Origin: Paenibacillus crassostreae | Lineage (GTDB): Bacteria; Bacillota; Bacilli; Paenibacillales; Paenibacillaceae | DNA: 64,000 bases | Assembly: GCF_001857945.1 (NCBI RefSeq) | Contig: NZ_CP017770.1 | Coordinates: 992,001-1,056,000, forward strand | Reading direction: 5' to 3' | Shown here: positions 1 to 64,000 of the stretch, piece by piece | How the letters are laid out: each line of letters starts with the position of its first letter | How positions within the stretch are numbered: the stretch's first letter is position 1 | Position numbers and translations under genes: made by a program | Notes under the pieces: model-generated | The model's input: only the letters and a program-made list of their open reading frames with translations | Databases searched by the model: none | Told to the model about the DNA's origin: nothing

Positions 1-157
1 TTGAGAATAGGGCAACGATTGCGATATCGTTGATTTGTGGTGCCACATGATCTGCATATGGTAACTCTGCAGTTACTACACTGTCCAAATTCTTAAAAGT
101 CACCCTCGCCTTACGCGTGACAGTATCCATGGAGCTGATCTCGCCCTTTCTGATCAT
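1..157 (-). CDS. Phage baseplate assembly protein V-like, N-terminal part
   Basis: An open frame begins with ATG at 157 and runs off the window edge. Its start codon overlaps the TGA of the upstream D gene (TGATG), which indicates translational coupling. About 52 residues are visible, beginning MIRKGEIS and rich in beta-strand-like, OB-fold-like sequence. Position directly after gpD, together with this start, fits gpV-type baseplate spike proteins of P2-like tails. The C-terminal spike part cannot be seen, so the call rests on context and a short N-terminus. Confidence 0.55.
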   Translation of the reverse strand, partial: MIRKGEISSMDTVTRKARVTFKNLDSVVTAELPYADHVAPQINDIAIVALFS

Positions 158-1086
158 CAATAACCCTCCAATGGCTTTCGTAGCTTTACTTTGGTTTTGT
201 TATTTATTAAATCGTGGACTAATCTATCGGTAAAATATACTCCATCAAACATGCCGACATCAGTAACTTGAATAGTTGTCCCTGCTGCATAATTAGTATT
301 TAAATTTACCGCTAGCGATCCGGTAAGCATGTGCTTGTTAAAACTTCGGATAATGCCTTTAGCCCAACGGTTAGCTTCCGCTTGATTACTTGCAAAAATA
401 TTGCGTTTAAGTGTAGGTCCGTTAGTTCCTGAAGCTGTATATTCACCTTCGATATAACCACTCAGTGCCTGACTACTGACTATGCATTTACCGTAGATAT
501 CCGTTGATTTGTCTATAAACTCAAAGTCACCGTTGATGTTCGATTCTCGAATGATGGACAGTTCAGGATCCGGAACTATCTTCTCTTGCGTGGCTTCATC
601 ATAAATCACGATAGATTTGTTATTAATCTTTAGAGCGTAGCCTTCAAGTGAGCACCGATCAGCAAGGAAAGAAAAGTCAGCTTGCTCGATCTGATCAACT
701 CTCTCATATAGATGATTAGTAACTCCGTAAGTTTTAATAGTAAATCCGTGCCGAGCTGCTATTTGCGTGACAATTTCCAAGAAGCGGACGCTTTCCCATC
801 CTTGCGATCGTGCTGATTTACTAGTCTGAGGTATAGATAACGCAGCAAGTCCAAAGCTACCAGCTGTTTGCATGATCTGATCGATGTACATTAATCCAGT
901 ATCATAACCGCTTTCCTTAACTTGTAGAGTATCGTTCTTAGCGGGTTTCCACTTACCCCAAATCCCCTCGGTATCTGAAAATTTGAGCGTCAGACTATCA
1001 GGGATACCGCCGGAATTGTCGATCATTTGAATGGATGTAGGGTGAACGGAAGAGGTGATATCCGTACCGTTATAGATTATCTGCAC
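157..1086 (-). CDS. Phage late control gene D-type tail protein
   Basis: This 309-residue protein matches the late-control D / baseplate hub family, which forms the hub at the tail tip and resembles gp27/VgrG N-terminal domains. Visible hallmarks are the early GTDIT turn, the segment around residues 95-140 describing a LysM-like or hub domain, and the C-terminal stretch on TTIQVTDVGMFDGVYFTDR typical of the family. It uses a GTG start immediately after the stop of the tail X gene and overlaps the next gene by one base. It belongs to the structural late operon. Confidence in the family is high; the exact P2 gpD regulatory role is not implied. Confidence 0.85.
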   Translation of the reverse strand: MQIIYNGTDITSSVHPTSIQMIDNSGGIPDSLTLKFSDTEGIWGKWKPAKNDTLQVKESGYDTGLMYIDQIMQTAGSFGLAALSIPQTSKSARSQGWESVRFLEIVTQIAARHGFTIKTYGVTNHLYERVDQIEQADFSFLADRCSLEGYALKINNKSIVIYDEATQEKIVPDPELSIIRESNINGDFEFIDKSTDIYGKCIVSSQALSGYIEGEYTASGTNGPTLKRNIFASNQAEANRWAKGIIRSFNKHMLTGSLAVNLNTNYAAGTTIQVTDVGMFDGVYFTDRLVHDLINNKTKVKLRKPLEGY

Positions 1087-1311
1087 CTAATCACCCTGTT
1101 TCCAAGGCGGTAAGGTGGATGCAGCTGCATCCTCGATGATCGGGATAAACAACTCCTCACCACCTGCAAATGAAATGATTGAGCGATACCTTAGATTTGC
1201 TTGAATGATTTTCGAAGAATGTCGTTCGTCATTATAGAAATCTAAAGAAATAGCGTCGAAAGTATCTCCCGCCATAGTTGTATAAAGATGTCCTTTCACT
1301 AAATCATCCAA
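1087..1311 (-). CDS. Phage tail protein X (LysM-like)
   Basis: A 74-residue protein with a single LysM-like fold: a Thr-Met-Ala-Gly-Asp-Thr-Phe-Asp segment near residue 12-19 followed by an Ala-Asn-Leu and a Phe-Ile-Pro-Ile ending. That is the pattern of P2 gpX-type tail proteins, thought to link tail tip and hub. It starts with TTG behind AGGAGGG, and its start overlaps the 3' end of the tape-measure gene by eight bases. The order tape measure, X, D is the standard P2-like arrangement. Confidence 0.85.
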   Translation of the reverse strand: MDDLVKGHLYTTMAGDTFDAISLDFYNDERHSSKIIQANLRYRSIISFAGGEELFIPIIEDAAASTLPPWKQGD

Positions 1312-3211
1312 AGCTTACCCTCCTTTTCGACTCCCACCATGCATCAGCACGATCGAAGAAGTCATCCCCTGCTTCTTCCAAATCTTTAGATACATCACCT
1401 GAACCAGAGCCACTATATACTGGTGCAAAGACGAAAGTCGGCCTTTCACCGCCTCCTGTGTCAGCACCGATTGCTTTGGCTGTCTGATTTAACAAACTTA
1501 AGCTTCGTGGTGTACGTTTCAGTGGTATAGCTGCTTCCGGTCCTGCTTCACCGAATATAGAAGGTTGATTCGTAAATCCACCTTTTGCAAAGGCGGGAAT
1601 CATCGGGATATTAATACCGAACTCTTGTCCACCAGCCCATTCAGGGAGTTGGAATTGGATTTTGTTCAGTCCGGCAATCAATTTATTTATTCCACCAATA
1701 GCCATATTGATGAAACCCTTAAATGCTGCAGTTGCTCCATCCCATAGTGTGCTAAAAAAAGAACCAACCATTTGGAAAACTGGCAACACTTTGTTCTGCC
1801 ATACATCAACCATCCAAGTTGATACCTGATCCCAGTTCTGCCATAGTAGGATGATTCCAGCAACAAGTGCTGCGACCGCTAATATAACAAGCCCAATTGG
1901 TGACGTAAGGAATGCAACGGCTGAAGCAAGTGCAGTAGTAACAGTAGCTCCGATTCCAGCAGCAACATTCCACGCGGATCCTGCTGCAACCATAGCCCAT
2001 GTTGCAACTGTGCTCGTACCTTTCACGACTGCATCCTTGAGATACAATGCATTAAGATATAATGTTATTGCTTTATCCTTAGATTTTGCAATTCCGAGAA
2101 ATTCGTAAGCCTTGGTAATGCTTTTGATCCCAGCAGCTATTCCAGAACCAATCTTCCATAATGCCATCGCCCCCACAATTCCAAGTATTATCGGTTTAAT
2201 GAGAGACCAATTGCTAGATATAAATTGACCTACATCTGTAGCCTTGTTATATACCTGACCCAATATTGCAATAAACTTGCCCACACCACTTACTATTCCT
2301 GGTATCGAATTGATGATAGTATCTGAGACTTTGGCAATAATATCTTGCAGTTTACCCATTTTCTCAGGGCTACTCGCAAAACTATCGATTAGCTGATTGC
2401 CTTTTTCATATAGCTTAGTGAATGCAGGGAGGGCTGCTTTCATGATGTTTGCAGATAGCTGCTTAAAACCTTCCCCGAATAACCTTTGTTGGTTAGCATA
2501 ACCGTCCTGCGTTCTAGCGAAGTCACCCTGCGCATCCGCACTCTGCTGTAGCAAGTAGTTGTACCGGAGCATGACTTGATCACCTTGGCTCATCTTATCC
2601 CAGCTTGTCTTTATCCCTTGTGCGAGAGCGTAGGCTTCTAGGTTAGCTACACTCATGTTGATGCCAAGAGCCCTCAGTGGTTCTGTTTCACCCGATATAC
2701 CAGACTTAATCTTCTCGAATGCTTCAGCAGGATCTAAGTTGTAGAAGGATGCAAAGTCCCCTGATAGTCCGGTGAGATTTTCAGACATTTGAATCAAGTG
2801 GTCGCTTGATATCCCCGAGCTTTTCATCAGTGCCCCCAAGGTCCCGGTATACTGTTTGGCTGATAGTTCGGATAGTCCAAAACTCTTTAGAGCTGTATTG
2901 GCAAAAGCATTTATTTGTTCTGCTCCTTTGCCAAAGGTCACATCCACCACGTTCTGTACTTCTGTGAGATCAGATGCGAGGTCGAGACCTTGTTTCGCTA
3001 CTGCTACAAGACCGACCCCAATAGCGGCTGCTCCAATTGTTGCTGCCTTAGTAGCGATACCGAAAGCTTTACTAGCTATATTTCCAAATTTTGCAGTACT
3101 ATTACCGAGACCATTAACCTTCTTGTCTGTATCCTTAATTGCCTTCGCCAAGGATGGATCGATCTTCCCAGCCAAAACGATTAAAGCTTGTAGATCACGT
3201 TTACTTGCCAC
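1304..3211 (-). CDS. Phage tail tape measure protein
   Basis: A long protein (635 residues from the GTG at 3211) that sets tail length and helps DNA ejection. The N-terminus contains the family-typical IVLAGKIDPSLAKAIK segment. The middle has repeated hydrophobic helices (about residues 340-480), and the C-terminal part carries FGEAGPEAAIPL, a hallmark of tape-measure proteins. A longer frame from 3250 exists, but GTG at 3211 follows AGGAGG/AAAGGA and leaves only an 11-base overlap with the frameshifted chaperone frame, so I prefer it. Tail length would be short to medium for a myovirus. Confidence 0.9.
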   Translation of the reverse strand: MASKRDLQALIVLAGKIDPSLAKAIKDTDKKVNGLGNSTAKFGNIASKAFGIATKAATIGAAAIGVGLVAVAKQGLDLASDLTEVQNVVDVTFGKGAEQINAFANTALKSFGLSELSAKQYTGTLGALMKSSGISSDHLIQMSENLTGLSGDFASFYNLDPAEAFEKIKSGISGETEPLRALGINMSVANLEAYALAQGIKTSWDKMSQGDQVMLRYNYLLQQSADAQGDFARTQDGYANQQRLFGEGFKQLSANIMKAALPAFTKLYEKGNQLIDSFASSPEKMGKLQDIIAKVSDTIINSIPGIVSGVGKFIAILGQVYNKATDVGQFISSNWSLIKPIILGIVGAMALWKIGSGIAAGIKSITKAYEFLGIAKSKDKAITLYLNALYLKDAVVKGTSTVATWAMVAAGSAWNVAAGIGATVTTALASAVAFLTSPIGLVILAVAALVAGIILLWQNWDQVSTWMVDVWQNKVLPVFQMVGSFFSTLWDGATAAFKGFINMAIGGINKLIAGLNKIQFQLPEWAGGQEFGINIPMIPAFAKGGFTNQPSIFGEAGPEAAIPLKRTPRSLSLLNQTAKAIGADTGGGERPTFVFAPVYSGSGSGDVSKDLEEAGDDFFDRADAWWESKRRVSFG

Positions 3212-3392
3212 GAGTCCTTTCCGCCTCCTTTTGTTGGCGTTCTGCTTCATCCGCTAATGATTCGTAAAACTCATGTAACTCAATCATGCTCATCTGCATG
3301 CACTCCGTACGAGTGGCGAAGTGATTAAAAACTAATTGAGTAATGCATCCTGAGATGTATCCGTCGCTGATGAGTCCTCCGAATCGATAAAG
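3201..3392 (-). CDS. Tail assembly chaperone E' extension, reached by -1 frameshift
   Basis: This is the -1 frame extension of the upstream E gene. It is open without a stop from the slippery site at 3398-3392 to the TAA at 3203-3201, adding 63 residues. The end of the extension is charged and helical (MIELHEFYESLADEAERQQ..., ending RTRGK), like P2 gpE'-type proteins. The full fusion would have about 158 residues. It overlaps the preferred GTG start of the tape-measure gene by 11 bases. A separate start at ATG 3300 or just below could also give a short protein, so the frameshift itself is a prediction. Confidence 0.75.
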   Translation of the reverse strand, partial: LYRFGGLISDGYISGCITQLVFNHFATRTECMQMSMIELHEFYESLADEAERQQKEAERTRGK

Positions 3393-3676
3393 AAAAAATC
3401 TCGCACCAGAGCCTCCGCTTTCACAGAATCTTTTGCACTCATTCGGAGTACATCATCTGCTTCGATGGAAGGATTCTCTTTTTTAACAGCAGCCGCAAAC
3501 AAGTACAAATGGTAATCTGAATCTAGTTCCTGAACCATGACCATGTTCCCGGCCTTTTTATATCCTTTCGTCGCTTCTGCCTTTTCCCTAGCTGTCATAT
3601 CCTCAAGGTTGTAAGATAACTCCGTTACAGACTCACCATTAATATTTATAGCCTTGCTCAATTTAAATTTTGGCAA
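3332..3676 (-). CDS. Phage tail assembly chaperone protein E
   Basis: A 114-residue protein of the P2 gpE / tail-assembly chaperone type, encoded between the tail tube and the tape measure, where all long-tailed phages place this chaperone. The N-terminus (PKFKLSKAININGESVTEL) and central DMTAREKAEATKGYKKAG are typical. TTG is the start, eight bases after AGGAGG. It is expected to bind the tape measure during tail assembly. The zero-frame product ends at TAG 3334-3332; a fraction of ribosomes is predicted to slip to give the longer fusion. Confidence 0.85.
   Translation of the reverse strand: MPKFKLSKAININGESVTELSYNLEDMTAREKAEATKGYKKAGNMVMVQELDSDYHLYLFAAAVKKENPSIEADDVLRMSAKDSVKAEALVRDFFFIDSEDSSATDTSQDALLN
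3392..3398 (-). promoter_or_regulatory. Slippery heptamer T TTT TTC for programmed -1 frameshift
   Basis: In the E frame the codons read GAT TTT TTC (3400-3392), an exact X XXY YYZ heptamer. Slipping back one base continues into a frame that stays open through the E stop to the start of the tape-measure gene. This is the expected place and direction for tail-chaperone frameshifting in phages. I did not identify a clear downstream pseudoknot. Confidence 0.75.
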
Positions 3677-3697
3677 TGTAATCCCTCCTCGAATTGT

Positions 3698-3726
3698 AAA
3701 AAAACAGCCCTCCTATTGGAGAGCTG
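3698..3726 (-). terminator. Hairpin plus T-run after the tail tube gene
   Basis: On the minus strand a 9-bp stem (CAGCTCTCC with GGAGGGCTG, one G-T pair) encloses a 4-base loop and is followed by seven T. The stop codon of the tail tube gene lies inside the hairpin. It may act as a partial terminator that lowers chaperone and tape-measure transcription relative to the abundant sheath and tube. Confidence 0.7.
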
Positions 3727-4240
3727 TTCGAATGTTGGCCATATAGTCAACGCCATTTACTGCATACTTATAATTGAATTTATCGATTAGAAGAACTTCT
3801 TTCCCATCGATGATTTTACGTAGATAGTAGACTTCATACTCACTCGATCCGTCCGCTCCAGCGTTGACCTCAATCTTACCCATGTCGTATGTCTTATTTA
3901 CTGCTGACATAAACACTTTATTCTGTTGAATACCTATCTTCGAGTTACTGGAATCAAATAGATCAACTACCCAAATGACCTCGAATTTGATTTCTCCCGG
4001 TCTAGACAACATCGGATATTGAGCAGTATCAGCCCGATTATTTACGGTAAACGTCATGGATCCAATCTGTCCGTAAGTCGGCATGTCGATCTCGCCCATA
4101 ATGCCAGCACCTTTGATCGTATCAGTTAACTTTTCAATACTCGGTAGCTGCAGGTCGGAGTTGTCATCAATTACTACGAGATTTCCAGTTGTGTCAGTCG
4201 CCTTTAATTTGTACTGGATCGTTTTGTTGGTTATTTTCAT
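3713..4240 (-). CDS. Phage major tail tube protein
   Basis: A 175-residue tail tube protein of the P2 FII family, which polymerises into the inner tube of contractile tails. It begins with KITNKTIQYKLKATDTTG and contains IKGAGIMGEIDMPTYGQIGSM, a pattern typical of these tubes. Its ATG overlaps the sheath stop by four bases (ATGA), and the pair sheath-tube is the standard order. The stop falls within a terminator-like hairpin. Confidence 0.9.
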   Translation of the reverse strand: MKITNKTIQYKLKATDTTGNLVVIDDNSDLQLPSIEKLTDTIKGAGIMGEIDMPTYGQIGSMTFTVNNRADTAQYPMLSRPGEIKFEVIWVVDLFDSSNSKIGIQQNKVFMSAVNKTYDMGKIEVNAGADGSSEYEVYYLRKIIDGKEVLLIDKFNYKYAVNGVDYMANIRTALQ

Positions 4241-5679
4241 TCGCTCTCACCTCCGAACAGTGCTGTTATCCCTGCGGTTGTATAACAGATACGGAATGTG
4301 AGTGACTTAGCAACTGGTGTAGTAGTGGTTAGGATGTCAAAGATAAAATCACCCTCCACAATAGAACTTGTTGGATTACTAGTCTCATTGAAGCTGATCG
4401 CACCAGCTAGAAGCTTACCGTCTGCAATTAGTCCACTCAACCATACGCCTGAGTCGTTTAAGATTGTATCCACCTTACTGCGATTTAGAGGACCATCCAC
4501 ATCAGCGCCATAACGACGTTGGAACGAATTGGTCAAGTATCGCAACATCCGGATGGAAGCATCAAACATGTTTTCAGGATCAGTTTCTACTCCGTATGCA
4601 AAGTTCGCATTGTGAGGACCCCACAACACCCATATACCGTCGCGGAAGTTGAATGTTGTAATCCCCTTGGTGTTGAGTTCGTTAGCTTGTAGCTCGTCAA
4701 ATGCGATTACTGATCCATCACCCAAGACGGTTGCAGTTACATCAACTCGTTTATTGGAAGGTGACTCAAATGGCACATTGTCATTGGCGAAATCCGTTTG
4801 TTGCATCCGCACACCCATGATTGTAGAGGACCAAAATGTTCTCCCTGCCATACTGACCTTTGGCCAACCAACTTTCAGAGGAATATCCGTGTAACCGTTA
4901 GTTTCTTTCCAAGTGATTGCTTCAGCGATCGTGGTTGAAGTTGCTCCTACATCTAAATCAGCAAGTACAACAGCGTCCCAGTGACCGTTTATCTTTTGAG
5001 ATTTAGTAATTAGTGCTTCTTTGATCTCTTTCGTCTGTGACCAACCAGGAGCCGCTAGAAGCGTTGGAATTTGATTAAGTGTCTGATAAATAAGATCGAT
5101 CGTTGAAATGCCAGATCGAACGCCATCGAGATTACCGCCGATGACATCAGCAGGCAATACTTTAGTAATATCCATCTTGTTGTACGTGGTAGGTGTCGGA
5201 TTAACAAGTGTCATGGTTGGGAGTGCTGTTAACTTAACGCGTCCATCTGCCAAATATTCTGCCTTGTAATCCGTTCCTTGCACCTTGCCAATGATTTCAA
5301 TAGTGCTCAACACTGCTTGTCCAGTCAGATAACCCACTCCGTTAACGATGGCTACATCTTCTGTTTCTACAGTCGAGTGTACAGTCGGATCCATAACGTT
5401 AATAACGATGATCGGGCCAATAGGCTGAATACGATTTTTGAAGTGAGCATATACAGCTTCAGATAATGTAAAAGTGGACCAGTCATCTGAATATCCGATC
5501 TTTGCAACTGCATCATCGTAGTTGTTAAGTACCAATGGTACGTTTACTGCGCCTGCAGGATTGGCCAGTCGTTGAATAGGAGCTGTACCGATATAGACTG
5601 GTAATGTTCCAACCCCTGAAGGTGGTAATGTGTCCGTGCTAGGCTCGATTGAACCGTATACACCATGTTTATAAGACAT
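4237..5679 (-). CDS. Phage tail sheath protein
   Basis: A 480-residue contractile sheath subunit. The N-terminus (YKHGVYGSIEPSTDTLPPSG) contains the hallmark of sheath family proteins, which resemble Mu gpL and pyocin sheath. The C-terminal part, residues about 330-470, has the segment WVLWGPHNANFAYG and the IRMLRYLTNSFQRRYGADVDGPL block typical of the conserved sheath domain. The gene is followed directly by the tube gene. Presence of sheath plus tube identifies a myovirus-type tail. Confidence 0.95.
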   Translation of the reverse strand: MSYKHGVYGSIEPSTDTLPPSGVGTLPVYIGTAPIQRLANPAGAVNVPLVLNNYDDAVAKIGYSDDWSTFTLSEAVYAHFKNRIQPIGPIIVINVMDPTVHSTVETEDVAIVNGVGYLTGQAVLSTIEIIGKVQGTDYKAEYLADGRVKLTALPTMTLVNPTPTTYNKMDITKVLPADVIGGNLDGVRSGISTIDLIYQTLNQIPTLLAAPGWSQTKEIKEALITKSQKINGHWDAVVLADLDVGATSTTIAEAITWKETNGYTDIPLKVGWPKVSMAGRTFWSSTIMGVRMQQTDFANDNVPFESPSNKRVDVTATVLGDGSVIAFDELQANELNTKGITTFNFRDGIWVLWGPHNANFAYGVETDPENMFDASIRMLRYLTNSFQRRYGADVDGPLNRSKVDTILNDSGVWLSGLIADGKLLAGAISFNETSNPTSSIVEGDFIFDILTTTTPVAKSLTFRICYTTAGITALFGGESE

Positions 5680-5696
5680 TTAGCTCACATCCTTTC

Positions 5697-6245
5697 TTAA
5701 TCTATTAAATAGTTTGGTACGTTCACGAATGGTAAAGTGACTGTTGTTGCTCTAAAGGTTAGCCAACCGACCCAATATCCAACAGGCTGTTGTTGATACA
5801 TTCCCCATCTAAAAGGCTTCTGTGCGGATGTTTCGCCACCACCAATGAGGTAGTTTGATGATAATTCACGTCTGCAGATGGTCATTAAGTTGAGAAGGTC
5901 CTGATATCCCTTGTAATTCGGAATGATTACACCGGACTCAGGATATAGACCGGGGTTATAAACAACGAACGTGATCCGGATGTTAATGCCTGCATCGGAT
6001 CCATCATCTTCACCATCATCCATGCCGACTACCATAGCTGGGATAGCACTCTTTACCCCATCAGGTAATTGCAAAGGTACATCTTCAAGTTGGTTAGGCG
6101 GAGGCAACCAGCCAATAAACGCATTAGGGTGCATCAGTTGATACTCTCTGATGTCATCATCGTTTGGCACCATGAGCTTGATCTTGGGGCTGACATTCAC
6201 TTCACAAAAGGTTTTTATAGCTTCAAGTATCGTGTTGTCGATCAT
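5697..6245 (-). CDS. Phage tail completion/neck protein, hypothetical
   Basis: A 182-residue protein that I cannot place in a named family with certainty. It has an N-terminal helix, a Pro-rich loop (WLPPPNQLEDVPLQL), an acidic patch DDGEDDGSD near residue 77-85 and several aromatic beta segments. Its location between the minor tail Z-like gene and the sheath is where tail terminator or completion proteins of Mu/P2-like phages lie. The ATG overlaps the end of the preceding gene by four bases, so it is translated as part of the operon. Confidence 0.6.
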   Translation of the reverse strand: MIDNTILEAIKTFCEVNVSPKIKLMVPNDDDIREYQLMHPNAFIGWLPPPNQLEDVPLQLPDGVKSAIPAMVVGMDDGEDDGSDAGINIRITFVVYNPGLYPESGVIIPNYKGYQDLLNLMTICRRELSSNYLIGGGETSAQKPFRWGMYQQQPVGYWVGWLTFRATTVTLPFVNVPNYLID

Positions 6246-6814
6246 TTCGCTTTCACCTTCTTCAACCTATATTCGATCTCATGCTCAATCCGTTTTGCCA
6301 ATATCTCATTAGCATCCTTTTGAATCTGATTCGACACATTTAAAGAGTCAATCATCTGTGGCACTGACAATGTACGTAGTACCTCGACCGGATATCGATC
6401 TTTACCCATCCGTTTTAAAACTTGATTTTTCCCATTAAGAGTCTGAACAAATGCTCTAGGATCAGTGTTTATCTGCTTTAATCCAGCTGATTTTTTCACC
6501 TTCACTTTTACCTTCCTCACCTTTTTGCCTGATTGGCTGATGCGAAAATGAGAAAAGGAAAGTGTGCGCCCCTCTGATTTTAAGAACGCCCTTAAGTTAC
6601 CTTTTCTAGCTTTATTCTTGGTGATGGTTTTCTTCACATCAGATACTTTGATGTTGTATTCTTTTGTAACGATTCGACCCAGTTTCGTGTTGATTTGATC
6701 TAGTGTCCGATTAACTGCTGACATTGCAGCTGCAGGCATCTGCTTCTCAAAATCTTTCAGACCTACAACGACCCTGTTCAATTGTGTAGTATCGATCACG
6801 ATTTTACTTCCCAA
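6242..6814 (-). CDS. Phage minor tail protein Z-like / gp10-like connector
   Basis: A 190-residue basic protein with the pattern of lambda gpZ and HK97 gp10-type neck proteins: IVIDTTQLNRVVVGLKDFEKQMP at the N-terminus and a Lys-rich core (KVRKVKVKVKKSAG, about residues 93-106). These proteins help join tail to head or mature the tail end. The start is TTG behind GAGGGGAGTAAC; no ATG lies nearby in frame. It is coupled to the downstream 182-residue gene by a four-base overlap. Confidence 0.75.
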   Translation of the reverse strand: MGSKIVIDTTQLNRVVVGLKDFEKQMPAAAMSAVNRTLDQINTKLGRIVTKEYNIKVSDVKKTITKNKARKGNLRAFLKSEGRTLSFSHFRISQSGKKVRKVKVKVKKSAGLKQINTDPRAFVQTLNGKNQVLKRMGKDRYPVEVLRTLSVPQMIDSLNVSNQIQKDANEILAKRIEHEIEYRLKKVKAK

Positions 6815-6815
6815 G

Positions 6816-7139
6816 TTACTCCCCTCGGTTCTGAGTCAACATAATCTCAAACACCCCAGTGTCTTCACCTTTTACATCATCGATCCAATACTGTTTTTTA
6901 CCAAATATTTGAGAGTTGCCAACCTTGGGTTTTTGGTCACCGTATGCAGCTACTGGAATAAAGTAAAGGAGCATCCCGGTTGTTATACCGAAATACTCCT
7001 TGTCAGAACGTTTCTTTAATTGATCGTCGTCGATCATGACTGGTTTAGTTACTCCGTCAATCTCGACTTCTTCGCTAAATTCATCCACATTGAAAAAGGC
7101 CTGCGTAACGTCCAGAGCGGCTTGCTCTTTAAAGTTCAC
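6816..7139 (-). CDS. Phage head-tail joining protein candidate
   Basis: I choose GTG at 7139, giving 107 residues (NFKEQAALDVTQAFFNVDEF at the start). It follows an AAGAAGG ribosome site and leaves an 11-base overlap with the upstream 54-residue gene. The longer frame from 7172 would overlap 44 bases and add a basic, unlikely leader. NFKEQ...FFNVDEF...EIDG is a recurring start of small neck proteins sitting before gpZ-like genes. The function as adaptor is inferred from position. Confidence 0.65.
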   Translation of the reverse strand: MNFKEQAALDVTQAFFNVDEFSEEVEIDGVTKPVMIDDDQLKKRSDKEYFGITTGMLLYFIPVAAYGDQKPKVGNSQIFGKKQYWIDDVKGEDTGVFEIMLTQNRGE

Positions 7140-7293
7140 GGGAAGCCTTCTTCTTTGTCTCAGCAACGACAATAATACCCTTACGAATCTCAGCCTTTAC
7201 ACTCACTGGGTCAGCATCAAAAGAGGAGCCCTCACGATAAAGGACTCCTTCAATCTCAGCGTATCCGCGCACTACATTATAGGTTGTCTTCAT
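7129..7293 (-). CDS. Small phage protein, 54 residues
   Basis: A short frame from ATG 7293 to TAA 7131-7129 fills the otherwise empty space between two structural genes. The product (KTTYNVVRGYAEIEGVLYRE..., ending KKKASREL) is a compact, charged protein. It overlaps the upstream 113-residue gene by 17 bases and the downstream GTG start by 11 bases, the tight packing expected in this operon. Function is unknown; a minor connector role is only a guess. Confidence 0.6.
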   Translation of the reverse strand: MKTTYNVVRGYAEIEGVLYREGSSFDADPVSVKAEIRKGIIVVAETKKKASREL

Positions 7294-7618
7294 CGACATT
7301 CACCTGCAATTCGAACCACTCAGAGTATTGCTTTATACGATCTTCTGCTTTTGTAGATGGTTCAATCTCTAGAGTTTCGAGCAGTTCTTTTTGCTCATCG
7401 GCTTTCAGCTTGGTGAAATCTTCAATGGTAGCGAGATCATCTGAAATCGGTAAATCAAGAGCTCCCATTCCTTCTTCACTAGCCATGAATTCACCGACTT
7501 TGAGATTGATCAGACGCTCACCTTCTTTTTTTGTTAGGTCCGTTAAAATATCTCCCGGACTGTAACTCTCCCCGTTGTGACGAATCTTTCCAATCGCTTT
7601 AATATCCAATACAATCAT
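7277..7618 (-). CDS. Phage structural-region hypothetical protein
   Basis: A 113-residue acidic protein between the major capsid and the connector genes. The N-terminus MIVLDIKAIGKIRHNG and GDILTDLTKKEGERLINLKVGEF suggest a small SH3-like beta domain, followed by an acidic helical tail (ADEQKELLETLEIEPSTKAED). This N-terminal pattern recurs in small head proteins following capsid genes, where it often ends in a DNA- or connector-binding helix. AAGGAGGA lies just before the ATG. No named function can be supported. Confidence 0.7.
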   Translation of the reverse strand: MIVLDIKAIGKIRHNGESYSPGDILTDLTKKEGERLINLKVGEFMASEEGMGALDLPISDDLATIEDFTKLKADEQKELLETLEIEPSTKAEDRIKQYSEWFELQVNVDEDNL

Positions 7619-7624
7619 TCCTCC

Positions 7625-8659
7625 TTAAAGTACTTTCGCAACAACCCAGCCAGCTACGTTAGCAGGGACAGCAAGTGGACGAGACATCATTTGTAACCAA
7701 CGTTGAGCAGGTTCTACAGTCACCCATGATTGTGGTGTGATCTTACCCAATACCCGCACAAACTGTTCTGACTTAGGATCCATGATCACGTTCGCTCCAT
7801 AGTGGAAAGTGAACTTATCACGACTAGAGAGTATCGCTAATGTGCCTGCAGGAATGAATGGAACGTCTGCTCCTGCATCATTGGTGTACGTCCCTACGTA
7901 ACTGTAGACATCCAAACCGACGTCACGAAGACGACCGTGGAAGGTAACTCCGTCAGGAAGTAAGGTTGTGTCGATAGTTCCGACATCAACACCTCTATTT
8001 TCTGCAAGCTTTAAAACTTTAGGATGACGCATGATAGAAACAGCTACATCATAATCAGCCAGTACGATGTCCGGTGTTGGTGCATTCGCATCCATAATAA
8101 CTCTACGTTGCGAAGCCAAGAAAGCGATTGGATCAGAAGTCGGATCACTAAACAAATCAGTGCCGGACAGTGTCACGATGTTTTCAAAATCATATTCAAT
8201 AACCTGGCTCACACCTTCGCCAACCTGCGTAACTTTACCAGTAAACATCAGTTCTGATGCTTGCTGGACTAAACGACGAGTAATAGCATCTTGGAGTTCG
8301 ATGATATCCTTTGCTAGTAACTTACGAGCCCGAACTTCTGGCTGATCTGGATTAAACAAATCCTCACCTGCAGATCGTGTCTTGAGATCAATAGCCGTGA
8401 TCGGTCTAGATGGTTTAATCAGAGCAGGCTTGTATTGATTCGCTGTATAACCAGTGCGTAGAATAACTTTACCTGGTTGTAATTCAGATACGTAAGGGGC
8501 AATTGGTTTGCTACCCTTCATTGTCTGCACTTCAACAGTTTCTGTTTCGAAATTCTCACCATCTTGGAAGAACTTATCCAAAATGTACGTGCTAGGCGAT
8601 GGTAATTGTCCAATAACTTTCAATAGCGTTGGTAGTGCATAAATATCTTTAATGGCCAT
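7625..8659 (-). CDS. Phage major capsid protein, E family
   Basis: A 344-residue protein of the lambda gpE-type capsid family. Typical landmarks are the N-terminal FFQDGENFETETVEVQ, the segment PFVSELQPGK-like (here APYVSELQPGKVIL), the ITAIDLKTR loop and the C-terminal ending on WVVAKVL. It forms the icosahedral shell. The order ClpP protease, decoration protein D, capsid E is the lambda head order. No separate scaffold gene is seen; the C-terminal half of the protease gene probably serves that role. Confidence 0.93.
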   Translation of the reverse strand: MAIKDIYALPTLLKVIGQLPSPSTYILDKFFQDGENFETETVEVQTMKGSKPIAPYVSELQPGKVILRTGYTANQYKPALIKPSRPITAIDLKTRSAGEDLFNPDQPEVRARKLLAKDIIELQDAITRRLVQQASELMFTGKVTQVGEGVSQVIEYDFENIVTLSGTDLFSDPTSDPIAFLASQRRVIMDANAPTPDIVLADYDVAVSIMRHPKVLKLAENRGVDVGTIDTTLLPDGVTFHGRLRDVGLDVYSYVGTYTNDAGADVPFIPAGTLAILSSRDKFTFHYGANVIMDPKSEQFVRVLGKITPQSWVTVEPAQRWLQMMSRPLAVPANVAGWVVAKVL

Positions 8660-8673
8660 CTCTTAGTTCCCCC

Positions 8674-9057
8674 TTATTTCACTACTCGTTTAGTATGGAT
8701 CTTAGCGTTGTTCAATGCTGCTTCATGCGTTGTGATTGTATCGGCACCGCCAAATTTCAGAGCTTCACGATTAAACTCGCCAGATACGTAGATCGTCGCG
8801 CGTTGCTGATTAACAGTCGCATCAACTTCCACATCCGCTAATACACCTACTGGAATTTTATCATCTGCTCCTACTGCTGCTGAATCTACAATCGTGCAAA
8901 TCCAAGTTCCATCAGTGTGGAATCCTGTGCGGGCCATTACAGTACCGCGATCAAATAGAGCACCTACTGCGGTATTAATAATTATCGATTGAGTGACGAT
9001 CGGTTGGACCATCCCAGCAATCAGATCGTCGTAACCATCAATTTCGTATGCTGCCAT
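8674..9057 (-). CDS. Phage head decoration protein D
   Basis: A 127-residue protein of the head decoration (lambda gpD-like) family, which caps the threefold positions of the mature shell and stabilises it. Visible features are the FDRGTVMARTG core, the small-residue-rich beta segments and the EFNREAL stretch. Its ATG overlaps the TAA of the protease gene (TAATG). It lies between protease and capsid gene, as in lambda. Confidence 0.88.
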   Translation of the reverse strand: MAAYEIDGYDDLIAGMVQPIVTQSIIINTAVGALFDRGTVMARTGFHTDGTWICTIVDSAAVGADDKIPVGVLADVEVDATVNQQRATIYVSGEFNREALKFGGADTITTHEAALNNAKIHTKRVVK

Positions 9058-10151
9058 TATTTACGACCTCCTCTTAAGTTTTTGATTTCTTCAATCATGG
9101 CGTCAGCTTCGGCTTTTTGCACAGCTTCGGCGCTTGGATTTTCAGGTGCTTCATCAGGTTCAACATTAGTCACTCCACTATTCTTGGAATCATTCAATCG
9201 GCGTTTGCCTTCATCAGTCAGACGTTCAGCGGATGCTTTAACGATTTCCAGCGCAGTTTCTCCCGCCGTCTTTCCATCTTTGATAGCATTAGCAACAATC
9301 TCCGCTGCACCTGGTGCATTTGCTAGCGCGTTAAGGGCAGTAATACGACCTCGTTCCTTTTCTTCGCCTTGCTTAACTCCTTCATTCATAATGGAGTTGT
9401 ATAGATCAGAGTGTTCAGCTTTTAATTTTTCTAAATCCATTGATCGATCATTCCCTTCATTGGTTGATTGAGCTAGATTGATAGGTTCAATTGATGCTGT
9501 AGATTGCAAATCAATGATCCCACCGTCTTTAATCATGTTCTTTAATAGCTCATTTTTGAGTTTGTCTAGCACATCTTGTGGCAGCTCCATACCACTAGGA
9601 TCGCTGTTGGAAACCTCGATTTCATCATCAAACAAAATCCCATCAGCAAAACCTAATTGAACTGCTTTTTCAGCAGACATCCACGTAGTCTTGTTCATGA
9701 GATCTAACACTTCTTGTTCAGACAGCTTTGTTTTTGATTGATAGACTTTAGCGATTGATTTATCTATACCTTCCAACAATTCCAAACTGGAGCTATGGTC
9801 GCCTTTATCGCCTGAGGTATTAATTGATGCGTTATGAACCATTACTGTACCTAGTGGAGAAATCAAAACTTCATCAGAAGCAGAAATAAAAAAAGTTGCC
9901 GCGGAAGCTGCAACACCTGTGATTTTTGATGTTTTCTTACCTTTGTATTCCTTTAATGCCGCATAAATTTCACCTGCTGCATACACGGATCCGCCACCAC
10001 TATTGATGTACAACTCAACATCATCACCACCAGCCTTATCAAGCTCGCTTATGACACGCTTTGGCGATATAGTCTCTATCCCTAGCCAATCGTAAATAAA
10101 TGAATTGCCACCACTTACAACAGGCCCGTTAAGCTTAATTTTCTTCGCCAA
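9057..10151 (-). CDS. ClpP-like head maturation protease fused to scaffold region
   Basis: A 364-residue protein. Residues about 1-180 are a ClpP/S49-type serine protease with SGGGSVYAAGEIYAAL, the nucleophile Ser83 in GVAASAA and the general-base His106 in MVHNAS. Residues about 200-364 are charged and helical (LEKLKAEHSDLYNSIMNEG...), as expected of an internal scaffold that the protease later removes; this mirrors lambda gpC/Nu3. The start is TTG after GGGGTGAAAG. It acts in procapsid maturation. The scaffold role of the C-terminal part is inferred from composition and from the absence of any separate scaffold gene. Confidence 0.9.
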   Translation of the reverse strand: MAKKIKLNGPVVSGGNSFIYDWLGIETISPKRVISELDKAGGDDVELYINSGGGSVYAAGEIYAALKEYKGKKTSKITGVAASAATFFISASDEVLISPLGTVMVHNASINTSGDKGDHSSSLELLEGIDKSIAKVYQSKTKLSEQEVLDLMNKTTWMSAEKAVQLGFADGILFDDEIEVSNSDPSGMELPQDVLDKLKNELLKNMIKDGGIIDLQSTASIEPINLAQSTNEGNDRSMDLEKLKAEHSDLYNSIMNEGVKQGEEKERGRITALNALANAPGAAEIVANAIKDGKTAGETALEIVKASAERLTDEGKRRLNDSKNSGVTNVEPDEAPENPSAEAVQKAEADAMIEEIKNLRGGRK

Positions 10152-10167
10152 TATCTTTCACCCCCCT

Positions 10168-11772
10168 TCATTCATCGTCGTCACTATCATCTTCATTATC
10201 TAGTTGTCCACCCCCTTCCACGAGTCCGTATTGCTCGCGTATTCTCTTCTCATATGCAAGTTGGCGGATGTTACTTTCGTACTCGGTACCAGTCAATTCA
10301 GCCGCTTCACGCTGGTTGGTGCTGTATCCGTTAGTGACTCTAATAACAGCAGCGTTCGCTTCTTTGACAGGATCTAGTTGGCCTTGTGATGGTCCATGCC
10401 AATCTGCACGAGTGTATGATTTGAATAATAATGGATCATCAAAGACACCAGGTGCATTGATTCGACCTTTTATCACAGCTTCAGCGAACCACTCTTCATA
10501 GATAGGTTGGCAAAAATCAGCGGCCATCCAAGATCGACGCATCCTAAACATCTTCCAAGCTTCCAGCATGGCCGCTCTAGATGCTGAATAAGATGCTGTA
10601 AAGTGTTTCAACAACAGTTCATATGGAATCTCTAGCGACGCCCCTACTTGGCGTAAGATAGATGTGACGAACGGATCGAATAATGCATTCGGTCGTCCAG
10701 GGTTAGCTATATTAGCCTTTTCGCCCGGCCGAAGGAATTGAACAGCTCCGTTGCCTAGTTGTAAGTCGCCTTCATCAATTTGTGGTACCGGTTCACCCGT
10801 TGGGTTATCTTCCAAGTTGGTTGATGATCCAAGTCCAAACTCATCTGGGTCCTCACTCTCTGATTCAATAAACACCGTGAACATTCCACTGATTACAGCT
10901 GCCATTAACTCCGCTTCAGTGTACCTCTCCAATTGCTTCAAGGACTCGATCACCGGTGCGAGTATCGGTACACCTCGACGTTGTTCAGGTCGTTCAGCTT
11001 CCATGAGATGAAGAACGTTTCTGCGCCCACTCTCAACTCCAACTACATCAACTTTTTGCCAATCCATCGCTGTTGCAATTGATGAACCTGGGTGCTTATT
11101 AGAAAACCAGTATGAAACGATCATGCCATCTTCATCCACCTCAACACCACTACTCAGCTTGTTATTCATCGAAGCGCTCTTTGTAGTTGGCGAGCTGCAC
11201 CGATCCGCTTCGAGCAGTCGAATGCGCAAATCATAAGTAGCATGTTTACGTGGCAACAATGGGAGCAAAGCAAAAGTATCACCGCTCATCATCCACGAAA
11301 GGAAAGCAAGTTGTTGAAGTTCGTAGAAATTATGAAGTCCAGTCGCATCGCAGTCTTTAGAATCAGCCCAAAGAGCAAATTCCCGCTCGATCTGTCGCTT
11401 CAAATTACCCGCTTCTTCTTCTGATAGGCGCAAAAAATCGGCATCAAAGTTAGGTTTAAGTCTTAACCCTGTGCCGATTATATTAGTTCGTAATGTTTTA
11501 ATAGACCCATTCGCGAGTGAACCGCCCATAAACAGATCTCTTGCTCTTGGTCTTAGTGCTTCAAGGTTATCCTGGATGTCCTCTTCTGCATCCCCTGCTA
11601 CTGGATTCCATGAAACTAGAGATTTCTTTCTTCGACTCGCTCCATGGTCGCCGTATCCTTGGTTAAATACTTCTCTTACAGCGCGTTGCCGAGTTATTTC
11701 TGTCATAGCCTTTTCTCGCTTGAGCGCCGTTGAAGGAGATATCATTTCAACCAAGCGATCCAAGCGGCCCAT
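10168..11772 (-). CDS. Phage portal protein, lambda family
   Basis: A 534-residue portal protein, the dodecameric ring at one capsid vertex through which DNA enters and leaves. Family signs include RARDLFMGGSLANGSIKTLRTNIIG near residue 93, MMSGDTFALLP, HLMEAERPEQRRGVPILAPVIE and the ASYSASRAAMLEAWKMFR block around residue 400. The C-terminus is acidic. Its ATG overlaps the stop of the gpW gene (TAATG), and the protease gene follows. This gene set (W, portal, ClpP) is diagnostic of a lambda-type head. Confidence 0.95.
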   Translation of the reverse strand: MGRLDRLVEMISPSTALKREKAMTEITRQRAVREVFNQGYGDHGASRRKKSLVSWNPVAGDAEEDIQDNLEALRPRARDLFMGGSLANGSIKTLRTNIIGTGLRLKPNFDADFLRLSEEEAGNLKRQIEREFALWADSKDCDATGLHNFYELQQLAFLSWMMSGDTFALLPLLPRKHATYDLRIRLLEADRCSSPTTKSASMNNKLSSGVEVDEDGMIVSYWFSNKHPGSSIATAMDWQKVDVVGVESGRRNVLHLMEAERPEQRRGVPILAPVIESLKQLERYTEAELMAAVISGMFTVFIESESEDPDEFGLGSSTNLEDNPTGEPVPQIDEGDLQLGNGAVQFLRPGEKANIANPGRPNALFDPFVTSILRQVGASLEIPYELLLKHFTASYSASRAAMLEAWKMFRMRRSWMAADFCQPIYEEWFAEAVIKGRINAPGVFDDPLLFKSYTRADWHGPSQGQLDPVKEANAAVIRVTNGYSTNQREAAELTGTEYESNIRQLAYEKRIREQYGLVEGGGQLDNEDDSDDDE

Positions 11773-12005
11773 TAATCGATAGGAACATACCGACGGACCC
11801 TACTAGGTAGTTTAGAACCGTTTTGTTTCTTACCGAGGGTATCCGCTTCTTTTCTCCAGAAGTTTATTCGTTCACGAATTTGCATAAGGTTAGCTCTAGT
11901 TAACTCGCGACTACCTATCTTATAACTTTGTCCAGTAGTCACAGCTAATTCGGCTGCTAGCCACGCATTAAGATGCTCATTTGCTGTTTCAAGTGTTATC
12001 GACAT
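11772..12005 (-). CDS. Phage head-tail joining protein W
   Basis: A 77-residue protein of the gpW family that fills the portal channel and prepares heads for tail attachment. It is small, helical and basic at the C-terminus (RVRRYVPID), with the family-like stretch ELTRANLMQIRERINFWRKE. It sits between the large terminase and portal genes as in lambda. A ribosome site (AGGTGAAAAGGA) precedes the ATG. Confidence 0.88.
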   Translation of the reverse strand: MSITLETANEHLNAWLAAELAVTTGQSYKIGSRELTRANLMQIRERINFWRKEADTLGKKQNGSKLPSRVRRYVPID

Positions 12006-12029
12006 TTCCTTTTCACCTCCTCTCAGGTA

Positions 12030-13916
12030 TTAGACACTGCTTTTCGTCCCTCTTCTACGTGGTTTTGATGGTACTGATCCACTAGTTGATACAACCCCAA
12101 TTACAGGTAGATCAGCATCAAGATTCGGATTCAATATTTCGATAGCAGCTCTATTGTAAACAGCTAGATCCAGCGGTTCATTCCTTGTCCGGACCTTAAC
12201 CCAAACATAATAAGGAACACCATTCTTAACTCTTTTCTGCATTGCTTCAGCTGTTAATCCATCAAAATAATCTTGATTATATCCGCGGTTATTATCTTTC
12301 GTTGTAAGAGGGAAGTGACAGTAACCTTGTGGCTTGTCACCATACTCGTCAACCAGCGGAATTTTAAGAGCACTCATTACTTTTGATTTACCCTCGTCAA
12401 CACCAAGTCGTACAACAGTCGCTCGGTACCTGTTATTTGTCGATGTCCCATTAATAAGTGGCTTGTACGTTCCATCGCCCGAAGCTTCCCCTTTGATTGC
12501 AAAAACCCTTCTTGATGATCGTGCTTTACAAAACTTGTACACCTCACCAGTAAAGTGACCACCTGAGTCCATGCAGGTTAGTGCAATTTTGAATTTACGA
12601 CCCTCTGCATCTTCCCAAGTCCTTTTTAGGAACTCATCGAGATCGTTCCACACTTGCGACTGTTTTAGATCACCGTAGATAACCTGGTATTGAATTCTCC
12701 ATGACTCGTGATCTTTTCCCCATCCTTGGACTTCTACTTCAAAGCGATTATCTTGAGTATCCACTGCTGCAGTCAGAACCTTTACTCCTTCTGGTATATC
12801 GGAATGATACATTTCACGGCGATTGAGAAGTATCTCTGAATCCATCTGTTCGCCTTTTTCTTCCCATGACTCAGCCATAGAGGTGTTGAAGAAGGTTTTA
12901 AGCATCTCTTTACCACCACGGTCTGCCTTTTTGAAGTCTTCGACGATACTGAACCAGTTAGAAAATGTACTTGCGAGCTCATTCAGATGGAATCCACGGG
13001 TACTTTTGTGTTCGCGCTGTGCAATCCACTTCGCTCTCTTGGCATAATCCTTTTTCCATTCATTTTCTGCATGCAAGGCTCCACAACTCTTGCAAGCATG
13101 TTCAACTTTGGTTGCCGTGTTCGTTTCTTTGTTGTATTCGAATTTAATCTGTGCCCATTTGAATGGTTGATATTCTTCACAGCTCGGACAAGGTACACAC
13201 CATTCCTCCATAGAGCTGTCTTGATATGCGCTCTCGATTCGAGATGCTCCTTTGATTGTTGGAGTGGATACGAGAATGATCTTTCTGTTTGGAAAAGTCT
13301 TAGTACGAACTGTAGCTAAGTTAACCGGATCTCCTTCAACTCCTGCCGAAACTGGGTATCTATCTATCTCATCGCATAACAGAATTCGAATAGGTTTGGA
13401 AGCCAAAGAAGCAGGGCTATTAGCGCCAGCTAAGTTGATACGGCCACCAGGGAAAGACTTATAAAGTAATGTATTGCTAGAATCCTTCGTCTTTCTACTG
13501 GTGACCAGCTTGTTCAACTGCTTTGAATCCCGGTACATTGGAGCTAGCCTATCCTTCGAGAACTCTTTAGCAAGTACCAATGTAGGCTGGACCATCATAA
13601 TAGGTGCTGGCTCATGCCCTGTGTAATAACCAGCCACGTTATTTTGAAAATCGCTCTTTCCTGTTTGACTCGCCCACATCATAACGATCGTATTTATTTC
13701 AAGATCGCTCGTCGCTTCCATTGGAACGCGTTGATAAGGTGCGCGATCAGTTCTCCACTGACCCGGCTCACTTGATGACTCAGGAGATAGGATTCTATGT
13801 TTATCAGCCCAATCAGCAACACTCATTGGTTCAGGTGGCGCGACCAATCTCACAACTTTCTGTAATAACCTAAGAGTCTGCTTCTTCTGCTCCTTCATCG
13901 TTACGATCACCACCAT
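12030..13916 (-). CDS. Phage terminase large subunit, GpA type
   Basis: A 628-residue DNA-packaging motor with N-terminal ATPase and C-terminal nuclease domains. The adenine/Walker-A-like region reads MWASQTGKSDFQNN (near residue 80), the Walker-B-like segment is ILLCDEIDRYP (near residue 180), and two CxxC pairs occur around residues 240-275. The C-terminal part has AVDTQDNRFEVEVQGWG and DSGGHFTGEVYKFCKAR, which carry the nuclease acidic residues. The frame overlaps the small terminase gene by 47 bases. The second ATG at 13898 is an alternative start. Confidence 0.95.
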   Translation of the reverse strand: MVVIVTMKEQKKQTLRLLQKVVRLVAPPEPMSVADWADKHRILSPESSSEPGQWRTDRAPYQRVPMEATSDLEINTIVMMWASQTGKSDFQNNVAGYYTGHEPAPIMMVQPTLVLAKEFSKDRLAPMYRDSKQLNKLVTSRKTKDSSNTLLYKSFPGGRINLAGANSPASLASKPIRILLCDEIDRYPVSAGVEGDPVNLATVRTKTFPNRKIILVSTPTIKGASRIESAYQDSSMEEWCVPCPSCEEYQPFKWAQIKFEYNKETNTATKVEHACKSCGALHAENEWKKDYAKRAKWIAQREHKSTRGFHLNELASTFSNWFSIVEDFKKADRGGKEMLKTFFNTSMAESWEEKGEQMDSEILLNRREMYHSDIPEGVKVLTAAVDTQDNRFEVEVQGWGKDHESWRIQYQVIYGDLKQSQVWNDLDEFLKRTWEDAEGRKFKIALTCMDSGGHFTGEVYKFCKARSSRRVFAIKGEASGDGTYKPLINGTSTNNRYRATVVRLGVDEGKSKVMSALKIPLVDEYGDKPQGYCHFPLTTKDNNRGYNQDYFDGLTAEAMQKRVKNGVPYYVWVKVRTRNEPLDLAVYNRAAIEILNPNLDADLPVIGVVSTSGSVPSKPRRRGTKSSV

Positions 13917-14403
13917 TCAACGGGTCGTAATCTGACAGGTTAAGTAATGCCGACGTTATTTCCTCACTCATAAGGAGCCGAATTTCTTTGGGATCTGTCA
14001 AATATGAAAGCTCTGAAGATAATCTTGTAGGAAGTGCTGAGAGTCTCTTTCTGAATTCGACAATCAGATCGCCCCAAGCTTCCTGTACATCTTCTGTGGT
14101 GTGGAGATTCCCGCGCATTTCATCTAAATCTAGTTGAGCCATTTCCATCTTGATCCGTTCATGCTCCGTCTTATGATCGACTAGGCGGGGCTTGCCGTCA
14201 TTTTCTTTACCACCTGATGAATACTCAACGTACGTTTTAATAGAATCTCCAAGAATGTACTTCCCTCTAGCTACCTGTTTCAAAGTTCCATCACTGGTTA
14301 ATTGCCTGATCCAGCGAGCAGATTTACCGACGATGGCAGCCAACTCTCCGGTTGAAATCTCTCTTTCATTTAATGGTATTACTTCCGCTTTGGTTTTCGC
14401 CAT
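13870..14403 (-). CDS. Phage terminase small subunit, Nu1-like
   Basis: Starting at ATG 14403, which follows GAGGAGAGGACG, this gives 177 residues. An upstream in-frame start adds 18 basic residues but lacks a good ribosome site. A winged helix-turn-helix occupies residues about 12-50 (ISTGELAAIVGKSARWIRQL), the DNA-recognition domain of Nu1-type packaging proteins. The remainder is helical and probably contacts the large subunit. Pairing with a GpA-type large subunit indicates cos-type packaging by family analogy. Confidence 0.85.
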   Translation of the reverse strand: MAKTKAEVIPLNEREISTGELAAIVGKSARWIRQLTSDGTLKQVARGKYILGDSIKTYVEYSSGGKENDGKPRLVDHKTEHERIKMEMAQLDLDEMRGNLHTTEDVQEAWGDLIVEFRKRLSALPTRLSSELSYLTDPKEIRLLMSEEITSALLNLSDYDPLNGGDRNDEGAEEADS

Positions 14404-14705
14404 CGTCCTCTCCTCACTTCCGCTTTTCATGCGAATTTTATTAGTTTTATTTTTCAAGTCATTTAATGAAGAAATAATCTAAAAACACATCAATTAGGCA
14501 ATTTTGAAATGGAAGCGGAAGTGAAATTCAAAATTAAAATCTAGGGCTGTTTCGGGCTCGCAAGCACCCGTGATCGTTTTTATATGCTCAGAGGGACCCA
14601 TTGATCTATTTCAGGCATCATTAAAGCATAATTAATCCGTAATCACCGTCATATTCAGCATGATTGATCTATTTAATAGAACAATCACATCAGACACGAA
14701 GAACT
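14404..14705. other. Gene-less stretch upstream of terminase; possible cos region
   Basis: No convincing frame is seen here. The stretch contains GC-rich CGGGCTCGCAAGCACCCG (around 14554-14571) and the repeated word TTGATCTATTT (around 14600 and 14661), with a related TGATCTATGA near 14742. In phages with Nu1/GpA-type terminases the cohesive-end site usually lies just upstream of the small-subunit gene, so this is the natural place for cos. No site is proven. Confidence 0.35.
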
Positions 14706-14882
14706 TTATTCATTGCCATTCATATCGTTGTATTCAACAGGCTGATCTATGAACAATACTTCTCTAATGATCCCCATAAATAGTACACGTTCTTCATCTG
14801 CTAACTCACTGAACTTATCGATCTCAATGATCTTCTCACTCTCTCGTTCACCCATACGTAATGTAGATTGAATTCTAATCAT
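14706..14882 (-). CDS. Small phage protein, 58 residues
   Basis: A short acidic protein (IRIQSTLRMGERESEKIIEI..., ending NDMNGNE) starting at ATG 14882, eight bases after AGGGGTG. A TTG two codons earlier is less likely. It overlaps the end of the 93-residue gene by eight bases, so the two are probably co-translated. No family was recognised. Confidence 0.5.
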   Translation of the reverse strand: MIRIQSTLRMGERESEKIIEIDKFSELADEERVLFMGIIREVLFIDQPVEYNDMNGNE

Positions 14883-15156
14883 TATCAATCACCCCTCTCA
14901 TACGTTCCACCGATAACTCATTAGCGATTTCCATTGTAGGCAGGACGATCATGGTAGGCACCACATTGCCATATGTTCCTCTCTTCCGATCTATCTTTTT
15001 CTTATCTATATACAACGTGCAGTACATGAGCACACTCACCAACCAGTTCGCGATCGGCGCAACCTTCTTATATATTTCATCCTTGATGGGCTCGAATGCC
15101 ATCTTTACCTCATGGATCGATTCTTCATATGATTGTTCTTTAGGCGTTCTCACCAT
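14875..15156 (-). CDS. Small phage protein, 93 residues
   Basis: An unrecognised 93-residue protein with AGGAGAG ahead of its ATG. The N-terminal third is charged (RTPKEQSYEESIHEVKMAFEP). A moderately hydrophobic stretch follows (IANWLVSVLMYCTLYI, about residues 36-51) that could be a single membrane helix or a packed helix, then a basic patch DKKKIDRKRG. It is the first gene after a terminator hairpin and is likely transcribed with the following small gene. Confidence 0.5.
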   Translation of the reverse strand: MVRTPKEQSYEESIHEVKMAFEPIKDEIYKKVAPIANWLVSVLMYCTLYIDKKKIDRKRGTYGNVVPTMIVLPTMEIANELSVERMRGVIDND

Positions 15157-15201
15157 CTCTTTATCTCTCCTCTCTATACCTTCCTTGTATAAATGGACAA
15201 A

Positions 15202-15232
15202 GAAAAAGCCACTCCTCTTTAGAAGTGACTTG
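15202..15232 (-). terminator. Hairpin followed by T-rich tract
   Basis: On the minus strand GTCACTTC pairs with GGAGTGGC (two G-T pairs) and is followed by TTTTTCTTTG. It would end transcripts coming from the zinc-ribbon ORF and the gene-less region. A very similar hairpin and tail occurs at 15814-15840. Confidence 0.6.
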
Positions 15233-15587
15233 TGTATTCATATCTACTTTATAGCACTAAAGTTACATAGACGTGTTAAAAGATTTAAGTTCGAAAGAAT
15301 GTAAAGAAGGCGACATTGCCCCGCCCTGCCTATCGGCATTCCCCACGCTAGCCCCGATCTAAAACCGCTTCGCATCGGTGCCCATATTTTTTTTAATTCT
15401 CTTTCTCCACGACACTTAAGTTCAAGTGCACACGTAACGCTACGCTCCGTGTTTAAGATCTCTATACTTAGTTACTATGGTGTAAGTACAAGATCATTAT
15501 AACGAGATTTGAGAAAAGTGCCTAATTCGATATTCAGCGATTTACACGTGATAATAAGGCGAACGCTAGTTCTTGCGAATGTATGCT
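15233..15587. other. Gene-less, possibly structured prophage region
   Basis: No convincing coding frame is present over about 350 bases. On the minus strand there is a perfect TATAAT at 15501-15496 without a good -35 box. It is followed about 120-190 bases later by GC-rich segments that can fold: CCGAT...ATCGG with an internal GCGAAGC loop, and TGCC-GATA-GGCA. A late promoter with a structured leader is possible but unproven. Confidence 0.4.
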
Positions 15588-15785
15588 CTATTTTCTATTG
15601 TTTCTTACAACTGCACTTGGTTTACACTGACTACCTCGCTTATCGTAATACCAACCCCTAATAGGACGTGCATCGCAATGTTGGCAGTTCCTATGACCTT
15701 GTGACTTCTCCTTGCAATGAGAGCAGATAAAGACGTCCTTCGGTTCCGTAAACACTTCTCTAATAAAGTTAAATAGTCCCACCAA
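15588..15785 (-). CDS. Small zinc-ribbon protein
   Basis: A 65-residue product with two CxxC pairs (Cys21/Cys24 and Cys34/Cys37) spaced like a compact zinc ribbon, preceded by a hydrophobic helix (GLFNFIREVF) and followed by a basic, aromatic tail (WYYDKRGSQCKPSAVV). The start is TTG (or the next codon GTG) after GAGGATG. An overlapping frame in another phase has no such pattern. Family and function are unknown; a nucleic-acid-binding role is only suggested by the cysteines. Confidence 0.5.
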   Translation of the reverse strand: MVGLFNFIREVFTEPKDVFICSHCKEKSQGHRNCQHCDARPIRGWYYDKRGSQCKPSAVVRNNRK

Positions 15786-15813
15786 ATCACATCCTCACAA
15801 GCGTACTAGGACA

Positions 15814-15840
15814 AAAGAAAAAGCCACATAAGCGAGTGGC
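15814..15840 (-). terminator. Hairpin plus T-tract downstream of the 77-residue ORF
   Basis: On the minus strand GCCAC and GTGGC form a short stem with an eight-base loop, followed by TTTTTCTTTTG. It would terminate transcripts carrying tRNA-Gly and the small Cys-rich gene. Confidence 0.5.
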
Positions 15841-15896
15841 CAACGCAGACGATTAGATCACCATACCCTTCTGTTAAAACGGATATTAAAAGGCTA

Positions 15897-16130
15897 CTAC
15901 ATAACAGTTACTGAGATTAAATCAATTTCATCGCCACCGCAATTCATTTCAGGGAACGTTGGGTCACAATACTTCCGAATACCGTTAGCACGGTTGCAAT
16001 CACATGAACCATTCCCATCTTCCCAATAAAATTCTGCAGTCTCTCCTGTAATCTCCTCTGGGCCATATTCTGATTCGTCCACAAATCTATACGTGGTCTC
16101 TTTATACTTTAAAACAATCTCAACTGACAT
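15897..16130 (-). CDS. Small Cys-rich acidic phage protein
   Basis: A 77-residue protein from ATG 16130, which follows a perfect AGGAGGTG. Longer readings upstream run through the tRNA-Gly gene and are artefacts. It is acidic, with EYGPEEITGETAEFYWEDGNG in the middle and four cysteines in CDCNRANGIRKYC...NC near residues 43-66, possibly metal- or disulfide-linked. No family was recognised. It lies directly downstream of the tRNA on the same strand. Confidence 0.6.
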   Translation of the reverse strand: MSVEIVLKYKETTYRFVDESEYGPEEITGETAEFYWEDGNGSCDCNRANGIRKYCDPTFPEMNCGGDEIDLISVTVM

Positions 16131-16159
16131 GATTACACCTCCTGGTATTAAAACATTAA

Positions 16160-16230
16160 AGCGATCTACGAGACTCGAACTCGTATCATCAGATTGGAAG
16201 TCTGAGGCACAACCTTTATACCAAGACCGC
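16160..16230 (-). tRNA. tRNA-Gly (anticodon TCC), prophage-borne
   Basis: A full cloverleaf is visible on the minus strand. The acceptor stem is GCGGTCT/AGATCGC with one G-T pair and discriminator T. A weak D stem encloses a GG-containing loop. The anticodon stem TCAGA/TCTGA has loop CTTCCAA (anticodon TCC), and the T stem ACGAG/CTCGT has loop TTCGAGT. CCA is not encoded, like the other tRNAs in the window. It lies inside the prophage between small ORFs and integrase, so it is phage cargo rather than a host tRNA cluster member. Confidence 0.88.
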
Positions 16231-16637
16231 ATAGACGCGCCTTCCAGCATTTAACCTTCAGGCGCTACATTCATCCCCTTCAACGTATTAGCACAATATA
16301 TTGATGGGTAGAAAATCAAAAGAGAACAGTTACCCCGCTTTTACTACCCTTGCGACTTTGTAGGACTTGCCTCTATTCGCCTACAGCCGTCAAACAGGTA
16401 CATGATTGTGTCGGGTGCTGCTCTCTTTCTTGATTTCCTATGCTATAAATATAACACCCCAAAAGCCTAGCGTTTCATAGTCTTTCCACAATATTAACTA
16501 TTTTTTTTAACAATTGTTTCCGCGACTCTATCAGTTACCAATAAGATTTATATTAACTTTACTGTGAATATGATGTACCCTTTAGGAGAATGATATAAAA
16601 CCATATGTAGCTGATCTATAAGAGGAGCGTGCAGTCA
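16231..16637. other. Non-coding region between tRNA-Gly and integrase
   Basis: No convincing gene is seen. On the minus strand a stem GCGCCT...AGGCGC lies immediately 5' of the tRNA (about 16239-16273) and might be a processing structure. An AT-rich TTATATTTATA around 16449 could hold a promoter for the tRNA transcript, and the AT-rich 16500-16620 stretch probably holds the integrase promoter. None of the boxes is clear enough to call. Confidence 0.35.
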
Positions 16638-17786
16638 TTGGCGATTAATAAAGATAAAAATATAAAGAGTAAACCTTGGTATTTCACAATTGAGGTCCCA
16701 GAGAATGGTGAACGTAAGCGTAAAAAGTTCCGCGGATTCAAAACAAAGAAAGAGGCTGAAATAGCACAGAGAGAGCTACTTGCAGAGCTAGGAAAGGGAC
16801 TCGACTTGGATGCCTCTAAGACTCTTTATAGAGATTTCATGAGAGATTACCTTAATGACAAGAAAACTAGCGTTAAGTCAAGCACATTAGCCACCTATTC
16901 AGCATTAGTCAACAATCACATAATACCTGCTCTTGGAAACCTTCCACTTTCAGACATTAAACCAAGACACATCCAAAACCTTTATAACGATTTATTTGAG
17001 TCCGGTCATCTTGCTGATGAAAACATACAAAAGGTTCATTCGATTATTAATGAATCTTTGAACAAAGCTGCCGGCTGGGACATGATTATAAAAAATCCTA
17101 CTGCAATAGTGGACAGGCCAAAAGCTAGAAAAAAAGAAATGCTCTACTGGTCTGAAGAGGAATCACACAAATTCTTAGCAGTTGCCCGCAATGATAGATA
17201 CTACCACGCCTTTTTGTTAGCACTCACTACTGGCATGCGTCAGGGAGAGATACTTGGCCTTCGTTGGAAAGATGTGGACTTTGAGAGAAGGACCATATCC
17301 ATCGTTCAGATTCTTAGTCACAATGGTAAAGAATTTCAAACTGGAGCTAAAACGGATTCTGGTTCTCGCTCTATTGGTGTTGATCGAAGTACGATTGCTG
17401 AGCTTCGAGGTCTTCAAAAAAGATGTCGTGAAGAAAAAATTAATGATAAACGTATCTACCAAGATAACGATCTAGTGATATGCACTACGGTCGGAACTCC
17501 TCTCTCTCCTCGCAACTTGAATAGATCATTTTCTCGTCTAATCGAAAACAATGTTGATATTAAAAAGATTAGATTCCACGATCTTCGACATACGCATGTA
17601 GTTATGCTTCTTAAAGCTAGAGAAAATAATAAACGAATTGCAGACCGGATGGGCTGGTCAAGTGTTAAAATGATTGATCGTTACGCTCATATCATGCCAG
17701 ACATGCAACAAGAGACAGCCGACCTATTTGGAGCAGTGTTTTATAAAAGTGGTGCCGAAACTGGTGCCGCAAAAGAGGTAAACTGA
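16638..17786 (+). CDS. int: Phage site-specific tyrosine integrase
   Basis: A tyrosine recombinase of about 382 residues. Residues about 10-55 form an arm-binding AP2-like domain, 60-160 the SAM-like core-binding domain and 170-370 the catalytic domain. Active-site residues (numbered from TTG) are Arg201 in TTGMRQGE, Lys238, His314 and Arg317 in HDLR, Trp340 and Tyr349 in IDRYAH. I choose TTG 16638, ten bases after AGGAG; GTG 16629 lies too close to that site. It points away from the late operon towards the attachment site and carries out integration and excision. Confidence 0.93.
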   Translation: MAINKDKNIKSKPWYFTIEVPENGERKRKKFRGFKTKKEAEIAQRELLAELGKGLDLDASKTLYRDFMRDYLNDKKTSVKSSTLATYSALVNNHIIPALGNLPLSDIKPRHIQNLYNDLFESGHLADENIQKVHSIINESLNKAAGWDMIIKNPTAIVDRPKARKKEMLYWSEEESHKFLAVARNDRYYHAFLLALTTGMRQGEILGLRWKDVDFERRTISIVQILSHNGKEFQTGAKTDSGSRSIGVDRSTIAELRGLQKRCREEKINDKRIYQDNDLVICTTVGTPLSPRNLNRSFSRLIENNVDIKKIRFHDLRHTHVVMLLKARENNKRIADRMGWSSVKMIDRYAHIMPDMQQETADLFGAVFYKSGAETGAAKEVN

Positions 17787-17900
17787 GGATTTTAGAGGAA
17801 GATAGGAACGGAATACGAACACCCTAAAACCGCATAATAGTAGGGTATTGGAGGTCATCGGAAGAAACAGGAAGAATGTGCCGATATCTTGACAGGGTAG

Positions 17901-17930
17901 GGGTCAATGGTTCGAATCCATTACAGATCA
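17901..17930 (+). other. tRNA 3'-end remnant, probable right attachment site
   Basis: The sequence has a tRNA T arm (AATGG, loop TTCGAAT, CCATT) followed by seven acceptor bases and A, but no anticodon or D arm precedes it. A phage that integrates into a tRNA 3' half leaves such a remnant at the far end while rebuilding the gene at the other. It lies 115 bases after the integrase and 15 bases before a host-type terminator, which fits. tRNA identity is not determined. Confidence 0.65.
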
Positions 17931-17945
17931 TCACTTTAAAACGCT

Positions 17946-17979
17946 AAAACTCCTTATATCATAAGGAGTTTTTCTTTTT
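17946..17979 (+). terminator. Strong rho-independent terminator next to the tRNA remnant
   Basis: A 12-bp perfect stem (AAAACTCCTTAT/ATAAGGAGTTTT) with a three-base loop is followed by TCTTTTT. It probably once ended the tRNA transcript and now ends integrase read-through. Confidence 0.85.
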
Positions 17980-18114
17980 GTCGGTTATCGGAGAAGTTGA
18001 AAAAAATCGAAGAAAATTGAAATTGGGGACGGATTGGGGACGGGATTTTCCTTGAGATTGCTTACAATAGAATTGACCATCTGAAATATTGATAATAAAA
18101 AGAAAAACTAGACG

Positions 18115-18609
18115 TTAATCTGTCGTTAAATCGCGGTTTATCTTATCAGGAAAAATAAATTCCACGCGACTTCCATCTGGATAATTCTCAAGCTGATTAC
18201 CAACCCAGCTTCCCGCCCCTCGATTGTCACTCGGCGTTATGTATGCAATATCAGCACCTGCTCCGCCTTCCTTACACATGGCCATTGGCCACTCATCCCG
18301 GTCATAACCTTTCTTAGTAGGGATACCCTTCAACGATTCGTCACGATTATCTTCCGCTCCTGCCCGATCAATGGTACAGATCGCAGAATATCCAGCTTCA
18401 ATAGCTTCCTGTATGTGGGCTGCCGTTTTGGGATAACGATCAACTGGAAACTCTATGTAATAATCAGCTTCCGTTTCAACTACAATAACATCTTTAGCCT
18501 TAGGTATCTCAATGATATCGAAATAATATAATCCTACTAAAACTACTAATACAAGAAATAGACGCGATAATGAACGTTTTAACTTCCTCAATCTGTGAAC
18601 TCCTCTCAT
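18115..18609 (-). CDS. NucA/NucB-type secreted deoxyribonuclease
   Basis: A 164-residue protein with a signal/anchor segment ([14 protein letters not shown], about residues 17-30) and a NucA/NucB nuclease domain. Family hallmarks are [22 protein letters not shown]-type sequence, the catalytic motif region YDRDEWPMA and [15 protein letters not shown] near the C-terminus. Members are NucB, which degrades mother-cell or extracellular DNA in sporulation and biofilms, and the competence nuclease NucA. Which of the two this is cannot be told. A TTG at 18591 has a stronger ribosome site (AGAGGAG) than ATG 18609. It lies just outside the inferred prophage end. Confidence 0.87.
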
Positions 18610-18786
18610 GTAAAAAAGCCTCTGTGTAATTTATTAATATATCATATTTCTAGTTTTGTTTCCATGCATGTGCCTTGCCTATTTCTTATTTCTATGTCTT
18701 TTGTTATGTTGATCAGCTCAAATCCCAGCTATAATAAAATTACATCATGCAGTTTGTTGGAGGAGTTATAAAACTCTATTAACATC

Positions 18787-18833
18787 AAAACAACCTTCAA
18801 CCCACTACTAAAAGTGGAATTGAAGGTTGTTTC
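18787..18833. terminator. Long two-way terminator hairpin
   Basis: AAACAACCTTCAA pairs with TTGAAGGTTGTTT, and a second inner stem CCACT/AGTGG extends it. It lies just after the stop of the 48-residue ORF on the minus strand and could end transcription from both sides. Confidence 0.75.
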
Positions 18834-18845
18834 TCATACTCATTC

Positions 18846-18992
18846 CTAATCTTGACTCTTCTCATACGCAATCAATGTCACTTCTTTACCCGTTAGATCG
18901 TATAGGCGTGCTTCCGCTTCTTGGATCGCCTTCAACGTCTGATCATCCCCGTTTAATGGTGCAATTTGATACTGATCACTTTGAATATTCAT
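18846..18992 (-). CDS. Small conserved-looking protein, 48 residues
   Basis: A short frame starts at ATG 18992, four bases after AGGGGA. An in-frame start eight codons earlier is weaker. The product is acidic and looks globular (NIQSDQYQIAPLNGDDQTL, then KAIQEAEARLYDLTGKEV and ending AYEKSQD). It is followed within 15 bases by a strong terminator, which supports a real gene. The family is unknown to me; the helix around EAEARLYDLTGKEVTLIAYE looks conserved in style. Confidence 0.65.
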   Translation of the reverse strand: MNIQSDQYQIAPLNGDDQTLKAIQEAEARLYDLTGKEVTLIAYEKSQD

Positions 18993-19064
18993 ATTTTCCC
19001 CTGCCTCACTAATCATTTTCTCCTAGGTTTCCCAAGTTGATTTCGACTATTCATTTTCACTCTA

Positions 19065-19733
19065 TTATCTTTTAGGGATACGCCAGTTAATCGGCAATAC
19101 TCCAACAGATTCTAGAAATGCATTACTCTGCGAGAAAGGTTTACTTCCGAAAAATCCACGATAGGCAGCCAACGGACTCGGATGACTTGATTTTATCACC
19201 TTATGTTTACTCATATCGATCAGCGACGTTTTCTTCTGCGCATGACTTCCCCATAGAATAAACACCACGGGTTGCACACGTTCATTTAATTTCTGAATAA
19301 TAGCATCCGTAAAGTTCTCCCACCCCATGCCCTGGTGAGAAGCTGGTTGCCCCTCCTGCACGGTGAGTACGGTATTTAACAAAAGAACCCCTTCATTCGC
19401 CCAATCCTCAAGAGAACCATGATTAGGAGGCCCCACCTGCAAATCTGTCGCTAATTCTTTATGAATATTTCTCAGAGAAGGTGGAATAGGTACTCCGTGC
19501 ATAACCGAGAAACTTAGTCCATGAGCTTGTCCAACACCATGGTAAGGGTCTTGACCTAATATTACAGCTTTCGTCGTGTGATATGACGTCAGTTTAAGCG
19601 CTTGAAACAGATAATCTCTGGGAGGAAGTATTGTATGATGTTCATATTGATCACTTATTTTTTGCTGTAATTCAATGAAATAAGTCTTTCTTATTTCGTC
19701 TTGCAATTGTGTATCCCAATCATTACCAAACAA
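19065..19733 (-). CDS. ung: Uracil-DNA glycosylase
   Basis: Family 1 uracil-DNA glycosylase of 222 residues, which removes uracil from DNA to start base-excision repair. The catalytic-water motif GQDPYHG (Asp near residue 62) and the minor-groove motif HPSPLAAYRGFFGSKPF near the C-terminus are both present, and the length matches B. subtilis Ung. The start is TTG behind AAGGGGAT. It stands alone, without an obvious partner gene. Confidence 0.97.
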   Translation of the reverse strand: MFGNDWDTQLQDEIRKTYFIELQQKISDQYEHHTILPPRDYLFQALKLTSYHTTKAVILGQDPYHGVGQAHGLSFSVMHGVPIPPSLRNIHKELATDLQVGPPNHGSLEDWANEGVLLLNTVLTVQEGQPASHQGMGWENFTDAIIQKLNERVQPVVFILWGSHAQKKTSLIDMSKHKVIKSSHPSPLAAYRGFFGSKPFSQSNAFLESVGVLPINWRIPKR

Positions 19734-19860
19734 TCTAAATATCCCCTTTCACATTCTTCTTCATTACTAAAAAACAAGCCAACTCCTGCATTTAATCAAT
19801 CTAAACTCTACGCACCTGACAAAGGATCGTCAATAGTTTAAAAAACTGCTATATTGTAAT

Positions 19861-19875
19861 TGATAATGATTATCA
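19861..19875. promoter_or_regulatory. Fur box (perfect 7-1-7 palindrome)
   Basis: TGATAAT-G-ATTATCA is an exact match to the classical 7-1-7 Fur operator of Bacillus-type Fur. It lies 20 bases upstream of the start of the substrate-binding-domain gene, where a repressor would block transcription in iron-replete cells. Confidence 0.85.
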
Positions 19876-19895
19876 AATACGAAAGAGTGATAGAG

Positions 19896-20741
19896 ATGAT
19901 GCATACCCTGCTTTCCAGCGGTTCCTTCCCGCATCCCCATAGCTTCCATATTCCCATGAATGAAATCCCAGTTGAGCCAAAACGCATCGTTGCCGAGGAA
20001 TACCTAGGAAGCCTGATTGCTCTGGATGCTATTCCTGTAGGTGCTCCCGGACTGACTTTGGAGAATATGTACTTCAAAGAAGCGCTTACTAGCGTAACCG
20101 ATACCGGAACCTATGGGCAAATGTCGCCCGAGAATATCATCGCACTTGAGCCCGATCTTATTATTTCCGGCATGGCCGACAGCTACGATACCTTAAGCCG
20201 AATTGCCCCTACCATCATCGTGCCTTACGGAAATTTAAAAGATGCACATGAAGAGTTAACCTATTTCGGAGAACTACTGGGCAAAGAACAGGAAGCCAAG
20301 GACTGGCTGGTTCAATACGACGAACGTATTGCTGCAGCCAAGGCCAAGGTGGAAGCATCCATCCCTGCTGATGCCACTTTCAGCATCCTTGAACGTGCCG
20401 ACAAGTCCATTCGGGCCTATGGAGACAACTTTGGACGCGGAGGACAACCTGTCTATCAGGCGTTTGGATTCAAGCCTCCCGCTGATGTTGCAGAGGAAAT
20501 CATGGACAAACAGTGGGCGGAAATTTCAAACGAGGTGCTTCATGAATATGCCGGGGATTACCTCATCGTGACCGACAACGTCCTAACCCTGCAGGACTAC
20601 AAGGATGATCCGATCTGGGGCAGCCTGCCCGCGGTCAAAAACAATCATATTTATGTTTGGAAAGAAGAAAGATCCTGGTATTATGATCCAATTGCTGTTC
20701 TTTCCCAAACGGAGGAACTCGCAGCTTGGCTCACTGCCTGA
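19896..20741 (+). CDS. Siderophore/iron-type substrate-binding domain protein, no signal peptide
   Basis: A 281-residue protein made almost entirely of a class III periplasmic-binding (FecB/FhuD-like) fold: KRIVAEEYLGSLIALDAIPVG, TYGQMSPENIIALEPDLIISG, the long linker helix with KEQEAKDWLVQYDERI, and the C-terminal PIWGSLPAVKNNHIYVW. Such domains bind ferric siderophores. There is no signal peptide or lipobox Cys, so it would stay in the cytosol. That recalls Btr-type regulators in which this domain follows an AraC HTH, but no HTH is present. It may be a truncated regulator or a leaderless sensor. Fur boxes lie on both sides. Start chosen at ATG 19896 (19899 is possible). Confidence 0.75.
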   Translation: MMHTLLSSGSFPHPHSFHIPMNEIPVEPKRIVAEEYLGSLIALDAIPVGAPGLTLENMYFKEALTSVTDTGTYGQMSPENIIALEPDLIISGMADSYDTLSRIAPTIIVPYGNLKDAHEELTYFGELLGKEQEAKDWLVQYDERIAAAKAKVEASIPADATFSILERADKSIRAYGDNFGRGGQPVYQAFGFKPPADVAEEIMDKQWAEISNEVLHEYAGDYLIVTDNVLTLQDYKDDPIWGSLPAVKNNHIYVWKEERSWYYDPIAVLSQTEELAAWLTA

Positions 20742-20753
20742 CAATAATTATCA
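20739..20753. promoter_or_regulatory. Second Fur-like box overlapping the stop codon
   Basis: TGACAAT-A-ATTATCA differs from the 7-1-7 Fur consensus at one position. It begins on the TGA stop of the binding-domain gene. No iron gene starts on either side within reach, so it may be a remnant or a roadblock site. Confidence 0.5.
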
Positions 20754-20756
20754 TAA

Positions 20757-20796
20757 GCGGGTTAATCGTCTGTAATTGACGATGTAGCCCATTTTT
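20757..20796 (+). terminator. Terminator of the binding-domain gene
   Basis: GGGTTAATCGTC pairs imperfectly with GACGATGTAGCCC, followed by ATTTTT. It sits 15 bases after the stop codon. Confidence 0.65.
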
Positions 20797-20803
20797 AACC
20801 AAT

Positions 20804-20839
20804 GAAAAAAGGAGAGAACTCGTTAAGAGTCCTCTCCTC
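20804..20839 (-). terminator. Terminator of the tRNA-Leu transcript
   Basis: On the minus strand GGAGAGGACTC and GAGTTCTCTCC form a stem with a short loop, followed by TTTTTTC. It lies about 50 bases downstream of tRNA-Leu. Confidence 0.8.
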
Positions 20840-20888
20840 TGCTGTTTCAAACACAAGGATTTTCGAAAAAAACCTTATCAATCAAGGA

Positions 20889-20974
20889 TGCCGAGGACGG
20901 GGGTCGAACCCGTACGGTACTCACGTACCGCAGGATTTTAAGTCCTGTGCGTCTGCCTGTTCCGCCACCCCGGC
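20889..20974 (-). tRNA. tRNA-Leu (anticodon TAA)
   Basis: An 86-base class II tRNA on the minus strand. Acceptor GCCGGGG pairs with CCTCGGC (one G-T pair), with discriminator A. The anticodon stem CAGGA/TCCTG has loop CTTAAAA (anticodon TAA), the long variable arm is CGGTACGTGAGTACCG-like, and the T arm has loop TTCGACC. CCA is not encoded. The long variable arm and anticodon identify Leu(UUA). Confidence 0.95.
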
Positions 20975-21176
20975 ATATATATTCGAATGTCTAACTTTTT
21001 TTAAAAGTAACGTTCGAATTCAACTTTTTTATTATACGTTATATTATTGTTAATTTCAACTTTTTTCTCAGAAAAATTTATACAGCATCAAGATCATCCA
21101 TAAATCATCATACATCACACCTTCATACCTCCCATCATACATTATGGATAATCACCTATGTAAAGGAGCAGATTTA

Positions 21177-21935
21177 ATGATCGAACAGAAATATAATGCC
21201 CCTCGTTTCAGCTCAATTCTCGAAGAACAATCCTTACGACAAGAACTTATTCTTGATCACACCATTGCAGATGTTACTGGAGATCGTCTTCGCGATCAAA
21301 TATGGTTAACAGGCATGAAGAAAGAACCCGAAAGTCCACATATAACTAATATTGCTATTATCATTCAAGATGCTGCTACTTCACAAACGTATCGAATACA
21401 ACCGAAAGAGAACTCGGGATATAATCCCCGCTTATTCGTAGGCGATTTTACAGGAGATGGCGTCTCAGATATCCTAGTAACGATAGATAGTGGTGGATCA
21501 GGAGCAACGACATATGACTATTTATACACTTTCGTTCAAGGAAAACCTCAACTTCTATTCAGCTCTGATGCATATAACGAGTATTGGAAGTATACTGTAT
21601 CCTTTCTAGATGGATATCGTCTCCGAATAATCAATAGCAACACATCACGAGTATATACGTTAGACATCACCTCTCGAGGTAAAGAATACTTGGATGAAAT
21701 CTATAATACTGATGGAACGTTAAAGTCGCCCATTGAAGGCTGGGTAGACCCGCTCAGTGGCTTATATCCAGTTGACTTCGACGGTAACGGGGTATATGAG
21801 TTACTGGCATTCCAAGGTGTAAGCGGACGATATCATGCCGACAGCTTTGGTTATATACAGAATGCTCTGAAATGGCAAAAGAACGGCTGGATATTACAAA
21901 ATCAATGGTTAGCGATCTACGGGGCACCTGAATAG
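21177..21935 (+). CDS. FG-GAP/VCBS-like calcium-motif protein, leaderless
   Basis: A 252-residue protein starting at ATG 21177 behind AAAGGAG; the upstream ATG 21144 lacks a site. Three repeats each carry an acidic loop of the DxxGDxxxD type: ADVTGDRLRDQIWL (near residue 31), GDFTGDGVSDILV (near 87) and VDFDGNGVYELLAF (near 201). These resemble FG-GAP/VCBS propeller blades that bind calcium. No signal peptide, membrane segment or lipobox is visible, unusual for this mostly extracellular fold; a spore-coat or cytosolic role is possible. It stands alone and is followed by a dispersed hairpin repeat and terminator. Confidence 0.7.
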   Translation: MIEQKYNAPRFSSILEEQSLRQELILDHTIADVTGDRLRDQIWLTGMKKEPESPHITNIAIIIQDAATSQTYRIQPKENSGYNPRLFVGDFTGDGVSDILVTIDSGGSGATTYDYLYTFVQGKPQLLFSSDAYNEYWKYTVSFLDGYRLRIINSNTSRVYTLDITSRGKEYLDEIYNTDGTLKSPIEGWVDPLSGLYPVDFDGNGVYELLAFQGVSGRYHADSFGYIQNALKWQKNGWILQNQWLAIYGAPE

Positions 21936-21942
21936 ATTCAAG

Positions 21943-22003
21943 CAAGTAGAAACGGATATAACGTCCTTTTCAAGGACGAAATCCGTATCTGCGGAAATAT
22001 AAG
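21943..22003. repeat. Dispersed hairpin repeat, copy 1
   Basis: Begins CAAGTAGAAACGG and ends GCGGAAATATAAG. It can fold into a hairpin (ACGGAT/ATCCGT outer, CGTCC/GGACG inner). A second copy with the same ends and compensating stem changes lies at 33177-33238. Confidence 0.7.
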
Positions 22004-22045
22004 AAAAAAGAAGAGGAACTTGTTAACCAAGTTCCTCTTCTTTGC
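22003..22045. terminator. Two-way terminator between FG-GAP gene and SulP
   Basis: AAGAAGAGGAACTTG and CAAGTTCCTCTTCTT form a 15-bp stem with a TTAAC loop. Flanking A- and T-runs allow it to end both convergent genes. Confidence 0.85.
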
Positions 22046-22050
22046 TCGTA

Positions 22051-23514
22051 TCAATGTCCACTCGGAACTGATAAGCCTATCTTATCTATGAGAATTCGAC
22101 TTTCCTCATTCAGTCCCACTATTTTAACGTGTTTACCCATCTGCTCATATTTCGTTATCACTTTTACTATCGCTGTTACCGCGGATTGATCCCATATATG
22201 TGAACGACTGAAATTAATAATGATATGATCAGGATCTTCTATATAGTTGAATAGACTAACAAAGTCTGTCATCGTCCCAAAGAACATTTGACCTCTAACC
22301 TTATATTCCTTATGTCCATCCTGCCCGATTGATTGTTCCAGCGTAATCCTCCCTATTTTCCAAGCAAAAAATAAAGCACTTAGCAATACACCTGCAAAGA
22401 CCCCATAAGATAAATTATTCGTCATTACAACGATGACTACTGTAACAATCATAACCAGTGCATCTGTTCGAGGTATGCGATTTAACTCCTTCAGTGAATC
22501 CCAATTAAAAGTACCAATACAGACCATGATCATCACCCCAACAAGTGCAGCCATTGGAATCTTGGTAACTACAGGACCTAGTACGATAATGAGGAATAAC
22601 AGAAATACTCCTGCAACCAAAGTGGATAAGCGCTTACGCCCACCAGACTTCACATTAATAACTGATTGACCAATCATCGCACAGCCCGCCATACCACCGA
22701 AGAAGCCTGTAACGACATTGGCTATACCTTGTCCCTTAACTTCTCTGTTCTTATTACTGGATGTATCCGTCAATTCATCTAGAAGCGTCGCAGTTAGGAG
22801 TGACTCCAGAATACCCACAATAGCTAAAGAGATTGAATAAGGCAGGATAATAAGTAACGTATCCAGTGAAAAAAGAACCTGTGGGATATGAAGGAGGGGT
22901 AATGCGTTCGTAATAGCTCCCATATCTCCAACCGTACTAATATTTAGTCCCAAACTGATCGAAATAATAGAGACCACAATGATTGCAACTAACGCAGAGG
23001 GAACTGCTTTGGTGAAGAGAGGAAATATGTAGATAATGGCTAACGTTAAAGCTACCAATCCATACATGACCCAATTTTGTCCTTTAAAATGTGTCAGTTG
23101 AGCAATGAAGATCAGAATGGCTAGTGCATTCACGAATCCATTCATAACTGAATGTGGGATGAATTTGACCAAATGACCTATTTTCAATAAGCCTAGGACA
23201 TATTGGATGATCCCCGTAAGGATTGTTGCTGCGAATAAATACTCAAGCCCGTGATCCTTAACCAAAGTTACCATCAGTAGTGCCATCGCACCGGTAGCTG
23301 CTGAGATCATACCTGGTCTTCCGCCTACAAAAGAAATCACAACAGCCATACAGAACGAGGCGTACAGTCCTACCATTGGGCTAACACCTGCAATGATAGA
23401 GAATGCGATCGCTTCTGGTATTAGTGCTAATGCAACTGTCATCCCAGATAACACATCTCTTCGTGTATTTCCAAACCAGGTTGAACTATTTAATTGTATT
23501 GTTGTCAAAGTCAT
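22051..23514 (-). CDS. SulP family anion transporter with STAS domain
   Basis: A 487-residue SLC26/SulP-type permease for sulfate, bicarbonate or related anions. The N-terminal [27 protein letters not shown] and [15 protein letters not shown] segments are hallmarks, followed by about ten to twelve membrane helices and a compact STAS domain from residue about 405 to the end ([20 protein letters not shown]). I choose ATG 23514 next to GGAGGT; a longer TTG frame runs into the tRNA terminator. The substrate cannot be told. The short cytosolic domain and overall form resemble the bicarbonate/sulfate SulP group. Confidence 0.9.
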
Positions 23515-23554
23515 AACCTCCACACAATGAATTACATTTCTCAAAAAAAAGACA

Positions 23555-23586
23555 AACAAAAAATCCTTACAATAGCAAGGATTTCT
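23555..23586 (-). terminator. Terminator of the tRNA pair
   Basis: On the minus strand AAATCCTT and AAGGATTT pair around an eight-base loop, followed by TTTGTTTG. It lies about 10 bases after the Ile2-like tRNA. Confidence 0.75.
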
Positions 23587-23592
23587 TAAAAG

Positions 23593-23666
23593 TGGGCCTT
23601 GAGGGACTCGAACCCCCGACCAATCGGTTATGAGCCGACCGCTCTAACCAACTGAGCTAAAGGCCC
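23593..23666 (-). tRNA. tRNA with CAT anticodon, Ile2-like
   Basis: A 74-base cloverleaf: acceptor GGGCCTT/AAGGCCC, D arm AGCTCAGTTGGTTAGAGC, anticodon loop CTCATAA (CAT) and T loop TTCGAGT. The body resembles Bacillus tRNA-Ile2 (lysidine-modified, reads AUA) more than elongator tRNA-Met. A CAT anticodon alone cannot decide, so the identity is an inference. No CCA is encoded. Confidence 0.85.
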
Positions 23667-23709
23667 TTAATAATGTATAATCCCGTATGAACAATGGCAA
23701 TTTATTTAA

Positions 23710-23783
23710 TTGCGGGGGCAGGATTTGAACCTGCGGCCTTCGGGTTATGAGCCCGACGAGCTACCGTGCTGCTCCACCCCGCG
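23710..23783 (-). tRNA. Initiator tRNA-fMet (anticodon CAT)
   Basis: The acceptor begins CGCGGGG and its 3' strand is CCCCGCA, giving the unpaired C1-A72 that marks initiator tRNAs. The anticodon loop is CTCATAA in a GGG/CCC-containing stem, and the T loop is TTCAAAT. CCA is not encoded. It is transcribed just ahead of the Ile2-like tRNA. Confidence 0.93.
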
Positions 23784-23853
23784 TCAGTAAATTATTCAAA
23801 CAGCGACAAGAATTAATATACAACATTAACACCACATATGTCAAGTTTTTTAT

Positions 23854-24018
23854 TCAAAGAATGAAGCGAACACCAAATCTCCCTTTGCGTGAACGGAATA
23901 TTTCTACAGAATTTGGTTCTTCATATCCATAAATCCAACCATCTTGTTCTAACCTTTGGGCAAGACAACTCGCTTGAAATTCACTCCGATATAACTTTGC
24001 GAAATAGATCCACTTCAT
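23854..24018 (-). CDS. Small basic protein, 54 residues
   Basis: An ATG at 24018 lies eight bases after AGGAGAG. The product (KWIYFAKLYRSEFQASCLAQ...) ends KGRFGVRFIL and has an alpha-beta feel: strand, helix QASCLAQRLEQDGW, strand. It may be a conserved short protein of this genus, but I cannot name a family. No terminator follows before the tRNA-fMet on the same strand. Confidence 0.6.
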   Translation of the reverse strand: MKWIYFAKLYRSEFQASCLAQRLEQDGWIYGYEEPNSVEIFRSRKGRFGVRFIL

Positions 24019-24115
24019 TTCTTCTCTCCTCTTTCCCCTAAAGATTGAAAAATGATGTTGGAGATATTGTTACCTAGTTCATTCAGATCAATGCACTTCA
24101 TCGGAACTTATCATA

Positions 24116-24157
24116 ATAAAAAGGATACCAACCCAATGATTGGGTGATATCCTTTTC
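24116..24157 (-). terminator. Terminator of the pyr operon
   Basis: On the minus strand AAAAGGATATCACCCAA and TTGGGTTGGTATCCTTTT pair with one mismatch or bulge and run into TTTTTATTATG. It is 20 bases after the pyrE stop. Confidence 0.85.
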
Positions 24158-24175
24158 TGCAAACCATAATAATTA

Positions 24176-24817
24176 CTATACACCGAAGGACGAGGGATCT
24201 TCTCTCCAAGCCTTCAACACCGTAATATCTCCTGCTTCAATCTTTCCTTGTTCAAGAGCAACTTCCATTAATGCTCCGTAGTTAGACAGACTCTGAAGTG
24301 GAATGCCAGCTTCTGCAAAAGCATCTACAGCTTGATCCAACTGGTAGCTAAAAATCGCTAGAACAGCCATTGGTTGGCCCCCTGCTTCCTTAACCGCTAA
24401 TGCAGCTTTCAATGAACTACCTCCAGTGGAGATCAGATCCTCAATAACAACCACCTTCTGGTTAGGCTTGATATGCCCCTCGATCTGATTCTGTTTACCA
24501 TGCCCTTTAGCCTTATCACGAATATAAGCCATTGGAAGATTTAGCTTCTGAGCTACCCAAGCAGCATGAGGGATACCCGCTGTTGCTGTTCCAGCAATAA
24601 CTTCTGCTTCCGGATACTGCTCACGAATCACTGTTGCGAATGATTCTGCAATATAGTCACGAATCACTGGATATGACATCGTTAGGCGATTGTCACAATA
24701 GATCGGTGATTTGATACCAGAGGTCCATGTGAATGGTTGTTTGGGACTTAAAGCAACTGCTTCAATCTGTAGTAAATAACTTGCAATGGAACCAGGGATT
24801 TCCGCTACTTTACTCAT
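24176..24817 (-). CDS. pyrE: Orotate phosphoribosyltransferase
   Basis: PyrE (213 residues) joins orotate to PRPP to make OMP, the fifth step of UMP synthesis. The PRPP-binding loop VVVIEDLISTGGSSLKAAL (about residues 118-136) is clear, and FTWTSGIKSPIYCDNRLTMS (near residue 28) is the family's N-terminal signature. Its ATG overlaps the pyrF stop by four bases (ATGA). It is the last gene of the operon and is followed by a strong terminator. Confidence 0.97.
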   Translation of the reverse strand: MSKVAEIPGSIASYLLQIEAVALSPKQPFTWTSGIKSPIYCDNRLTMSYPVIRDYIAESFATVIREQYPEAEVIAGTATAGIPHAAWVAQKLNLPMAYIRDKAKGHGKQNQIEGHIKPNQKVVVIEDLISTGGSSLKAALAVKEAGGQPMAVLAIFSYQLDQAVDAFAEAGIPLQSLSNYGALMEVALEQGKIEAGDITVLKAWREDPSSFGV

Positions 24818-25551
24818 GCTTCCATCATCTCCTTAATGATTTGTTCTGCTGCTTCACGGGGATTATTAGCCGCTGTAATAGGTCGTCCAACAACGATATA
24901 GTGACTTCCTTGCTGGATTGCTTCACCAGGTGTTAACACTCTTGATTGATCTCCTATTGCACTTCCTGCTGGACGAATGCCAGGGGTCACAGTAATAAAT
25001 TCTTTACCACATGTTTTACTAATCAATGGTACTTCTTGGGCAGAAGCTACGACTCCATTCAATCCCGCTGAAGCTGTAAGTTTTGCATATTTAACAACAG
25101 CATCTTGTATAGTACCTTCTATACCAATCTGTTCATTTAGTACGGTTTGACTTGTGCTAGTCAATTGAGTAACAGCAATAATGATGGGCTTCGATAAAGT
25201 ATCATCACTTACTAATGCTGCCGTCATTCCCTCATAAGCTGCCTGCAACATTTGTGTTCCACCAGCTGCATGAACATTGAACATATCCACACCAAGCCGG
25301 GTGATGCTCTCGGCACCACCCTTAACGGTGTTAGGAATATCATGCATTTTCAAATCCAAGAAAACAGAGTACCCTCTATCCTTTAATTCGCGTACAAAAT
25401 CCGGGCCTGCAGCATAAAACAGCTGCATCCCGACCTTCATATAACATGGAATTCCTTGAAGTTGCTCTACTAAACCAAGTGCCTGAGTAGCATCTGGATA
25501 ATCCAGTGCTACGATCAGACGACCAGCCATTTCCTTATATGCTTGATTCAT
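24814..25551 (-). CDS. pyrF: Orotidine 5'-phosphate decarboxylase
   Basis: PyrF (245 residues) decarboxylates OMP to UMP. The catalytic motif FLDLKMHDIPNTV (near residue 58-70) supplies the Asp-Lys-Asp tetrad members, and phosphate-binding sequences TPGIRPAG and YIVVGRPITAA are visible near the C-terminus. It is a short TIM barrel of standard length. AAGGAG lies seven bases before ATG. It starts 11 bases after carB and overlaps pyrE. Confidence 0.97.
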   Translation of the reverse strand: MNQAYKEMAGRLIVALDYPDATQALGLVEQLQGIPCYMKVGMQLFYAAGPDFVRELKDRGYSVFLDLKMHDIPNTVKGGAESITRLGVDMFNVHAAGGTQMLQAAYEGMTAALVSDDTLSKPIIIAVTQLTSTSQTVLNEQIGIEGTIQDAVVKYAKLTASAGLNGVVASAQEVPLISKTCGKEFITVTPGIRPAGSAIGDQSRVLTPGEAIQQGSHYIVVGRPITAANNPREAAEQIIKEMMEA

Positions 25552-25562
25552 TCGTATTCTCC

Positions 25563-28500
25563 TTATTGCCCAATAAATGATGGCATAGCTTGGGATGAGA
25601 AATTAATGGTATCTAGCATGATTAGTAATGCTCTAACAGTATCTAGAGAAGTCATACACACAATGCCATTCTCTACAGCTTCACGGCGAATTCGGAATCC
25701 ATCACGTTGTGGTAGTTTACCCTTCGTAAGTGTATTAAAGACAAAGGATGCTTCTCCAGTACGGATTAGATCAAGAATGTTTGGTGTTCCTTCACTCAAC
25801 TTATGAACGGTAGTTACATCAAGTCCAGCTGCATTTAGAGCGTCTGCTGTTCCACCTGTTGCATATATTTTGTAGCCTAATCTCTTGAACCCAGTCATCA
25901 ATTCTACTGCTTCATCTTTATCTTTATCAGCTACAGTGACAATGATTGACCCAGTGGATGGTATCTTCATACCAGCTCCAATCAAGCCTTTGTATAATGC
26001 CTTCGCATATTGAAGATCACGACCCATAACTTCTCCTGTTGATTTCATCTCAGGCCCAAGCGTGGTATCAACTCTACGTAGTTTGGCGAATGAGAATACC
26101 GGTACCTTCACCGACACATATTTACTTTCAGGCCACAGACCTTCTTGATAGCCCAAATCTTTCAGCTTCTTACCAAGAATAGCTTGCATAGCTAGGTTAG
26201 CCATCGGAATTGTCGTTACCTTGCTCAAGAATGGAACGGTACGTGATGAACGTGGGTTCACTTCGATCACATATACTTCATCTTTGTAAATAACAAACTG
26301 TATGTTGACAAGTCCAATCGTCTTCAATTCTTTGGCTACTTTTATCGTGATGTTCACGATTTTCTCTTTCAGATGCTCTTCTAAATGTTGCGGTGGATAG
26401 ACAGCAATCGAATCTCCTGAGTGAACCCCAGCGCGTTCGATATGCTCCATTATTCCTGGAATTAATACCGTCTCACCATCACAGATCGCATCAACTTCTA
26501 CTTCTTTACCAAGCATATATCTATCAATAAGTACGGGATGTTCTGGATTAATCTTCACTGCATACTCCATGTAATTCAACAGTTCTTCATCAGAATATAC
26601 AATTTCCATTGCACGTCCACCTAGTACATAAGAAGGACGAACTAATACAGGGTATCCAATCTTATCTGCAGTTGCAACGGCTTCATCGACAGAAATTACT
26701 GTTTTACCATTCGGTTGAGCTACATCCAGACGGGTAAGTAACGCTTCAAATTTCTTACGATCTTCGGCTTCATCAATGCTTGCTAGACTAGTACCCAAGA
26801 TATTCACACCAGCGGCACTCAATGGTGCTGCTAAGTTAATTGCCGTCTGTCCTCCGAATTGTACAATTACACCAACTGGCTTCTCCTGCTCAATAACATT
26901 CATAACATCTTCGAAGAATAAAGGTTCAAAATATAGTCGATCCGATGTATTGAAGTCCGTGGATACCGTTTCAGGGTTATTGTTGATAATAACAGCCTCG
27001 TAGCCTGCCTTTTGAATAGCCCATACAGCATGCACAGTTGAATAGTCGAATTCAATCCCTTGCCCGATACGAATCGGTCCTGATCCTAAGACCAGAATTT
27101 TTTCCTTCGATGATTGAATAACTTCATTCTCGGTCTCATAAGTGGAGTAGTAATAAGGTGTGGACGCTTCGAATTCTGCCGCGCAAGTATCCACCATTTT
27201 GTACACTGGACGAAGGTTATGATTTAATCTAAAATCACGTACTTCTACTTCAGATGTATGATGTTTAGTTGACGTATTCTGTTTACGAATCTCAGCGATA
27301 GATTTGTCAGTAAATCCAAGTCTTTTCGCTTGATACAAAGTCTCATAAGTAAGTGTTTCTTCTTCTTGAATACGAGTCTCAAACTTAATGATCCCCTCAA
27401 GTTTGTCAAGGAACCACCAATCCACTTGTGTTAAATCTTGAATTTGTTGCAGTGTATAACCACGACGGAAAGCTTCGGCGATGAGGAAGATACGCTCGTC
27501 ATCTGGTTTCTCAAGACGCTCATTCAGAACATCTTCAGTTAGTAACTCTGTTCCCTCTAGATTAAAGCGGTGAACACCGATCTCTAATGAACGAACAGCT
27601 TTATGAATGGACTCCTCGAAAGTACGGCCGATAGCCATAATTTCTCCAGTTGCCTTCATTTGTGTTCCTAACTTACGGTTCGCATGAACGAATTTATCGA
27701 AAGGCCAACGTGGAATTTTACTTACGATATAATCCAATGCAGGTTCAAAGCAAGCATATGTTTGTCCTGTTACAGGGTTAATAATTTCATCTAAGGTGTA
27801 TCCCATCGCAATTTTTGCTGCCATTTTGGCAATAGGATACCCTGTCGCTTTGGAAGCCAGTGCAGATGAACGACTCACACGTGGGTTTACTTCAATGACA
27901 TAATATTGAAAACTATGAGGATCTAATGCAAATTGTACGTTACATCCACCTTCAATATTCAGTGCACGAATAATTTTGAGTGAAGCCGATCTTAGCATTT
28001 GATATTCACGGTCAGATAATGTCTGGCTAGGTGCTACAACAATACTATCACCAGTATGCACGCCTACAGGATCGAAATTCTCCATGTTACATACCACGAT
28101 ACAGTTATCATTGGCATCACGCATAACTTCGTATTCTACTTCTTTAAGTCCTGCAATACTCTTCTCAATCAGACATTGTCCGATAGGACTATAGCGAATA
28201 CCAGATACGACGGTCTCACGAAGTTCTTCTTCTGTTGCACAGATTCCTCCTCCTGTACCACCAAGTGTATATGCAGGACGAACGATTAGTGGATATCCGA
28301 TCTCAGTTGCGAACTCAAGCGCCTCTTCTAAAGTAGTTACAATAGAACTCTCAGGTACAGGTTGTTCAAGCTCATTCATTAAGTCTCTGAATAGATCACG
28401 ATCCTCAGCTTTTTCAATCGATTCTAGCTGTGTTCCTAACAACTTCACATTCTCTTGTTCAAGAACACCTGCGCGTGCTAATTCAACTGCCATGTTAAGC

Positions 28501-28784
28501 CCCGTCTGACCACCAAGTGTTGGCAGCAACCCATCTGGACGTTCTTGACGAATAATCTGTGTAACAAATTCTAATGTAATAGGTTCGATATACACTTTAT
28601 CAGCCATATTCGTATCCGTCATAATCGTTGCCGGGTTACTATTGATCAGAATAACCTCGATACCTTCTTCTTTCAAAGCTTGACAAGCTTGTGTTCCTGC
28701 ATAGTCAAATTCAGCTGCTTGACCAATGACGATTGGGCCTGATCCGATCACAAGTATTTTCTTTAGTTCATTATTTTTAGGCAT
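25563..28784 (-). CDS. carB: Carbamoyl-phosphate synthase large subunit
   Basis: CarB (1073 residues) makes carbamoyl phosphate from ammonia delivered by CarA, bicarbonate and two ATP. It has two homologous ATP-grasp halves, each beginning with [13 protein letters not shown]-like sequence (start and near residue 555), [22 protein letters not shown] in the first half, [15 protein letters not shown] in the second, and a C-terminal MGS-like allosteric domain of about 140 residues. The length is standard. The start overlaps carA by eight bases. Located inside the pyr operon, this is the pyrimidine-linked (pyrAB-type) copy, expected to share PyrR control. Confidence 0.97.
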
Positions 28785-29916
28785 GTTGTAGAGCTCCTTT
28801 CACGCTTGCAGCTAATTCAGCTTGACGCGGTTTAGCAGGGTGATTTAATTTATGATCCGCGATCATTTTGAGAAATTGGTCGAACAAATAGCTACTTTCT
28901 TCTGGCCCAGGTGACGCTTCCGGATGATACTGTACAGAAAATGCCGGATGAATACGATGTTTCAATCCTTCAACTGTCTTATCATTATTGTTGATATGTG
29001 TGATTTCTAAATCTGTTCCTTTTATTGATTCTTCATTTACGGCATAACCATGATTCTGTGATGTTATGAAGCAACGATTTGTCGCTAAATCCTTCACAGG
29101 ATGATTCCCCCCGCGGTGTCCGAATTTCAATTTCTCCGTATCCGCACCTGATGCTAAAGCAAATAGTTGATGTCCAAGACAGATTCCAAAGATCGGATAT
29201 TCTCCAATCAACTGGGACACAGTACGTATCGCTTCTGGAACATCCTTCGGATCCCCAGGTCCATTAGATAACAGCACTCCATCAGGACGCAAATGACGGA
29301 TTTGTTCAGCTGTAGTGTCATGTGGTACCACGATCACATCACAATGACGAGTATTAAGTTCACGCAGTATCCCATTTTTCGCTCCGAAATCCACTAATAC
29401 GATCCGCTCTTTCGTCCCAGGACTAGTGTAAATATTCTTAGTTGAGGTAATAGCTACCTGATTTCTTAAAATTTCACTACCAATTAATCTTTCTTGCAAT
29501 TCCTCAACGGAAGCTGCCGAAGTGGTTAGAATCCCTCTCATTGTACCGTGGCTACGAATCATTCGAGTTAACATACGAGTATCAATATCACTGATTCCAA
29601 CAATTCCATGTTCTTTCAAAAGTGCATCTAAGCTATACTCTGCACGCCAGTTACTTGGAATTGGTTCATGGCGACGTACAACGAATCCATGAATAAAAGG
29701 TGCATAAGATTCGAAATCATCGCGTGTAATTCCATAATTACCAATCAAGGGTTGTGTCATCGTTACAATCTGTCCACAGTATGACGGATCAGATAGTACT
29801 TCTTGATACCCTGTAATACCTGTATTAAAAACAACCTCACCTGTAGATTCACCATCTGCACCAAATGCCAACCCGGTAAATAGTGTACCATTCTCTAATA
29901 ATAATCTTGCCTGCAT
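28777..29916 (-). CDS. carA: Carbamoyl-phosphate synthase small subunit
   Basis: CarA (379 residues) is the glutamine amidotransferase partner of CarB. The N-terminal half is the CPSase small-subunit fold ([20 protein letters not shown]). The C-terminal half is a class I amidotransferase with nucleophile Cys in GICLGHQL (near residue 242) and the His-Glu pair in [11 protein letters not shown]. Its position in the pyr operon marks it as the pyrimidine-regulated copy (pyrAA-type). It overlaps carB by eight bases. Confidence 0.97.
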
Positions 29917-29999
29917 TCTATTCCACTCCTTCTGTCATTTGCTCAAGTTCTATATATATCAGCTAATCTTATCGATTCACGTTGTGTAATACTTCAATC

Positions 30000-31289
30000 T
30001 TACTCTGACCAGACAAGCTTTCCATCAACCCAAGTCTTCACTGGCCATCCCTTTAGATTCCAGCCTGCAAAAGGAGTATTATGACCCTTAGATAGAAATT
30101 GTTCTGGATCAACACTCTTCTCAGCATCTAGATCAATCATCGTTAGGTCAGCTGGTCTACCCGCTTCAAGTAATCCTGAATTCAGACCAAAGACTTTTGC
30201 AGGATCAGCAGTCATTCTTTGTACTAAGAAAGATAAATCCCATAACCCAGTTTCTACAAATTTCGTATATAGAAGAGGGAAGGCAGTCTCAAATCCGACA
30301 ATACCAAACGGTGCAAGTTCCATCCCTTTAGCTTTCTCTTCAGCGCTATGAGGTGCATGATCTGTCACGATGATATCAAGTGTTCCATCAAGCAACCCTT
30401 CAATACAAGCCTCAACATCTCGTTTCGAACGAAGAGGAGGATTCATTTTCCAATTGGCGTCCAATCCAGGGATATCTTCTTCTGAGAGAACCAAATGATG
30501 TGGACATACTTCGGCAGTCACATGAATTCCTATTGATTTCGCTTGCCGGATTAATCGAACTGATTGTTCTGTACTCACATGGCAGACATGATAATGAACA
30601 CCTGTTGCTTCTGCTAGCAGAATGTCGCGACCCACATGAATGGCTTCCGATTCATTCGGGATCCCTTTTAGACCATGTTTCTTCGCAAACTCACCTTCTG
30701 CAACACAAGCTCCAACAACGAGTGAATCGTCTTCACAATGGGCAATAACAGGCATTTGTAGACCTGCCGCAATTTTCATAGCATCCTTCATCATTTGCGC
30801 ATTTTGTACACCTACACCATCATCTGTAAAACCAATGGCACCCGCTTCTTTTAATGCTGCGAAATCCGTTAGTTCACGTCCAAGTTCGTTCTTAGTTATA
30901 GCTGCATAAGGTAGGACTTTAACAATTCCTGCCTGATTGGCCTTTTCAAGAATAAGCTTAATGACATCAGGATGATCCGTTACTGGTCTTGTATTAGGCA
31001 TACAAGCAATCGTTGTAAATCCACCCTTGGCAGCTGAACGACTTCCACTTTCAATTGTTTCTTTATGTTCGAAGCCTGGTTCACGTAAATGCACATGCAT
31101 ATCGATAAAACCTGGAGTAATTAGTTTTCCTTCTGCATCAATGATGTCTGATGCACCATCCTGAATATCCGACAATTTCACCTGAGCATCGACTAGAGAT
31201 TTAATGACGCCATCCTGTAGTAGAATATGTTTTTTTTCTAAATTCCCTTGATGATCAAGAACACTCGCATTTGCAATAATGGTTAACAT
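30000..31289 (-). CDS. pyrC: Dihydroorotase
   Basis: PyrC (429 residues) cyclises carbamoyl aspartate to dihydroorotate. It is a zinc amidohydrolase with metal ligands in MHVHLREPG (near residue 64), a further His in VIAHCEDDS and an active-site Asp in IIVTDHAPHS (near residue 305). This is the class I, longer type found in Bacillus. It lies between pyrB and carA with 100-base gaps on each side, in which I see no separate promoter. Confidence 0.97.
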   Translation of the reverse strand: MLTIIANASVLDHQGNLEKKHILLQDGVIKSLVDAQVKLSDIQDGASDIIDAEGKLITPGFIDMHVHLREPGFEHKETIESGSRSAAKGGFTTIACMPNTRPVTDHPDVIKLILEKANQAGIVKVLPYAAITKNELGRELTDFAALKEAGAIGFTDDGVGVQNAQMMKDAMKIAAGLQMPVIAHCEDDSLVVGACVAEGEFAKKHGLKGIPNESEAIHVGRDILLAEATGVHYHVCHVSTEQSVRLIRQAKSIGIHVTAEVCPHHLVLSEEDIPGLDANWKMNPPLRSKRDVEACIEGLLDGTLDIIVTDHAPHSAEEKAKGMELAPFGIVGFETAFPLLYTKFVETGLWDLSFLVQRMTADPAKVFGLNSGLLEAGRPADLTMIDLDAEKSVDPEQFLSKGHNTPFAGWNLKGWPVKTWVDGKLVWSE

Positions 31290-31392
31290 GACTACCTCCG
31301 CTCATTGATTGCGCACTTTGGCTTCAATCTATTGTATAATAAAAATTCATATTTGTGTATATTTATTAATAAAATCGTGATATTTTATCAGC

Positions 31393-32304
31393 CTAACCCC
31401 TTATAGCCCGCTCCATAACCGCCATCCTAATCGGTACGCCGTTACTCATTTGCGGGAATATCATCGATTGAGCACTTTCCACAACCGCATCATCTATCTC
31501 TACATTCCGATTCACCGGAGCTGGATGCATAATAATCGTATCCTTAGAGAGCTTGGCTGCTCTTGCTTCAGTAAGGCCATACTGTTCTCTATAGTTTTCT
31601 GCTGACTTCAGCAATCCAGTGGCATGGCGCTCTAATTGTACTCTTAGCATCATTACAACATCGGAGTGCATAGCTTCATCCATCGTGACATATGGAGCAT
31701 ATTGTGCAAGCTCAGGTGCTGCCATACTTTCTGGTGCACAGAAGTTAACATGAGCCCCAAACTTCTGTAACGCCCACAGATTTGATCTTGCGACACGACT
31801 ATGGCGAATATCGCCGATAATAGATACTTTCAATCCTTTTAGTTCACCGAACTTCTTACGCATTGTATATATATCAAGTAAAGCTTGGGTTGGGTGTTCG
31901 TTACTTCCATCTCCAGCATTGATTAATGGAACCTTTACTGTTTCCGCTAACTTCTGTAGAACTCCATCTGGCTTCATGCGTATGACACCTGCATCAATCC
32001 CCATCGATTCAAGTGTTCGCACCGTATCATAGATGGATTCTCCTTTTTCCACACTAGAGGCTGCGGCAGAAAAGTTCAGTACTTGTGCTCCAAGACGTTT
32101 CTCCGCCATTTCAAAGGAAAACCTTGTTCTTGTACTATTCTCAAAAAACATATTAGCTACAAAATACGAGCTTAGAATCGGAGTAACCTTCTCTTCCTGT
32201 GCTTCCCAGTATGCCGCTCTATCCAGAATCGAGCCAATTTCATTTCTGCTGATATCTTTAAGTCCAAGTAAGCTGCGGTCCTTGAGATTAATAGTGCTCA
32301 TCAT
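31393..32304 (-). CDS. pyrB: Aspartate carbamoyltransferase catalytic chain
   Basis: PyrB (303 residues) condenses carbamoyl phosphate with aspartate. The carbamoyl-phosphate site FFENSTRTRFSFEMAEKRLG lies near residue 53, HPTQALLDIYTMR near residue 137, and MHPAPVNRNVEI near residue 265. No regulatory-chain gene (pyrI) is present, as usual in Bacillus relatives. It starts two bases after the pyrR stop, with the ribosome site overlapping that stop. Confidence 0.97.
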   Translation of the reverse strand: MMSTINLKDRSLLGLKDISRNEIGSILDRAAYWEAQEEKVTPILSSYFVANMFFENSTRTRFSFEMAEKRLGAQVLNFSAAASSVEKGESIYDTVRTLESMGIDAGVIRMKPDGVLQKLAETVKVPLINAGDGSNEHPTQALLDIYTMRKKFGELKGLKVSIIGDIRHSRVARSNLWALQKFGAHVNFCAPESMAAPELAQYAPYVTMDEAMHSDVVMMLRVQLERHATGLLKSAENYREQYGLTEARAAKLSKDTIIMHPAPVNRNVEIDDAVVESAQSMIFPQMSNGVPIRMAVMERAIRG

Positions 32305-32306
32305 GT

Positions 32307-32888
<582 letters not shown>

Positions 32889-32933
32889 TCATTACCCCTT
32901 TACAGGAATTCCTTCATTAGTTCCCGTGACATA

Positions 32934-32967
32934 CAAAAAAACTCCTTGCCCTAAAGGCAAGGAGTTT
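32934..32967 (-). terminator. Attenuator terminator of the pyr leader
   Basis: On the minus strand AAACTCCTTGCC and GGGCAAGGAGTTT form a strong stem around TTTA, followed by a T-run. It is conditional on PyrR. Confidence 0.9.
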
Positions 32968-32973
32968 ACTTCG

Positions 32974-33005
32974 TTATTCAATCCAATAGCTATTGGATTG
33001 AATAA
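32974..33005. repeat. 32-bp perfect palindrome in the pyr leader
   Basis: TTATTCAATCCAATAG joined to its exact reverse complement, lying between the antiterminator arm and the attenuator. In RNA it forms a long, nearly loopless hairpin; its role is unknown. Confidence 0.85.
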
Positions 33006-33078
33006 GAGGACGCCCATCAACGACACGTATACGAATATACGAGTGTCATGCGGTGAACCTCGGTTCACGTAACCTTGC

Positions 33079-33094
33079 CAGTCTCACGGGACTG
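33079..33094 (-). promoter_or_regulatory. PyrR binding loop
   Basis: The minus-strand sequence CAGTCCCGTGAGACTG has the short CAGTC/GACTG-type stem and a loop containing CCGTGA, matching the CNGNGA terminal loop of PyrR sites. It is followed directly by the antiterminator arm. Confidence 0.82.
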
Positions 33095-33176
33095 AATTAA
33101 AGGTGCTATTCATCTACGAGAATTATGACAGAACCAATGAATGATGTCAACCGCAGTCCGCAAAAGTCGAATAGGA

Positions 33177-33238
33177 CAAGTAGAAACGGCAATGCCGTCC
33201 TTTTTCAAAGACGGCACCCGTTTCAGCGGAAATATAAG
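33177..33238. repeat. Dispersed hairpin repeat, copy 2
   Basis: It starts CAAGTAGAAACGG and ends GCGGAAATATAAG, as in copy 1 at 21943-22003. Outer stem AAACGG/CCGTTT and inner CCGTC/GACGG are kept by different bases than in copy 1. It lies between the pyr leader and dapL. Confidence 0.7.
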
Positions 33239-33278
33239 GAATAGAGTATCAAGTGAAACTTATACTTTCTTATATTTC

Positions 33279-33310
33279 AAAAAAAGGGTATCTACCAATG
33301 GCAGACACCC
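33279..33310 (-). terminator. Terminator of dapL
   Basis: On the minus strand GGGTGTCTGCC and GGTAGATACCC pair (one G-T, small loop) and run into TTTTTTT. It starts six bases after the dapL stop. Confidence 0.85.
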
Positions 33311-33315
33311 TTCTA

Positions 33316-34569
33316 TTAAAATTCAAATTCAACCTGGCTTAAGCGACGTTTAATTTCACTGATTACTCTCTTCTCATCCTCTTCACCATTCGCAATAAAG
33401 GTAACTGAGAAACGAACAAAGTGGCCAGCATCATCCCACGGTACTGTCGAAATGAGTTGTTCACGAATAAGAAATTGTGAGAAATCTTCACCCGATGTAA
33501 ATCGTTGCCCACCTTTGACACCCTTTGGTGCTTCTACATATAAGAAAAATGAGCCTTTAGGTTTCTCGGCTGAGAATCCTAATTCATTCAAAGCGTCCAC
33601 CAATAAGTTATGACGGCGAGAGTATTTAAGTGCAATTTGTTCAGTGATCTCAGGGCGAGAAAGACCATATGCTGCCGCCTTTTGGATGGCTATGAACTGA
33701 CCAGAATCATTGTTATCTTTCACATCACTGAAAGCTTTAACAATAAGGGGATTTCCAGCTACAAAACCAATTCGCCAGCCCGTCATATTATATGACTTAG
33801 AAAGGGAATGAAGTTCAATCCCTACATCCTTAGCCCCTTCAACAGAAAGAAAACTGAGTGGTTTCATGCCATCATAAGTTAAGGCAGCATAGGGTGCGTC
33901 ATGTACAACAACTACATCATATTTTCTAGCCCATTCTACCACTTCAGTGAAGAACTCCACGGTCGCACTAGCCCCAGTTGGGTTATTAGGGTAATTCAAA
34001 TATAAAAGTTTGGCACGACGTGCAATATCTGCAGGAATATCGTTTAAATTCGGTAGGAATTTGTTTTCCTTCTTCAATTCAACTGTAAATACTTCTCCAC
34101 CCAAATACTTCGTATGTGTTCCCAGTACCGGATAACCTGGTACTGTCATTATCGTGATATCACCTGGATTGATAAAGCAAGAAGGCAACATAGCTAATGC
34201 TGGCTTCGATCCAATCGAGTGTACGATTTCGTTAACTGGATCAATACCATCTACACAGAATACTTCCTGTAAATATTTCGCAGCGGCCTCCTTAAATTCC
34301 GAAATACCATTATCAGCATAGCCTCTATTCTCCGATTTAGCCGCTTCTTCAGCTAATTTCGTAACAATCGATGCATCCGCCATCTCATCGGGTTCTCCCA
34401 CTCCCATATCAATTAATTCTATGTTGGGGAAATCTTTCTTGGCAGATGCTTTAGCACGCTTTATCTTTTCGAATTTATAGATTTCTGTACCTTTACCATA
34501 GTTGGAACCACCGATTCGATCGGCAAAATTCGTTTGTATATACGTTTGCTGATATTGTTCAATACTCAT
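33316..34569 (-). CDS. dapL: LL-diaminopimelate aminotransferase
   Basis: A 417-residue class I/II PLP aminotransferase of the DapL type, which converts tetrahydrodipicolinate directly to LL-diaminopimelate for lysine and peptidoglycan. The Schiff-base Lys lies in LHSLSKSYNMTGWRIGF (near residue 253), with YLNYPNNPTGA and VHDAPYAALTYDG upstream. The N-terminal NFADRIGGSNYGKGTEIYKFE fits DapL better than generic AspC. The family resembles other aminotransferases, so substrate is an inference. It has its own terminator and stands apart from the pyr operon. Confidence 0.85.
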   Translation of the reverse strand: MSIEQYQQTYIQTNFADRIGGSNYGKGTEIYKFEKIKRAKASAKKDFPNIELIDMGVGEPDEMADASIVTKLAEEAAKSENRGYADNGISEFKEAAAKYLQEVFCVDGIDPVNEIVHSIGSKPALAMLPSCFINPGDITIMTVPGYPVLGTHTKYLGGEVFTVELKKENKFLPNLNDIPADIARRAKLLYLNYPNNPTGASATVEFFTEVVEWARKYDVVVVHDAPYAALTYDGMKPLSFLSVEGAKDVGIELHSLSKSYNMTGWRIGFVAGNPLIVKAFSDVKDNNDSGQFIAIQKAAAYGLSRPEITEQIALKYSRRHNLLVDALNELGFSAEKPKGSFFLYVEAPKGVKGGQRFTSGEDFSQFLIREQLISTVPWDDAGHFVRFSVTFIANGEEDEKRVISEIKRRLSQVEFEF

Positions 34570-34617
34570 GTTAATTCATCTCCTATTTAGGCGAAATTCT
34601 ATCCCTAAATATGAAGG

Positions 34618-34642
34618 AATCCATGGCAATATGCCATGGATT
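34618..34642. terminator. Hairpin after rluD
   Basis: AATCCATGGCA and TGCCATGGATT form an 11-bp perfect stem around a short loop. The minus-strand side is followed only by CCTTCATATTT, a weak T-tract, so termination may be inefficient. Confidence 0.5.
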
Positions 34643-34664
34643 AATCTTCTTATCATTTGCACTT

Positions 34665-35624
34665 TTAGCGACTACGTAGACTAGCAAGTAGATCTTGTAG
34701 GTCTTGTGGTATATCAGCATTGAATTCTAGATATTCACCACTTGAAGGATGATTAAATCCTAATACAGCTGCATGTAACGCTTGTCCACCAAATTTGATT
34801 CCTTTTCCTCGTCCATATATGGGGTCCCCAACCAAAGAATGACCAATAAACTTCATATGGACACGAATCTGATGAGTTCGTCCTGTTTCAAGCTTAAGTT
34901 CTAGCAATGTATAATCACCTAGACGTTCCTGTACTGTAAAATGTGTCACGGCTTGTTTACTATTCTTCTCCTTAACCGTGTACATTTTGCGATCTAGAGG
35001 ATCTCGTCCAATAGGTGCATCAACGGTCCCTTGATCATGACCAATACTTCCTTGTACCAACGCAATATAGCGTCGAGTCACTGTATGTTCCTTTAATTGT
35101 GCTGCTAGAGAGGCATGTGACTTGTCATTCTTCGCAGCCATAATCAATCCGGATGTATCTTTATCTATACGATGGACGATGCCTGGACGTAATTCACCAT
35201 TAATACCCGATAAATCCTTACAATGATACATTAGAGCATTAACTAACGTACCTGAAGAATGACCTGGTGCTGGATGTACAACCATCCCTCTTGGCTTATT
35301 CACAACGATAAGATCTTGATCTTCATATACAACTTCAAGCGGAATATCCTGTGCTATGATTTCGACTAATGTTGGTTCAGGAACAATAACTTCAATTTGA
35401 TCCCCCACAGATAGCTTATAATTCGCCTTAACCGTATTTCCATTCACTTTCACATGGTCACCATTGATCCATAATTGAACCTGTGAACGGGAAACATCTT
35501 CACCCCATACTTCAGTAATATACTTATCAATACGCTCTTTACCAGAACCTTCTTCAACTATAAATTCTCTGATATCTAAATCAGGATTAAATACATCATC
35601 TTCGTTGGTCTTGTTGTCATTCAC
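34665..35624 (-). CDS. rluD: RluD-type 23S rRNA pseudouridine synthase
   Basis: A 319-residue RluA-family pseudouridine synthase. An S4 RNA-binding domain covers residues about 18-80 (ERIDKYITEVWGEDVSRSQVQ). The catalytic domain has GIVHRIDKDTSGLIMAAK with the active Asp (near residue 155) and GRTHQIRVHMKFIGH. It modifies uridines in 23S rRNA; the choice of positions (RluD versus RluC/YlyB) is not determined. The GTG start overlaps the lspA stop (GTGA), as in Bacillus lspA-ylyB, to which this gene corresponds by position. Confidence 0.9.
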   Translation of the reverse strand: MNDNKTNEDDVFNPDLDIREFIVEEGSGKERIDKYITEVWGEDVSRSQVQLWINGDHVKVNGNTVKANYKLSVGDQIEVIVPEPTLVEIIAQDIPLEVVYEDQDLIVVNKPRGMVVHPAPGHSSGTLVNALMYHCKDLSGINGELRPGIVHRIDKDTSGLIMAAKNDKSHASLAAQLKEHTVTRRYIALVQGSIGHDQGTVDAPIGRDPLDRKMYTVKEKNSKQAVTHFTVQERLGDYTLLELKLETGRTHQIRVHMKFIGHSLVGDPIYGRGKGIKFGGQALHAAVLGFNHPSSGEYLEFNADIPQDLQDLLASLRSR

Positions 35625-36112
35625 GCTTCTTCATTTCCTTCCGTATTCGGATTCGATGGATTTCTTTTCATATCAAGGAAGGAGTCCAGAATAATCAATC
35701 CAACACCTACAACAATACATGAATCCGCTACATTAAAAATAGGGAATGTATAGTTGCCAAAGTTGAACATCAAGAAATCTACCACTTCACCTGCAATGAC
35801 ACGGTCAATAAAATTACCTATCGCCCCACCTAGTACCAAACTAAGTGCTAAAGGCAATAATTTATTACTTGTTTTCATCACTTTTTGTAAATACCAAATA
35901 ATAGCTATAACGACGATACTCGTAATCAAGATAAAAAACCAGCGTTGATCCTGAAGGATTCCAAAAGCAGCACCACGATTACGATGTGATGTTATCAGAA
36001 AGAAATTGCCAATCACCGGTATTTGTTCGGACAATTCCATCCGGCTGGCAACCAAATATTTCGTTCCTTGATCCACTAAAAAAGCAACTAACGCGATTAT
36101 GTAATATACCAC
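35621..36112 (-). CDS. lspA: Lipoprotein signal peptidase II
   Basis: LspA (163 residues) cleaves prolipoprotein signal peptides in the membrane after Lgt modification. Four membrane helices are visible, with the two catalytic aspartates in GNFIDRV and FNVADSCIVVG, and GAAFGI in the loop. GTG is the start. The pair lspA-rluD/ylyB is found next to ileS/divIVA in Bacillus-type genomes. Confidence 0.96.
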   Translation of the reverse strand: MVYYIIALVAFLVDQGTKYLVASRMELSEQIPVIGNFFLITSHRNRGAAFGILQDQRWFFILITSIVVIAIIWYLQKVMKTSNKLLPLALSLVLGGAIGNFIDRVIAGEVVDFLMFNFGNYTFPIFNVADSCIVVGVGLIILDSFLDMKRNPSNPNTEGNEEA

Positions 36113-36337
36113 AGCTACAAGTCACTCCAATCCTATGATTTCCACCATTCACACGAATCATAAAATTCATTATTATAAACCGAATGACAGACATGTTCAT
36201 TGTAGCACAGGCGGTCTAAAATCGTCCATAAAGGACCAAAGGCGAGAACATTTTCCTAATTAAAACAGCATCGATACGCACACTCTATAGCAAGAGAAAA
36301 AATGAGCCTCTCCCAAGATTATAGAAAGGAGCTACCT

Positions 36338-37069
36338 ATGACACAGTCGCTATCATCAGCACAAATAAATCATCTACGTCAAATGCTCGAACTTGAAAAA
36401 GAGGATATCACAAACCGTACGAAAAATAATGAACATAATGGACTTGAAGATTCCTTACGTTATCAAACAGGTGAACTATCCAGTATAGACAACCATCCAG
36501 GTGACGTTGCAACAGAACTCTATTACCGTAGTATGGATATTTCACTTCTAGAACACGATGACTTACAATTAGATCGAATTGAGAATGCATTGACTCAAAT
36601 GAATGAAGGTACCTATGGAACTTGTACAATTTGTGGTCAATCCATACCCTATGATCGACTACTCGCTGTTCCTGCTACGCGATACTGTAAAGAACATTCA
36701 CCAAGACAACAAGTATCAGATGACCGTCCGGTTGAGGAAGAAATTCTAATGCCTCCTTTTGGGCGTACTAGCTTGGATGAGCGGCATGACCAGAATGGAT
36801 TTGATGGTGAAGATGCCTGGCAAACTGTAGAGCGTTGGGGCACATCTAATTCACCAGCTATGGCTGAGGACAATCAAATTGAAAGTTATGATGACATGGC
36901 CATTGAAGCTGATGATGAAATCGAAGGATGTGTTGAGTCCTTAGAAAGCTTCGTCTCCGCAGATATTGAAGGAAATCCAACAGGTATTGTTCGTAATCAT
37001 CACTATCACAAGTATATGTCGAGCGATGAGGGCATTGATACTCTTACACAACAGGATATGATTCCTTAA
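36338..37069 (+). CDS. yteA: YteA-family TraR/DksA-like zinc-finger protein
   Basis: A 243-residue protein starting at ATG 36338 behind AAAGGAG; an upstream ATG is unlikely. The first half is a DksA-like coiled-coil (QINHLRQMLELEKEDITNRT) and a zinc-finger segment with CTIC...YCKEH near residues 97-120. The fourth zinc position is His rather than Cys. The second half is acidic and unlike E. coli DksA, as expected of the YteA family found in sporulating Firmicutes. Regulation of transcription or sporulation is likely but not established here. It is transcribed opposite to its neighbours. Confidence 0.8.
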   Translation: MTQSLSSAQINHLRQMLELEKEDITNRTKNNEHNGLEDSLRYQTGELSSIDNHPGDVATELYYRSMDISLLEHDDLQLDRIENALTQMNEGTYGTCTICGQSIPYDRLLAVPATRYCKEHSPRQQVSDDRPVEEEILMPPFGRTSLDERHDQNGFDGEDAWQTVERWGTSNSPAMAEDNQIESYDDMAIEADDEIEGCVESLESFVSADIEGNPTGIVRNHHYHKYMSSDEGIDTLTQQDMIP

Positions 37070-37071
37070 AG

Positions 37072-37395
37072 TCAATAATTTAATTCCAATTGTCTTTGTA
37101 CAATGCGTACAATATCAGCTATATAATCTCCAACAATAGGTAAATTTAATGCTCCAAGTAATTGCAAAACATAAATGATCGTCGCTGCAAAAAAAGTAAA
37201 TCCAATTGCTATTCCTACACCACGTGCTGTACCTGATAGTATATTAAGCCATATTAGTCGCCATGGCCGATGTAATAACTCTGTATATTGGGCTATACGT
37301 GATCTTTCTAATTGGTCTGCTACCTTCATCATTAGATTATAGGTATCTTCTGAACGATCCTGTTTAATGGTCGTATCTTTTGTAACATCTGCCAC
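37072..37395 (-). CDS. DUF5665-type small membrane protein
   Basis: A 107-residue protein with a basic/polar N-terminal half (KQDRSEDTYNLMMKVADQLERSRIAQYTELLHRPWRL-like in style) and one long hydrophobic helix, about residues 58-85 (GVGIAIGFTFFAATIIYVLQLL). It ends in an amphipathic tail. Pattern and length fit the DUF5665 family seen in Bacillus and Paenibacillus. GTG follows AAAGGAG. It lies downstream of the ileS terminator, so it likely has its own promoter. Function unknown. Confidence 0.75.
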   Translation of the reverse strand: MADVTKDTTIKQDRSEDTYNLMMKVADQLERSRIAQYTELLHRPWRLIWLNILSGTARGVGIAIGFTFFAATIIYVLQLLGALNLPIVGDYIADIVRIVQRQLELNY

Positions 37396-37431
37396 ATTGT
37401 TTGCTCCTTTTGGCGCTCAATGATGAAGAAG

Positions 37432-37487
37432 AAACGAGCCTTAACCCGTGCGGGAATCAATTTTCCCGAATCGGCTTAAGGCTCGTT
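37432..37487 (-). terminator. Terminator of ileS
   Basis: A 13-base outer stem AAACGAGCCTTAA/TTAAGGCTCGTTT encloses an inner hairpin CGGGAA/TTCCCG, then C/T-rich bases on the minus strand. It lies about 40 bases after the ileS stop. Confidence 0.7.
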
Positions 37488-37527
37488 TGTCTTTAGTTAA
37501 CACTATTATGTTCCAAAAGATCACGTC

Positions 37528-40500
37528 TTAATCTGCAATATAGATACCAACGGTTTTACCAGCAATCTCAACTTGTTCCATCGTTTCATTCGAACCAAAC
37601 AATAATTCACTCACTAACACATTTTCACGTAATACATGATTAAATGTAGTAATAGCTTCTTTCAGTTCGTCATCAACAGCTAACGTCAAGACAACACGCT
37701 TCTCAATCGGTAGATCCAATTTCTTGCGATAATCCTGAACCGCACGGATCACTTCGCGCACCCATCCTTCTTGTACTAGATCAGGTGTAATCTCAGTATT
37801 TAATGCTACTGTAATCCCGTACCCTGAAGCAGAGGCAAAACCAGATCTTGCCTGCTTATCAATTAACAATTCTTCAGGCGTAATTTGTAATTCATCACCT
37901 TCAGGAGAAGTTACATTTAGAATGCCAGATTGTACCGCTTCACGCGTTTCCTCTGCAGTCATACTCTTGAAGTGATTTTGCAGGAATCCAACATTTTTAC
38001 CATATTTTTTACCGCCAATTTTTAAATTAAGCTTGAGTGTTAGATCAACAAAACCGCTATCATCGCTTTCTGTAACGATATTCTTCACATTGATTTCTTC
38101 TTTGATAATATCCTCATATCCAGGTAGATTAAAACCATGATCAATCGAAACAATCAGTTCTGACAACGGCTGACGAGTCTTAATTCCTGTCTCATTACGA
38201 ACGTTTCGTGCAAGCTCAACAATACGACGTGCTGTCTCCATATCGCGCTCTAAAGCCTCGTCAATCAGCTCTTCATTCGCCTGAGGATAGTCATCTAGAT
38301 GAACACTATCCACTCCACCAAGATTCAGATAAATATCTTCAGCCAACATCGGTGTGAATGGCGCGATCAACTTCGCCGTCGTCATCATCACTTCCGTTAA
38401 TGTGCGGTAGGCATCCAGTTTATCTTCCGTAAGTCCACTTCCCCAGAAACGATCACGCGAACGACGGATATACCAGTTACTTAGTTCATCCACAAAACCT
38501 TCTATTGCTTTCGAAGCATTTAAGAAATCGTTCACAGCTAATCCTTTATCTACCGTCTTAATCAAACTGTTCAAACGAGATAAAATCCAGCGATCTAGCT
38601 TATGATTCGATAGTTGGAATGGATGTTTAGCAGCATCAAAACCATCTATACTTGCATATAGCGTTAAGAATGCATGGGTGTTAACTAGCGTATCCACCAA
38701 CTTAGATTTGGCTTCCCCTACGATTCCTTTGGAGAAGCGTTTGCTATTCCAAGGTGCACTATCAGATAGTAACGCCCAACGGAAAGCATCCGTTCCATAC
38801 TCTTCAATAATTTCCCACGGATCAATAACATTTCCTTTAGACTTAGACATCTTCTGTCCTTGCTCATCTAGCACATGTCCAGTCGCCATAACAGCTTTAT
38901 AAGGAGCTTTCCCTGTTAGAAGCGTAGATACAGCTAAAAGACTATAGAACCACCCACGCGTCTGGTCAATCCCTTCACAGATCATGTCCGCAGGATACTG
39001 TTGCTCGAACGTTTCCTGATTCTCAAAAGGATAATGTTGCTGAGCAAACGGCATTGAACCGCTATCGAACCATACATCAATTACTTCTGGTGTACGAGTC
39101 ATGATGTATTGCCCACAAGAACTACGTACTTTCACATCATCGACATACGGTTTGTGTAACTCTAAATTCTCAGGAACATCACCAATCGCACGGGCTCTAA
39201 GCTCTGCAATATTGTGTGGTGCGAACTGTTCTCCCGTTTCTTGACATATCCAAATATTCAGTGGTGTACCCCAATAACGGTCACGACTAATATTCCAATC
39301 CACCAAATCCTCTAGGAATTTACCGAAACGCCCTTCACGAACATGGCCTGGATACCATTCAACCTCATTATTGTTAGCAATCAATTGATCCTTAATCGCT
39401 GTTGTCTTAATAAACCAACTGTCCATAGCATAATACAATAGTGGTGTATCACAACGCCAACAGAAAGGATAACTATGCTCATATTTTTCTTTACTATATA
39501 GCATGCCACGTTCAGAAAGCATTTTGACAATATCGATGTCACAATCTTTAACAAAACGTCCAGCCAAATCAGTTACTTCATCAACGTAGCATCCTTGTAG
39601 ATTCACGACATTCACAAAACTGATGTCATTCTCTTTACATACTCTATAGTCATCTTCACCATGAGCTGGAGCTAAATGAACGATACCTGTACCACTAGCA
39701 TCTGTAACAAATTTCGCACCCAGAATCACATTAGATTTCTCTAATTGCGTGTAACTAAATGGTGCATCATACATTTGGCCAACTAACTCTGAACCTTTAA
39801 GCGTGCCGATGACTTCATACTCACCATGCATCACATCATCCACTAGCTTCTTAGCTACGATATATACGCCATCTGCTTGCTTCACACGCGCATATTCCAT
39901 TTCTGGATTCACAGCCAGCGCTACGTGTCCAGGTAAAGTCCAGGGCGTTGTGGTCCAAGCTAGAACATACTCACCACTATCATGTAACTTGAACTTCGCC
40001 GTAGCACTCAGATCTTTAACATCCTTATAACCTTGCGCAACTTCATGCGAGCTAAGCGATGTCTGGCAAGAAGGGCAGTACGGGCTAACGCGATGACCAC
40101 GATATAACAAATCTTTGTCATGCACCGTAGCTAGAATATTCCACACACTCTCGATGTAATTGTTATCCAATGTGATATATGGATCATCCATATTCGTCCA
40201 GTATCCGATCGCTTCAGTCAATTCACGCCATTGCTTCTCATAGACAAATACACTTTCCTTACACTTCTTAATAAAAGCTTCTACGCCATACTCTTCAATC
40301 TCATGTTTATGCGTAATTCCTAGTTGTTTCTGCACACCTAACTCAACAGGAAGACCATGTGTATCCCATCCTGCTTTACGTACGACACGATACCCTTTCA
40401 TCGTCTGATACCGACCAATGAAATCCTTGATTACCCGTCCCAGGACGTGGCCAATATGTGGCTTACCATTCGCTGTAGGTGGTCCCTCGTAAAATACAAA

Positions 40501-40617
40501 ATTAGGTTTTCCTTCACGGTGATCTATCGATTTACGAAACGTTCCTTCATCATTCCACTTCTTCAAAACGCGCAATTCTCTAGCGCGTGCCTTTTCTTTG
40601 ACATCGACTCTATTCAT
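37528..40617 (-). CDS. ileS: Isoleucyl-tRNA synthetase, long type-2-like
   Basis: IleRS (1029 residues) charges tRNA-Ile. The HIGH motif is in GPPTANGKPHIGHVLG (near residue 45-60) and KMSKSKGN is near residue 595-602, with the editing (CP1) domain between them. The N-terminal wording (AGWDTHGLPVELGVQKQLGI, YCPSCQTSLSSHEVAQGY) and the ~1030-residue length match the eukaryote-like type-2 IleRS rather than the ~920-residue type-1 enzyme of B. subtilis. Type-2 enzymes generally tolerate mupirocin. Regulation is by a T-box leader (41,527-41,810) that is separated from the start codon by a repeat island. Confidence 0.93.
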   Translation of the reverse strand: MNRVDVKEKARARELRVLKKWNDEGTFRKSIDHREGKPNFVFYEGPPTANGKPHIGHVLGRVIKDFIGRYQTMKGYRVVRKAGWDTHGLPVELGVQKQLGITHKHEIEEYGVEAFIKKCKESVFVYEKQWRELTEAIGYWTNMDDPYITLDNNYIESVWNILATVHDKDLLYRGHRVSPYCPSCQTSLSSHEVAQGYKDVKDLSATAKFKLHDSGEYVLAWTTTPWTLPGHVALAVNPEMEYARVKQADGVYIVAKKLVDDVMHGEYEVIGTLKGSELVGQMYDAPFSYTQLEKSNVILGAKFVTDASGTGIVHLAPAHGEDDYRVCKENDISFVNVVNLQGCYVDEVTDLAGRFVKDCDIDIVKMLSERGMLYSKEKYEHSYPFCWRCDTPLLYYAMDSWFIKTTAIKDQLIANNNEVEWYPGHVREGRFGKFLEDLVDWNISRDRYWGTPLNIWICQETGEQFAPHNIAELRARAIGDVPENLELHKPYVDDVKVRSSCGQYIMTRTPEVIDVWFDSGSMPFAQQHYPFENQETFEQQYPADMICEGIDQTRGWFYSLLAVSTLLTGKAPYKAVMATGHVLDEQGQKMSKSKGNVIDPWEIIEEYGTDAFRWALLSDSAPWNSKRFSKGIVGEAKSKLVDTLVNTHAFLTLYASIDGFDAAKHPFQLSNHKLDRWILSRLNSLIKTVDKGLAVNDFLNASKAIEGFVDELSNWYIRRSRDRFWGSGLTEDKLDAYRTLTEVMMTTAKLIAPFTPMLAEDIYLNLGGVDSVHLDDYPQANEELIDEALERDMETARRIVELARNVRNETGIKTRQPLSELIVSIDHGFNLPGYEDIIKEEINVKNIVTESDDSGFVDLTLKLNLKIGGKKYGKNVGFLQNHFKSMTAEETREAVQSGILNVTSPEGDELQITPEELLIDKQARSGFASASGYGITVALNTEITPDLVQEGWVREVIRAVQDYRKKLDLPIEKRVVLTLAVDDELKEAITTFNHVLRENVLVSELLFGSNETMEQVEIAGKTVGIYIAD

Positions 40618-40653
40618 GAATGATCATTCCTTTCAATATGGACTCCTGTAGAT

Positions 40654-40727
40654 ACCCAAAATTTCGTCGTAATTCTTACATAGATTGTTTTAAGTTTATT
40701 AGGAACGTATCCTCGCTTACCGCCTTT
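40654..40727. repeat. 74-bp direct repeat, copy A
   Basis: ACCCAAAATTTCGTCGTAAT... matches 40792-40865 at most positions with the same length and order. This copy ends close to the ileS ribosome site. Confidence 0.85.
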
Positions 40728-40738
40728 CAAGGAAGTCC

Positions 40739-40791
40739 ATCCCCCTAAGTCCCCCTTGCTAAGGGGGATTCCGAGGGCTAGCCCTCTGGAC
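40739..40791. repeat. Inverted-repeat arm near ileS
   Basis: TCCCCCTAAGTCCCCCTTGC..., ending AGCCCTCTGGAC. It pairs with the reverse complement of 41460-41514 at roughly four of five positions, and contains two small palindromes itself. Confidence 0.8.
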
Positions 40792-40865
40792 ACCCAAAAT
40801 TTGGTCGGAATTGTTACATAGATTGTATTAAGTTTATTTGGAGCGTATCCTCGCTTACCACCTTT
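40792..40865. repeat. 74-bp direct repeat, copy B
   Basis: Same order and length as copy A at 40654-40727 with scattered base changes; it lies just inside the inverted-repeat arm. Confidence 0.85.
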
Positions 40866-40912
40866 TGCTAGCAAAAGGCCCGCTTACTTACATTTGTCTG
40901 TTGCGACTTCCA

Positions 40913-41425
40913 CTCTTTCGTCCGTTGCCCTGCACCGAAGTATCAACTTCTCATAGGTGGAAGACACCGTTGACGTTCCCGTAGGGGAGTCGAGAACGGG
41001 GAATTCTACCTACTCGAATGTAACTCGAGTGCGTCACTGACCCTCTTTCGTCCGTTGCCCTGAACCGAAGCATCTCCATCGTCGTAGGTGGAAGATCCCG
41101 TTGACGTTCCCGTAGGGGAGTCGAGGACAGGGATTTCCACCTACTCGAATGTAATTCAGGGCGAAACTGTCCCTCTTTCGTCTGTTGCACTGCGTCGAAG
41201 CATCTCCTTCGCCATAGGTGGAAGATCCCGTTGACGTCCCCGTAGGGGAGTCGAGGACAGGGATTTCCACCTACTCGAATGTAACTCAGGTGCGACGCTG
41301 TGGCCCTCCATAGATAGTGAGTGCGGCCGCGCGAAGTGGCTAGGCACTCCTCGTATGGAAGGTGACCGAGTGATCCCGAAGGGGAGTCGAGGAAGTACCG
41401 CTCGCACCTCCACCGTCACTCCTCT
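40913..41425. repeat. Tandem 130-bp hairpin repeats, three copies plus a degenerate fourth
   Basis: The word CTCTTTCGTCCGTTGC recurs at 40913, 41043 and 41173, a period of exactly 130. Each unit contains TAGGTGGAA...TTCCACCTA around a GGGGAGTCGAG core, so each can fold into a long hairpin. The stretch 41303-41425 resembles a decayed fourth unit. ORFs across it are repeats of the same peptide words and are not credible genes. Confidence 0.85.
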
Positions 41426-41459
41426 CCACCCACTAACTCCTTCCACCAAACTTTCAGGC

Positions 41460-41514
41460 GTCCAGAGGGCAGGCCCTCTGGGGTCCCCCTTCTTAAGGGG
41501 GATTTAGGGGGATC
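41460..41514. repeat. Inverted-repeat arm near the T-box
   Basis: CGTCCAGAGGGCAGGCCCTC..., ending TTTAGGGGGA. It is the reverse complement counterpart of 40739-40791 and begins directly after the T-rich end of the T-box terminator on the minus strand. Confidence 0.8.
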
Positions 41515-41526
41515 AAAACAACATAA

Positions 41527-41810
41527 ATAAGCCCCATCCCCAAAGGGACGAGACTTTAGCTCGCGTTACCACCCTAATTTCGCTCATTAAAAAAACTTAA
41601 TCAGCGACTCCTCAAGTCTATGATGAACTTACCAACATAGAGCCGTTATAACGTTCGGCAGTCCGGTTCAGCTTACACACGTTAGTGACGTTTCAGCTTC
41701 ACTTCTCCGGGAGGATCTTCCACATAAGGTCTGAACATTGGCTCTCAGCAATTCGCCAACTCTCTAAAGAACAGCTCCTCAAGGTACTTATCCCATCATC
41801 AAATCTATTT
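41527..41810 (-). promoter_or_regulatory. T-box leader of ileS
   Basis: The minus strand carries AGGGTGGTAACGCG (T-box bulge motif, 41574-41561), Stem-I-like GAGAGTTGGCGAATTGCTG AGAGCC, a candidate Ile specifier ATC at 41716-41714 in GAAGATCCTCC, and a terminator CTCGTCCC-TTTG-GGGATGGGG with a weak T-rich tail. Uncharged tRNA-Ile would favour antitermination. The gene it controls lies nearly 900 bases further on. Confidence 0.85.
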
Positions 41811-41842
41811 AGTCCAATCAGAAAAATCATATTATGAGTATA

Positions 41843-41871
41843 GTTATAGCTTTTTTTCGCAAAAAAGTCAA
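41843..41871 (-). promoter_or_regulatory. Promoter of the ileS T-box transcript
   Basis: TTGACT (41871-41866), a 17-base spacer and TATAAC (41848-41843) match the vegetative sigma-A consensus well. It lies about 30 bases upstream of the T-box leader. Confidence 0.75.
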
Positions 41872-41884
41872 ACCAGTAGAACCC

Positions 41885-42370
41885 TTATAGTAATTCCTTA
41901 ACTTCTTCACGGCTTTCTAATGAATCCCAACCATCCATACTAAGTAATTCCAATTGTGCTTCAACCAACGTACGGAAACGTGTGCGATAAATGGAAGCCT
42001 GTTTCTTTAGCTCTTCCACTTCCATTGCAATTTTCCGTGATTTGGATAAGGACTCATTAACAATTCGGTCTGCATTCTTCTCGGCTTCTTTTAGAATTAA
42101 CTGAGATTCCTTCTTGGCATTACTCTTCACATCATCTGCTGCTTCTTGTGCAACAATGATTGTCTTAGATAGGGATTCCTCAATATTAACGAAATGATCT
42201 AATCTCTCTTGAAGAGTAAACATCTGGTTCTGTAATTCCTTGTTCTCCCGAATAACACTCTCGTAATCCTTAATGACTTGGTCCAAGAATTCATTAACTT
42301 CATCTTCATCATAACCGCGGATACGGCGGCCAAATTCTTTGTTATGTATATCCAATGGTGTTAACGGCAT
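41885..42370 (-). CDS. divIVA: Cell-division/polarity protein DivIVA
   Basis: DivIVA (161 residues from ATG 42370, nine bases after AGGAGG) binds curved membrane at poles and septa. The N-terminal membrane-binding segment PLTPLDIHNKEFGRRIRGYDEDEVNEFL is canonical. The rest is a long coiled coil (about residues 35-140). A longer frame from 42403 adds eleven unlikely residues. It closes the leftward division cluster after ylmH. Confidence 0.95.
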   Translation of the reverse strand: MPLTPLDIHNKEFGRRIRGYDEDEVNEFLDQVIKDYESVIRENKELQNQMFTLQERLDHFVNIEESLSKTIIVAQEAADDVKSNAKKESQLILKEAEKNADRIVNESLSKSRKIAMEVEELKKQASIYRTRFRTLVEAQLELLSMDGWDSLESREEVKELL

Positions 42371-42522
42371 GGGTGTGCACCTCCTGAAAATTTCGGTATT
42401 CAAATTTAACCGATTAACGATATATACTATTCTTGCAAATTATAATCTATAAAGATTGGATCATCATTAATAGTTCTTGGTTTACTCAATTCGACAAGAA
42501 GTGTTTACTTCCTGCAAAGTTC

Positions 42523-43305
42523 TCACACAAATTTTCCGACTTTGACGCGATGACGTCCTTTTTTGGTAATTCCGTCTAGCTCTAATACCTTAAACCGGCC
42601 AAATCCTTGCAAAGAAATAACATCACCTTCTTTTAATATAACGGAAGGATCCTCCACAACTCTCCAATTGACTCGACATCGTCCAGCTTTGATAGGAACA
42701 AGGATTTTACTACGACTTAATTGGTATGCATCTGAACAAATCCCATCTAGACGCAAGGAAGCGACCGTAATCTCCATAGTACTGAGCGAGGACTGGCTTG
42801 TCCGCAATGCTGCTAGCGGCAAAATCTCACTCTGTACATGAATACGGTGCACTTGATTTAGCTGCATTTGAAGATATGCTGCAATATCTTCTCCAACTAC
42901 CGAGTGGCAACCATCATCCAACACATGAATATCACCAATCTTGCTACGTTTAATCCCTAAATTTAGAATAGCCCCCATGTAGTCACCATGGTCAAGTTCT
43001 AGAAATTTCTGATCTCCAGAATAGATACTGAGCACCGCTAAACCCATGTCTTCGTCGTCAAGATTACGATAATCAGGTGCAACAATCGCTCGGCATCTTT
43101 CCGCTCCTTCATAACCACCATCAAGGCGAATATGCACATCCGGATGTCGATTTACTAAAGTTTGTAATATGAAAGCTTGCCGGGGATCCAGGAAATCAGT
43201 AAGCTTTAATTCATGATATTCACCAGCATTTATAACCCATTCCCATGCTTTGTCAACAAATTGTCTCTCGTCTGGGTGGAAATGTTCTAGAATTTCTTTT
43301 ACCAT
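42523..43305 (-). CDS. ylmH: YlmH, S4-domain RNA-binding protein
   Basis: A 260-residue protein with an N-terminal alpha-beta region and a C-terminal S4 RNA-binding domain (about residues 180-245; LDGICSDAYQLSRSKILVPIKAG). YlmH family members bind the large ribosomal subunit with peptidyl-tRNA and act in rescue of stalled translation. It follows ylmG and precedes divIVA, the usual order. The family call is secure; the rescue role is taken from the family. Confidence 0.93.
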   Translation of the reverse strand: MVKEILEHFHPDERQFVDKAWEWVINAGEYHELKLTDFLDPRQAFILQTLVNRHPDVHIRLDGGYEGAERCRAIVAPDYRNLDDEDMGLAVLSIYSGDQKFLELDHGDYMGAILNLGIKRSKIGDIHVLDDGCHSVVGEDIAAYLQMQLNQVHRIHVQSEILPLAALRTSQSSLSTMEITVASLRLDGICSDAYQLSRSKILVPIKAGRCRVNWRVVEDPSVILKEGDVISLQGFGRFKVLELDGITKKGRHRVKVGKFV

Positions 43306-43312
43306 ACTACAC

Positions 43313-43582
43313 CTAAGAGAATAGAGCGCGGATAATAAATACTAATCCACCTTGAATAAACTGTAAAACAAATAATGCAATGATTGGTGAAATATCAAGC
43401 ATTCCCATAATCGGCGGAATGAATCGGCGGAATGTAGATAAATAAGGTTCAACCAACTTCGTCAACAATTCTCCAATAAAATTTTCACGCAAATTCGGAA
43501 CCCATGACATTAACACGTAAATCACGATCATGTAAAAGTAAATATTAAACAACAAATCAATAATTCTTTCTACTTCGTACAA
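43313..43582 (-). CDS. ylmG: YggT-family membrane protein YlmG
   Basis: An 89-residue protein with two hydrophobic segments (IDLLFNIYFYMIVIYVLMSW and IIALFVLQFIQGGLVFIIRA) separated by a loop with YLSTFRRFIPP. YggT/YlmG proteins are linked to division and osmotic adaptation; mechanism is unknown. TTG follows GAGGTG. It sits between sepF and ylmH as in Bacillus. Confidence 0.93.
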   Translation of the reverse strand: MYEVERIIDLLFNIYFYMIVIYVLMSWVPNLRENFIGELLTKLVEPYLSTFRRFIPPIMGMLDISPIIALFVLQFIQGGLVFIIRALFS

Positions 43583-43589
43583 AATTTAT

Positions 43590-44033
43590 TCACCTCATTC
43601 TGTTATGTTCAAGTTCTTCGGCCAAAATCTCAGTTATATTACCTTGAATTTCGACTGTATCTGGGGTACATAAGAATATGTTACCACCAATTTTTGAAAT
43701 ACTTCCACTTAATGCATAGACGGTTCCACTTACAAAATCAATAATACGTAATGCTTGATCATTACGTACGCGTTGCAGATTCATCACAACGGTACGATGG
43801 GAGCGCAAATGATCAGCGATCTCTTGGGCTTCATCATAAGAACGTGGTTCATATAATACCACTTTAACATTTTTTTGAGAATGAATACTAACTACATTAT
43901 TTCTTTGGTTCTTACGTGGCTCTGTATTAGCTACTCCATAGTCCTCTTCATCCATCGCAAGTGGTTCACGCTCAACAACTTCTTCTTCCTCCTGTAAACC
44001 CATGAAGCTCATAAATCGATTCATAACACCCAT
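43590..44033 (-). CDS. sepF: Cell-division protein SepF
   Basis: SepF (147 residues from ATG 44033, eight bases after AGGAGG; a longer frame is unlikely) anchors and bundles FtsZ filaments. The N-terminal amphipathic membrane helix GVMNRFMSFMGL is followed by an acidic linker, and the C-terminal core (about residues 65-147; VKVVLYEPRSYDEAQEIADHL, FVSGTVYALSGSISKIG) is typical. Confidence 0.96.
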   Translation of the reverse strand: MGVMNRFMSFMGLQEEEEVVEREPLAMDEEDYGVANTEPRKNQRNNVVSIHSQKNVKVVLYEPRSYDEAQEIADHLRSHRTVVMNLQRVRNDQALRIIDFVSGTVYALSGSISKIGGNIFLCTPDTVEIQGNITEILAEELEHNRMR

Positions 44034-44035
44034 CC

Positions 44036-44737
44036 TTAACCCTCCTCTTTCCCTACTAGAATAGATCCTAAACGTATCCATGTAGAACCTTCTTCAATCG
44101 CAACTTCGAAATCATTCGACATTCCCATAGACAATTCAGTAATAGGTTCACGTGTAAGGGATTGACGATTAATTTCATCTCTCAATTCCCTTAGACCGCG
44201 GAATACCGGTCGTGTATCTTCGGGATGCCCCTCAAACGGAGCCATCGTCATCAATCCAACGACTTGAATATGATTGAAATCCTTAATCTCATTTAGAAAA
44301 GATGCTACGTTCTCAGGGGCTAAACCATATTTGGTATCTTCTCCCGAGATATTGACTTGTACAAATGCCTTTATTTCTATATCTAATTGACTTGCTTTCT
44401 TCTCTAGCTCTTGTGCTAATGAGAATCGATCAAGCGAATGGATATATTGAAATTTATTGATAATATCTTTTACTTTGTTCGTCTGAAGATGACCAATGAA
44501 ATGCCAAATCCCTTCATGCCCTAATGCATTCCATTTCTCTTCAGCATTCTGCCAGCGATTCTCTCCAATATGGAGGAGTCCATGATTTAGAACTTGAGCC
44601 GTCATCTCTAACGAGACATACTTTGTGACAGCAACCACATGAACATCATCTGTTGATCTTCCACTTCTTATGCAAGCATCGTTAATACGAGTTTCTACGT
44701 CGTTCATTCGCTCTTTTAAAGCCAAAGACAAACCCAC
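44036..44737 (-). CDS. ylmE: YggS/PROSC-type PLP homeostasis protein YlmE
   Basis: A 233-residue alanine-racemase-fold, PLP-binding protein without known racemase activity; the family buffers pyridoxal phosphate. The PLP Lys is in HVVAVTKYVSLE (near residue 39), and GENRWQNAEEKW plus GLMTMAPF occur. It starts with GTG 44737 in the longest frame. TTG 44725 behind GAGGTGGG is an alternative that would remove four residues. Confidence 0.93.
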   Translation of the reverse strand: MGLSLALKERMNDVETRINDACIRSGRSTDDVHVVAVTKYVSLEMTAQVLNHGLLHIGENRWQNAEEKWNALGHEGIWHFIGHLQTNKVKDIINKFQYIHSLDRFSLAQELEKKASQLDIEIKAFVQVNISGEDTKYGLAPENVASFLNEIKDFNHIQVVGLMTMAPFEGHPEDTRPVFRGLRELRDEINRQSLTREPITELSMGMSNDFEVAIEEGSTWIRLGSILVGKEEG

Positions 44738-44738
44738 C

Positions 44739-45584
44739 TCACTTTATGCCAATCCAGCTAGCCATGCGCCCTGTAACCCCTCCATCTTTACGATAAGAGA
44801 AGAACAAATCATGATGACAACTTGTACACCAAGATGTACATTCGATATGAGTCGGCAATATTCCTGCTTTCATCATAATCTGTCGATTGATTTCTTTCAA
44901 GTTTAGCATCGATTTACCGTTATCTTTATACTGATACCAGTTAGTAACATGTTGATTATTACCCCTTGTATCCTTCTCTAATTCATATACCCGAGACATT
45001 ACTTTATCATCTACCTCATAACAACACGCACCAATAGAAGGTCCAATAGCTGCTCGGATATCATTGATATTACTACCATAGTCTTGCTTCATCTTATCCA
45101 CCATATTTGCTGCTATCTGAAGTACCGTCCCTTTCCATCCCGCATGAGCAAGCCCAACGACCTGCTTAATGGGATCTAAGAAATAGAGCGGTACACAATC
45201 TGCATAAAAAGAAGTTAATAGTACACCAGGTACATTCGTTAATAAGCCATCTGTATTCTGAAATGCAGTTGATCGATCTTTTTTTCCACGGCCTATATCA
45301 ATGTGGTTGACCTTCTCAATATGATTACTATGAACCTGTTCACCACATGTCCATGAATCTAATGAAAATCCAAGTGTATCAACGATCCGCTGACGATTAT
45401 TTATCACATCTATCGGATCATCATTAACATGAAAAGCACAATTCAGACTATCATAGGGTGGTTGGCTTGTTCCTCCGCTTCTTCCAGTAAAGCCAACAGT
45501 TATGCTGTGGAACTCTTGCCATGGATCCAGCATATATAGAGCAGGAATATCTTCTTTACGACTTTTCAATACAAATGGTTCCAT
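44739..45584 (-). CDS. ylmD: YfiH-family (laccase-like) protein YlmD
   Basis: A 281-residue protein of the DUF152/YfiH/PgeF family. The family includes purine nucleoside phosphorylase or adenosine deaminase-type enzymes and a peptidoglycan-editing factor in Gram-negatives; the activity here is not shown. Metal ligands recur as H and C residues in FYADCVPLYF, LAHAGWKGTV and IGACCYEVDD. I take ATG 45584 after GAGGTG. It is followed by ylmE, the usual pair. Confidence 0.93.
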   Translation of the reverse strand: MEPFVLKSRKEDIPALYMLDPWQEFHSITVGFTGRSGGTSQPPYDSLNCAFHVNDDPIDVINNRQRIVDTLGFSLDSWTCGEQVHSNHIEKVNHIDIGRGKKDRSTAFQNTDGLLTNVPGVLLTSFYADCVPLYFLDPIKQVVGLAHAGWKGTVLQIAANMVDKMKQDYGSNINDIRAAIGPSIGACCYEVDDKVMSRVYELEKDTRGNNQHVTNWYQYKDNGKSMLNLKEINRQIMMKAGILPTHIECTSWCTSCHHDLFFSYRKDGGVTGRMASWIGIK

Positions 45585-45632
45585 AAAATTCACCTCTGCT
45601 CCAGTTTAACATAAATTTTTCCCTAGAACCTA

Positions 45633-45929
45633 TTAGTAAGTCCGACGATCAGTTCGCTCTATTCGCTCAGTATCTTTCTCATCTTTAACAGCCTTTATTT
45701 CATCCATTTTTACAAGTACAACATCCGACCCAATCTTTACAATTTGATGCCAAGGAATGATTAGATCACTCCTCCCGCCGAAGAGCCCCATTAATCTTCC
45801 GTAATTTGGTACGACAATCGCTTCTATCCGTCCTTCACGAAGGTCCAGCTCTAAATCACTAATTTGACCTAAACGTTTCCCATCAATAATGTTAATAACA
45901 TCCTTTGTTTGAAAGTCAGAGATCTTCAT
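45633..45929 (-). CDS. ylmC: PRC-barrel protein YlmC/YmxH
   Basis: A 98-residue PRC-barrel-like protein (KISDFQTKDVINIIDGKRLGQISDLELDL-type start, basic end TERIERTDRRTY). ATG 45929 follows GGAG. Family members YlmC/YmxH are short sporulation-linked proteins of unclear role. It follows the sigG terminator and precedes ylmD, so it probably starts a separate transcript; a TTGAAT-17-TATAGA pair lies upstream near 46000. Confidence 0.85.
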   Translation of the reverse strand: MKISDFQTKDVINIIDGKRLGQISDLELDLREGRIEAIVVPNYGRLMGLFGGRSDLIIPWHQIVKIGSDVVLVKMDEIKAVKDEKDTERIERTDRRTY

Positions 45930-46063
45930 CAACACTCCACCAACCCTTTTTCAATTTTGAAAAAAGTTATATGGTTAATATATGTAAATACCTGTTCTCT
46001 ATAACCGATATTCACTATCTATTCAATAAGAACAAATTACAGATGTTAGCAGACTCTTATATT

Positions 46064-46097
46064 CAGAAAAAAAGCGATCCCGGAGGATCGCTCTTCA
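46064..46097 (-). terminator. Terminator of sigG
   Basis: On the minus strand AGCGATCC and GGATCGCT pair around TCCG with TTTTTTT after. It lies about 50 bases past the sigG stop. Confidence 0.85.
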
Positions 46098-46149
46098 TAT
46101 AGCTTATAGCGTCATTGTTATGACGAAATCGAAGACAAATTATCATATC

Positions 46150-46932
46150 TCAAGATTTAACATATTTTTGCATTTGTTGTATGGCCGATTTCTCTAATCG
46201 CGATACTTGTGCTTGTGATATACCTATTTCATCAGCAACTTCCATTTGCGTTTTCCCTTCAAAGAATCGCATGGAGAGAATCATCTTCTCTCTCTGACCT
46301 AGTCTATGCATAGCCTCTCTAAGGGCGATTTCCTCTATCCAAGAGACATCTTTATTCTTATCATCACTAATCTGATCCATGACATAGATCGGGTCACCAC
46401 CATCATGATAAATAGGTTCGAACAACGATACGGGATCTTGAATCGCATCTAATGCGAACACGATATCTTCCTTCGGAACATTGAGAGCAGCTGAAATTTC
46501 GAATATCGTTGGTTCTCTACAATTCTGATTCGTCAAGGAATCACGGGCTTGAAGTGCCTTATATGCGATGTCACGTAATGAACGTGATACCCTTATCGGA
46601 TTATTATCCCGCAGATACCGTCGAATTTCCCCAATAATCATGGGTACTGCATACGTCGAGAATTTTACATTTTGCCCTAAATCAAAATTATCAATAGCCT
46701 TCATTAGTCCGATACAGCCAACTTGGAATAAATCGTCGACGAATTCACCACGATTATTGAACCTTTGAATCACACTCAATACTAATCTTAGATTTCCATT
46801 GACTAACTTCTCTCTAGCTGAACGTTCATTATTTTGTTGAAGGGCATGAAACAACTCCCGCATTTCCACATTGGTTAGAACTGGAAGCTTCGCTGTGTCT
46901 ACCCCGCAAATTTCAACTTTGTTTCGGGTCAT
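46150..46932 (-). CDS. sigG: Sporulation sigma factor SigG
   Basis: SigG (260 residues) is the late forespore sigma factor. Region 2 (FVDDLFQVGCIGLMKAIDNFDLGQNVKFSTYAVPMIIGEIRR) and region 4 (SMRFFEGKTQMEVADEIGISQAQVSRLEK) are clear. The N-terminus RNKVEICGVDTAKLPVLTN is SigG-specific. It follows spoIIGA-sigE in the standard order. No clean SigF/SigG promoter was recognised in the 80-base gap. GGGAGG precedes the ATG. Confidence 0.97.
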   Translation of the reverse strand: MTRNKVEICGVDTAKLPVLTNVEMRELFHALQQNNERSAREKLVNGNLRLVLSVIQRFNNRGEFVDDLFQVGCIGLMKAIDNFDLGQNVKFSTYAVPMIIGEIRRYLRDNNPIRVSRSLRDIAYKALQARDSLTNQNCREPTIFEISAALNVPKEDIVFALDAIQDPVSLFEPIYHDGGDPIYVMDQISDDKNKDVSWIEEIALREAMHRLGQREKMILSMRFFEGKTQMEVADEIGISQAQVSRLEKSAIQQMQKYVKS

Positions 46933-47011
46933 GATGATTTACCTCCCAAGGAGAAACATTAATGTACATTATCTCCTCAGAGGCTCATTTTATTCCTAAT
47001 CATTTCTTCAA

Positions 47012-47737
47012 CTAGACCATCTTATTAAATTCTTTGCGTAGTCTTTTGATAATTCTCTTCTCTAATCGTGAGATATAGGACTGAGAAATTCCTAACATAT
47101 CCGCTACATCTTTTTGTGTCTTCTCTTCCCCATCCTGTAAACCAAATCTCAATTCCATAATGGTCCTTTCTCTTTCAGTCAATTTCTCAAGTGCCTTATG
47201 CAATAATTTACGGTCAACTTGCTCCTCGATATTACGATAAATGATATCATTCTCTGTACCCATAACATCAGATAATAATAGTTCATTTCCATCCCAATCA
47301 ATATTTAGCGGTTCATCAAAAGATACCTCGCTACGAATTTTATTATTTCGTCTTAAATACATAAGAATTTCATTTTCAATACAACGAGAAGCATATGTGG
47401 CAAGTTTTATTTTTTTCTCTGGATCAAATGTATTAACAGCCTTGATGAGTCCGATTGCCCCGATCGACACTAAATCTTCTATATTAATTCCAGTATTTTC
47501 AAATTTACGAGCAATGTATACGACCAATCTTAAATTACGTTCAATTAACATTGCACGAATCGCCGCATCACCCGTTGATAGCTTTTGCAGTAAATATTCC
47601 TCTTCCTCACGTGTTAAAGGTGGGGGAAGCGCCTCACTACCACCTATGTAATATATCTCTTCACTCTTTAATCCAAATAAAAAAAGAACCCGATAATATT
47701 GAAGTTGCGCAACCAATTTCCATTTTACTAATCTCAT
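47012..47737 (-). CDS. sigE: Sporulation sigma factor SigE (pro-SigE)
   Basis: SigE (241 residues from ATG 47737, behind AGGAGGAAACAA) is the first mother-cell sigma factor, made with an N-terminal pro-sequence of about 25 residues ([20 protein letters not shown]) that SpoIIGA removes after septation. Regions 2 ([32 protein letters not shown]) and 4 ([32 protein letters not shown]) are canonical. A longer frame upstream runs into the spoIIGA gene end and is an artefact. Confidence 0.97.
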
Positions 47738-47797
47738 TTGTTTCCTCCTAAGAGTTTTCCGTAGGAAAACTTTCATCGTAACATCCAATTTTCTCAT

Positions 47798-48775
47798 TTA
47801 GATAGCTGGCGGGATGTGATTGGTGGGTATAACTCTTGGACTCTCCGAATGATTCTCTTCTTGAACAAGATCTGGATGAATAATAGCTCGATACGCTCTT
47901 TCATTAGAAAGGGTCCCACTATCAAGTCCAATCAGCACTCTAGTATTTTTACTAACATGTCCATTCATGCTAATCTCAACTGAATCCGGCTTTAATGCTA
48001 ACATGAATGCAGCACCTCGATTCACTCCACGGTATGGAACTAATCTCAGACGGTCTTGCCACATAAAATCTGATGCTTGACCTAATTCCATAATTAGTTT
48101 GTCCGCTTCACCATTAGCAAGTTTCCCTTTCCATGCTTCAGGTAGATGATCTTCCCACAATGAATACTCCATCACCATCACAGGTATTCTTGTCAAGGGA
48201 TCACACAATTGATTGCCTGTATCTAACAACCCTGTACAATTGACCTGCTGTTCACCCATAATTACTTTTACATCTGCTAAATAGACTGTTCTACTATCTA
48301 ATTTACGCTTTGAAGATTGAACGAGCTTATACCCATAAAGGACGATTACAAACATAGTGATAGTAAATCCAAATCCAATCTTTATTTCAAATGACATTCC
48401 TCCCGAAGTCGTAAACCATATTCCGTTCCAAAGTTCACCTGTATTTTGCAGCAAATAATGAATCCCAATAATTCCACCAGCTGCAGCAAAATTAATCATA
48501 TAAAAAGCACCTATATTCCTTATATAATGTTGCAAACTGCCAAAACCGAAAGCAATCCACAACATCACTAGAGAAAGTCCGAACTTTATAAGAAAGGTAT
48601 ACATGAACGAAAGATCTGGTACGAACATCATAATGACATATAGGGCACCTAATAATGCTGATAGCAGGATTCGCCACCAAGGTACTCTAATCTTACGCAT
48701 CCAACCCGTCAACCATATAACAATGGCATCAATCAATAGATTAACGATAAAAATAAGATCGATATAGACAACCAT
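47798..48775 (-). CDS. spoIIGA: Sigma-E processing peptidase SpoIIGA
   Basis: SpoIIGA (325 residues from ATG 48775) is the membrane aspartic protease that activates pro-SigE when the forespore signals. Five membrane helices cover residues about 1-155, followed by a cytosolic aspartic-protease half with the active site in CTGLLDTGNQLCDP. It is co-transcribed with sigE from a Spo0A-type promoter with an unusually long spacer. Confidence 0.95.
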   Translation of the reverse strand: MVVYIDLIFIVNLLIDAIVIWLTGWMRKIRVPWWRILLSALLGALYVIMMFVPDLSFMYTFLIKFGLSLVMLWIAFGFGSLQHYIRNIGAFYMINFAAAGGIIGIHYLLQNTGELWNGIWFTTSGGMSFEIKIGFGFTITMFVIVLYGYKLVQSSKRKLDSRTVYLADVKVIMGEQQVNCTGLLDTGNQLCDPLTRIPVMVMEYSLWEDHLPEAWKGKLANGEADKLIMELGQASDFMWQDRLRLVPYRGVNRGAAFMLALKPDSVEISMNGHVSKNTRVLIGLDSGTLSNERAYRAIIHPDLVQEENHSESPRVIPTNHIPPAI

Positions 48776-48862
48776 GATCCTCACCTACCTGAATATTTAA
48801 TCTAAGAGGAAGGAAGTCTGCAGTTTTCAAAGTTTCTCTTTTTGAACTTGGGTGATACTTTT

Positions 48863-48895
48863 AGTATAGAAAGAGTTCATTCCAAAGTCTGTCTA
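48863..48895 (-). promoter_or_regulatory. spoIIG promoter with 21-base spacer
   Basis: TAGACA (48895-48890) and TATACT (48868-48863) are separated by 21 bases. B. subtilis spoIIG is a known case of a Spo0A-activated sigma-A promoter with an over-long spacer, so the layout fits. It lies about 90 bases upstream of spoIIGA. Confidence 0.7.
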
Positions 48896-48923
48896 ATCCT
48901 GGGAGCAAAGGATATGTTATTTT

Positions 48924-48930
48924 TGTCGAA
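48924..48930 (+). promoter_or_regulatory. Spo0A box TGTCGAA
   Basis: An exact match to the core 0A box (TGNCGAA) is located about 29 bases upstream of the -35 element. By family knowledge phosphorylated Spo0A would bind here to start spoIIG transcription. A second box was not found. Confidence 0.65.
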
Positions 48931-48937
48931 AGAAAAC

Positions 48938-48975
48938 ATAAAAAAGCCTAATTCACCCTTAGGGAAATTAGACTT
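48938..48975 (-). terminator. Terminator of ftsZ
   Basis: On the minus strand AAGTCTAATTTCCCTAAGGG-type sequence folds into a 14-bp imperfect stem followed by TTTTTT. It separates ftsZ from the spoIIG unit and overlaps none of the 0A box. Confidence 0.8.
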
Positions 48976-49004
48976 CGGTTGATTTCTATTCTTCTAATAA
49001 CAAT

Positions 49005-50120
49005 TTAATCATTATTCGAGCGTGATCGATTCCGCAAAAATGTTGGAATATCTAGTTGATCACTACTAGGTTGGTTGCCAAATGGACGCAAATTATTGTT
49101 GCGATTCTCAACTGGCTCACTCTCAGAAGCACCTGGTTTACGAACTTGAGCATGTGGTGCAATTTGTTTATGCTCAAAACCAGTGGCAATCACTGTTACT
49201 TTAATATCGTCCTTCATCTCTTCATCGATAATGGCACCAAATATCATATTCACATCTGGATCTGAAGCAGAAGTAACAATCTCCGCAGCTTCATTCACTT
49301 CATAGAGCGATAAGTTAGAACCACCCGTAATATTCATAATAACACCACGAGCACCTTCAATTGAAGTTTCCAACAATGGACTCATAATAGCTTTACGAGC
49401 CGCTTCTGCCGCCCGATTCTCACCATTTGCTATTCCTATTCCCATTAATGCTGAACCACGTTCTGTCATAATAGTCTTCACGTCTGCAAAGTCAAGATTG
49501 ATAAGACCTGGTACTGCAATAAGATCTGATATCCCTTGTACTGCTTGACGGAGAACATTATCTGCTTCTCTAAACGCTTCTAACATCGGTGTCTTCTTAT
49601 CTACAATTTCCAATAGACGATCATTAGGAATTACAATTAAAGTGTCTACTTTTTCTTTTAGTGCTTCAATTCCTAACTCTGCTTGTGAGAAACGTTTTCT
49701 GCCTTCAAAAGTAAAAGGTCTAGTAACCACCCCTACTGTCAGTGCTCCACATTCTCTAGCAATCTCAGCAATAACAGGAGCAGCACCCGTTCCAGTTCCG
49801 CCACCCATTCCTGCAGTGACAAACACCATGTCAGCACCCTTCAATGTATTCGAAATAAGCTCTCGAGATTCCTCAGCAGCTTTCTTACCCACTTCAGGAT
49901 TAGCACCCGCTCCAAGACCTCTTGTAAGCTTGTCCCCAATCTGAAGTTTGTGTTCCGATTTAGCCATATGTAGTGCTTGAGCATCTGTGTTAACCGTGAT
50001 AAATTCTACACCTTGTACACCATTCTCAATCATTCGGTTGACAGCATTACTACCTCCACCGCCAACACCTATCACTTTAATCTGAGCTAAACTCTCCATT
50101 CCAAAATCAAATTCCAACAT
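49005..50120 (-). CDS. ftsZ: Cell-division GTPase FtsZ
   Basis: FtsZ (371 residues) polymerises into the Z-ring. The tubulin signature [15 protein letters not shown] lies near residue 105, with [13 protein letters not shown] near the start and the T7-loop [11 protein letters not shown] near residue 208. The C-terminal peptide [13 protein letters not shown] binds FtsA/SepF. It follows ftsA by 58 bases and is closed by its own terminator. Confidence 0.98.
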
Positions 50121-50178
50121 ACTGTCCCATCTCCCCCTCGTTGTGCATGGATGGCTCGTTCACAGTTATATGAACACC

Positions 50179-51444
50179 TTATATAAACTCACTAAACATA
50201 TTTTTTAAACGTTCCACCAACCCTGGTTTCTGTGGCTTACCTTGATTAGACGCAGGATTCACCTTATTGTTACGATTAGGTGGCTTCTTGGTGTTCAACG
50301 TCGAGTTATTACGCACACGATAGTTTCGTAGAACATTATGAAGTATCCCAACACCGCTAGTAAAACCTGGATCTCTCACCCCAATATAATCTGGAACAGC
50401 AATCCGTACAGACGCAGAGAGTTCACCCTGTGCTACCTGCAGAACGCCAGGCATCGTAACTGTTCCACCAGTCAGGATATATCCACCAGGAAGTTCTTTA
50501 TAACCAAGACGTTTAACTTCTTGATGAAGAAGATAGAATATTTCTTGAATTCGCGGTTCCACAATGGCTGCCAAATCTTGTTGACTAAATTCTTTTTCCA
50601 CATTACTTCCAATACGTGTTACCTTAAAGACAACATCTGGCGCAGCATCATCTACTAATGCGCATCCATACTTCAATTTAACCTTTTCAGCTTGATCCGT
50701 CAATGTACGTAAACCATAAGCAATATCATTGGTTACATACTCTCCACCAATAGGTAAAGTCGAAGTAGCAACCATAGTTCCTTCTTCGAAAATAGCAATA
50801 CTCGTAGTACCAGCACCAATATCAACTAGTACCGAACCCATAGTCTTTTCGTCTTTCGAAAGAGCCATTTGACCAGCTGCTAATGACATTAAAACCAGAT
50901 CTTTAATTTTCAGACCAGATTTCTCTACACAACGTAAAAGATTATGTATGGCTGTTTTGGCACCTGTAATAATAATTGCCTCAACTTCCAAGCGTACACC
51001 GATCATTCCGCGTGGATCTTGAATCCCCTCAAGACCATCCACAACGTATTGCTTTGCAACGACATCAATAATTTCACGGTCAGGAGGTAAAGCGACAACT
51101 TCTGCGGCTTTTAATACCCGTTCAATGTCCTCTTCTCCAATTTCCCGATCCTCGTTCGATACTGCCACTACTCCGTGGCTTGATTGAAGTCCAATATGAT
51201 TCCCTGATATGCCGACATATACTTCAGATATTTGGATACCAACCATACGTTCCGCGTGATCTACTGCATTACGGATAGATTGTACAGTCTGGTCAATATC
51301 TACAATTGCACCTTTGCGTATTCCTTCTGAGTCGGCAGATCCAACTCCAATAATATTAAAGGTTCCATTATTTACTTCCCCAATAATAGCACGAACTTTG
51401 GATGTACCGATGTCCAAACTAACAATGATATCATTGTTGCTCAA
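50179..51444 (-). CDS. ftsA: Cell-division protein FtsA
   Basis: FtsA (421 residues from TTG 51444) is the actin-like protein that tethers FtsZ to the membrane. An earlier ATG at 51468 exists, but the TTG follows AGGAGGTG and the resulting start LSNNDIIVSLDIGTSKVRAI matches the family. ATP-binding signatures include VLVDIGAGTTSIAIFEEG and GYILTGGTVTMPG. A basic amphipathic C-terminus (GLVERLKNMFSEFI) is the membrane anchor. Confidence 0.96.
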   Translation of the reverse strand: MSNNDIIVSLDIGTSKVRAIIGEVNNGTFNIIGVGSADSEGIRKGAIVDIDQTVQSIRNAVDHAERMVGIQISEVYVGISGNHIGLQSSHGVVAVSNEDREIGEEDIERVLKAAEVVALPPDREIIDVVAKQYVVDGLEGIQDPRGMIGVRLEVEAIIITGAKTAIHNLLRCVEKSGLKIKDLVLMSLAAGQMALSKDEKTMGSVLVDIGAGTTSIAIFEEGTMVATSTLPIGGEYVTNDIAYGLRTLTDQAEKVKLKYGCALVDDAAPDVVFKVTRIGSNVEKEFSQQDLAAIVEPRIQEIFYLLHQEVKRLGYKELPGGYILTGGTVTMPGVLQVAQGELSASVRIAVPDYIGVRDPGFTSGVGILHNVLRNYRVRNNSTLNTKKPPNRNNKVNPASNQGKPQKPGLVERLKNMFSEFI

Positions 51445-51649
51445 CTGTGGCACCTCCTGTTCCTTCATAAATGTTAGAAATGTTAGGTTATTTGTAAATA
51501 TACTCTCTACTTATTCAACACATCTTTAATTTTCCCTCTTTTTTCTACATTTTTTTTAAAAGGTAAAAAATGAGAAGGATTTATTTGATACTAAAATATA
51601 CTGAGAGAGAAGTTGAACTTGTCCATAAAATTAATTGTAGCATTTTTTA

Positions 51650-52420
51650 CTAGTTATTAGAAGTACTTTCCCCATTTTCCAGTTCACTATTTAATGGAAG
51701 AAACGGTACGTATGAATCTGCTTCTAACATCGTAATAAGTCCTGGCTCCTCTGTCTCTATCACTTGATTAAGATATTCAACTTTGTCCTTGAGAATAGAT
51801 ACAGCCGTGATCACTTCAAATTTAGAACGTGTGTACAATTTGATACGATCTGGAAAGGAAACCGTTGGTGATGGGATGATCTCAGAGATATCTGAAATTA
51901 ATTGATTGGGAATCTCGCCAAGTGCTTGAGTCAGTTGCAATTTAAACGGGTCAGAAGGATCCCACTTCGTTAATATAGGCTTTTCCACTGCAATACCAAT
52001 AGAATCCACAGGAATCATAGCCCCACTCGATAAAATAGCCATAAGAGTTCCTCTTTCACCCACTTCATAAGCAACTGTTGGATACTCCTGAATCTGTATT
52101 ATTATTTGACCTGGAAAATTCTTATTCACCGTAACATGCTGAACCGAGTTGATAGTCATCAATTTTTGCTTCAAAGTTGAAGTAGAGACTCCAAAAAATT
52201 GACCATCAACATTAAATTCACCGGTTAGTAACATTTGCTCACGTGTAGTAAACGTATTACCCTTAAATTGAATTTCTGAGATTCGGCTTAACGGTGACCT
52301 AAAGAAAAGAACTGCAAGTATAACCACAAACAATAACATTAGTATTAGAATAATTTTGCGACTGGTTTTCATTCTTTTTGGTTTATTAGGTTTAAGTGCG
52401 GGTATTATTAATTTTGACAT
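51650..52420 (-). CDS. divIB: Cell-division protein DivIB/FtsQ
   Basis: A 256-residue bitopic membrane protein: a basic N-terminus, one membrane helix (IILILMLLFVVILAVLFF, residues about 23-40), then a POTRA/FtsQ-type region (ISEIQFKGNTFTTREQMLL) and a beta domain. It joins FtsL and DivIC at the septum to control wall synthesis. It is encoded between murA and ftsA, as in Bacillus. Confidence 0.92.
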   Translation of the reverse strand: MSKLIIPALKPNKPKRMKTSRKIILILMLLFVVILAVLFFRSPLSRISEIQFKGNTFTTREQMLLTGEFNVDGQFFGVSTSTLKQKLMTINSVQHVTVNKNFPGQIIIQIQEYPTVAYEVGERGTLMAILSSGAMIPVDSIGIAVEKPILTKWDPSDPFKLQLTQALGEIPNQLISDISEIIPSPTVSFPDRIKLYTRSKFEVITAVSILKDKVEYLNQVIETEEPGLITMLEADSYVPFLPLNSELENGESTSNN

Positions 52421-52478
52421 ATCAACTCTCCATAAAATGCCTCTTATCCCCTCAGCATTAGAGGGGATAAGCAGGACC

Positions 52479-53762
52479 TTAGTTCGCCAAATCTAACTGT
52501 TTGTGCACCGGAGTATGTCGTTGAATATCAGCTCCAAGCTTCTGGAATAATACTTCAATTTGATCATATCCTCGATCTATATGGTGCACTTGCTCTATAA
52601 TTGTTTTTCCTTGTGCAGCCAAACCGGCAATAACTAATGCAGCGCCTGCCCTCAAATCTGTTGCTTCGACTGTAGCCCCGTACAACCTTTGAACTCCACG
52701 AATAAAAGCACAATTAAGATCAATAGAAATATCAGCACCCATAACAGTTAATTCATTAACATGTTTAAATCTACCTTCGAAGACCGTCTCTTTCATCACA
52801 CTAAATCCATCTGACAAAGCTAACAATATCATAAACTGTGATTGTAAATCAGTTGGGAATGATGGGTAAGGCGATGTAACAATCCGCTCCACTGCTCGAG
52901 GGCGGCTCATACAACTTACGGTCATTATATCATTGCAGACACCTATTTGAACACCAGCTCGTTTCAAGACATGTATAAGTGACGTCAGATGCGCAGGATT
53001 ACAATGAGTTAACGTCACATTACCTCGAGTTGCTGCAGCAGCTATCATAACGGTTCCTGCTTCAATTCGATCTGGAATGATTTCATAGGTACAAGGAATT
53101 AGTTTCTTTACCCCTTGGATTGTAATCGTGTCGGTTCCAGCACCGATGATGCTACCACCCATTTGATTCAAGAAATTCTGCAGATCCTGAATTTCTGGTT
53201 CTCTTGCTGCATTCGTTATCGTAGTAGTCCCCTCAGCCAATGTTGCAGCCATCATAATATTCTCTGTTGCACCAACACTTGGAAAATCCAGATGAATATC
53301 AGCTCCAACCAATTTACTAGCCTTGCATAGAATCTGTTGATCCTTCTCCTCAATGACTGCCCCTAATGCCCTTAATCCTTGTAAATGTAAGTCAATTTTC
53401 CGTTCTCCGATCGCACATCCACCAGGCTGATATATACTTACTTCACCAAATCGGCCAAGTAAAGGTCCCATAAGAAAAATGGATGAACGCATTTGTTTCA
53501 TTAAATCTTCTGGCACATGAAACGAATTGGCGGACGACGTATCCACAATGATCATTTCTTGCTCATGCCTTGCTTGACATCCGAGCCTATTAAGGATGCT
53601 CATCATGACTTCAATATCCAATAGCCGAGGGACATTATGCAAGTGGACTTCACCATCAGTAAGTATACATGCAGCTAGAATGGGCAGTGCTGCATTCTTC
53701 GCACCATGGATACGTACGCTTCCTGATAAGGTTCTGCCTCCCTCAATCACCAATTTGTCCAA
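52479..53762 (-). CDS. murA: UDP-N-acetylglucosamine 1-carboxyvinyltransferase
   Basis: MurA (427 residues from TTG 53762, five bases after GGAGGTG; a longer ATG frame adds nine residues) makes the first committed step of peptidoglycan synthesis. The catalytic Cys116 lies in YQPGGCAIGERKID, and DKLVIEGGRTLSGSVRIHGAKNAALPIL is the family N-terminus. Presence of Cys indicates fosfomycin sensitivity at this position. Firmicutes often have two copies; this is the one in the division cluster. Confidence 0.96.
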   Translation of the reverse strand: MDKLVIEGGRTLSGSVRIHGAKNAALPILAACILTDGEVHLHNVPRLLDIEVMMSILNRLGCQARHEQEMIIVDTSSANSFHVPEDLMKQMRSSIFLMGPLLGRFGEVSIYQPGGCAIGERKIDLHLQGLRALGAVIEEKDQQILCKASKLVGADIHLDFPSVGATENIMMAATLAEGTTTITNAAREPEIQDLQNFLNQMGGSIIGAGTDTITIQGVKKLIPCTYEIIPDRIEAGTVMIAAAATRGNVTLTHCNPAHLTSLIHVLKRAGVQIGVCNDIMTVSCMSRPRAVERIVTSPYPSFPTDLQSQFMILLALSDGFSVMKETVFEGRFKHVNELTVMGADISIDLNCAFIRGVQRLYGATVEATDLRAGAALVIAGLAAQGKTIIEQVHHIDRGYDQIEVLFQKLGADIQRHTPVHKQLDLAN

Positions 53763-53778
53763 TGCTTCACCTCCGAGT

Positions 53779-54684
53779 TTACCGTTCACCCACTATAAAC
53801 ACCTCTGGTACTAATGAAATACCATACTCAGTAGCTATTTTCTTCTGAATTTGGTGCATAAGGGTGAGCACGTCCTCTGCTGTCGTTTGACCCGTATTCA
53901 CAATGAAATTGGCATGCTGTAATGATACTTCTGCACCACCGACTCGAGTTCCCTTTAGACCTGCAGATTCAATCAGCCTTGCTGCAGAATCATTAACAGG
54001 ATTACGGAACACGCTTCCTGCGCAGGGTGACTGTAGCGGTTGAGTGCGGCAACGACGATCTTTAAAGGAAGCTAATGCGGCCGCAATTTCTCTTCGTTCT
54101 CCATAACGAAGAACAAGTGTTGCGTCTACTACAATTCCCTTGTAGTCATGTAGAACTGAATGGCGATAAGCGAAATCCATATCTTCCACAGCATAGTTCA
54201 CCAATTCCCCGGTTTCTAGTACAATCGCAGCGGATTTGAATATACGTGACACATCTGACCCATGGGCTCCGGCATTCATGTATACGGCTCCACCAATAGA
54301 ACCAGGAATACCACCTGCAAACTCTAACCCTGTTAATCCTTGTTTACCGGACAGCATGCTTAATTTGGACAATGAAAAAGCACCACCAGCATTCAAGATT
54401 TCCTTCTGAAAGTTAGCATATTTAAATCCTGAACCCAGTTTGATCACAACTCCTCGTATGCCTTTATCAGTCACAAGGATATTGGAGCCGTGTCCAATCT
54501 GTATCCAAGTTATATGATGACGATTAAGTAACATGAGCAATTCTTGCAACTGGTTTCTATTCTCAGGCACGATGAGTGCATCGGCGGGCCCACCGATATG
54601 CCATGTCGTATGTCTTGTCATGGGCTCGTTTAAATAAATTTCCCCGACATTAGAGTTTGCGAATAGCGATAACCATTGATGCAA
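53779..54684 (-). CDS. murB: UDP-N-acetylenolpyruvoylglucosamine reductase
   Basis: MurB (301 residues from TTG 54684, seven bases after AAGGAGG; GTG 54702 is the longest frame) reduces the enolpyruvyl product to UDP-MurNAc with FAD/NADPH. FAD-binding TWHIGGPADALIVPE near residue 30, GLTGLEFAGGIPGSIGGAVYMNAGAHG and PLQSPCAGSVFRNP mark a type-II MurB. It runs straight into murA with 16 bases between. Confidence 0.95.
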   Translation of the reverse strand: MHQWLSLFANSNVGEIYLNEPMTRHTTWHIGGPADALIVPENRNQLQELLMLLNRHHITWIQIGHGSNILVTDKGIRGVVIKLGSGFKYANFQKEILNAGGAFSLSKLSMLSGKQGLTGLEFAGGIPGSIGGAVYMNAGAHGSDVSRIFKSAAIVLETGELVNYAVEDMDFAYRHSVLHDYKGIVVDATLVLRYGERREIAAALASFKDRRCRTQPLQSPCAGSVFRNPVNDSAARLIESAGLKGTRVGGAEVSLQHANFIVNTGQTTAEDVLTLMHQIQKKIATEYGISLVPEVFIVGER

Positions 54685-54843
54685 GATAAATTCCTCCTTC
54701 ACTTAATCGCATGATGACAACTTTCAATGAGTTAGGAAAATCTAATGCTTCTGCTACGATATTGCCGTGTCCTTGGGCGATTATCACGATTATACGGTAT
54801 CTTATGTAAGCCCACTTAAGTGTGTGACAATCACTACTTCCAT

Positions 54844-55953
54844 TTAGAACAATCTAGATAAACGTCTCATTTCATTTGCTATCAAATGAGCTGATTCAGG
54901 TTTACCTAAGCTACTAGAACATTGAGACATGGCTTTGTGAAGCTCTAAATTCCCCATAATCTTATCAATTAAGCGAAACAATCGTTCAGCAGTCAGTTCT
55001 TGCTCTAATATCACCTGTGCAGCTCCAACTTTCTCAAGTGTTCTTGCATTAGCCTCTTGGTGATTATTCGTAACATTTGGTGAAGGGATCAGAATTGAAG
55101 GTATGCCTAATGAATTAATTTCTGCCAAAAAGGAGGCTCCTGCTCTATTTACAATCAGTGATGTTGCTGCTAATACCTCTGGCATATTATGTACATATGG
55201 AAGTACATGCAGATGATTCGGCATACTCCCGAGTTTACTTCTTATACGCTCCCGAGTCTCATCGAAATAGAGATCTCCTGTGACATAAACAAAATGCAAA
55301 TGCTTTAGTGTATACAAAAGAGGGGCCATTTCAACCATTGTTTCATTTATTGCACGTGCTCCCCGACTTCCTCCAACGATTAGCACTACTGAACTATCCA
55401 TAGGTATGCCTAAAGAAGCGAATCCACGATTCCGATTCGCTGAATATACTGTTGTAGCTCTTGGATTGCCAGTATATATGACATTTCGTGCTTTTGGAAA
55501 AGAAGATTGTGTATTCTCAAAACTAACTGCAACTGTATCAACATACCTACTTAGGAATGAGTTCGTTAATCCAGAAATAGCATTCTGTTCATGAATCATA
55601 CAGGGGATACCTAGCTTTGCTGCAGCATAAACCACAGGACCACACACATATCCACCCGTACCTACAACAACATCTGGCTTGAACTTCGTTAGAATTCCTT
55701 TTGAGACCTGAACTCCTTTTAAAAAACGTACAATTGTTTTTACATTGTCTATCGATATTTTTCGTTGAAAACCTGTAATATCGATCGATTCAAACGGGAT
55801 ATTCTCCTCCGGAATAAGCTTGCTCTCCAACCCACGTTTTCCACCAATATATAGAAATTTAGAGCCAGGCTCTTCTTCTTCGCACTGTCTTGCAATCGCA
55901 ACTGCTGGATAAATATGCCCTCCGGTTCCACCACCGGATAGAACAACCTTCAT
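54844..55953 (-). CDS. murG: UDP-GlcNAc:undecaprenyl-MurNAc transferase
   Basis: MurG (369 residues from ATG 55953 after AGGTG) adds GlcNAc to lipid I to make lipid II at the inner membrane face. G-loops VLSGGGTGGHIYPAVAIA at the start and VGGSRGARAIN near residue 190 are visible, with NRAGASFLAEI and VTNNHQEANA near residue 260-290. It follows spoVE and precedes murB, the usual order. Confidence 0.97.
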   Translation of the reverse strand: MKVVLSGGGTGGHIYPAVAIARQCEEEEPGSKFLYIGGKRGLESKLIPEENIPFESIDITGFQRKISIDNVKTIVRFLKGVQVSKGILTKFKPDVVVGTGGYVCGPVVYAAAKLGIPCMIHEQNAISGLTNSFLSRYVDTVAVSFENTQSSFPKARNVIYTGNPRATTVYSANRNRGFASLGIPMDSSVVLIVGGSRGARAINETMVEMAPLLYTLKHLHFVYVTGDLYFDETRERIRSKLGSMPNHLHVLPYVHNMPEVLAATSLIVNRAGASFLAEINSLGIPSILIPSPNVTNNHQEANARTLEKVGAAQVILEQELTAERLFRLIDKIMGNLELHKAMSQCSSSLGKPESAHLIANEMRRLSRLF

Positions 55954-55958
55954 GAAGT

Positions 55959-57056
55959 TCACCTCGCATATCGTGATAAGTTAAGTAAAATTCCTAGAGC
56001 AGTAAGCATTAGGGTTAACGATGACCCGCCATAACTGATTAATGGTAATGTAATCCCTGTGACAGGCATTAAACCGATTACAACACCAATATTAACAATT
56101 ACTTGAATGGCGATCATACCGACAATACCCACAGCAAGTAAACTACCAAAGCTATCAGGAATCGTCATCGCAATTCGCATCCCACGCCAGATTAAGATTA
56201 AAAATAATAGTAAAACGATCATTCCACCGATAAATCCAAGTTCTTCGGCCAAGATTGAAAAGATAAAATCAGTTTGTGGTTCCGGCACATAACTATATTT
56301 TTGACGACTCATACCAAGTCCTAACCCGCCTAATCCACCAGGACCAATCGCATAGAGAGATTGTATTATCTGGTATCCTGATCCTAATGGATCTGACCAT
56401 GGATCGAGAAAAGCGGTAATTCGCTTCAACCGATAGGGTGCCGCTAGAATTAGTCCTACAAATCCCACAATACCTACTAGACCTAGCATTCCAAGATGCT
56501 TCATTCGTGCGCCTGCCGCGAATACAATCAACATCGAAGCACCAAACATAACACTTCCAGTTCCCAAATCCGGTTGTAACATAATAAGTCCAAATGCTGT
56601 ACCGATTAACGTGAGTGGCGCAAGTAACCCTTTACTAAACAAAGTGATATTGAATTTCTCCTGACTTAACCAGTGGGCTAGAAATAGAATCATTCCCAGC
56701 TTCATAAACTCTGAGGGTTGAATTCCAAAAGAGCTAATTCCTAACCAACTCCGAGCACCACCACGTACATTACCAATTCCCGGAATAAGTACTATGACTA
56801 GCATAATAAAGCAGATCACAAGACCTGCTTTAGCGTATTTAGTCCATATTCGGTAATCAAGATTTGCTGTTACAAACATCGCAGCAATACCTAATCCCGC
56901 AAATAACAACTGTCGTTTGACGAAATAGAAGGAGTCCCCATAGTCATGGAAACCAAGAACCGATCCTGCGCTATAGACCATGACTATTCCAATCGAGAGG
57001 AGACCCAAAATGCATAATAGGATCCATAGATCTGGGCTTGAGCGTGATTTATTCAT
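55959..57056 (-). CDS. spoVE: SEDS protein SpoVE/FtsW type
   Basis: A 365-residue SEDS glycosyltransferase (start ATG 57056 after AGAGGTGG) with about ten membrane helices. Hallmarks are ARSWLGISSFGIQPSEFMKLGM, the PDLGTGSVM loop and VSTIGMMAIQ-style helices ending LPLISYGGSSLTLML. Its position between murD and murG makes it the SpoVE equivalent, needed for the spore cortex with a SpoVD-type PBP; it may also serve in vegetative division, as FtsW does. The distinction from FtsW rests on position. Confidence 0.9.
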   Translation of the reverse strand: MNKSRSSPDLWILLCILGLLSIGIVMVYSAGSVLGFHDYGDSFYFVKRQLLFAGLGIAAMFVTANLDYRIWTKYAKAGLVICFIMLVIVLIPGIGNVRGGARSWLGISSFGIQPSEFMKLGMILFLAHWLSQEKFNITLFSKGLLAPLTLIGTAFGLIMLQPDLGTGSVMFGASMLIVFAAGARMKHLGMLGLVGIVGFVGLILAAPYRLKRITAFLDPWSDPLGSGYQIIQSLYAIGPGGLGGLGLGMSRQKYSYVPEPQTDFIFSILAEELGFIGGMIVLLLFLILIWRGMRIAMTIPDSFGSLLAVGIVGMIAIQVIVNIGVVIGLMPVTGITLPLISYGGSSLTLMLTALGILLNLSRYAR

Positions 57057-57104
57057 GAGAAGCCACCTCTTACTGAGAAAGTAGGGGCTTATCCACACAC
57101 CCCC

Positions 57105-58529
57105 CTACTTAAGATTATGCACAGCCTCTTTAAAAATGCTTCCTCGAACCTCATAGGAAGTAAACATATCCCAGCTAGCACAAGCGGGAGATAGAAGTAC
57201 AATATCCCCCTTCTGGGTTAGAGATGCTGCTTCTTTAACCGCTATATTCAACGTCGTAGCTGCATCCTCAACAGTATCAACTAAAGAAATAGTCTTTATC
57301 CCTGCCAACTTAGCAACTTTAGCTATTTTCTCCTTGGTTTCTCCGAATAAAATAATAGCTTTAACACCGTCTTTAAGAACAGGAAGTAATTCCATATAAT
57401 CCGATCCACGATCTAACCCGCCAGCAATTAAAATAATAGGTTCCTTAAAAGAGGTAAGTGCCATTATTGTAGCTTTAGAATTTGTTGCTTTAGAATTGTT
57501 GTAATACGGACTTCCATCAATTTCTTTTACGAATTCCAATCGATGTTCCACACCCTGGAATGATGAGAGTGGTGCAGCAAGCTGTTCAATAGATACACCT
57601 GCAGAAATTGCAATAGCGCAAGCTGCAAGAGCATTCTCTACATTAAACCGACCTTTGATACCAATATCCTCTACGGGGATGATCTTTTTCATTATTCCAT
57701 TTTCATCACGATATATAATGCTTCGTTCCAAGGAATCATCTGTATTCGTAATAAACGGAGGACTAACAAATATACCTTCTTGCAACTCTTCATTCATAGA
57801 GAAAGGGAAAAGTTTTCCCTTTAAAAGAGGAGCTAGGTTCCGACAGGTTGGATCATCCCAATTGAGGATCGCAGTATCTCCTTCTTGTTGATTCACAAAT
57901 ATATTAGCCTTAGAAGTTATATAATCTTCCATATCGCCATGATAATCCAAGTGTGTCTCTGCTATATTTAGAAGACAGCCAATACGGGGTCGGAATTGTT
58001 CCGTTCCCTTCAATTGGAAGCTACTTAGCTCCACAACCATCCATTCCTGTTCTGTAGCACCTTGTACAGCTTCACATAGAGGGACTCCAATATTACCAGC
58101 AACAATAGGGGATAAACCAGCTGAATGAAGAATTTCGCCCACCCATGTAGTTGTTGTCGTCTTCCCATTTGAACCCGTAATACCTATGATAGGCGCTTCA
58201 CTTAAATAATAGGCAATCTCAACTTCCGTAACAATTTCGATTCCTAGTTCTTTTGCTTTAAGCAAAGGTGGAGCAGAATAAGGAATACCCGGATTCTTCA
58301 CTACTAATGATATCCCTGCGTGAATAAGATCATCGGGATGTCCACCACAAATAACAGGAATGCCCAAAGAATCTAGTTCAGATGCTTCGGGACATTGATC
58401 TCTATCTTTTTTATCGTTCACCTTCACAATGGCTCCAATTTGATGGAGAACTTTGGCTACCTGCAAGCCACTCTTCGCTAGACCGAGAACTACGACTTGT
58501 TTGCCTTTGTATGTGTCTGGATGATTCAT
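57105..58529 (-). CDS. murD: UDP-MurNAc-L-alanine:D-glutamate ligase
   Basis: MurD (474 residues) adds D-Glu to UDP-MurNAc-L-Ala. The ATP loop IIGITGSNGKTTTTTWVG (near residue 117), the Rossmann-like N-terminus VVVLGLAKSGLQVAK and GVEHRLEFVKEIDG with NNSKATN near residue 345 are Mur-ligase hallmarks. It lies between mraY and spoVE with a gap of two bases to mraY. Confidence 0.97.
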   Translation of the reverse strand: MNHPDTYKGKQVVVLGLAKSGLQVAKVLHQIGAIVKVNDKKDRDQCPEASELDSLGIPVICGGHPDDLIHAGISLVVKNPGIPYSAPPLLKAKELGIEIVTEVEIAYYLSEAPIIGITGSNGKTTTTTWVGEILHSAGLSPIVAGNIGVPLCEAVQGATEQEWMVVELSSFQLKGTEQFRPRIGCLLNIAETHLDYHGDMEDYITSKANIFVNQQEGDTAILNWDDPTCRNLAPLLKGKLFPFSMNEELQEGIFVSPPFITNTDDSLERSIIYRDENGIMKKIIPVEDIGIKGRFNVENALAACAIAISAGVSIEQLAAPLSSFQGVEHRLEFVKEIDGSPYYNNSKATNSKATIMALTSFKEPIILIAGGLDRGSDYMELLPVLKDGVKAIILFGETKEKIAKVAKLAGIKTISLVDTVEDAATTLNIAVKEAASLTQKGDIVLLSPACASWDMFTSYEVRGSIFKEAVHNLK

Positions 58530-58531
58530 GA

Positions 58532-59497
58532 TTACAACCCCTTGTTAATATAAAGTCCGAGAACTGCCAGTACGACTCCAACCGACCAAAATGTGATAAC
58601 AACTCGCCATTCCGACCAACCTGAGAGCTCGAAGTGGTGATGTATAGGACTCATTTTGAATATACGCTTGCCTCTAAGTTTAAATGACCCAATCTGTAGC
58701 ACAACGGAGAGCATTTCAATGACGAATATGCCTCCAATAATAAGAAATAACAACTCACTTTTAGTCACGATGGCAATCGCAGCGATCGCCCCACCAATAC
58801 CTAATGACCCTGTATCTCCCATGAATACTTTTGCTGGATGGGCGTTGAATACAAGGAAACCTAATACTGCCCCAATCATAGCCGCTGCACATAAAGCTGC
58901 CGGCATGGATGTCGCTTGTATGGCAACTAAAGCAAAAGCACTAAATGCAATGGCGCTAACACCTGACAAAAGCCCATCTAGTCCATCTGTAAAATTAACA
59001 GCATTACTAATCGCTAGTAACATAATGATGATAAATGGATAATAGAACCATCCGCCCCAATCCCATCCCCATGATGTTCCAGGAATACCAATCGATGTAT
59101 CATGTCCATTCTGAATAAGCAGATAGCAAACAATTCCTGAGAACAATAATTGTCCAAGTAATTTTTGCCGAGGTGTTAACCCTAAAGAACGTTTAAAAAC
59201 TATTTTGATATAATCATCAAGAAAACCGATTAATCCAAATCCAAGTGTTGCAACTAATAATACATAAAAGTCCGTATTTATAACTGAAAACTTTAAATAT
59301 GATAAAGTAAAAGCCAATAAAATAACGATCCCACCCATGGTTGGTGTACCTGCTTTGGCTAAATGACTTTCAGGCCCATCATGTCTAATCTGCTGTCCAA
59401 ATTTCATCCGACGCAGCAAAGGAATGAGTATAGGTGCTGCAATCACTGCCAGAATAAAAGATACTCCGATCGTTAGTAGTAATAATTGAATGTCCAC
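58532..59497 (-). CDS. mraY: Phospho-MurNAc-pentapeptide transferase
   Basis: MraY (321 residues from GTG 59497 behind AGGGGTG) makes lipid I from UDP-MurNAc-pentapeptide and undecaprenyl phosphate. About ten membrane helices are visible. Signatures include PTMGGIVILLAFTLSY, the Mg/substrate motif NFTDGLDGL near residue 170 and FMGDTGSLGIGG; PIHHHFEL is near the end. A long 5' extension in the frame is an artefact. Confidence 0.97.
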   Translation of the reverse strand: MDIQLLLLTIGVSFILAVIAAPILIPLLRRMKFGQQIRHDGPESHLAKAGTPTMGGIVILLAFTLSYLKFSVINTDFYVLLVATLGFGLIGFLDDYIKIVFKRSLGLTPRQKLLGQLLFSGIVCYLLIQNGHDTSIGIPGTSWGWDWGGWFYYPFIIIMLLAISNAVNFTDGLDGLLSGVSAIAFSAFALVAIQATSMPAALCAAAMIGAVLGFLVFNAHPAKVFMGDTGSLGIGGAIAAIAIVTKSELLFLIIGGIFVIEMLSVVLQIGSFKLRGKRIFKMSPIHHHFELSGWSEWRVVITFWSVGVVLAVLGLYINKGL

Positions 59498-59532
59498 AGT
59501 TTCACCCCTTAGGTTCTTCAGATCCCCTGATA

Positions 59533-60921
59533 TTACTCTATAAGAGCATTTACAACTTCCTCTAGCTTCATCCCACGCGAACCTTTCACAAGAACAATGT
59601 CTTTGCAATCAATATTCTCTTTAAGATGATGAATTAATTCAGCTTTGTCTGTGAATGCAAATACAGTCGAATGATGTAAATTCGCAATTGCTGCTTTGGC
59701 AGTATGTGATGATAACGGCCCAAATGTATATAGTAAATCCAATTTCTCAGTCGTAATATATTTACCAATTTCAGTATGGTATTCGGCCTCTTGCGTACCA
59801 AGCTCAAGCATGTCCCCGAGCACTGCAATTTTACGTCGATATCCCTTCATACTCTGAAGAACATCAATCGCCGCTTTCACCGATGTAGGACTAGCATTGT
59901 ATGCATCATTCAGCACGGTCAATCCATTCTCAGATACGATAGGCTCAATACGCATACCCGTTAACTTCAAATGTGACAATCCTTCTCTTATGTTGTCTTC
60001 ACTTACAGCGAAATGGCGTGCCACGGCAAGAGCAGCTAATCCGTTAAGAACATTGTGGCGCCCAAGTAATGGAAGGTCTAATCCAAGTTCTTTATGAACA
60101 TATGAGGTAAATATAATTCCTTTGCCATGAAACATCATTCCAGTGGGATAATCGTCATTATCGGAATTAAAACCAAACGTAAATGTCTTTAAGTCCTTCA
60201 CTGTTGATGATTCAGACAACACATGAGGAATTAAGGGCTCATCACCATTATAAATGAGAAGTCCTCCCTGCTTCATCCCACTTACGATTTCTAATTTTGC
60301 TGCAGCAATTTCTTGACGTGATCCCAACTGTAGGAGATGGGATTCCCCAATATTCGTAATGATCGCAACGTCTGGATGGGCAATTGATGAGAGCTTCTCT
60401 ATTTCACCACGTCCGCTCATTCCCATCTCTAGCACTACAATATCTACACCTTCACTCATACCAAGAATGGTGAGAGGAAGACCAATATGATTATTAAAGT
60501 TACCTTCTGTCTTATGAACCTTGTAAGTCGTCTCTAGTAACGCTGCAACCATATCCTTCGTTGTTGTCTTACCGTTGCTACCTGTAATCCCTATAATTTT
60601 ACATCCAATTTCATGTAAATATGCCTTTGCAAGTCTCTGTAAAGCTTCTAGAGTGTCATCTACCGCAATAACAGCACCCTCAGGATTTGGAAATGCACCA
60701 TGATCCCTCTGCCATAATGTGGCCCCTGCGCCCTCTACTAATCCCTGGGCCGCAAATTTATGACCATCAAATCGTTCTCCTACGAGAGGTACAAATAAAC
60801 TTCCCGCTGTCATATGGCGAGAATCTGTCGTAACACCACTTATATGCTTATCTCGATCCCGATGATGAACGACAGTTCCACCACACATCATAGCTATTTC
60901 ACCCAATGTTTTATTAATCAC
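59533..60921 (-). CDS. murF: UDP-MurNAc-tripeptide:D-Ala-D-Ala ligase
   Basis: MurF (462 residues) adds the D-Ala-D-Ala dipeptide. ATP loop IIGITGSNGKTTTKDMVA lies near residue 107, VVLEMGMSGRGEIEKLS near residue 157 and NDAYNASPTSVKAAIDVL near residue 330. GTG overlaps the murE stop (TAGTG). Confidence 0.97.
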   Translation of the reverse strand: MINKTLGEIAMMCGGTVVHHRDRDKHISGVTTDSRHMTAGSLFVPLVGERFDGHKFAAQGLVEGAGATLWQRDHGAFPNPEGAVIAVDDTLEALQRLAKAYLHEIGCKIIGITGSNGKTTTKDMVAALLETTYKVHKTEGNFNNHIGLPLTILGMSEGVDIVVLEMGMSGRGEIEKLSSIAHPDVAIITNIGESHLLQLGSRQEIAAAKLEIVSGMKQGGLLIYNGDEPLIPHVLSESSTVKDLKTFTFGFNSDNDDYPTGMMFHGKGIIFTSYVHKELGLDLPLLGRHNVLNGLAALAVARHFAVSEDNIREGLSHLKLTGMRIEPIVSENGLTVLNDAYNASPTSVKAAIDVLQSMKGYRRKIAVLGDMLELGTQEAEYHTEIGKYITTEKLDLLYTFGPLSSHTAKAAIANLHHSTVFAFTDKAELIHHLKENIDCKDIVLVKGSRGMKLEEVVNALIE

Positions 60922-62405
60922 TAGCGTATACCCCTTATCGCTTCCTTGGCGACGACACGATCATCGAAATCAAGAGTCATCTGTCCAATTTTTTGATAGG
61001 TCTCATGACCTTTCCCCGCAATCAATACTACATCTTCAGGGCTTGCCATATCAATAGCCTTTTGAATAGCTGCACGCCGATCTACAATAAGTTGGTAACT
61101 ATCGCTAGATACTTGATCTTCAATAAGTCCAAGTTCGATATCCTTTAGTATAGCTTCTGGATCTTCTGTACGAGGATTATCAGAAGTTACGAAGATCATA
61201 TCACTATATTTAGCCGAAATTTTACCCATTAGTGGGCGCTTTGTCTTATCACGATCACCACCACAACCAAAGACTGTGAGTACACGTCCTTGTGCGAACT
61301 CCTTAACTGTCTTCAAAACATTCTCAAGACCATCTGGTGTATGAGCATAATCGACAATTACTGCAAAAGGCTGACCAGCATCTACCGATTCTACTCGTCC
61401 ATCAACACCAGCTAATGTTTCAAGACTTCTTTTTATTTCCTCTAACTCAATTCCTTCAAGTAATGTTGCTGTAATTGCAGCGAGAGCGTTATAAACGTTA
61501 AATTTACCCACCATTTTAAGTTTAATATCCGTACTTCCTCTGAAAGAATCGACATGGAATTCAGTACCTTGTGAGCTAATTGAAATCTGAGTTGCCCGGA
61601 CATCTGCACCATCTTCCATACCATATGTAATCACTTCTGAAGAAGTTAACTTCTTGAAATAAGAAGATGCAGGATCATCTGCATTCAGTACAGCAAACTT
61701 TCGTTTATCTGGACTACCCTGGAAGGCGTTACCCATTCTCGCAAAAAGCAATCCTTTAGCCGACCGATAATCCTCCATACTGTGATGATAATCTAAATGA
61801 TCCTGTGTAAGATTGGTAAATACCGTTGTATGGAAATCAGTCCCTTTTACCCGCCCTTGTTCCAATGCGTGGGAAGACACTTCCATCACACAGCAACGAG
61901 TACCACTAACTGCCATATCATGAAAAGAACGTTGTAATTCCAATGCCTCTGGAGTTGTTCCTGACATTGGAAAGGTTCGGCCTCCATAACTCATTTGAAT
62001 AGTTCCAATCAACCCTGTTTTTACACCATGATCATTCATAATCTTCTCTATCAGATAAGAAGTTGTTGTTTTTCCATTGGTACCTGTAATTCCAATCACC
62101 TTCATTTGCTTGCTAGGTGAGCCAAAAAACGAATCTGCAATTACAGCCATAGCAAATCGGCAATCCTTCACAATAAGTTGTGGTAATTCAATATCCAATT
62201 GATGATCTACAACAAGGGCTACAGCACCATTCTCTTTAGCTTGTTCGGCATAAAGATGTCCGTCTACTGTATGACCGGGTAAACAAATAAATAAATCTCC
62301 CGAGCTTACTTTACGAGAATCTGTCTGTATACCGGATACTGTAATATCACCACTTCCGACAATTCGTTTAATCGTTAAAGTAGATGCTAGTTCATTAAAT
62401 CTCAT
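60921..62405 (-). CDS. murE: UDP-MurNAc-L-Ala-D-Glu:meso-diaminopimelate ligase
   Basis: MurE (494 residues from ATG 62405 behind GAGGGAT) adds the third residue. ATP loop IGITGTNGKTTTSYLIE lies near residue 108. The DNPR motif in VTSDNPRTEDPEAIL near residue 405-410 is the marker for meso-diaminopimelate rather than lysine, which fits the dapL gene elsewhere in the window. A longer upstream frame is not supported. Confidence 0.96.
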   Translation of the reverse strand: MRFNELASTLTIKRIVGSGDITVSGIQTDSRKVSSGDLFICLPGHTVDGHLYAEQAKENGAVALVVDHQLDIELPQLIVKDCRFAMAVIADSFFGSPSKQMKVIGITGTNGKTTTSYLIEKIMNDHGVKTGLIGTIQMSYGGRTFPMSGTTPEALELQRSFHDMAVSGTRCCVMEVSSHALEQGRVKGTDFHTTVFTNLTQDHLDYHHSMEDYRSAKGLLFARMGNAFQGSPDKRKFAVLNADDPASSYFKKLTSSEVITYGMEDGADVRATQISISSQGTEFHVDSFRGSTDIKLKMVGKFNVYNALAAITATLLEGIELEEIKRSLETLAGVDGRVESVDAGQPFAVIVDYAHTPDGLENVLKTVKEFAQGRVLTVFGCGGDRDKTKRPLMGKISAKYSDMIFVTSDNPRTEDPEAILKDIELGLIEDQVSSDSYQLIVDRRAAIQKAIDMASPEDVVLIAGKGHETYQKIGQMTLDFDDRVVAKEAIRGIR

Positions 62406-62487
62406 CAATAATCCCTCACTTATTTCAATTATCGTCCTATGGACGAATATCATGCCCTTTATCGTTCTTATCTTTCATTCATTGTCT

Positions 62488-64000
62488 TCATTTGGAAGGA
62501 GCATCTCCCATGTATATACGAATGGTCGAACCTTGTTCTACTCTACTACCTGGTTTGGGTGCTTGACTAACAACCGTTGTACCACTGCCTGATTTAGAGA
62601 GCATGAAATTCATATTAAGTTCCTCATACAGATCCTGTACTGATGCACCCACAAGATCAGGCACAGTCACGATCGGAGTCTCTCCATATTTATATTCCTT
62701 ACTCAGTTGATCTTGACGTTCTGGTACTTTCATATAATGGAGTGAGTCTTCTATAATATTCTGTACAATAGGCGCAGCAACTACTCCACCAAACTGTACT
62801 CCCTTCGGGTTATCTACAGCCGTATATACGATGATTTGAGGGTCATCTGCTGGCGCGAATCCGATAAAAGATACAATATGTTCTGTTGCTGAATATCGAC
62901 CATTAACGACAATTTGTGCCGTTCCTGTCTTCCCACCTACTCGATACCCATCAATAAAGGCTGGTCGACCTGTTCCTTTAGCTACAACGCTTTCCAGTGC
63001 CTCTCTAACTTTAAGGGATGTTTCTTCTGAAATGACCTGCCTAATCAGTTCTGGCTTATTTTCTTCGACAATCGTATTGGTGTCCGAATTAATCCATGCT
63101 TTTGATATATAAGGCTTGTATAGATACCCACCATTGATTGCAGCTGAAACTGCAGCTACTTGTTGTATGGGGGTTACAGATACACCCTGACCAAAAGATG
63201 TAGTTGCTAGTTCCACAGGACCCACTTGTGATAGTTTAAATAATATTCCATTCTCTTCTCCATTGAGGTCAATACCAGTCTTGCTACCAAAGCCGAAATC
63301 CCGAATATATTTAAAGAGGCTTTCTTTACCGAGCCTTTGACCTAAAGCTACAAAGCCAGGATTACATGAGTTTTCCACAACTTCGAGAAAAGTCTCACTA
63401 CCATGGCCACCTTTTTTCCAGCATCTAAGTGTAGCTCCTCCTACTTTAACATAACCAGGGTCAAAAAAAGTGTCATGTTCCAGATCCACTTTATTCTCTT
63501 CTAATGCCGCTGCAAGAGTAATAATTTTGAAGGTAGAGCCAGGCTCATAAGTCATCCATATGGGCAGATTTCGATTATAAACTTCAGATGGGTATTCCTG
63601 ATACTTAGCTGGTTCATAACCCGGTCTGCTAGCCATAGCAAGAATTTCACCCGTTTTAGGATTCATCGCTATGGACCAACTAGCACGTGCTTGAGTTTGT
63701 ACCATAGCTTGATCGAGTTCTCGTTCCATAATAGATTGAATTGATTTATCAAGAGTTAGTTCAAGATTTAATCCATCTTTTGGCTCAGCATACTTCTCTG
63801 AAGATCCTGGCATTAATCTACCACCGGCATCAGATAAATAGGATATATTTCCATTCAAACCTTTTAAGCGATCCTCGTATTTCAGTTCAATACCTGTGAT
63901 GCCTTGATTATCAATCCCAGTAAATCCAAGGATATGTGCAGCTAGGTCACCATAGGGATAATACCTTTTATTGTCCTCCGCGACAATGATACCCGGCAGA
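62488..64000 (-). CDS. spoVD: SpoVD-type penicillin-binding protein, C-terminal part
   Basis: The frame is open to the end of the window, so the N-terminus (membrane anchor and dimerisation region) lies outside. About 504 residues are visible. The transpeptidase domain has SXXK in EPGSTFKIITL, SXN in VVENSCNPGF and KTG in VGGKTGTAQIV. One PASTA domain follows (about 60 residues, ending in the IRIYMGD strand). One PASTA and position directly before murE fit SpoVD, the cortex PBP working with SpoVE; the vegetative PBP2B is expected just beyond the window. Confidence 0.9.
   Translation of the reverse strand, partial: LPGIIVAEDNKRYYPYGDLAAHILGFTGIDNQGITGIELKYEDRLKGLNGNISYLSDAGGRLMPGSSEKYAEPKDGLNLELTLDKSIQSIMERELDQAMVQTQARASWSIAMNPKTGEILAMASRPGYEPAKYQEYPSEVYNRNLPIWMTYEPGSTFKIITLAAALEENKVDLEHDTFFDPGYVKVGGATLRCWKKGGHGSETFLEVVENSCNPGFVALGQRLGKESLFKYIRDFGFGSKTGIDLNGEENGILFKLSQVGPVELATTSFGQGVSVTPIQQVAAVSAAINGGYLYKPYISKAWINSDTNTIVEENKPELIRQVISEETSLKVREALESVVAKGTGRPAFIDGYRVGGKTGTAQIVVNGRYSATEHIVSFIGFAPADDPQIIVYTAVDNPKGVQFGGVVAAPIVQNIIEDSLHYMKVPERQDQLSKEYKYGETPIVTVPDLVGASVQDLYEELNMNFMLSKSGSGTTVVSQAPKPGSRVEQGSTIRIYMGDAPSK

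Follow-up and report, generated by a model that had tools for sequence, protein, structure and literature searches.

The window examined here is a 64,000-nucleotide stretch of the Paenibacillus crassostreae genome (contig NZ_CP017770.1), and all coordinates below are positions within it. It contains ileS on the minus strand (37528..40617; Pfam tRNA-synt_1 and Anticodon_1), with its ATG at 40,617, and, upstream on the same strand, a T-box leader (41541..41808) that matches the Rfam covariance model RF00230 over all 219 of its positions (1-219) with 96.3 bits against a gathering score of 93. The leader appears to be of the Ile type, judging by an ATC at 41,714-41,716 that stands in specifier context by eye both here and in the relative L055, the pattern being too strict for most relatives. 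A predicted leader promoter was read from the sequence, with a -35 box TTGACT (41866..41871, minus strand) and a -10 box TATAAC (41843..41848, minus strand) separated by a spacer of 17 nt, and a promoter and terminator scan placed the T-box terminator hairpin at 41529..41556 (minus strand), with an interrupted U-tract, TTATTTATGTTGTTTTG, at 41514..41530 (minus strand; U-score 3.59, longest T run 4). The window also has a PyrR binding site (RF00515; 32932-33107, minus strand; 64 bits), an ordinary pyr attenuator.

This full-length Ile T-box is separated from ileS by a non-coding stretch of about 910 nt that consists of repeats rich in hairpins, and the antiterminator motif GGGTGG is 957 nt from the ileS ATG. 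The genome has 22 T-box matches, and since most of the others could be measured to a following ORF and these are at 46-253 nt, ileS is a distance outlier. The preliminary description of this locus, which had reported an intact T-box separated from ileS by an unusually long gap of about 900 bp, is borne out on both counts.

The island has a G+C content of 53%, against 41% for the window, and is a composite structure. On the T-box side it begins with a conserved palindromic end of two hairpins (41449..41513, plus strand; model R1, E = 2.2e-16), which alignment A1 places in inverted orientation to the right end, followed by a left module (41296..41448, minus strand) with a hairpin of the CTCCCC..GGGGA type that is comparable to those of relatives. 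Next comes a tandem hairpin array of 2.9 copies of 130 bp (40913..41295, minus strand; TRF score 580), which has no other copy anywhere in the 4.76-Mb genome, and then a right-module hairpin, AAGCGGGCC..TAAGCGAGGATACGCTCC (40840..40885, minus strand), that recurs in relatives. The right conserved palindromic end (40739..40802, minus strand; model R1, E = 1.1e-15) comes after that, and an 83-bp direct duplication has its two copies at 40783..40865 and 40645..40727 (both minus strand; repeat search D2, 88%). The second copy lies between the right end and ileS and puts that end 121 nt from the ATG, whereas P. macquariensis and P. glacialis have it at 34-39 nt. The tandem hairpins and inverted arms noted earlier are thus real, while the supposed 74-bp duplication immediately downstream of the T-box terminator proved to be an arm of an inverted pair of C-rich palindromes (41,441-41,513 and 40,739-40,810; 74 columns, 81%) and no direct repeat, the direct copy that does exist being 83 bp long and adjoining ileS. 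As had also been anticipated, the leader would be strongly structured if read through, the 918-nt leader fold scoring z = -8.2 against 20 shuffles.

To place this arrangement in the genus, we surveyed 3 kb upstream of ileS in 93 same-genus genomes, 90 of which gave a usable, complete leader. The distance from the motif to the ATG was 294-1,395 nt in about 68 of the 90 leaders and 76-147 nt in 22, the long class including two leaders (L059 and L062) with a different insert. Islands range from roughly 0.2 to 1.3 kb of fast-changing hairpin repeats, and named carriers include P. macquariensis, P. glacialis, and P. antarcticus (89% IleS identity). The island is therefore not peculiar to P. crassostreae but a feature of the genus. 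The spacing is not the same in all relatives, the alternative that the preliminary description had raised together with a coding gene inside the gap; it ranges between 76 and 1,395 nt, and no gene lies within it. Candidate genes in the P. crassostreae island came down to short ORFs, with no Pfam match above the cut-off and no foreign domain. In Saccharibacillus, Cohnella, Halobacillus, and most other Paenibacillus, the T-box motif is 75-185 nt from the ATG, and two outgroups have long gaps of their own, one being the P. pabuli/xylanexedens group, whose gap combines the right end with a different array.

The second of these outgroups, Halobacillus dabanensis (L224), carries an unrelated tandem repeat in its T-box-ileS gap, about 570 nt upstream of ileS, which suggests that repeats are tolerated at this position outside Paenibacillus as well. 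Different inserts were also seen between T-boxes and valS (L337 in genome G003, a gap of 440 nt) or alaS (L356 in genome G046, a gap of 307 nt), so that T-box gaps occasionally accept insertions. In Paenibacillus sp. 2.1 (L188), the nearest T-box motif found is 2,048 nt upstream of ileS.

Across the islands it is the ends that are conserved. The left end follows the U-tract directly and reads ATCCCCCTAAATCCCCCTT-n-AAGGGGGACCCC(AG)AGGGC-n-GCCCTCTGGAC, and the right end is its mirror, terminating in AAGGGGGATTTAGGGGGAT just upstream of the ileS ribosome-binding region; where a right end is recognised, its distance to the ATG is 24-65 nt in most relatives. The lineage-specific tandem arrays of mini-hairpins between them are unrelated between clades. 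In some species (L126, L120, and L110) the island has turned into one large inverted repeat, and in some islands the inverted terminal repeats are absent or replaced. One large clade has altered the right-end stem on both sides, from CCCCC/GGGGG to CCCTCCC/GGGAGGG. A three-way concerted change is seen in right ends such as those of L089 and L107, where the free 3' tail has changed along with the stem, GGGGGAT-TTAGGGGGAT becoming GGGAGGG-TTTGGGAGGGAT. When left-right pairing was examined for selection, no clear within-genome excess was found (median rank 0.49, permutation 0.05).

The presence of the island tracks a species tree built from DivIVA, YlmH, YggT, and IleS-N, requiring 10 Fitch changes against a mean of 32.4 and a minimum of 24 in 1,000 shuffles. 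At least six apparent independent losses were counted; in three lineages remnants are left behind (L056, L137, and a solo palindrome in L088/L104), which mark losses through deletion or through recombination between the ends, and the T-box survives the loss. By these sequence criteria the island at ileS is old and mainly vertically inherited.

The ends are not confined to ileS. A 66-nt model of them (R1) run against 14 genomes found two copies in P. crassostreae, both in the ileS island. In most of the remaining genomes the count was 1-12; G084 had none, and G051, an 8.5-Mb same-genus genome, had 67. The other sites are gene borders, often within operons, and include cdd-era, hisA-hisF, ffh-rpsP, uvrB-uvrA, purF-purM, dinG-rex, and the zinc ABC genes, gene names having been assigned by reading ORFs. 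G051 has 44 right ends: 32 point towards a start codon and the other 12 towards the stop codon of a convergent gene, in many cases at a distance of about 5 nt. Because of these 12 we rejected the idea of a start-codon-specific leader element. Several of the G051 copies that were read (among L261-L264 and L272-L311) are preceded by hairpin repeats of about 42 nt (GCATTCCGNAGGAACAGCC), and copies and repeats together look like a recent expansion. No mobilising enzyme or autonomous partner element was seen at the inspected sites, and a plasmid origin was dismissed, with one match of 62 nt between the palindrome and a P. cellulosilyticus record. Taken together, a presence that follows the tree, the remnants, and the ends at other gene borders point to an inherited intergenic mosaic-repeat element of the REP/BIME type.

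Carriers of the island also differ in the T-box terminator. The ileS U-tract is weaker with the island than without it (median U-score 4.1 versus 5.23; longest T run 4 versus 7), and a phylogenetic regression of the U-score over 100 tips (lambda 0.9) put the effect of the island at -0.67 (p = 4e-5), with the same outcome for T-run length, a result that rests on one tree from short proteins and on a measure devised after the pattern was seen. GC bias was discarded as the source of the weak U-tracts, as GC and GC3 had no effect in the regression and the valS and alaS controls were flat: in 15 island and 15 island-free genomes, these T-boxes did not differ (p = 0.77 and 0.68), whereas the ileS T-boxes of the same 30 genomes did (p = 4.5e-4). 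The tRNA-sensing part was complete in all 15 island genomes tested. Insertion in itself does not break the U-tract, since the island-bearing P. antarcticus group retains T7. The coupling of island and U-tract is a correlation; it suggests that the attenuator has evolved under relaxed selection or in compensation, and with a weaker U-tract the behaviour of the ileS leader may have changed too.

Our results lead us to favour, with reasonable though not full confidence, the explanation that the island is an inherited, non-coding composite repeat tolerated in the T-box-ileS gap, where it acts as a passive structured spacer. An element in which two inverted ends of about 66 nt, each a double palindrome, flank tandem hairpin arrays would have entered the gap before most of the genus split, and expansion and turnover of its arrays would take place at the DNA level. 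It would persist because the gap tolerates an insert that touches neither the upstream T-box nor the downstream ribosome site. ileS would then be transcribed by T-box read-through across the island, whose RNA probably folds on itself, with ends able to pair, and serves as no more than a structured spacer. The weaker U-tract of carriers could be a relaxed or compensatory change in attenuation, for example one that restores read-through against the cost of a long leader; weaker terminators may have accumulated either because expression is already held down by the long leader or as a counterweight to this restriction. Two observations count against simple tolerance: the island has been kept at one spot genus-wide with conserved ends, and could therefore have a function, and a U-tract coupling specific to ileS is not predicted by plain neutrality unless selection was relaxed or compensatory.

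The strongest competing explanation gives the island a function as a second layer of control: once the T-box has been read through, the long structured RNA would attenuate ileS at the level of transcription or translation, so that the T-box terminator was free to weaken and control is shared. The U-tract is weak at ileS alone and with the island alone, the leader is structured far above shuffled sequences (z = -8.2), and the ends are conserved though the arrays vary. Against it stand at least six apparent independent losses and the recurrence of the same element beside unrelated genes and beside stop codons; terminator-like sites on the transcribed strand occur in just 3 of 71 islands, and the right end of an island pairs with its own left end no better than with foreign ones. 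We consider this explanation unlikely. A somewhat less doubtful, but still tentative, variant is that an inherited island has remodelled the attenuator across the genus, with the tRNA sensor kept, the U-tract decaying, and control of ileS now shared by T-box termination and the structured island.

The preliminary description had left the choice between a second layer of control and a tolerated insertion. The former stays conjectural, the P. crassostreae island having no promoter or conserved coding sequence of its own, no terminator besides that of the T-box, no second T-box, and no co-evolution of its ends. The tolerated insertion is the better supported reading, with an element that is found at unrelated borders, is inherited, expands, and can be lost without destruction of the T-box; to this we would add its great age, its spread through the genus, and its link with the decay of the attenuator's U-tract.

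If ileS were driven by a second promoter, located within the island or behind it, the T-box would be a relic. The weak U-tract and the 900-nt gap speak for this, and the preliminary description had proposed a search near 40,640 and named a strong promoter between 40,618 and 41,500 as refuting its reading. In the transcribed direction, the island yielded one weak 9/12 match, which overlaps the ileS start codon, and no other; genus-wide, a promoter-like site was found in 1 of 71 islands, and the T-box sensor is full-length in all 15 genomes tested, all of which makes this explanation very improbable. Slightly less credible still is the idea that the leader gives rise to a structured non-coding RNA or riboregulator of an undescribed kind. 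The very stable fold and the compensatory changes in the right-end stem speak for it, but no Rfam family reached its gathering threshold, the arrays are unrelated between clades, and the end sequence occurs in both orientations relative to transcription, so that DNA-level repeats suffice to explain the palindromes. Second T-boxes and other Rfam RNAs in the island gave sub-threshold matches only, and the best of these, to the Pseudomonas sRNA P10 (E = 1.8e-4, 28 bits versus 37, on the opposite strand over the array), was put down to a chance hairpin match. An assembly artefact or local misassembly, which tandem repeats might invite, is scarcely credible given that the architecture recurs in dozens of separately assembled genomes, several of them single-contig.

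The genus provides a natural comparative series, with the island present, truncated, reduced to a solo palindrome, or cleanly lost, for testing how a riboswitch is affected by a long structured insert, and if the decay of the terminator is an answer to the island, repeats and an RNA attenuator would be evolving together. In the openly accessible literature, subscription papers lying outside the scope, we found no report that joins Paenibacillus, T-box, and ileS or that describes these repeats, which apparently form a family of composite repeats in Paenibacillus intergenic regions that has not been catalogued before.

Among known systems, REP, BIME, and REPIN sequences with their RAYTs are short extragenic palindromes that form inverted pairs and mosaic arrays (PMC3116915, PMC2817692, PMC3733652), and our element fits a REP/BIME-like mosaic repeat: an extragenic palindromic unit in inverted pairs (inverted at ileS in alignment A1), mosaic arrays, intergenic location, and species-specific expansion. 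It differs in copy number, with two copies in its own genome and 67 in G051; in an end unit of about 66 nt with two palindromes, long tandem arrays, and positions that are stable across the genus; and in that no RAYT/Y1 transposase was found in P. crassostreae, the search for PF01797 giving no match in G000 or G008. Y1 genes are present in other genomes, where their RAYT identity is only putative. Like MITEs and other non-autonomous transposable elements, the island has inverted terminal repeats and no gene; unlike them, it has no partner transposase identified at the sites inspected, its interior is not conserved, and its inheritance at ileS is mainly vertical. The leader itself resembles other aminoacyl-tRNA synthetase T-boxes (RF00230) in having a complete sensor, antiterminator, and terminator hairpin, and stands apart from them in a degraded U-tract and in a motif-to-ATG distance of 957 nt where others have about 50-250 nt.
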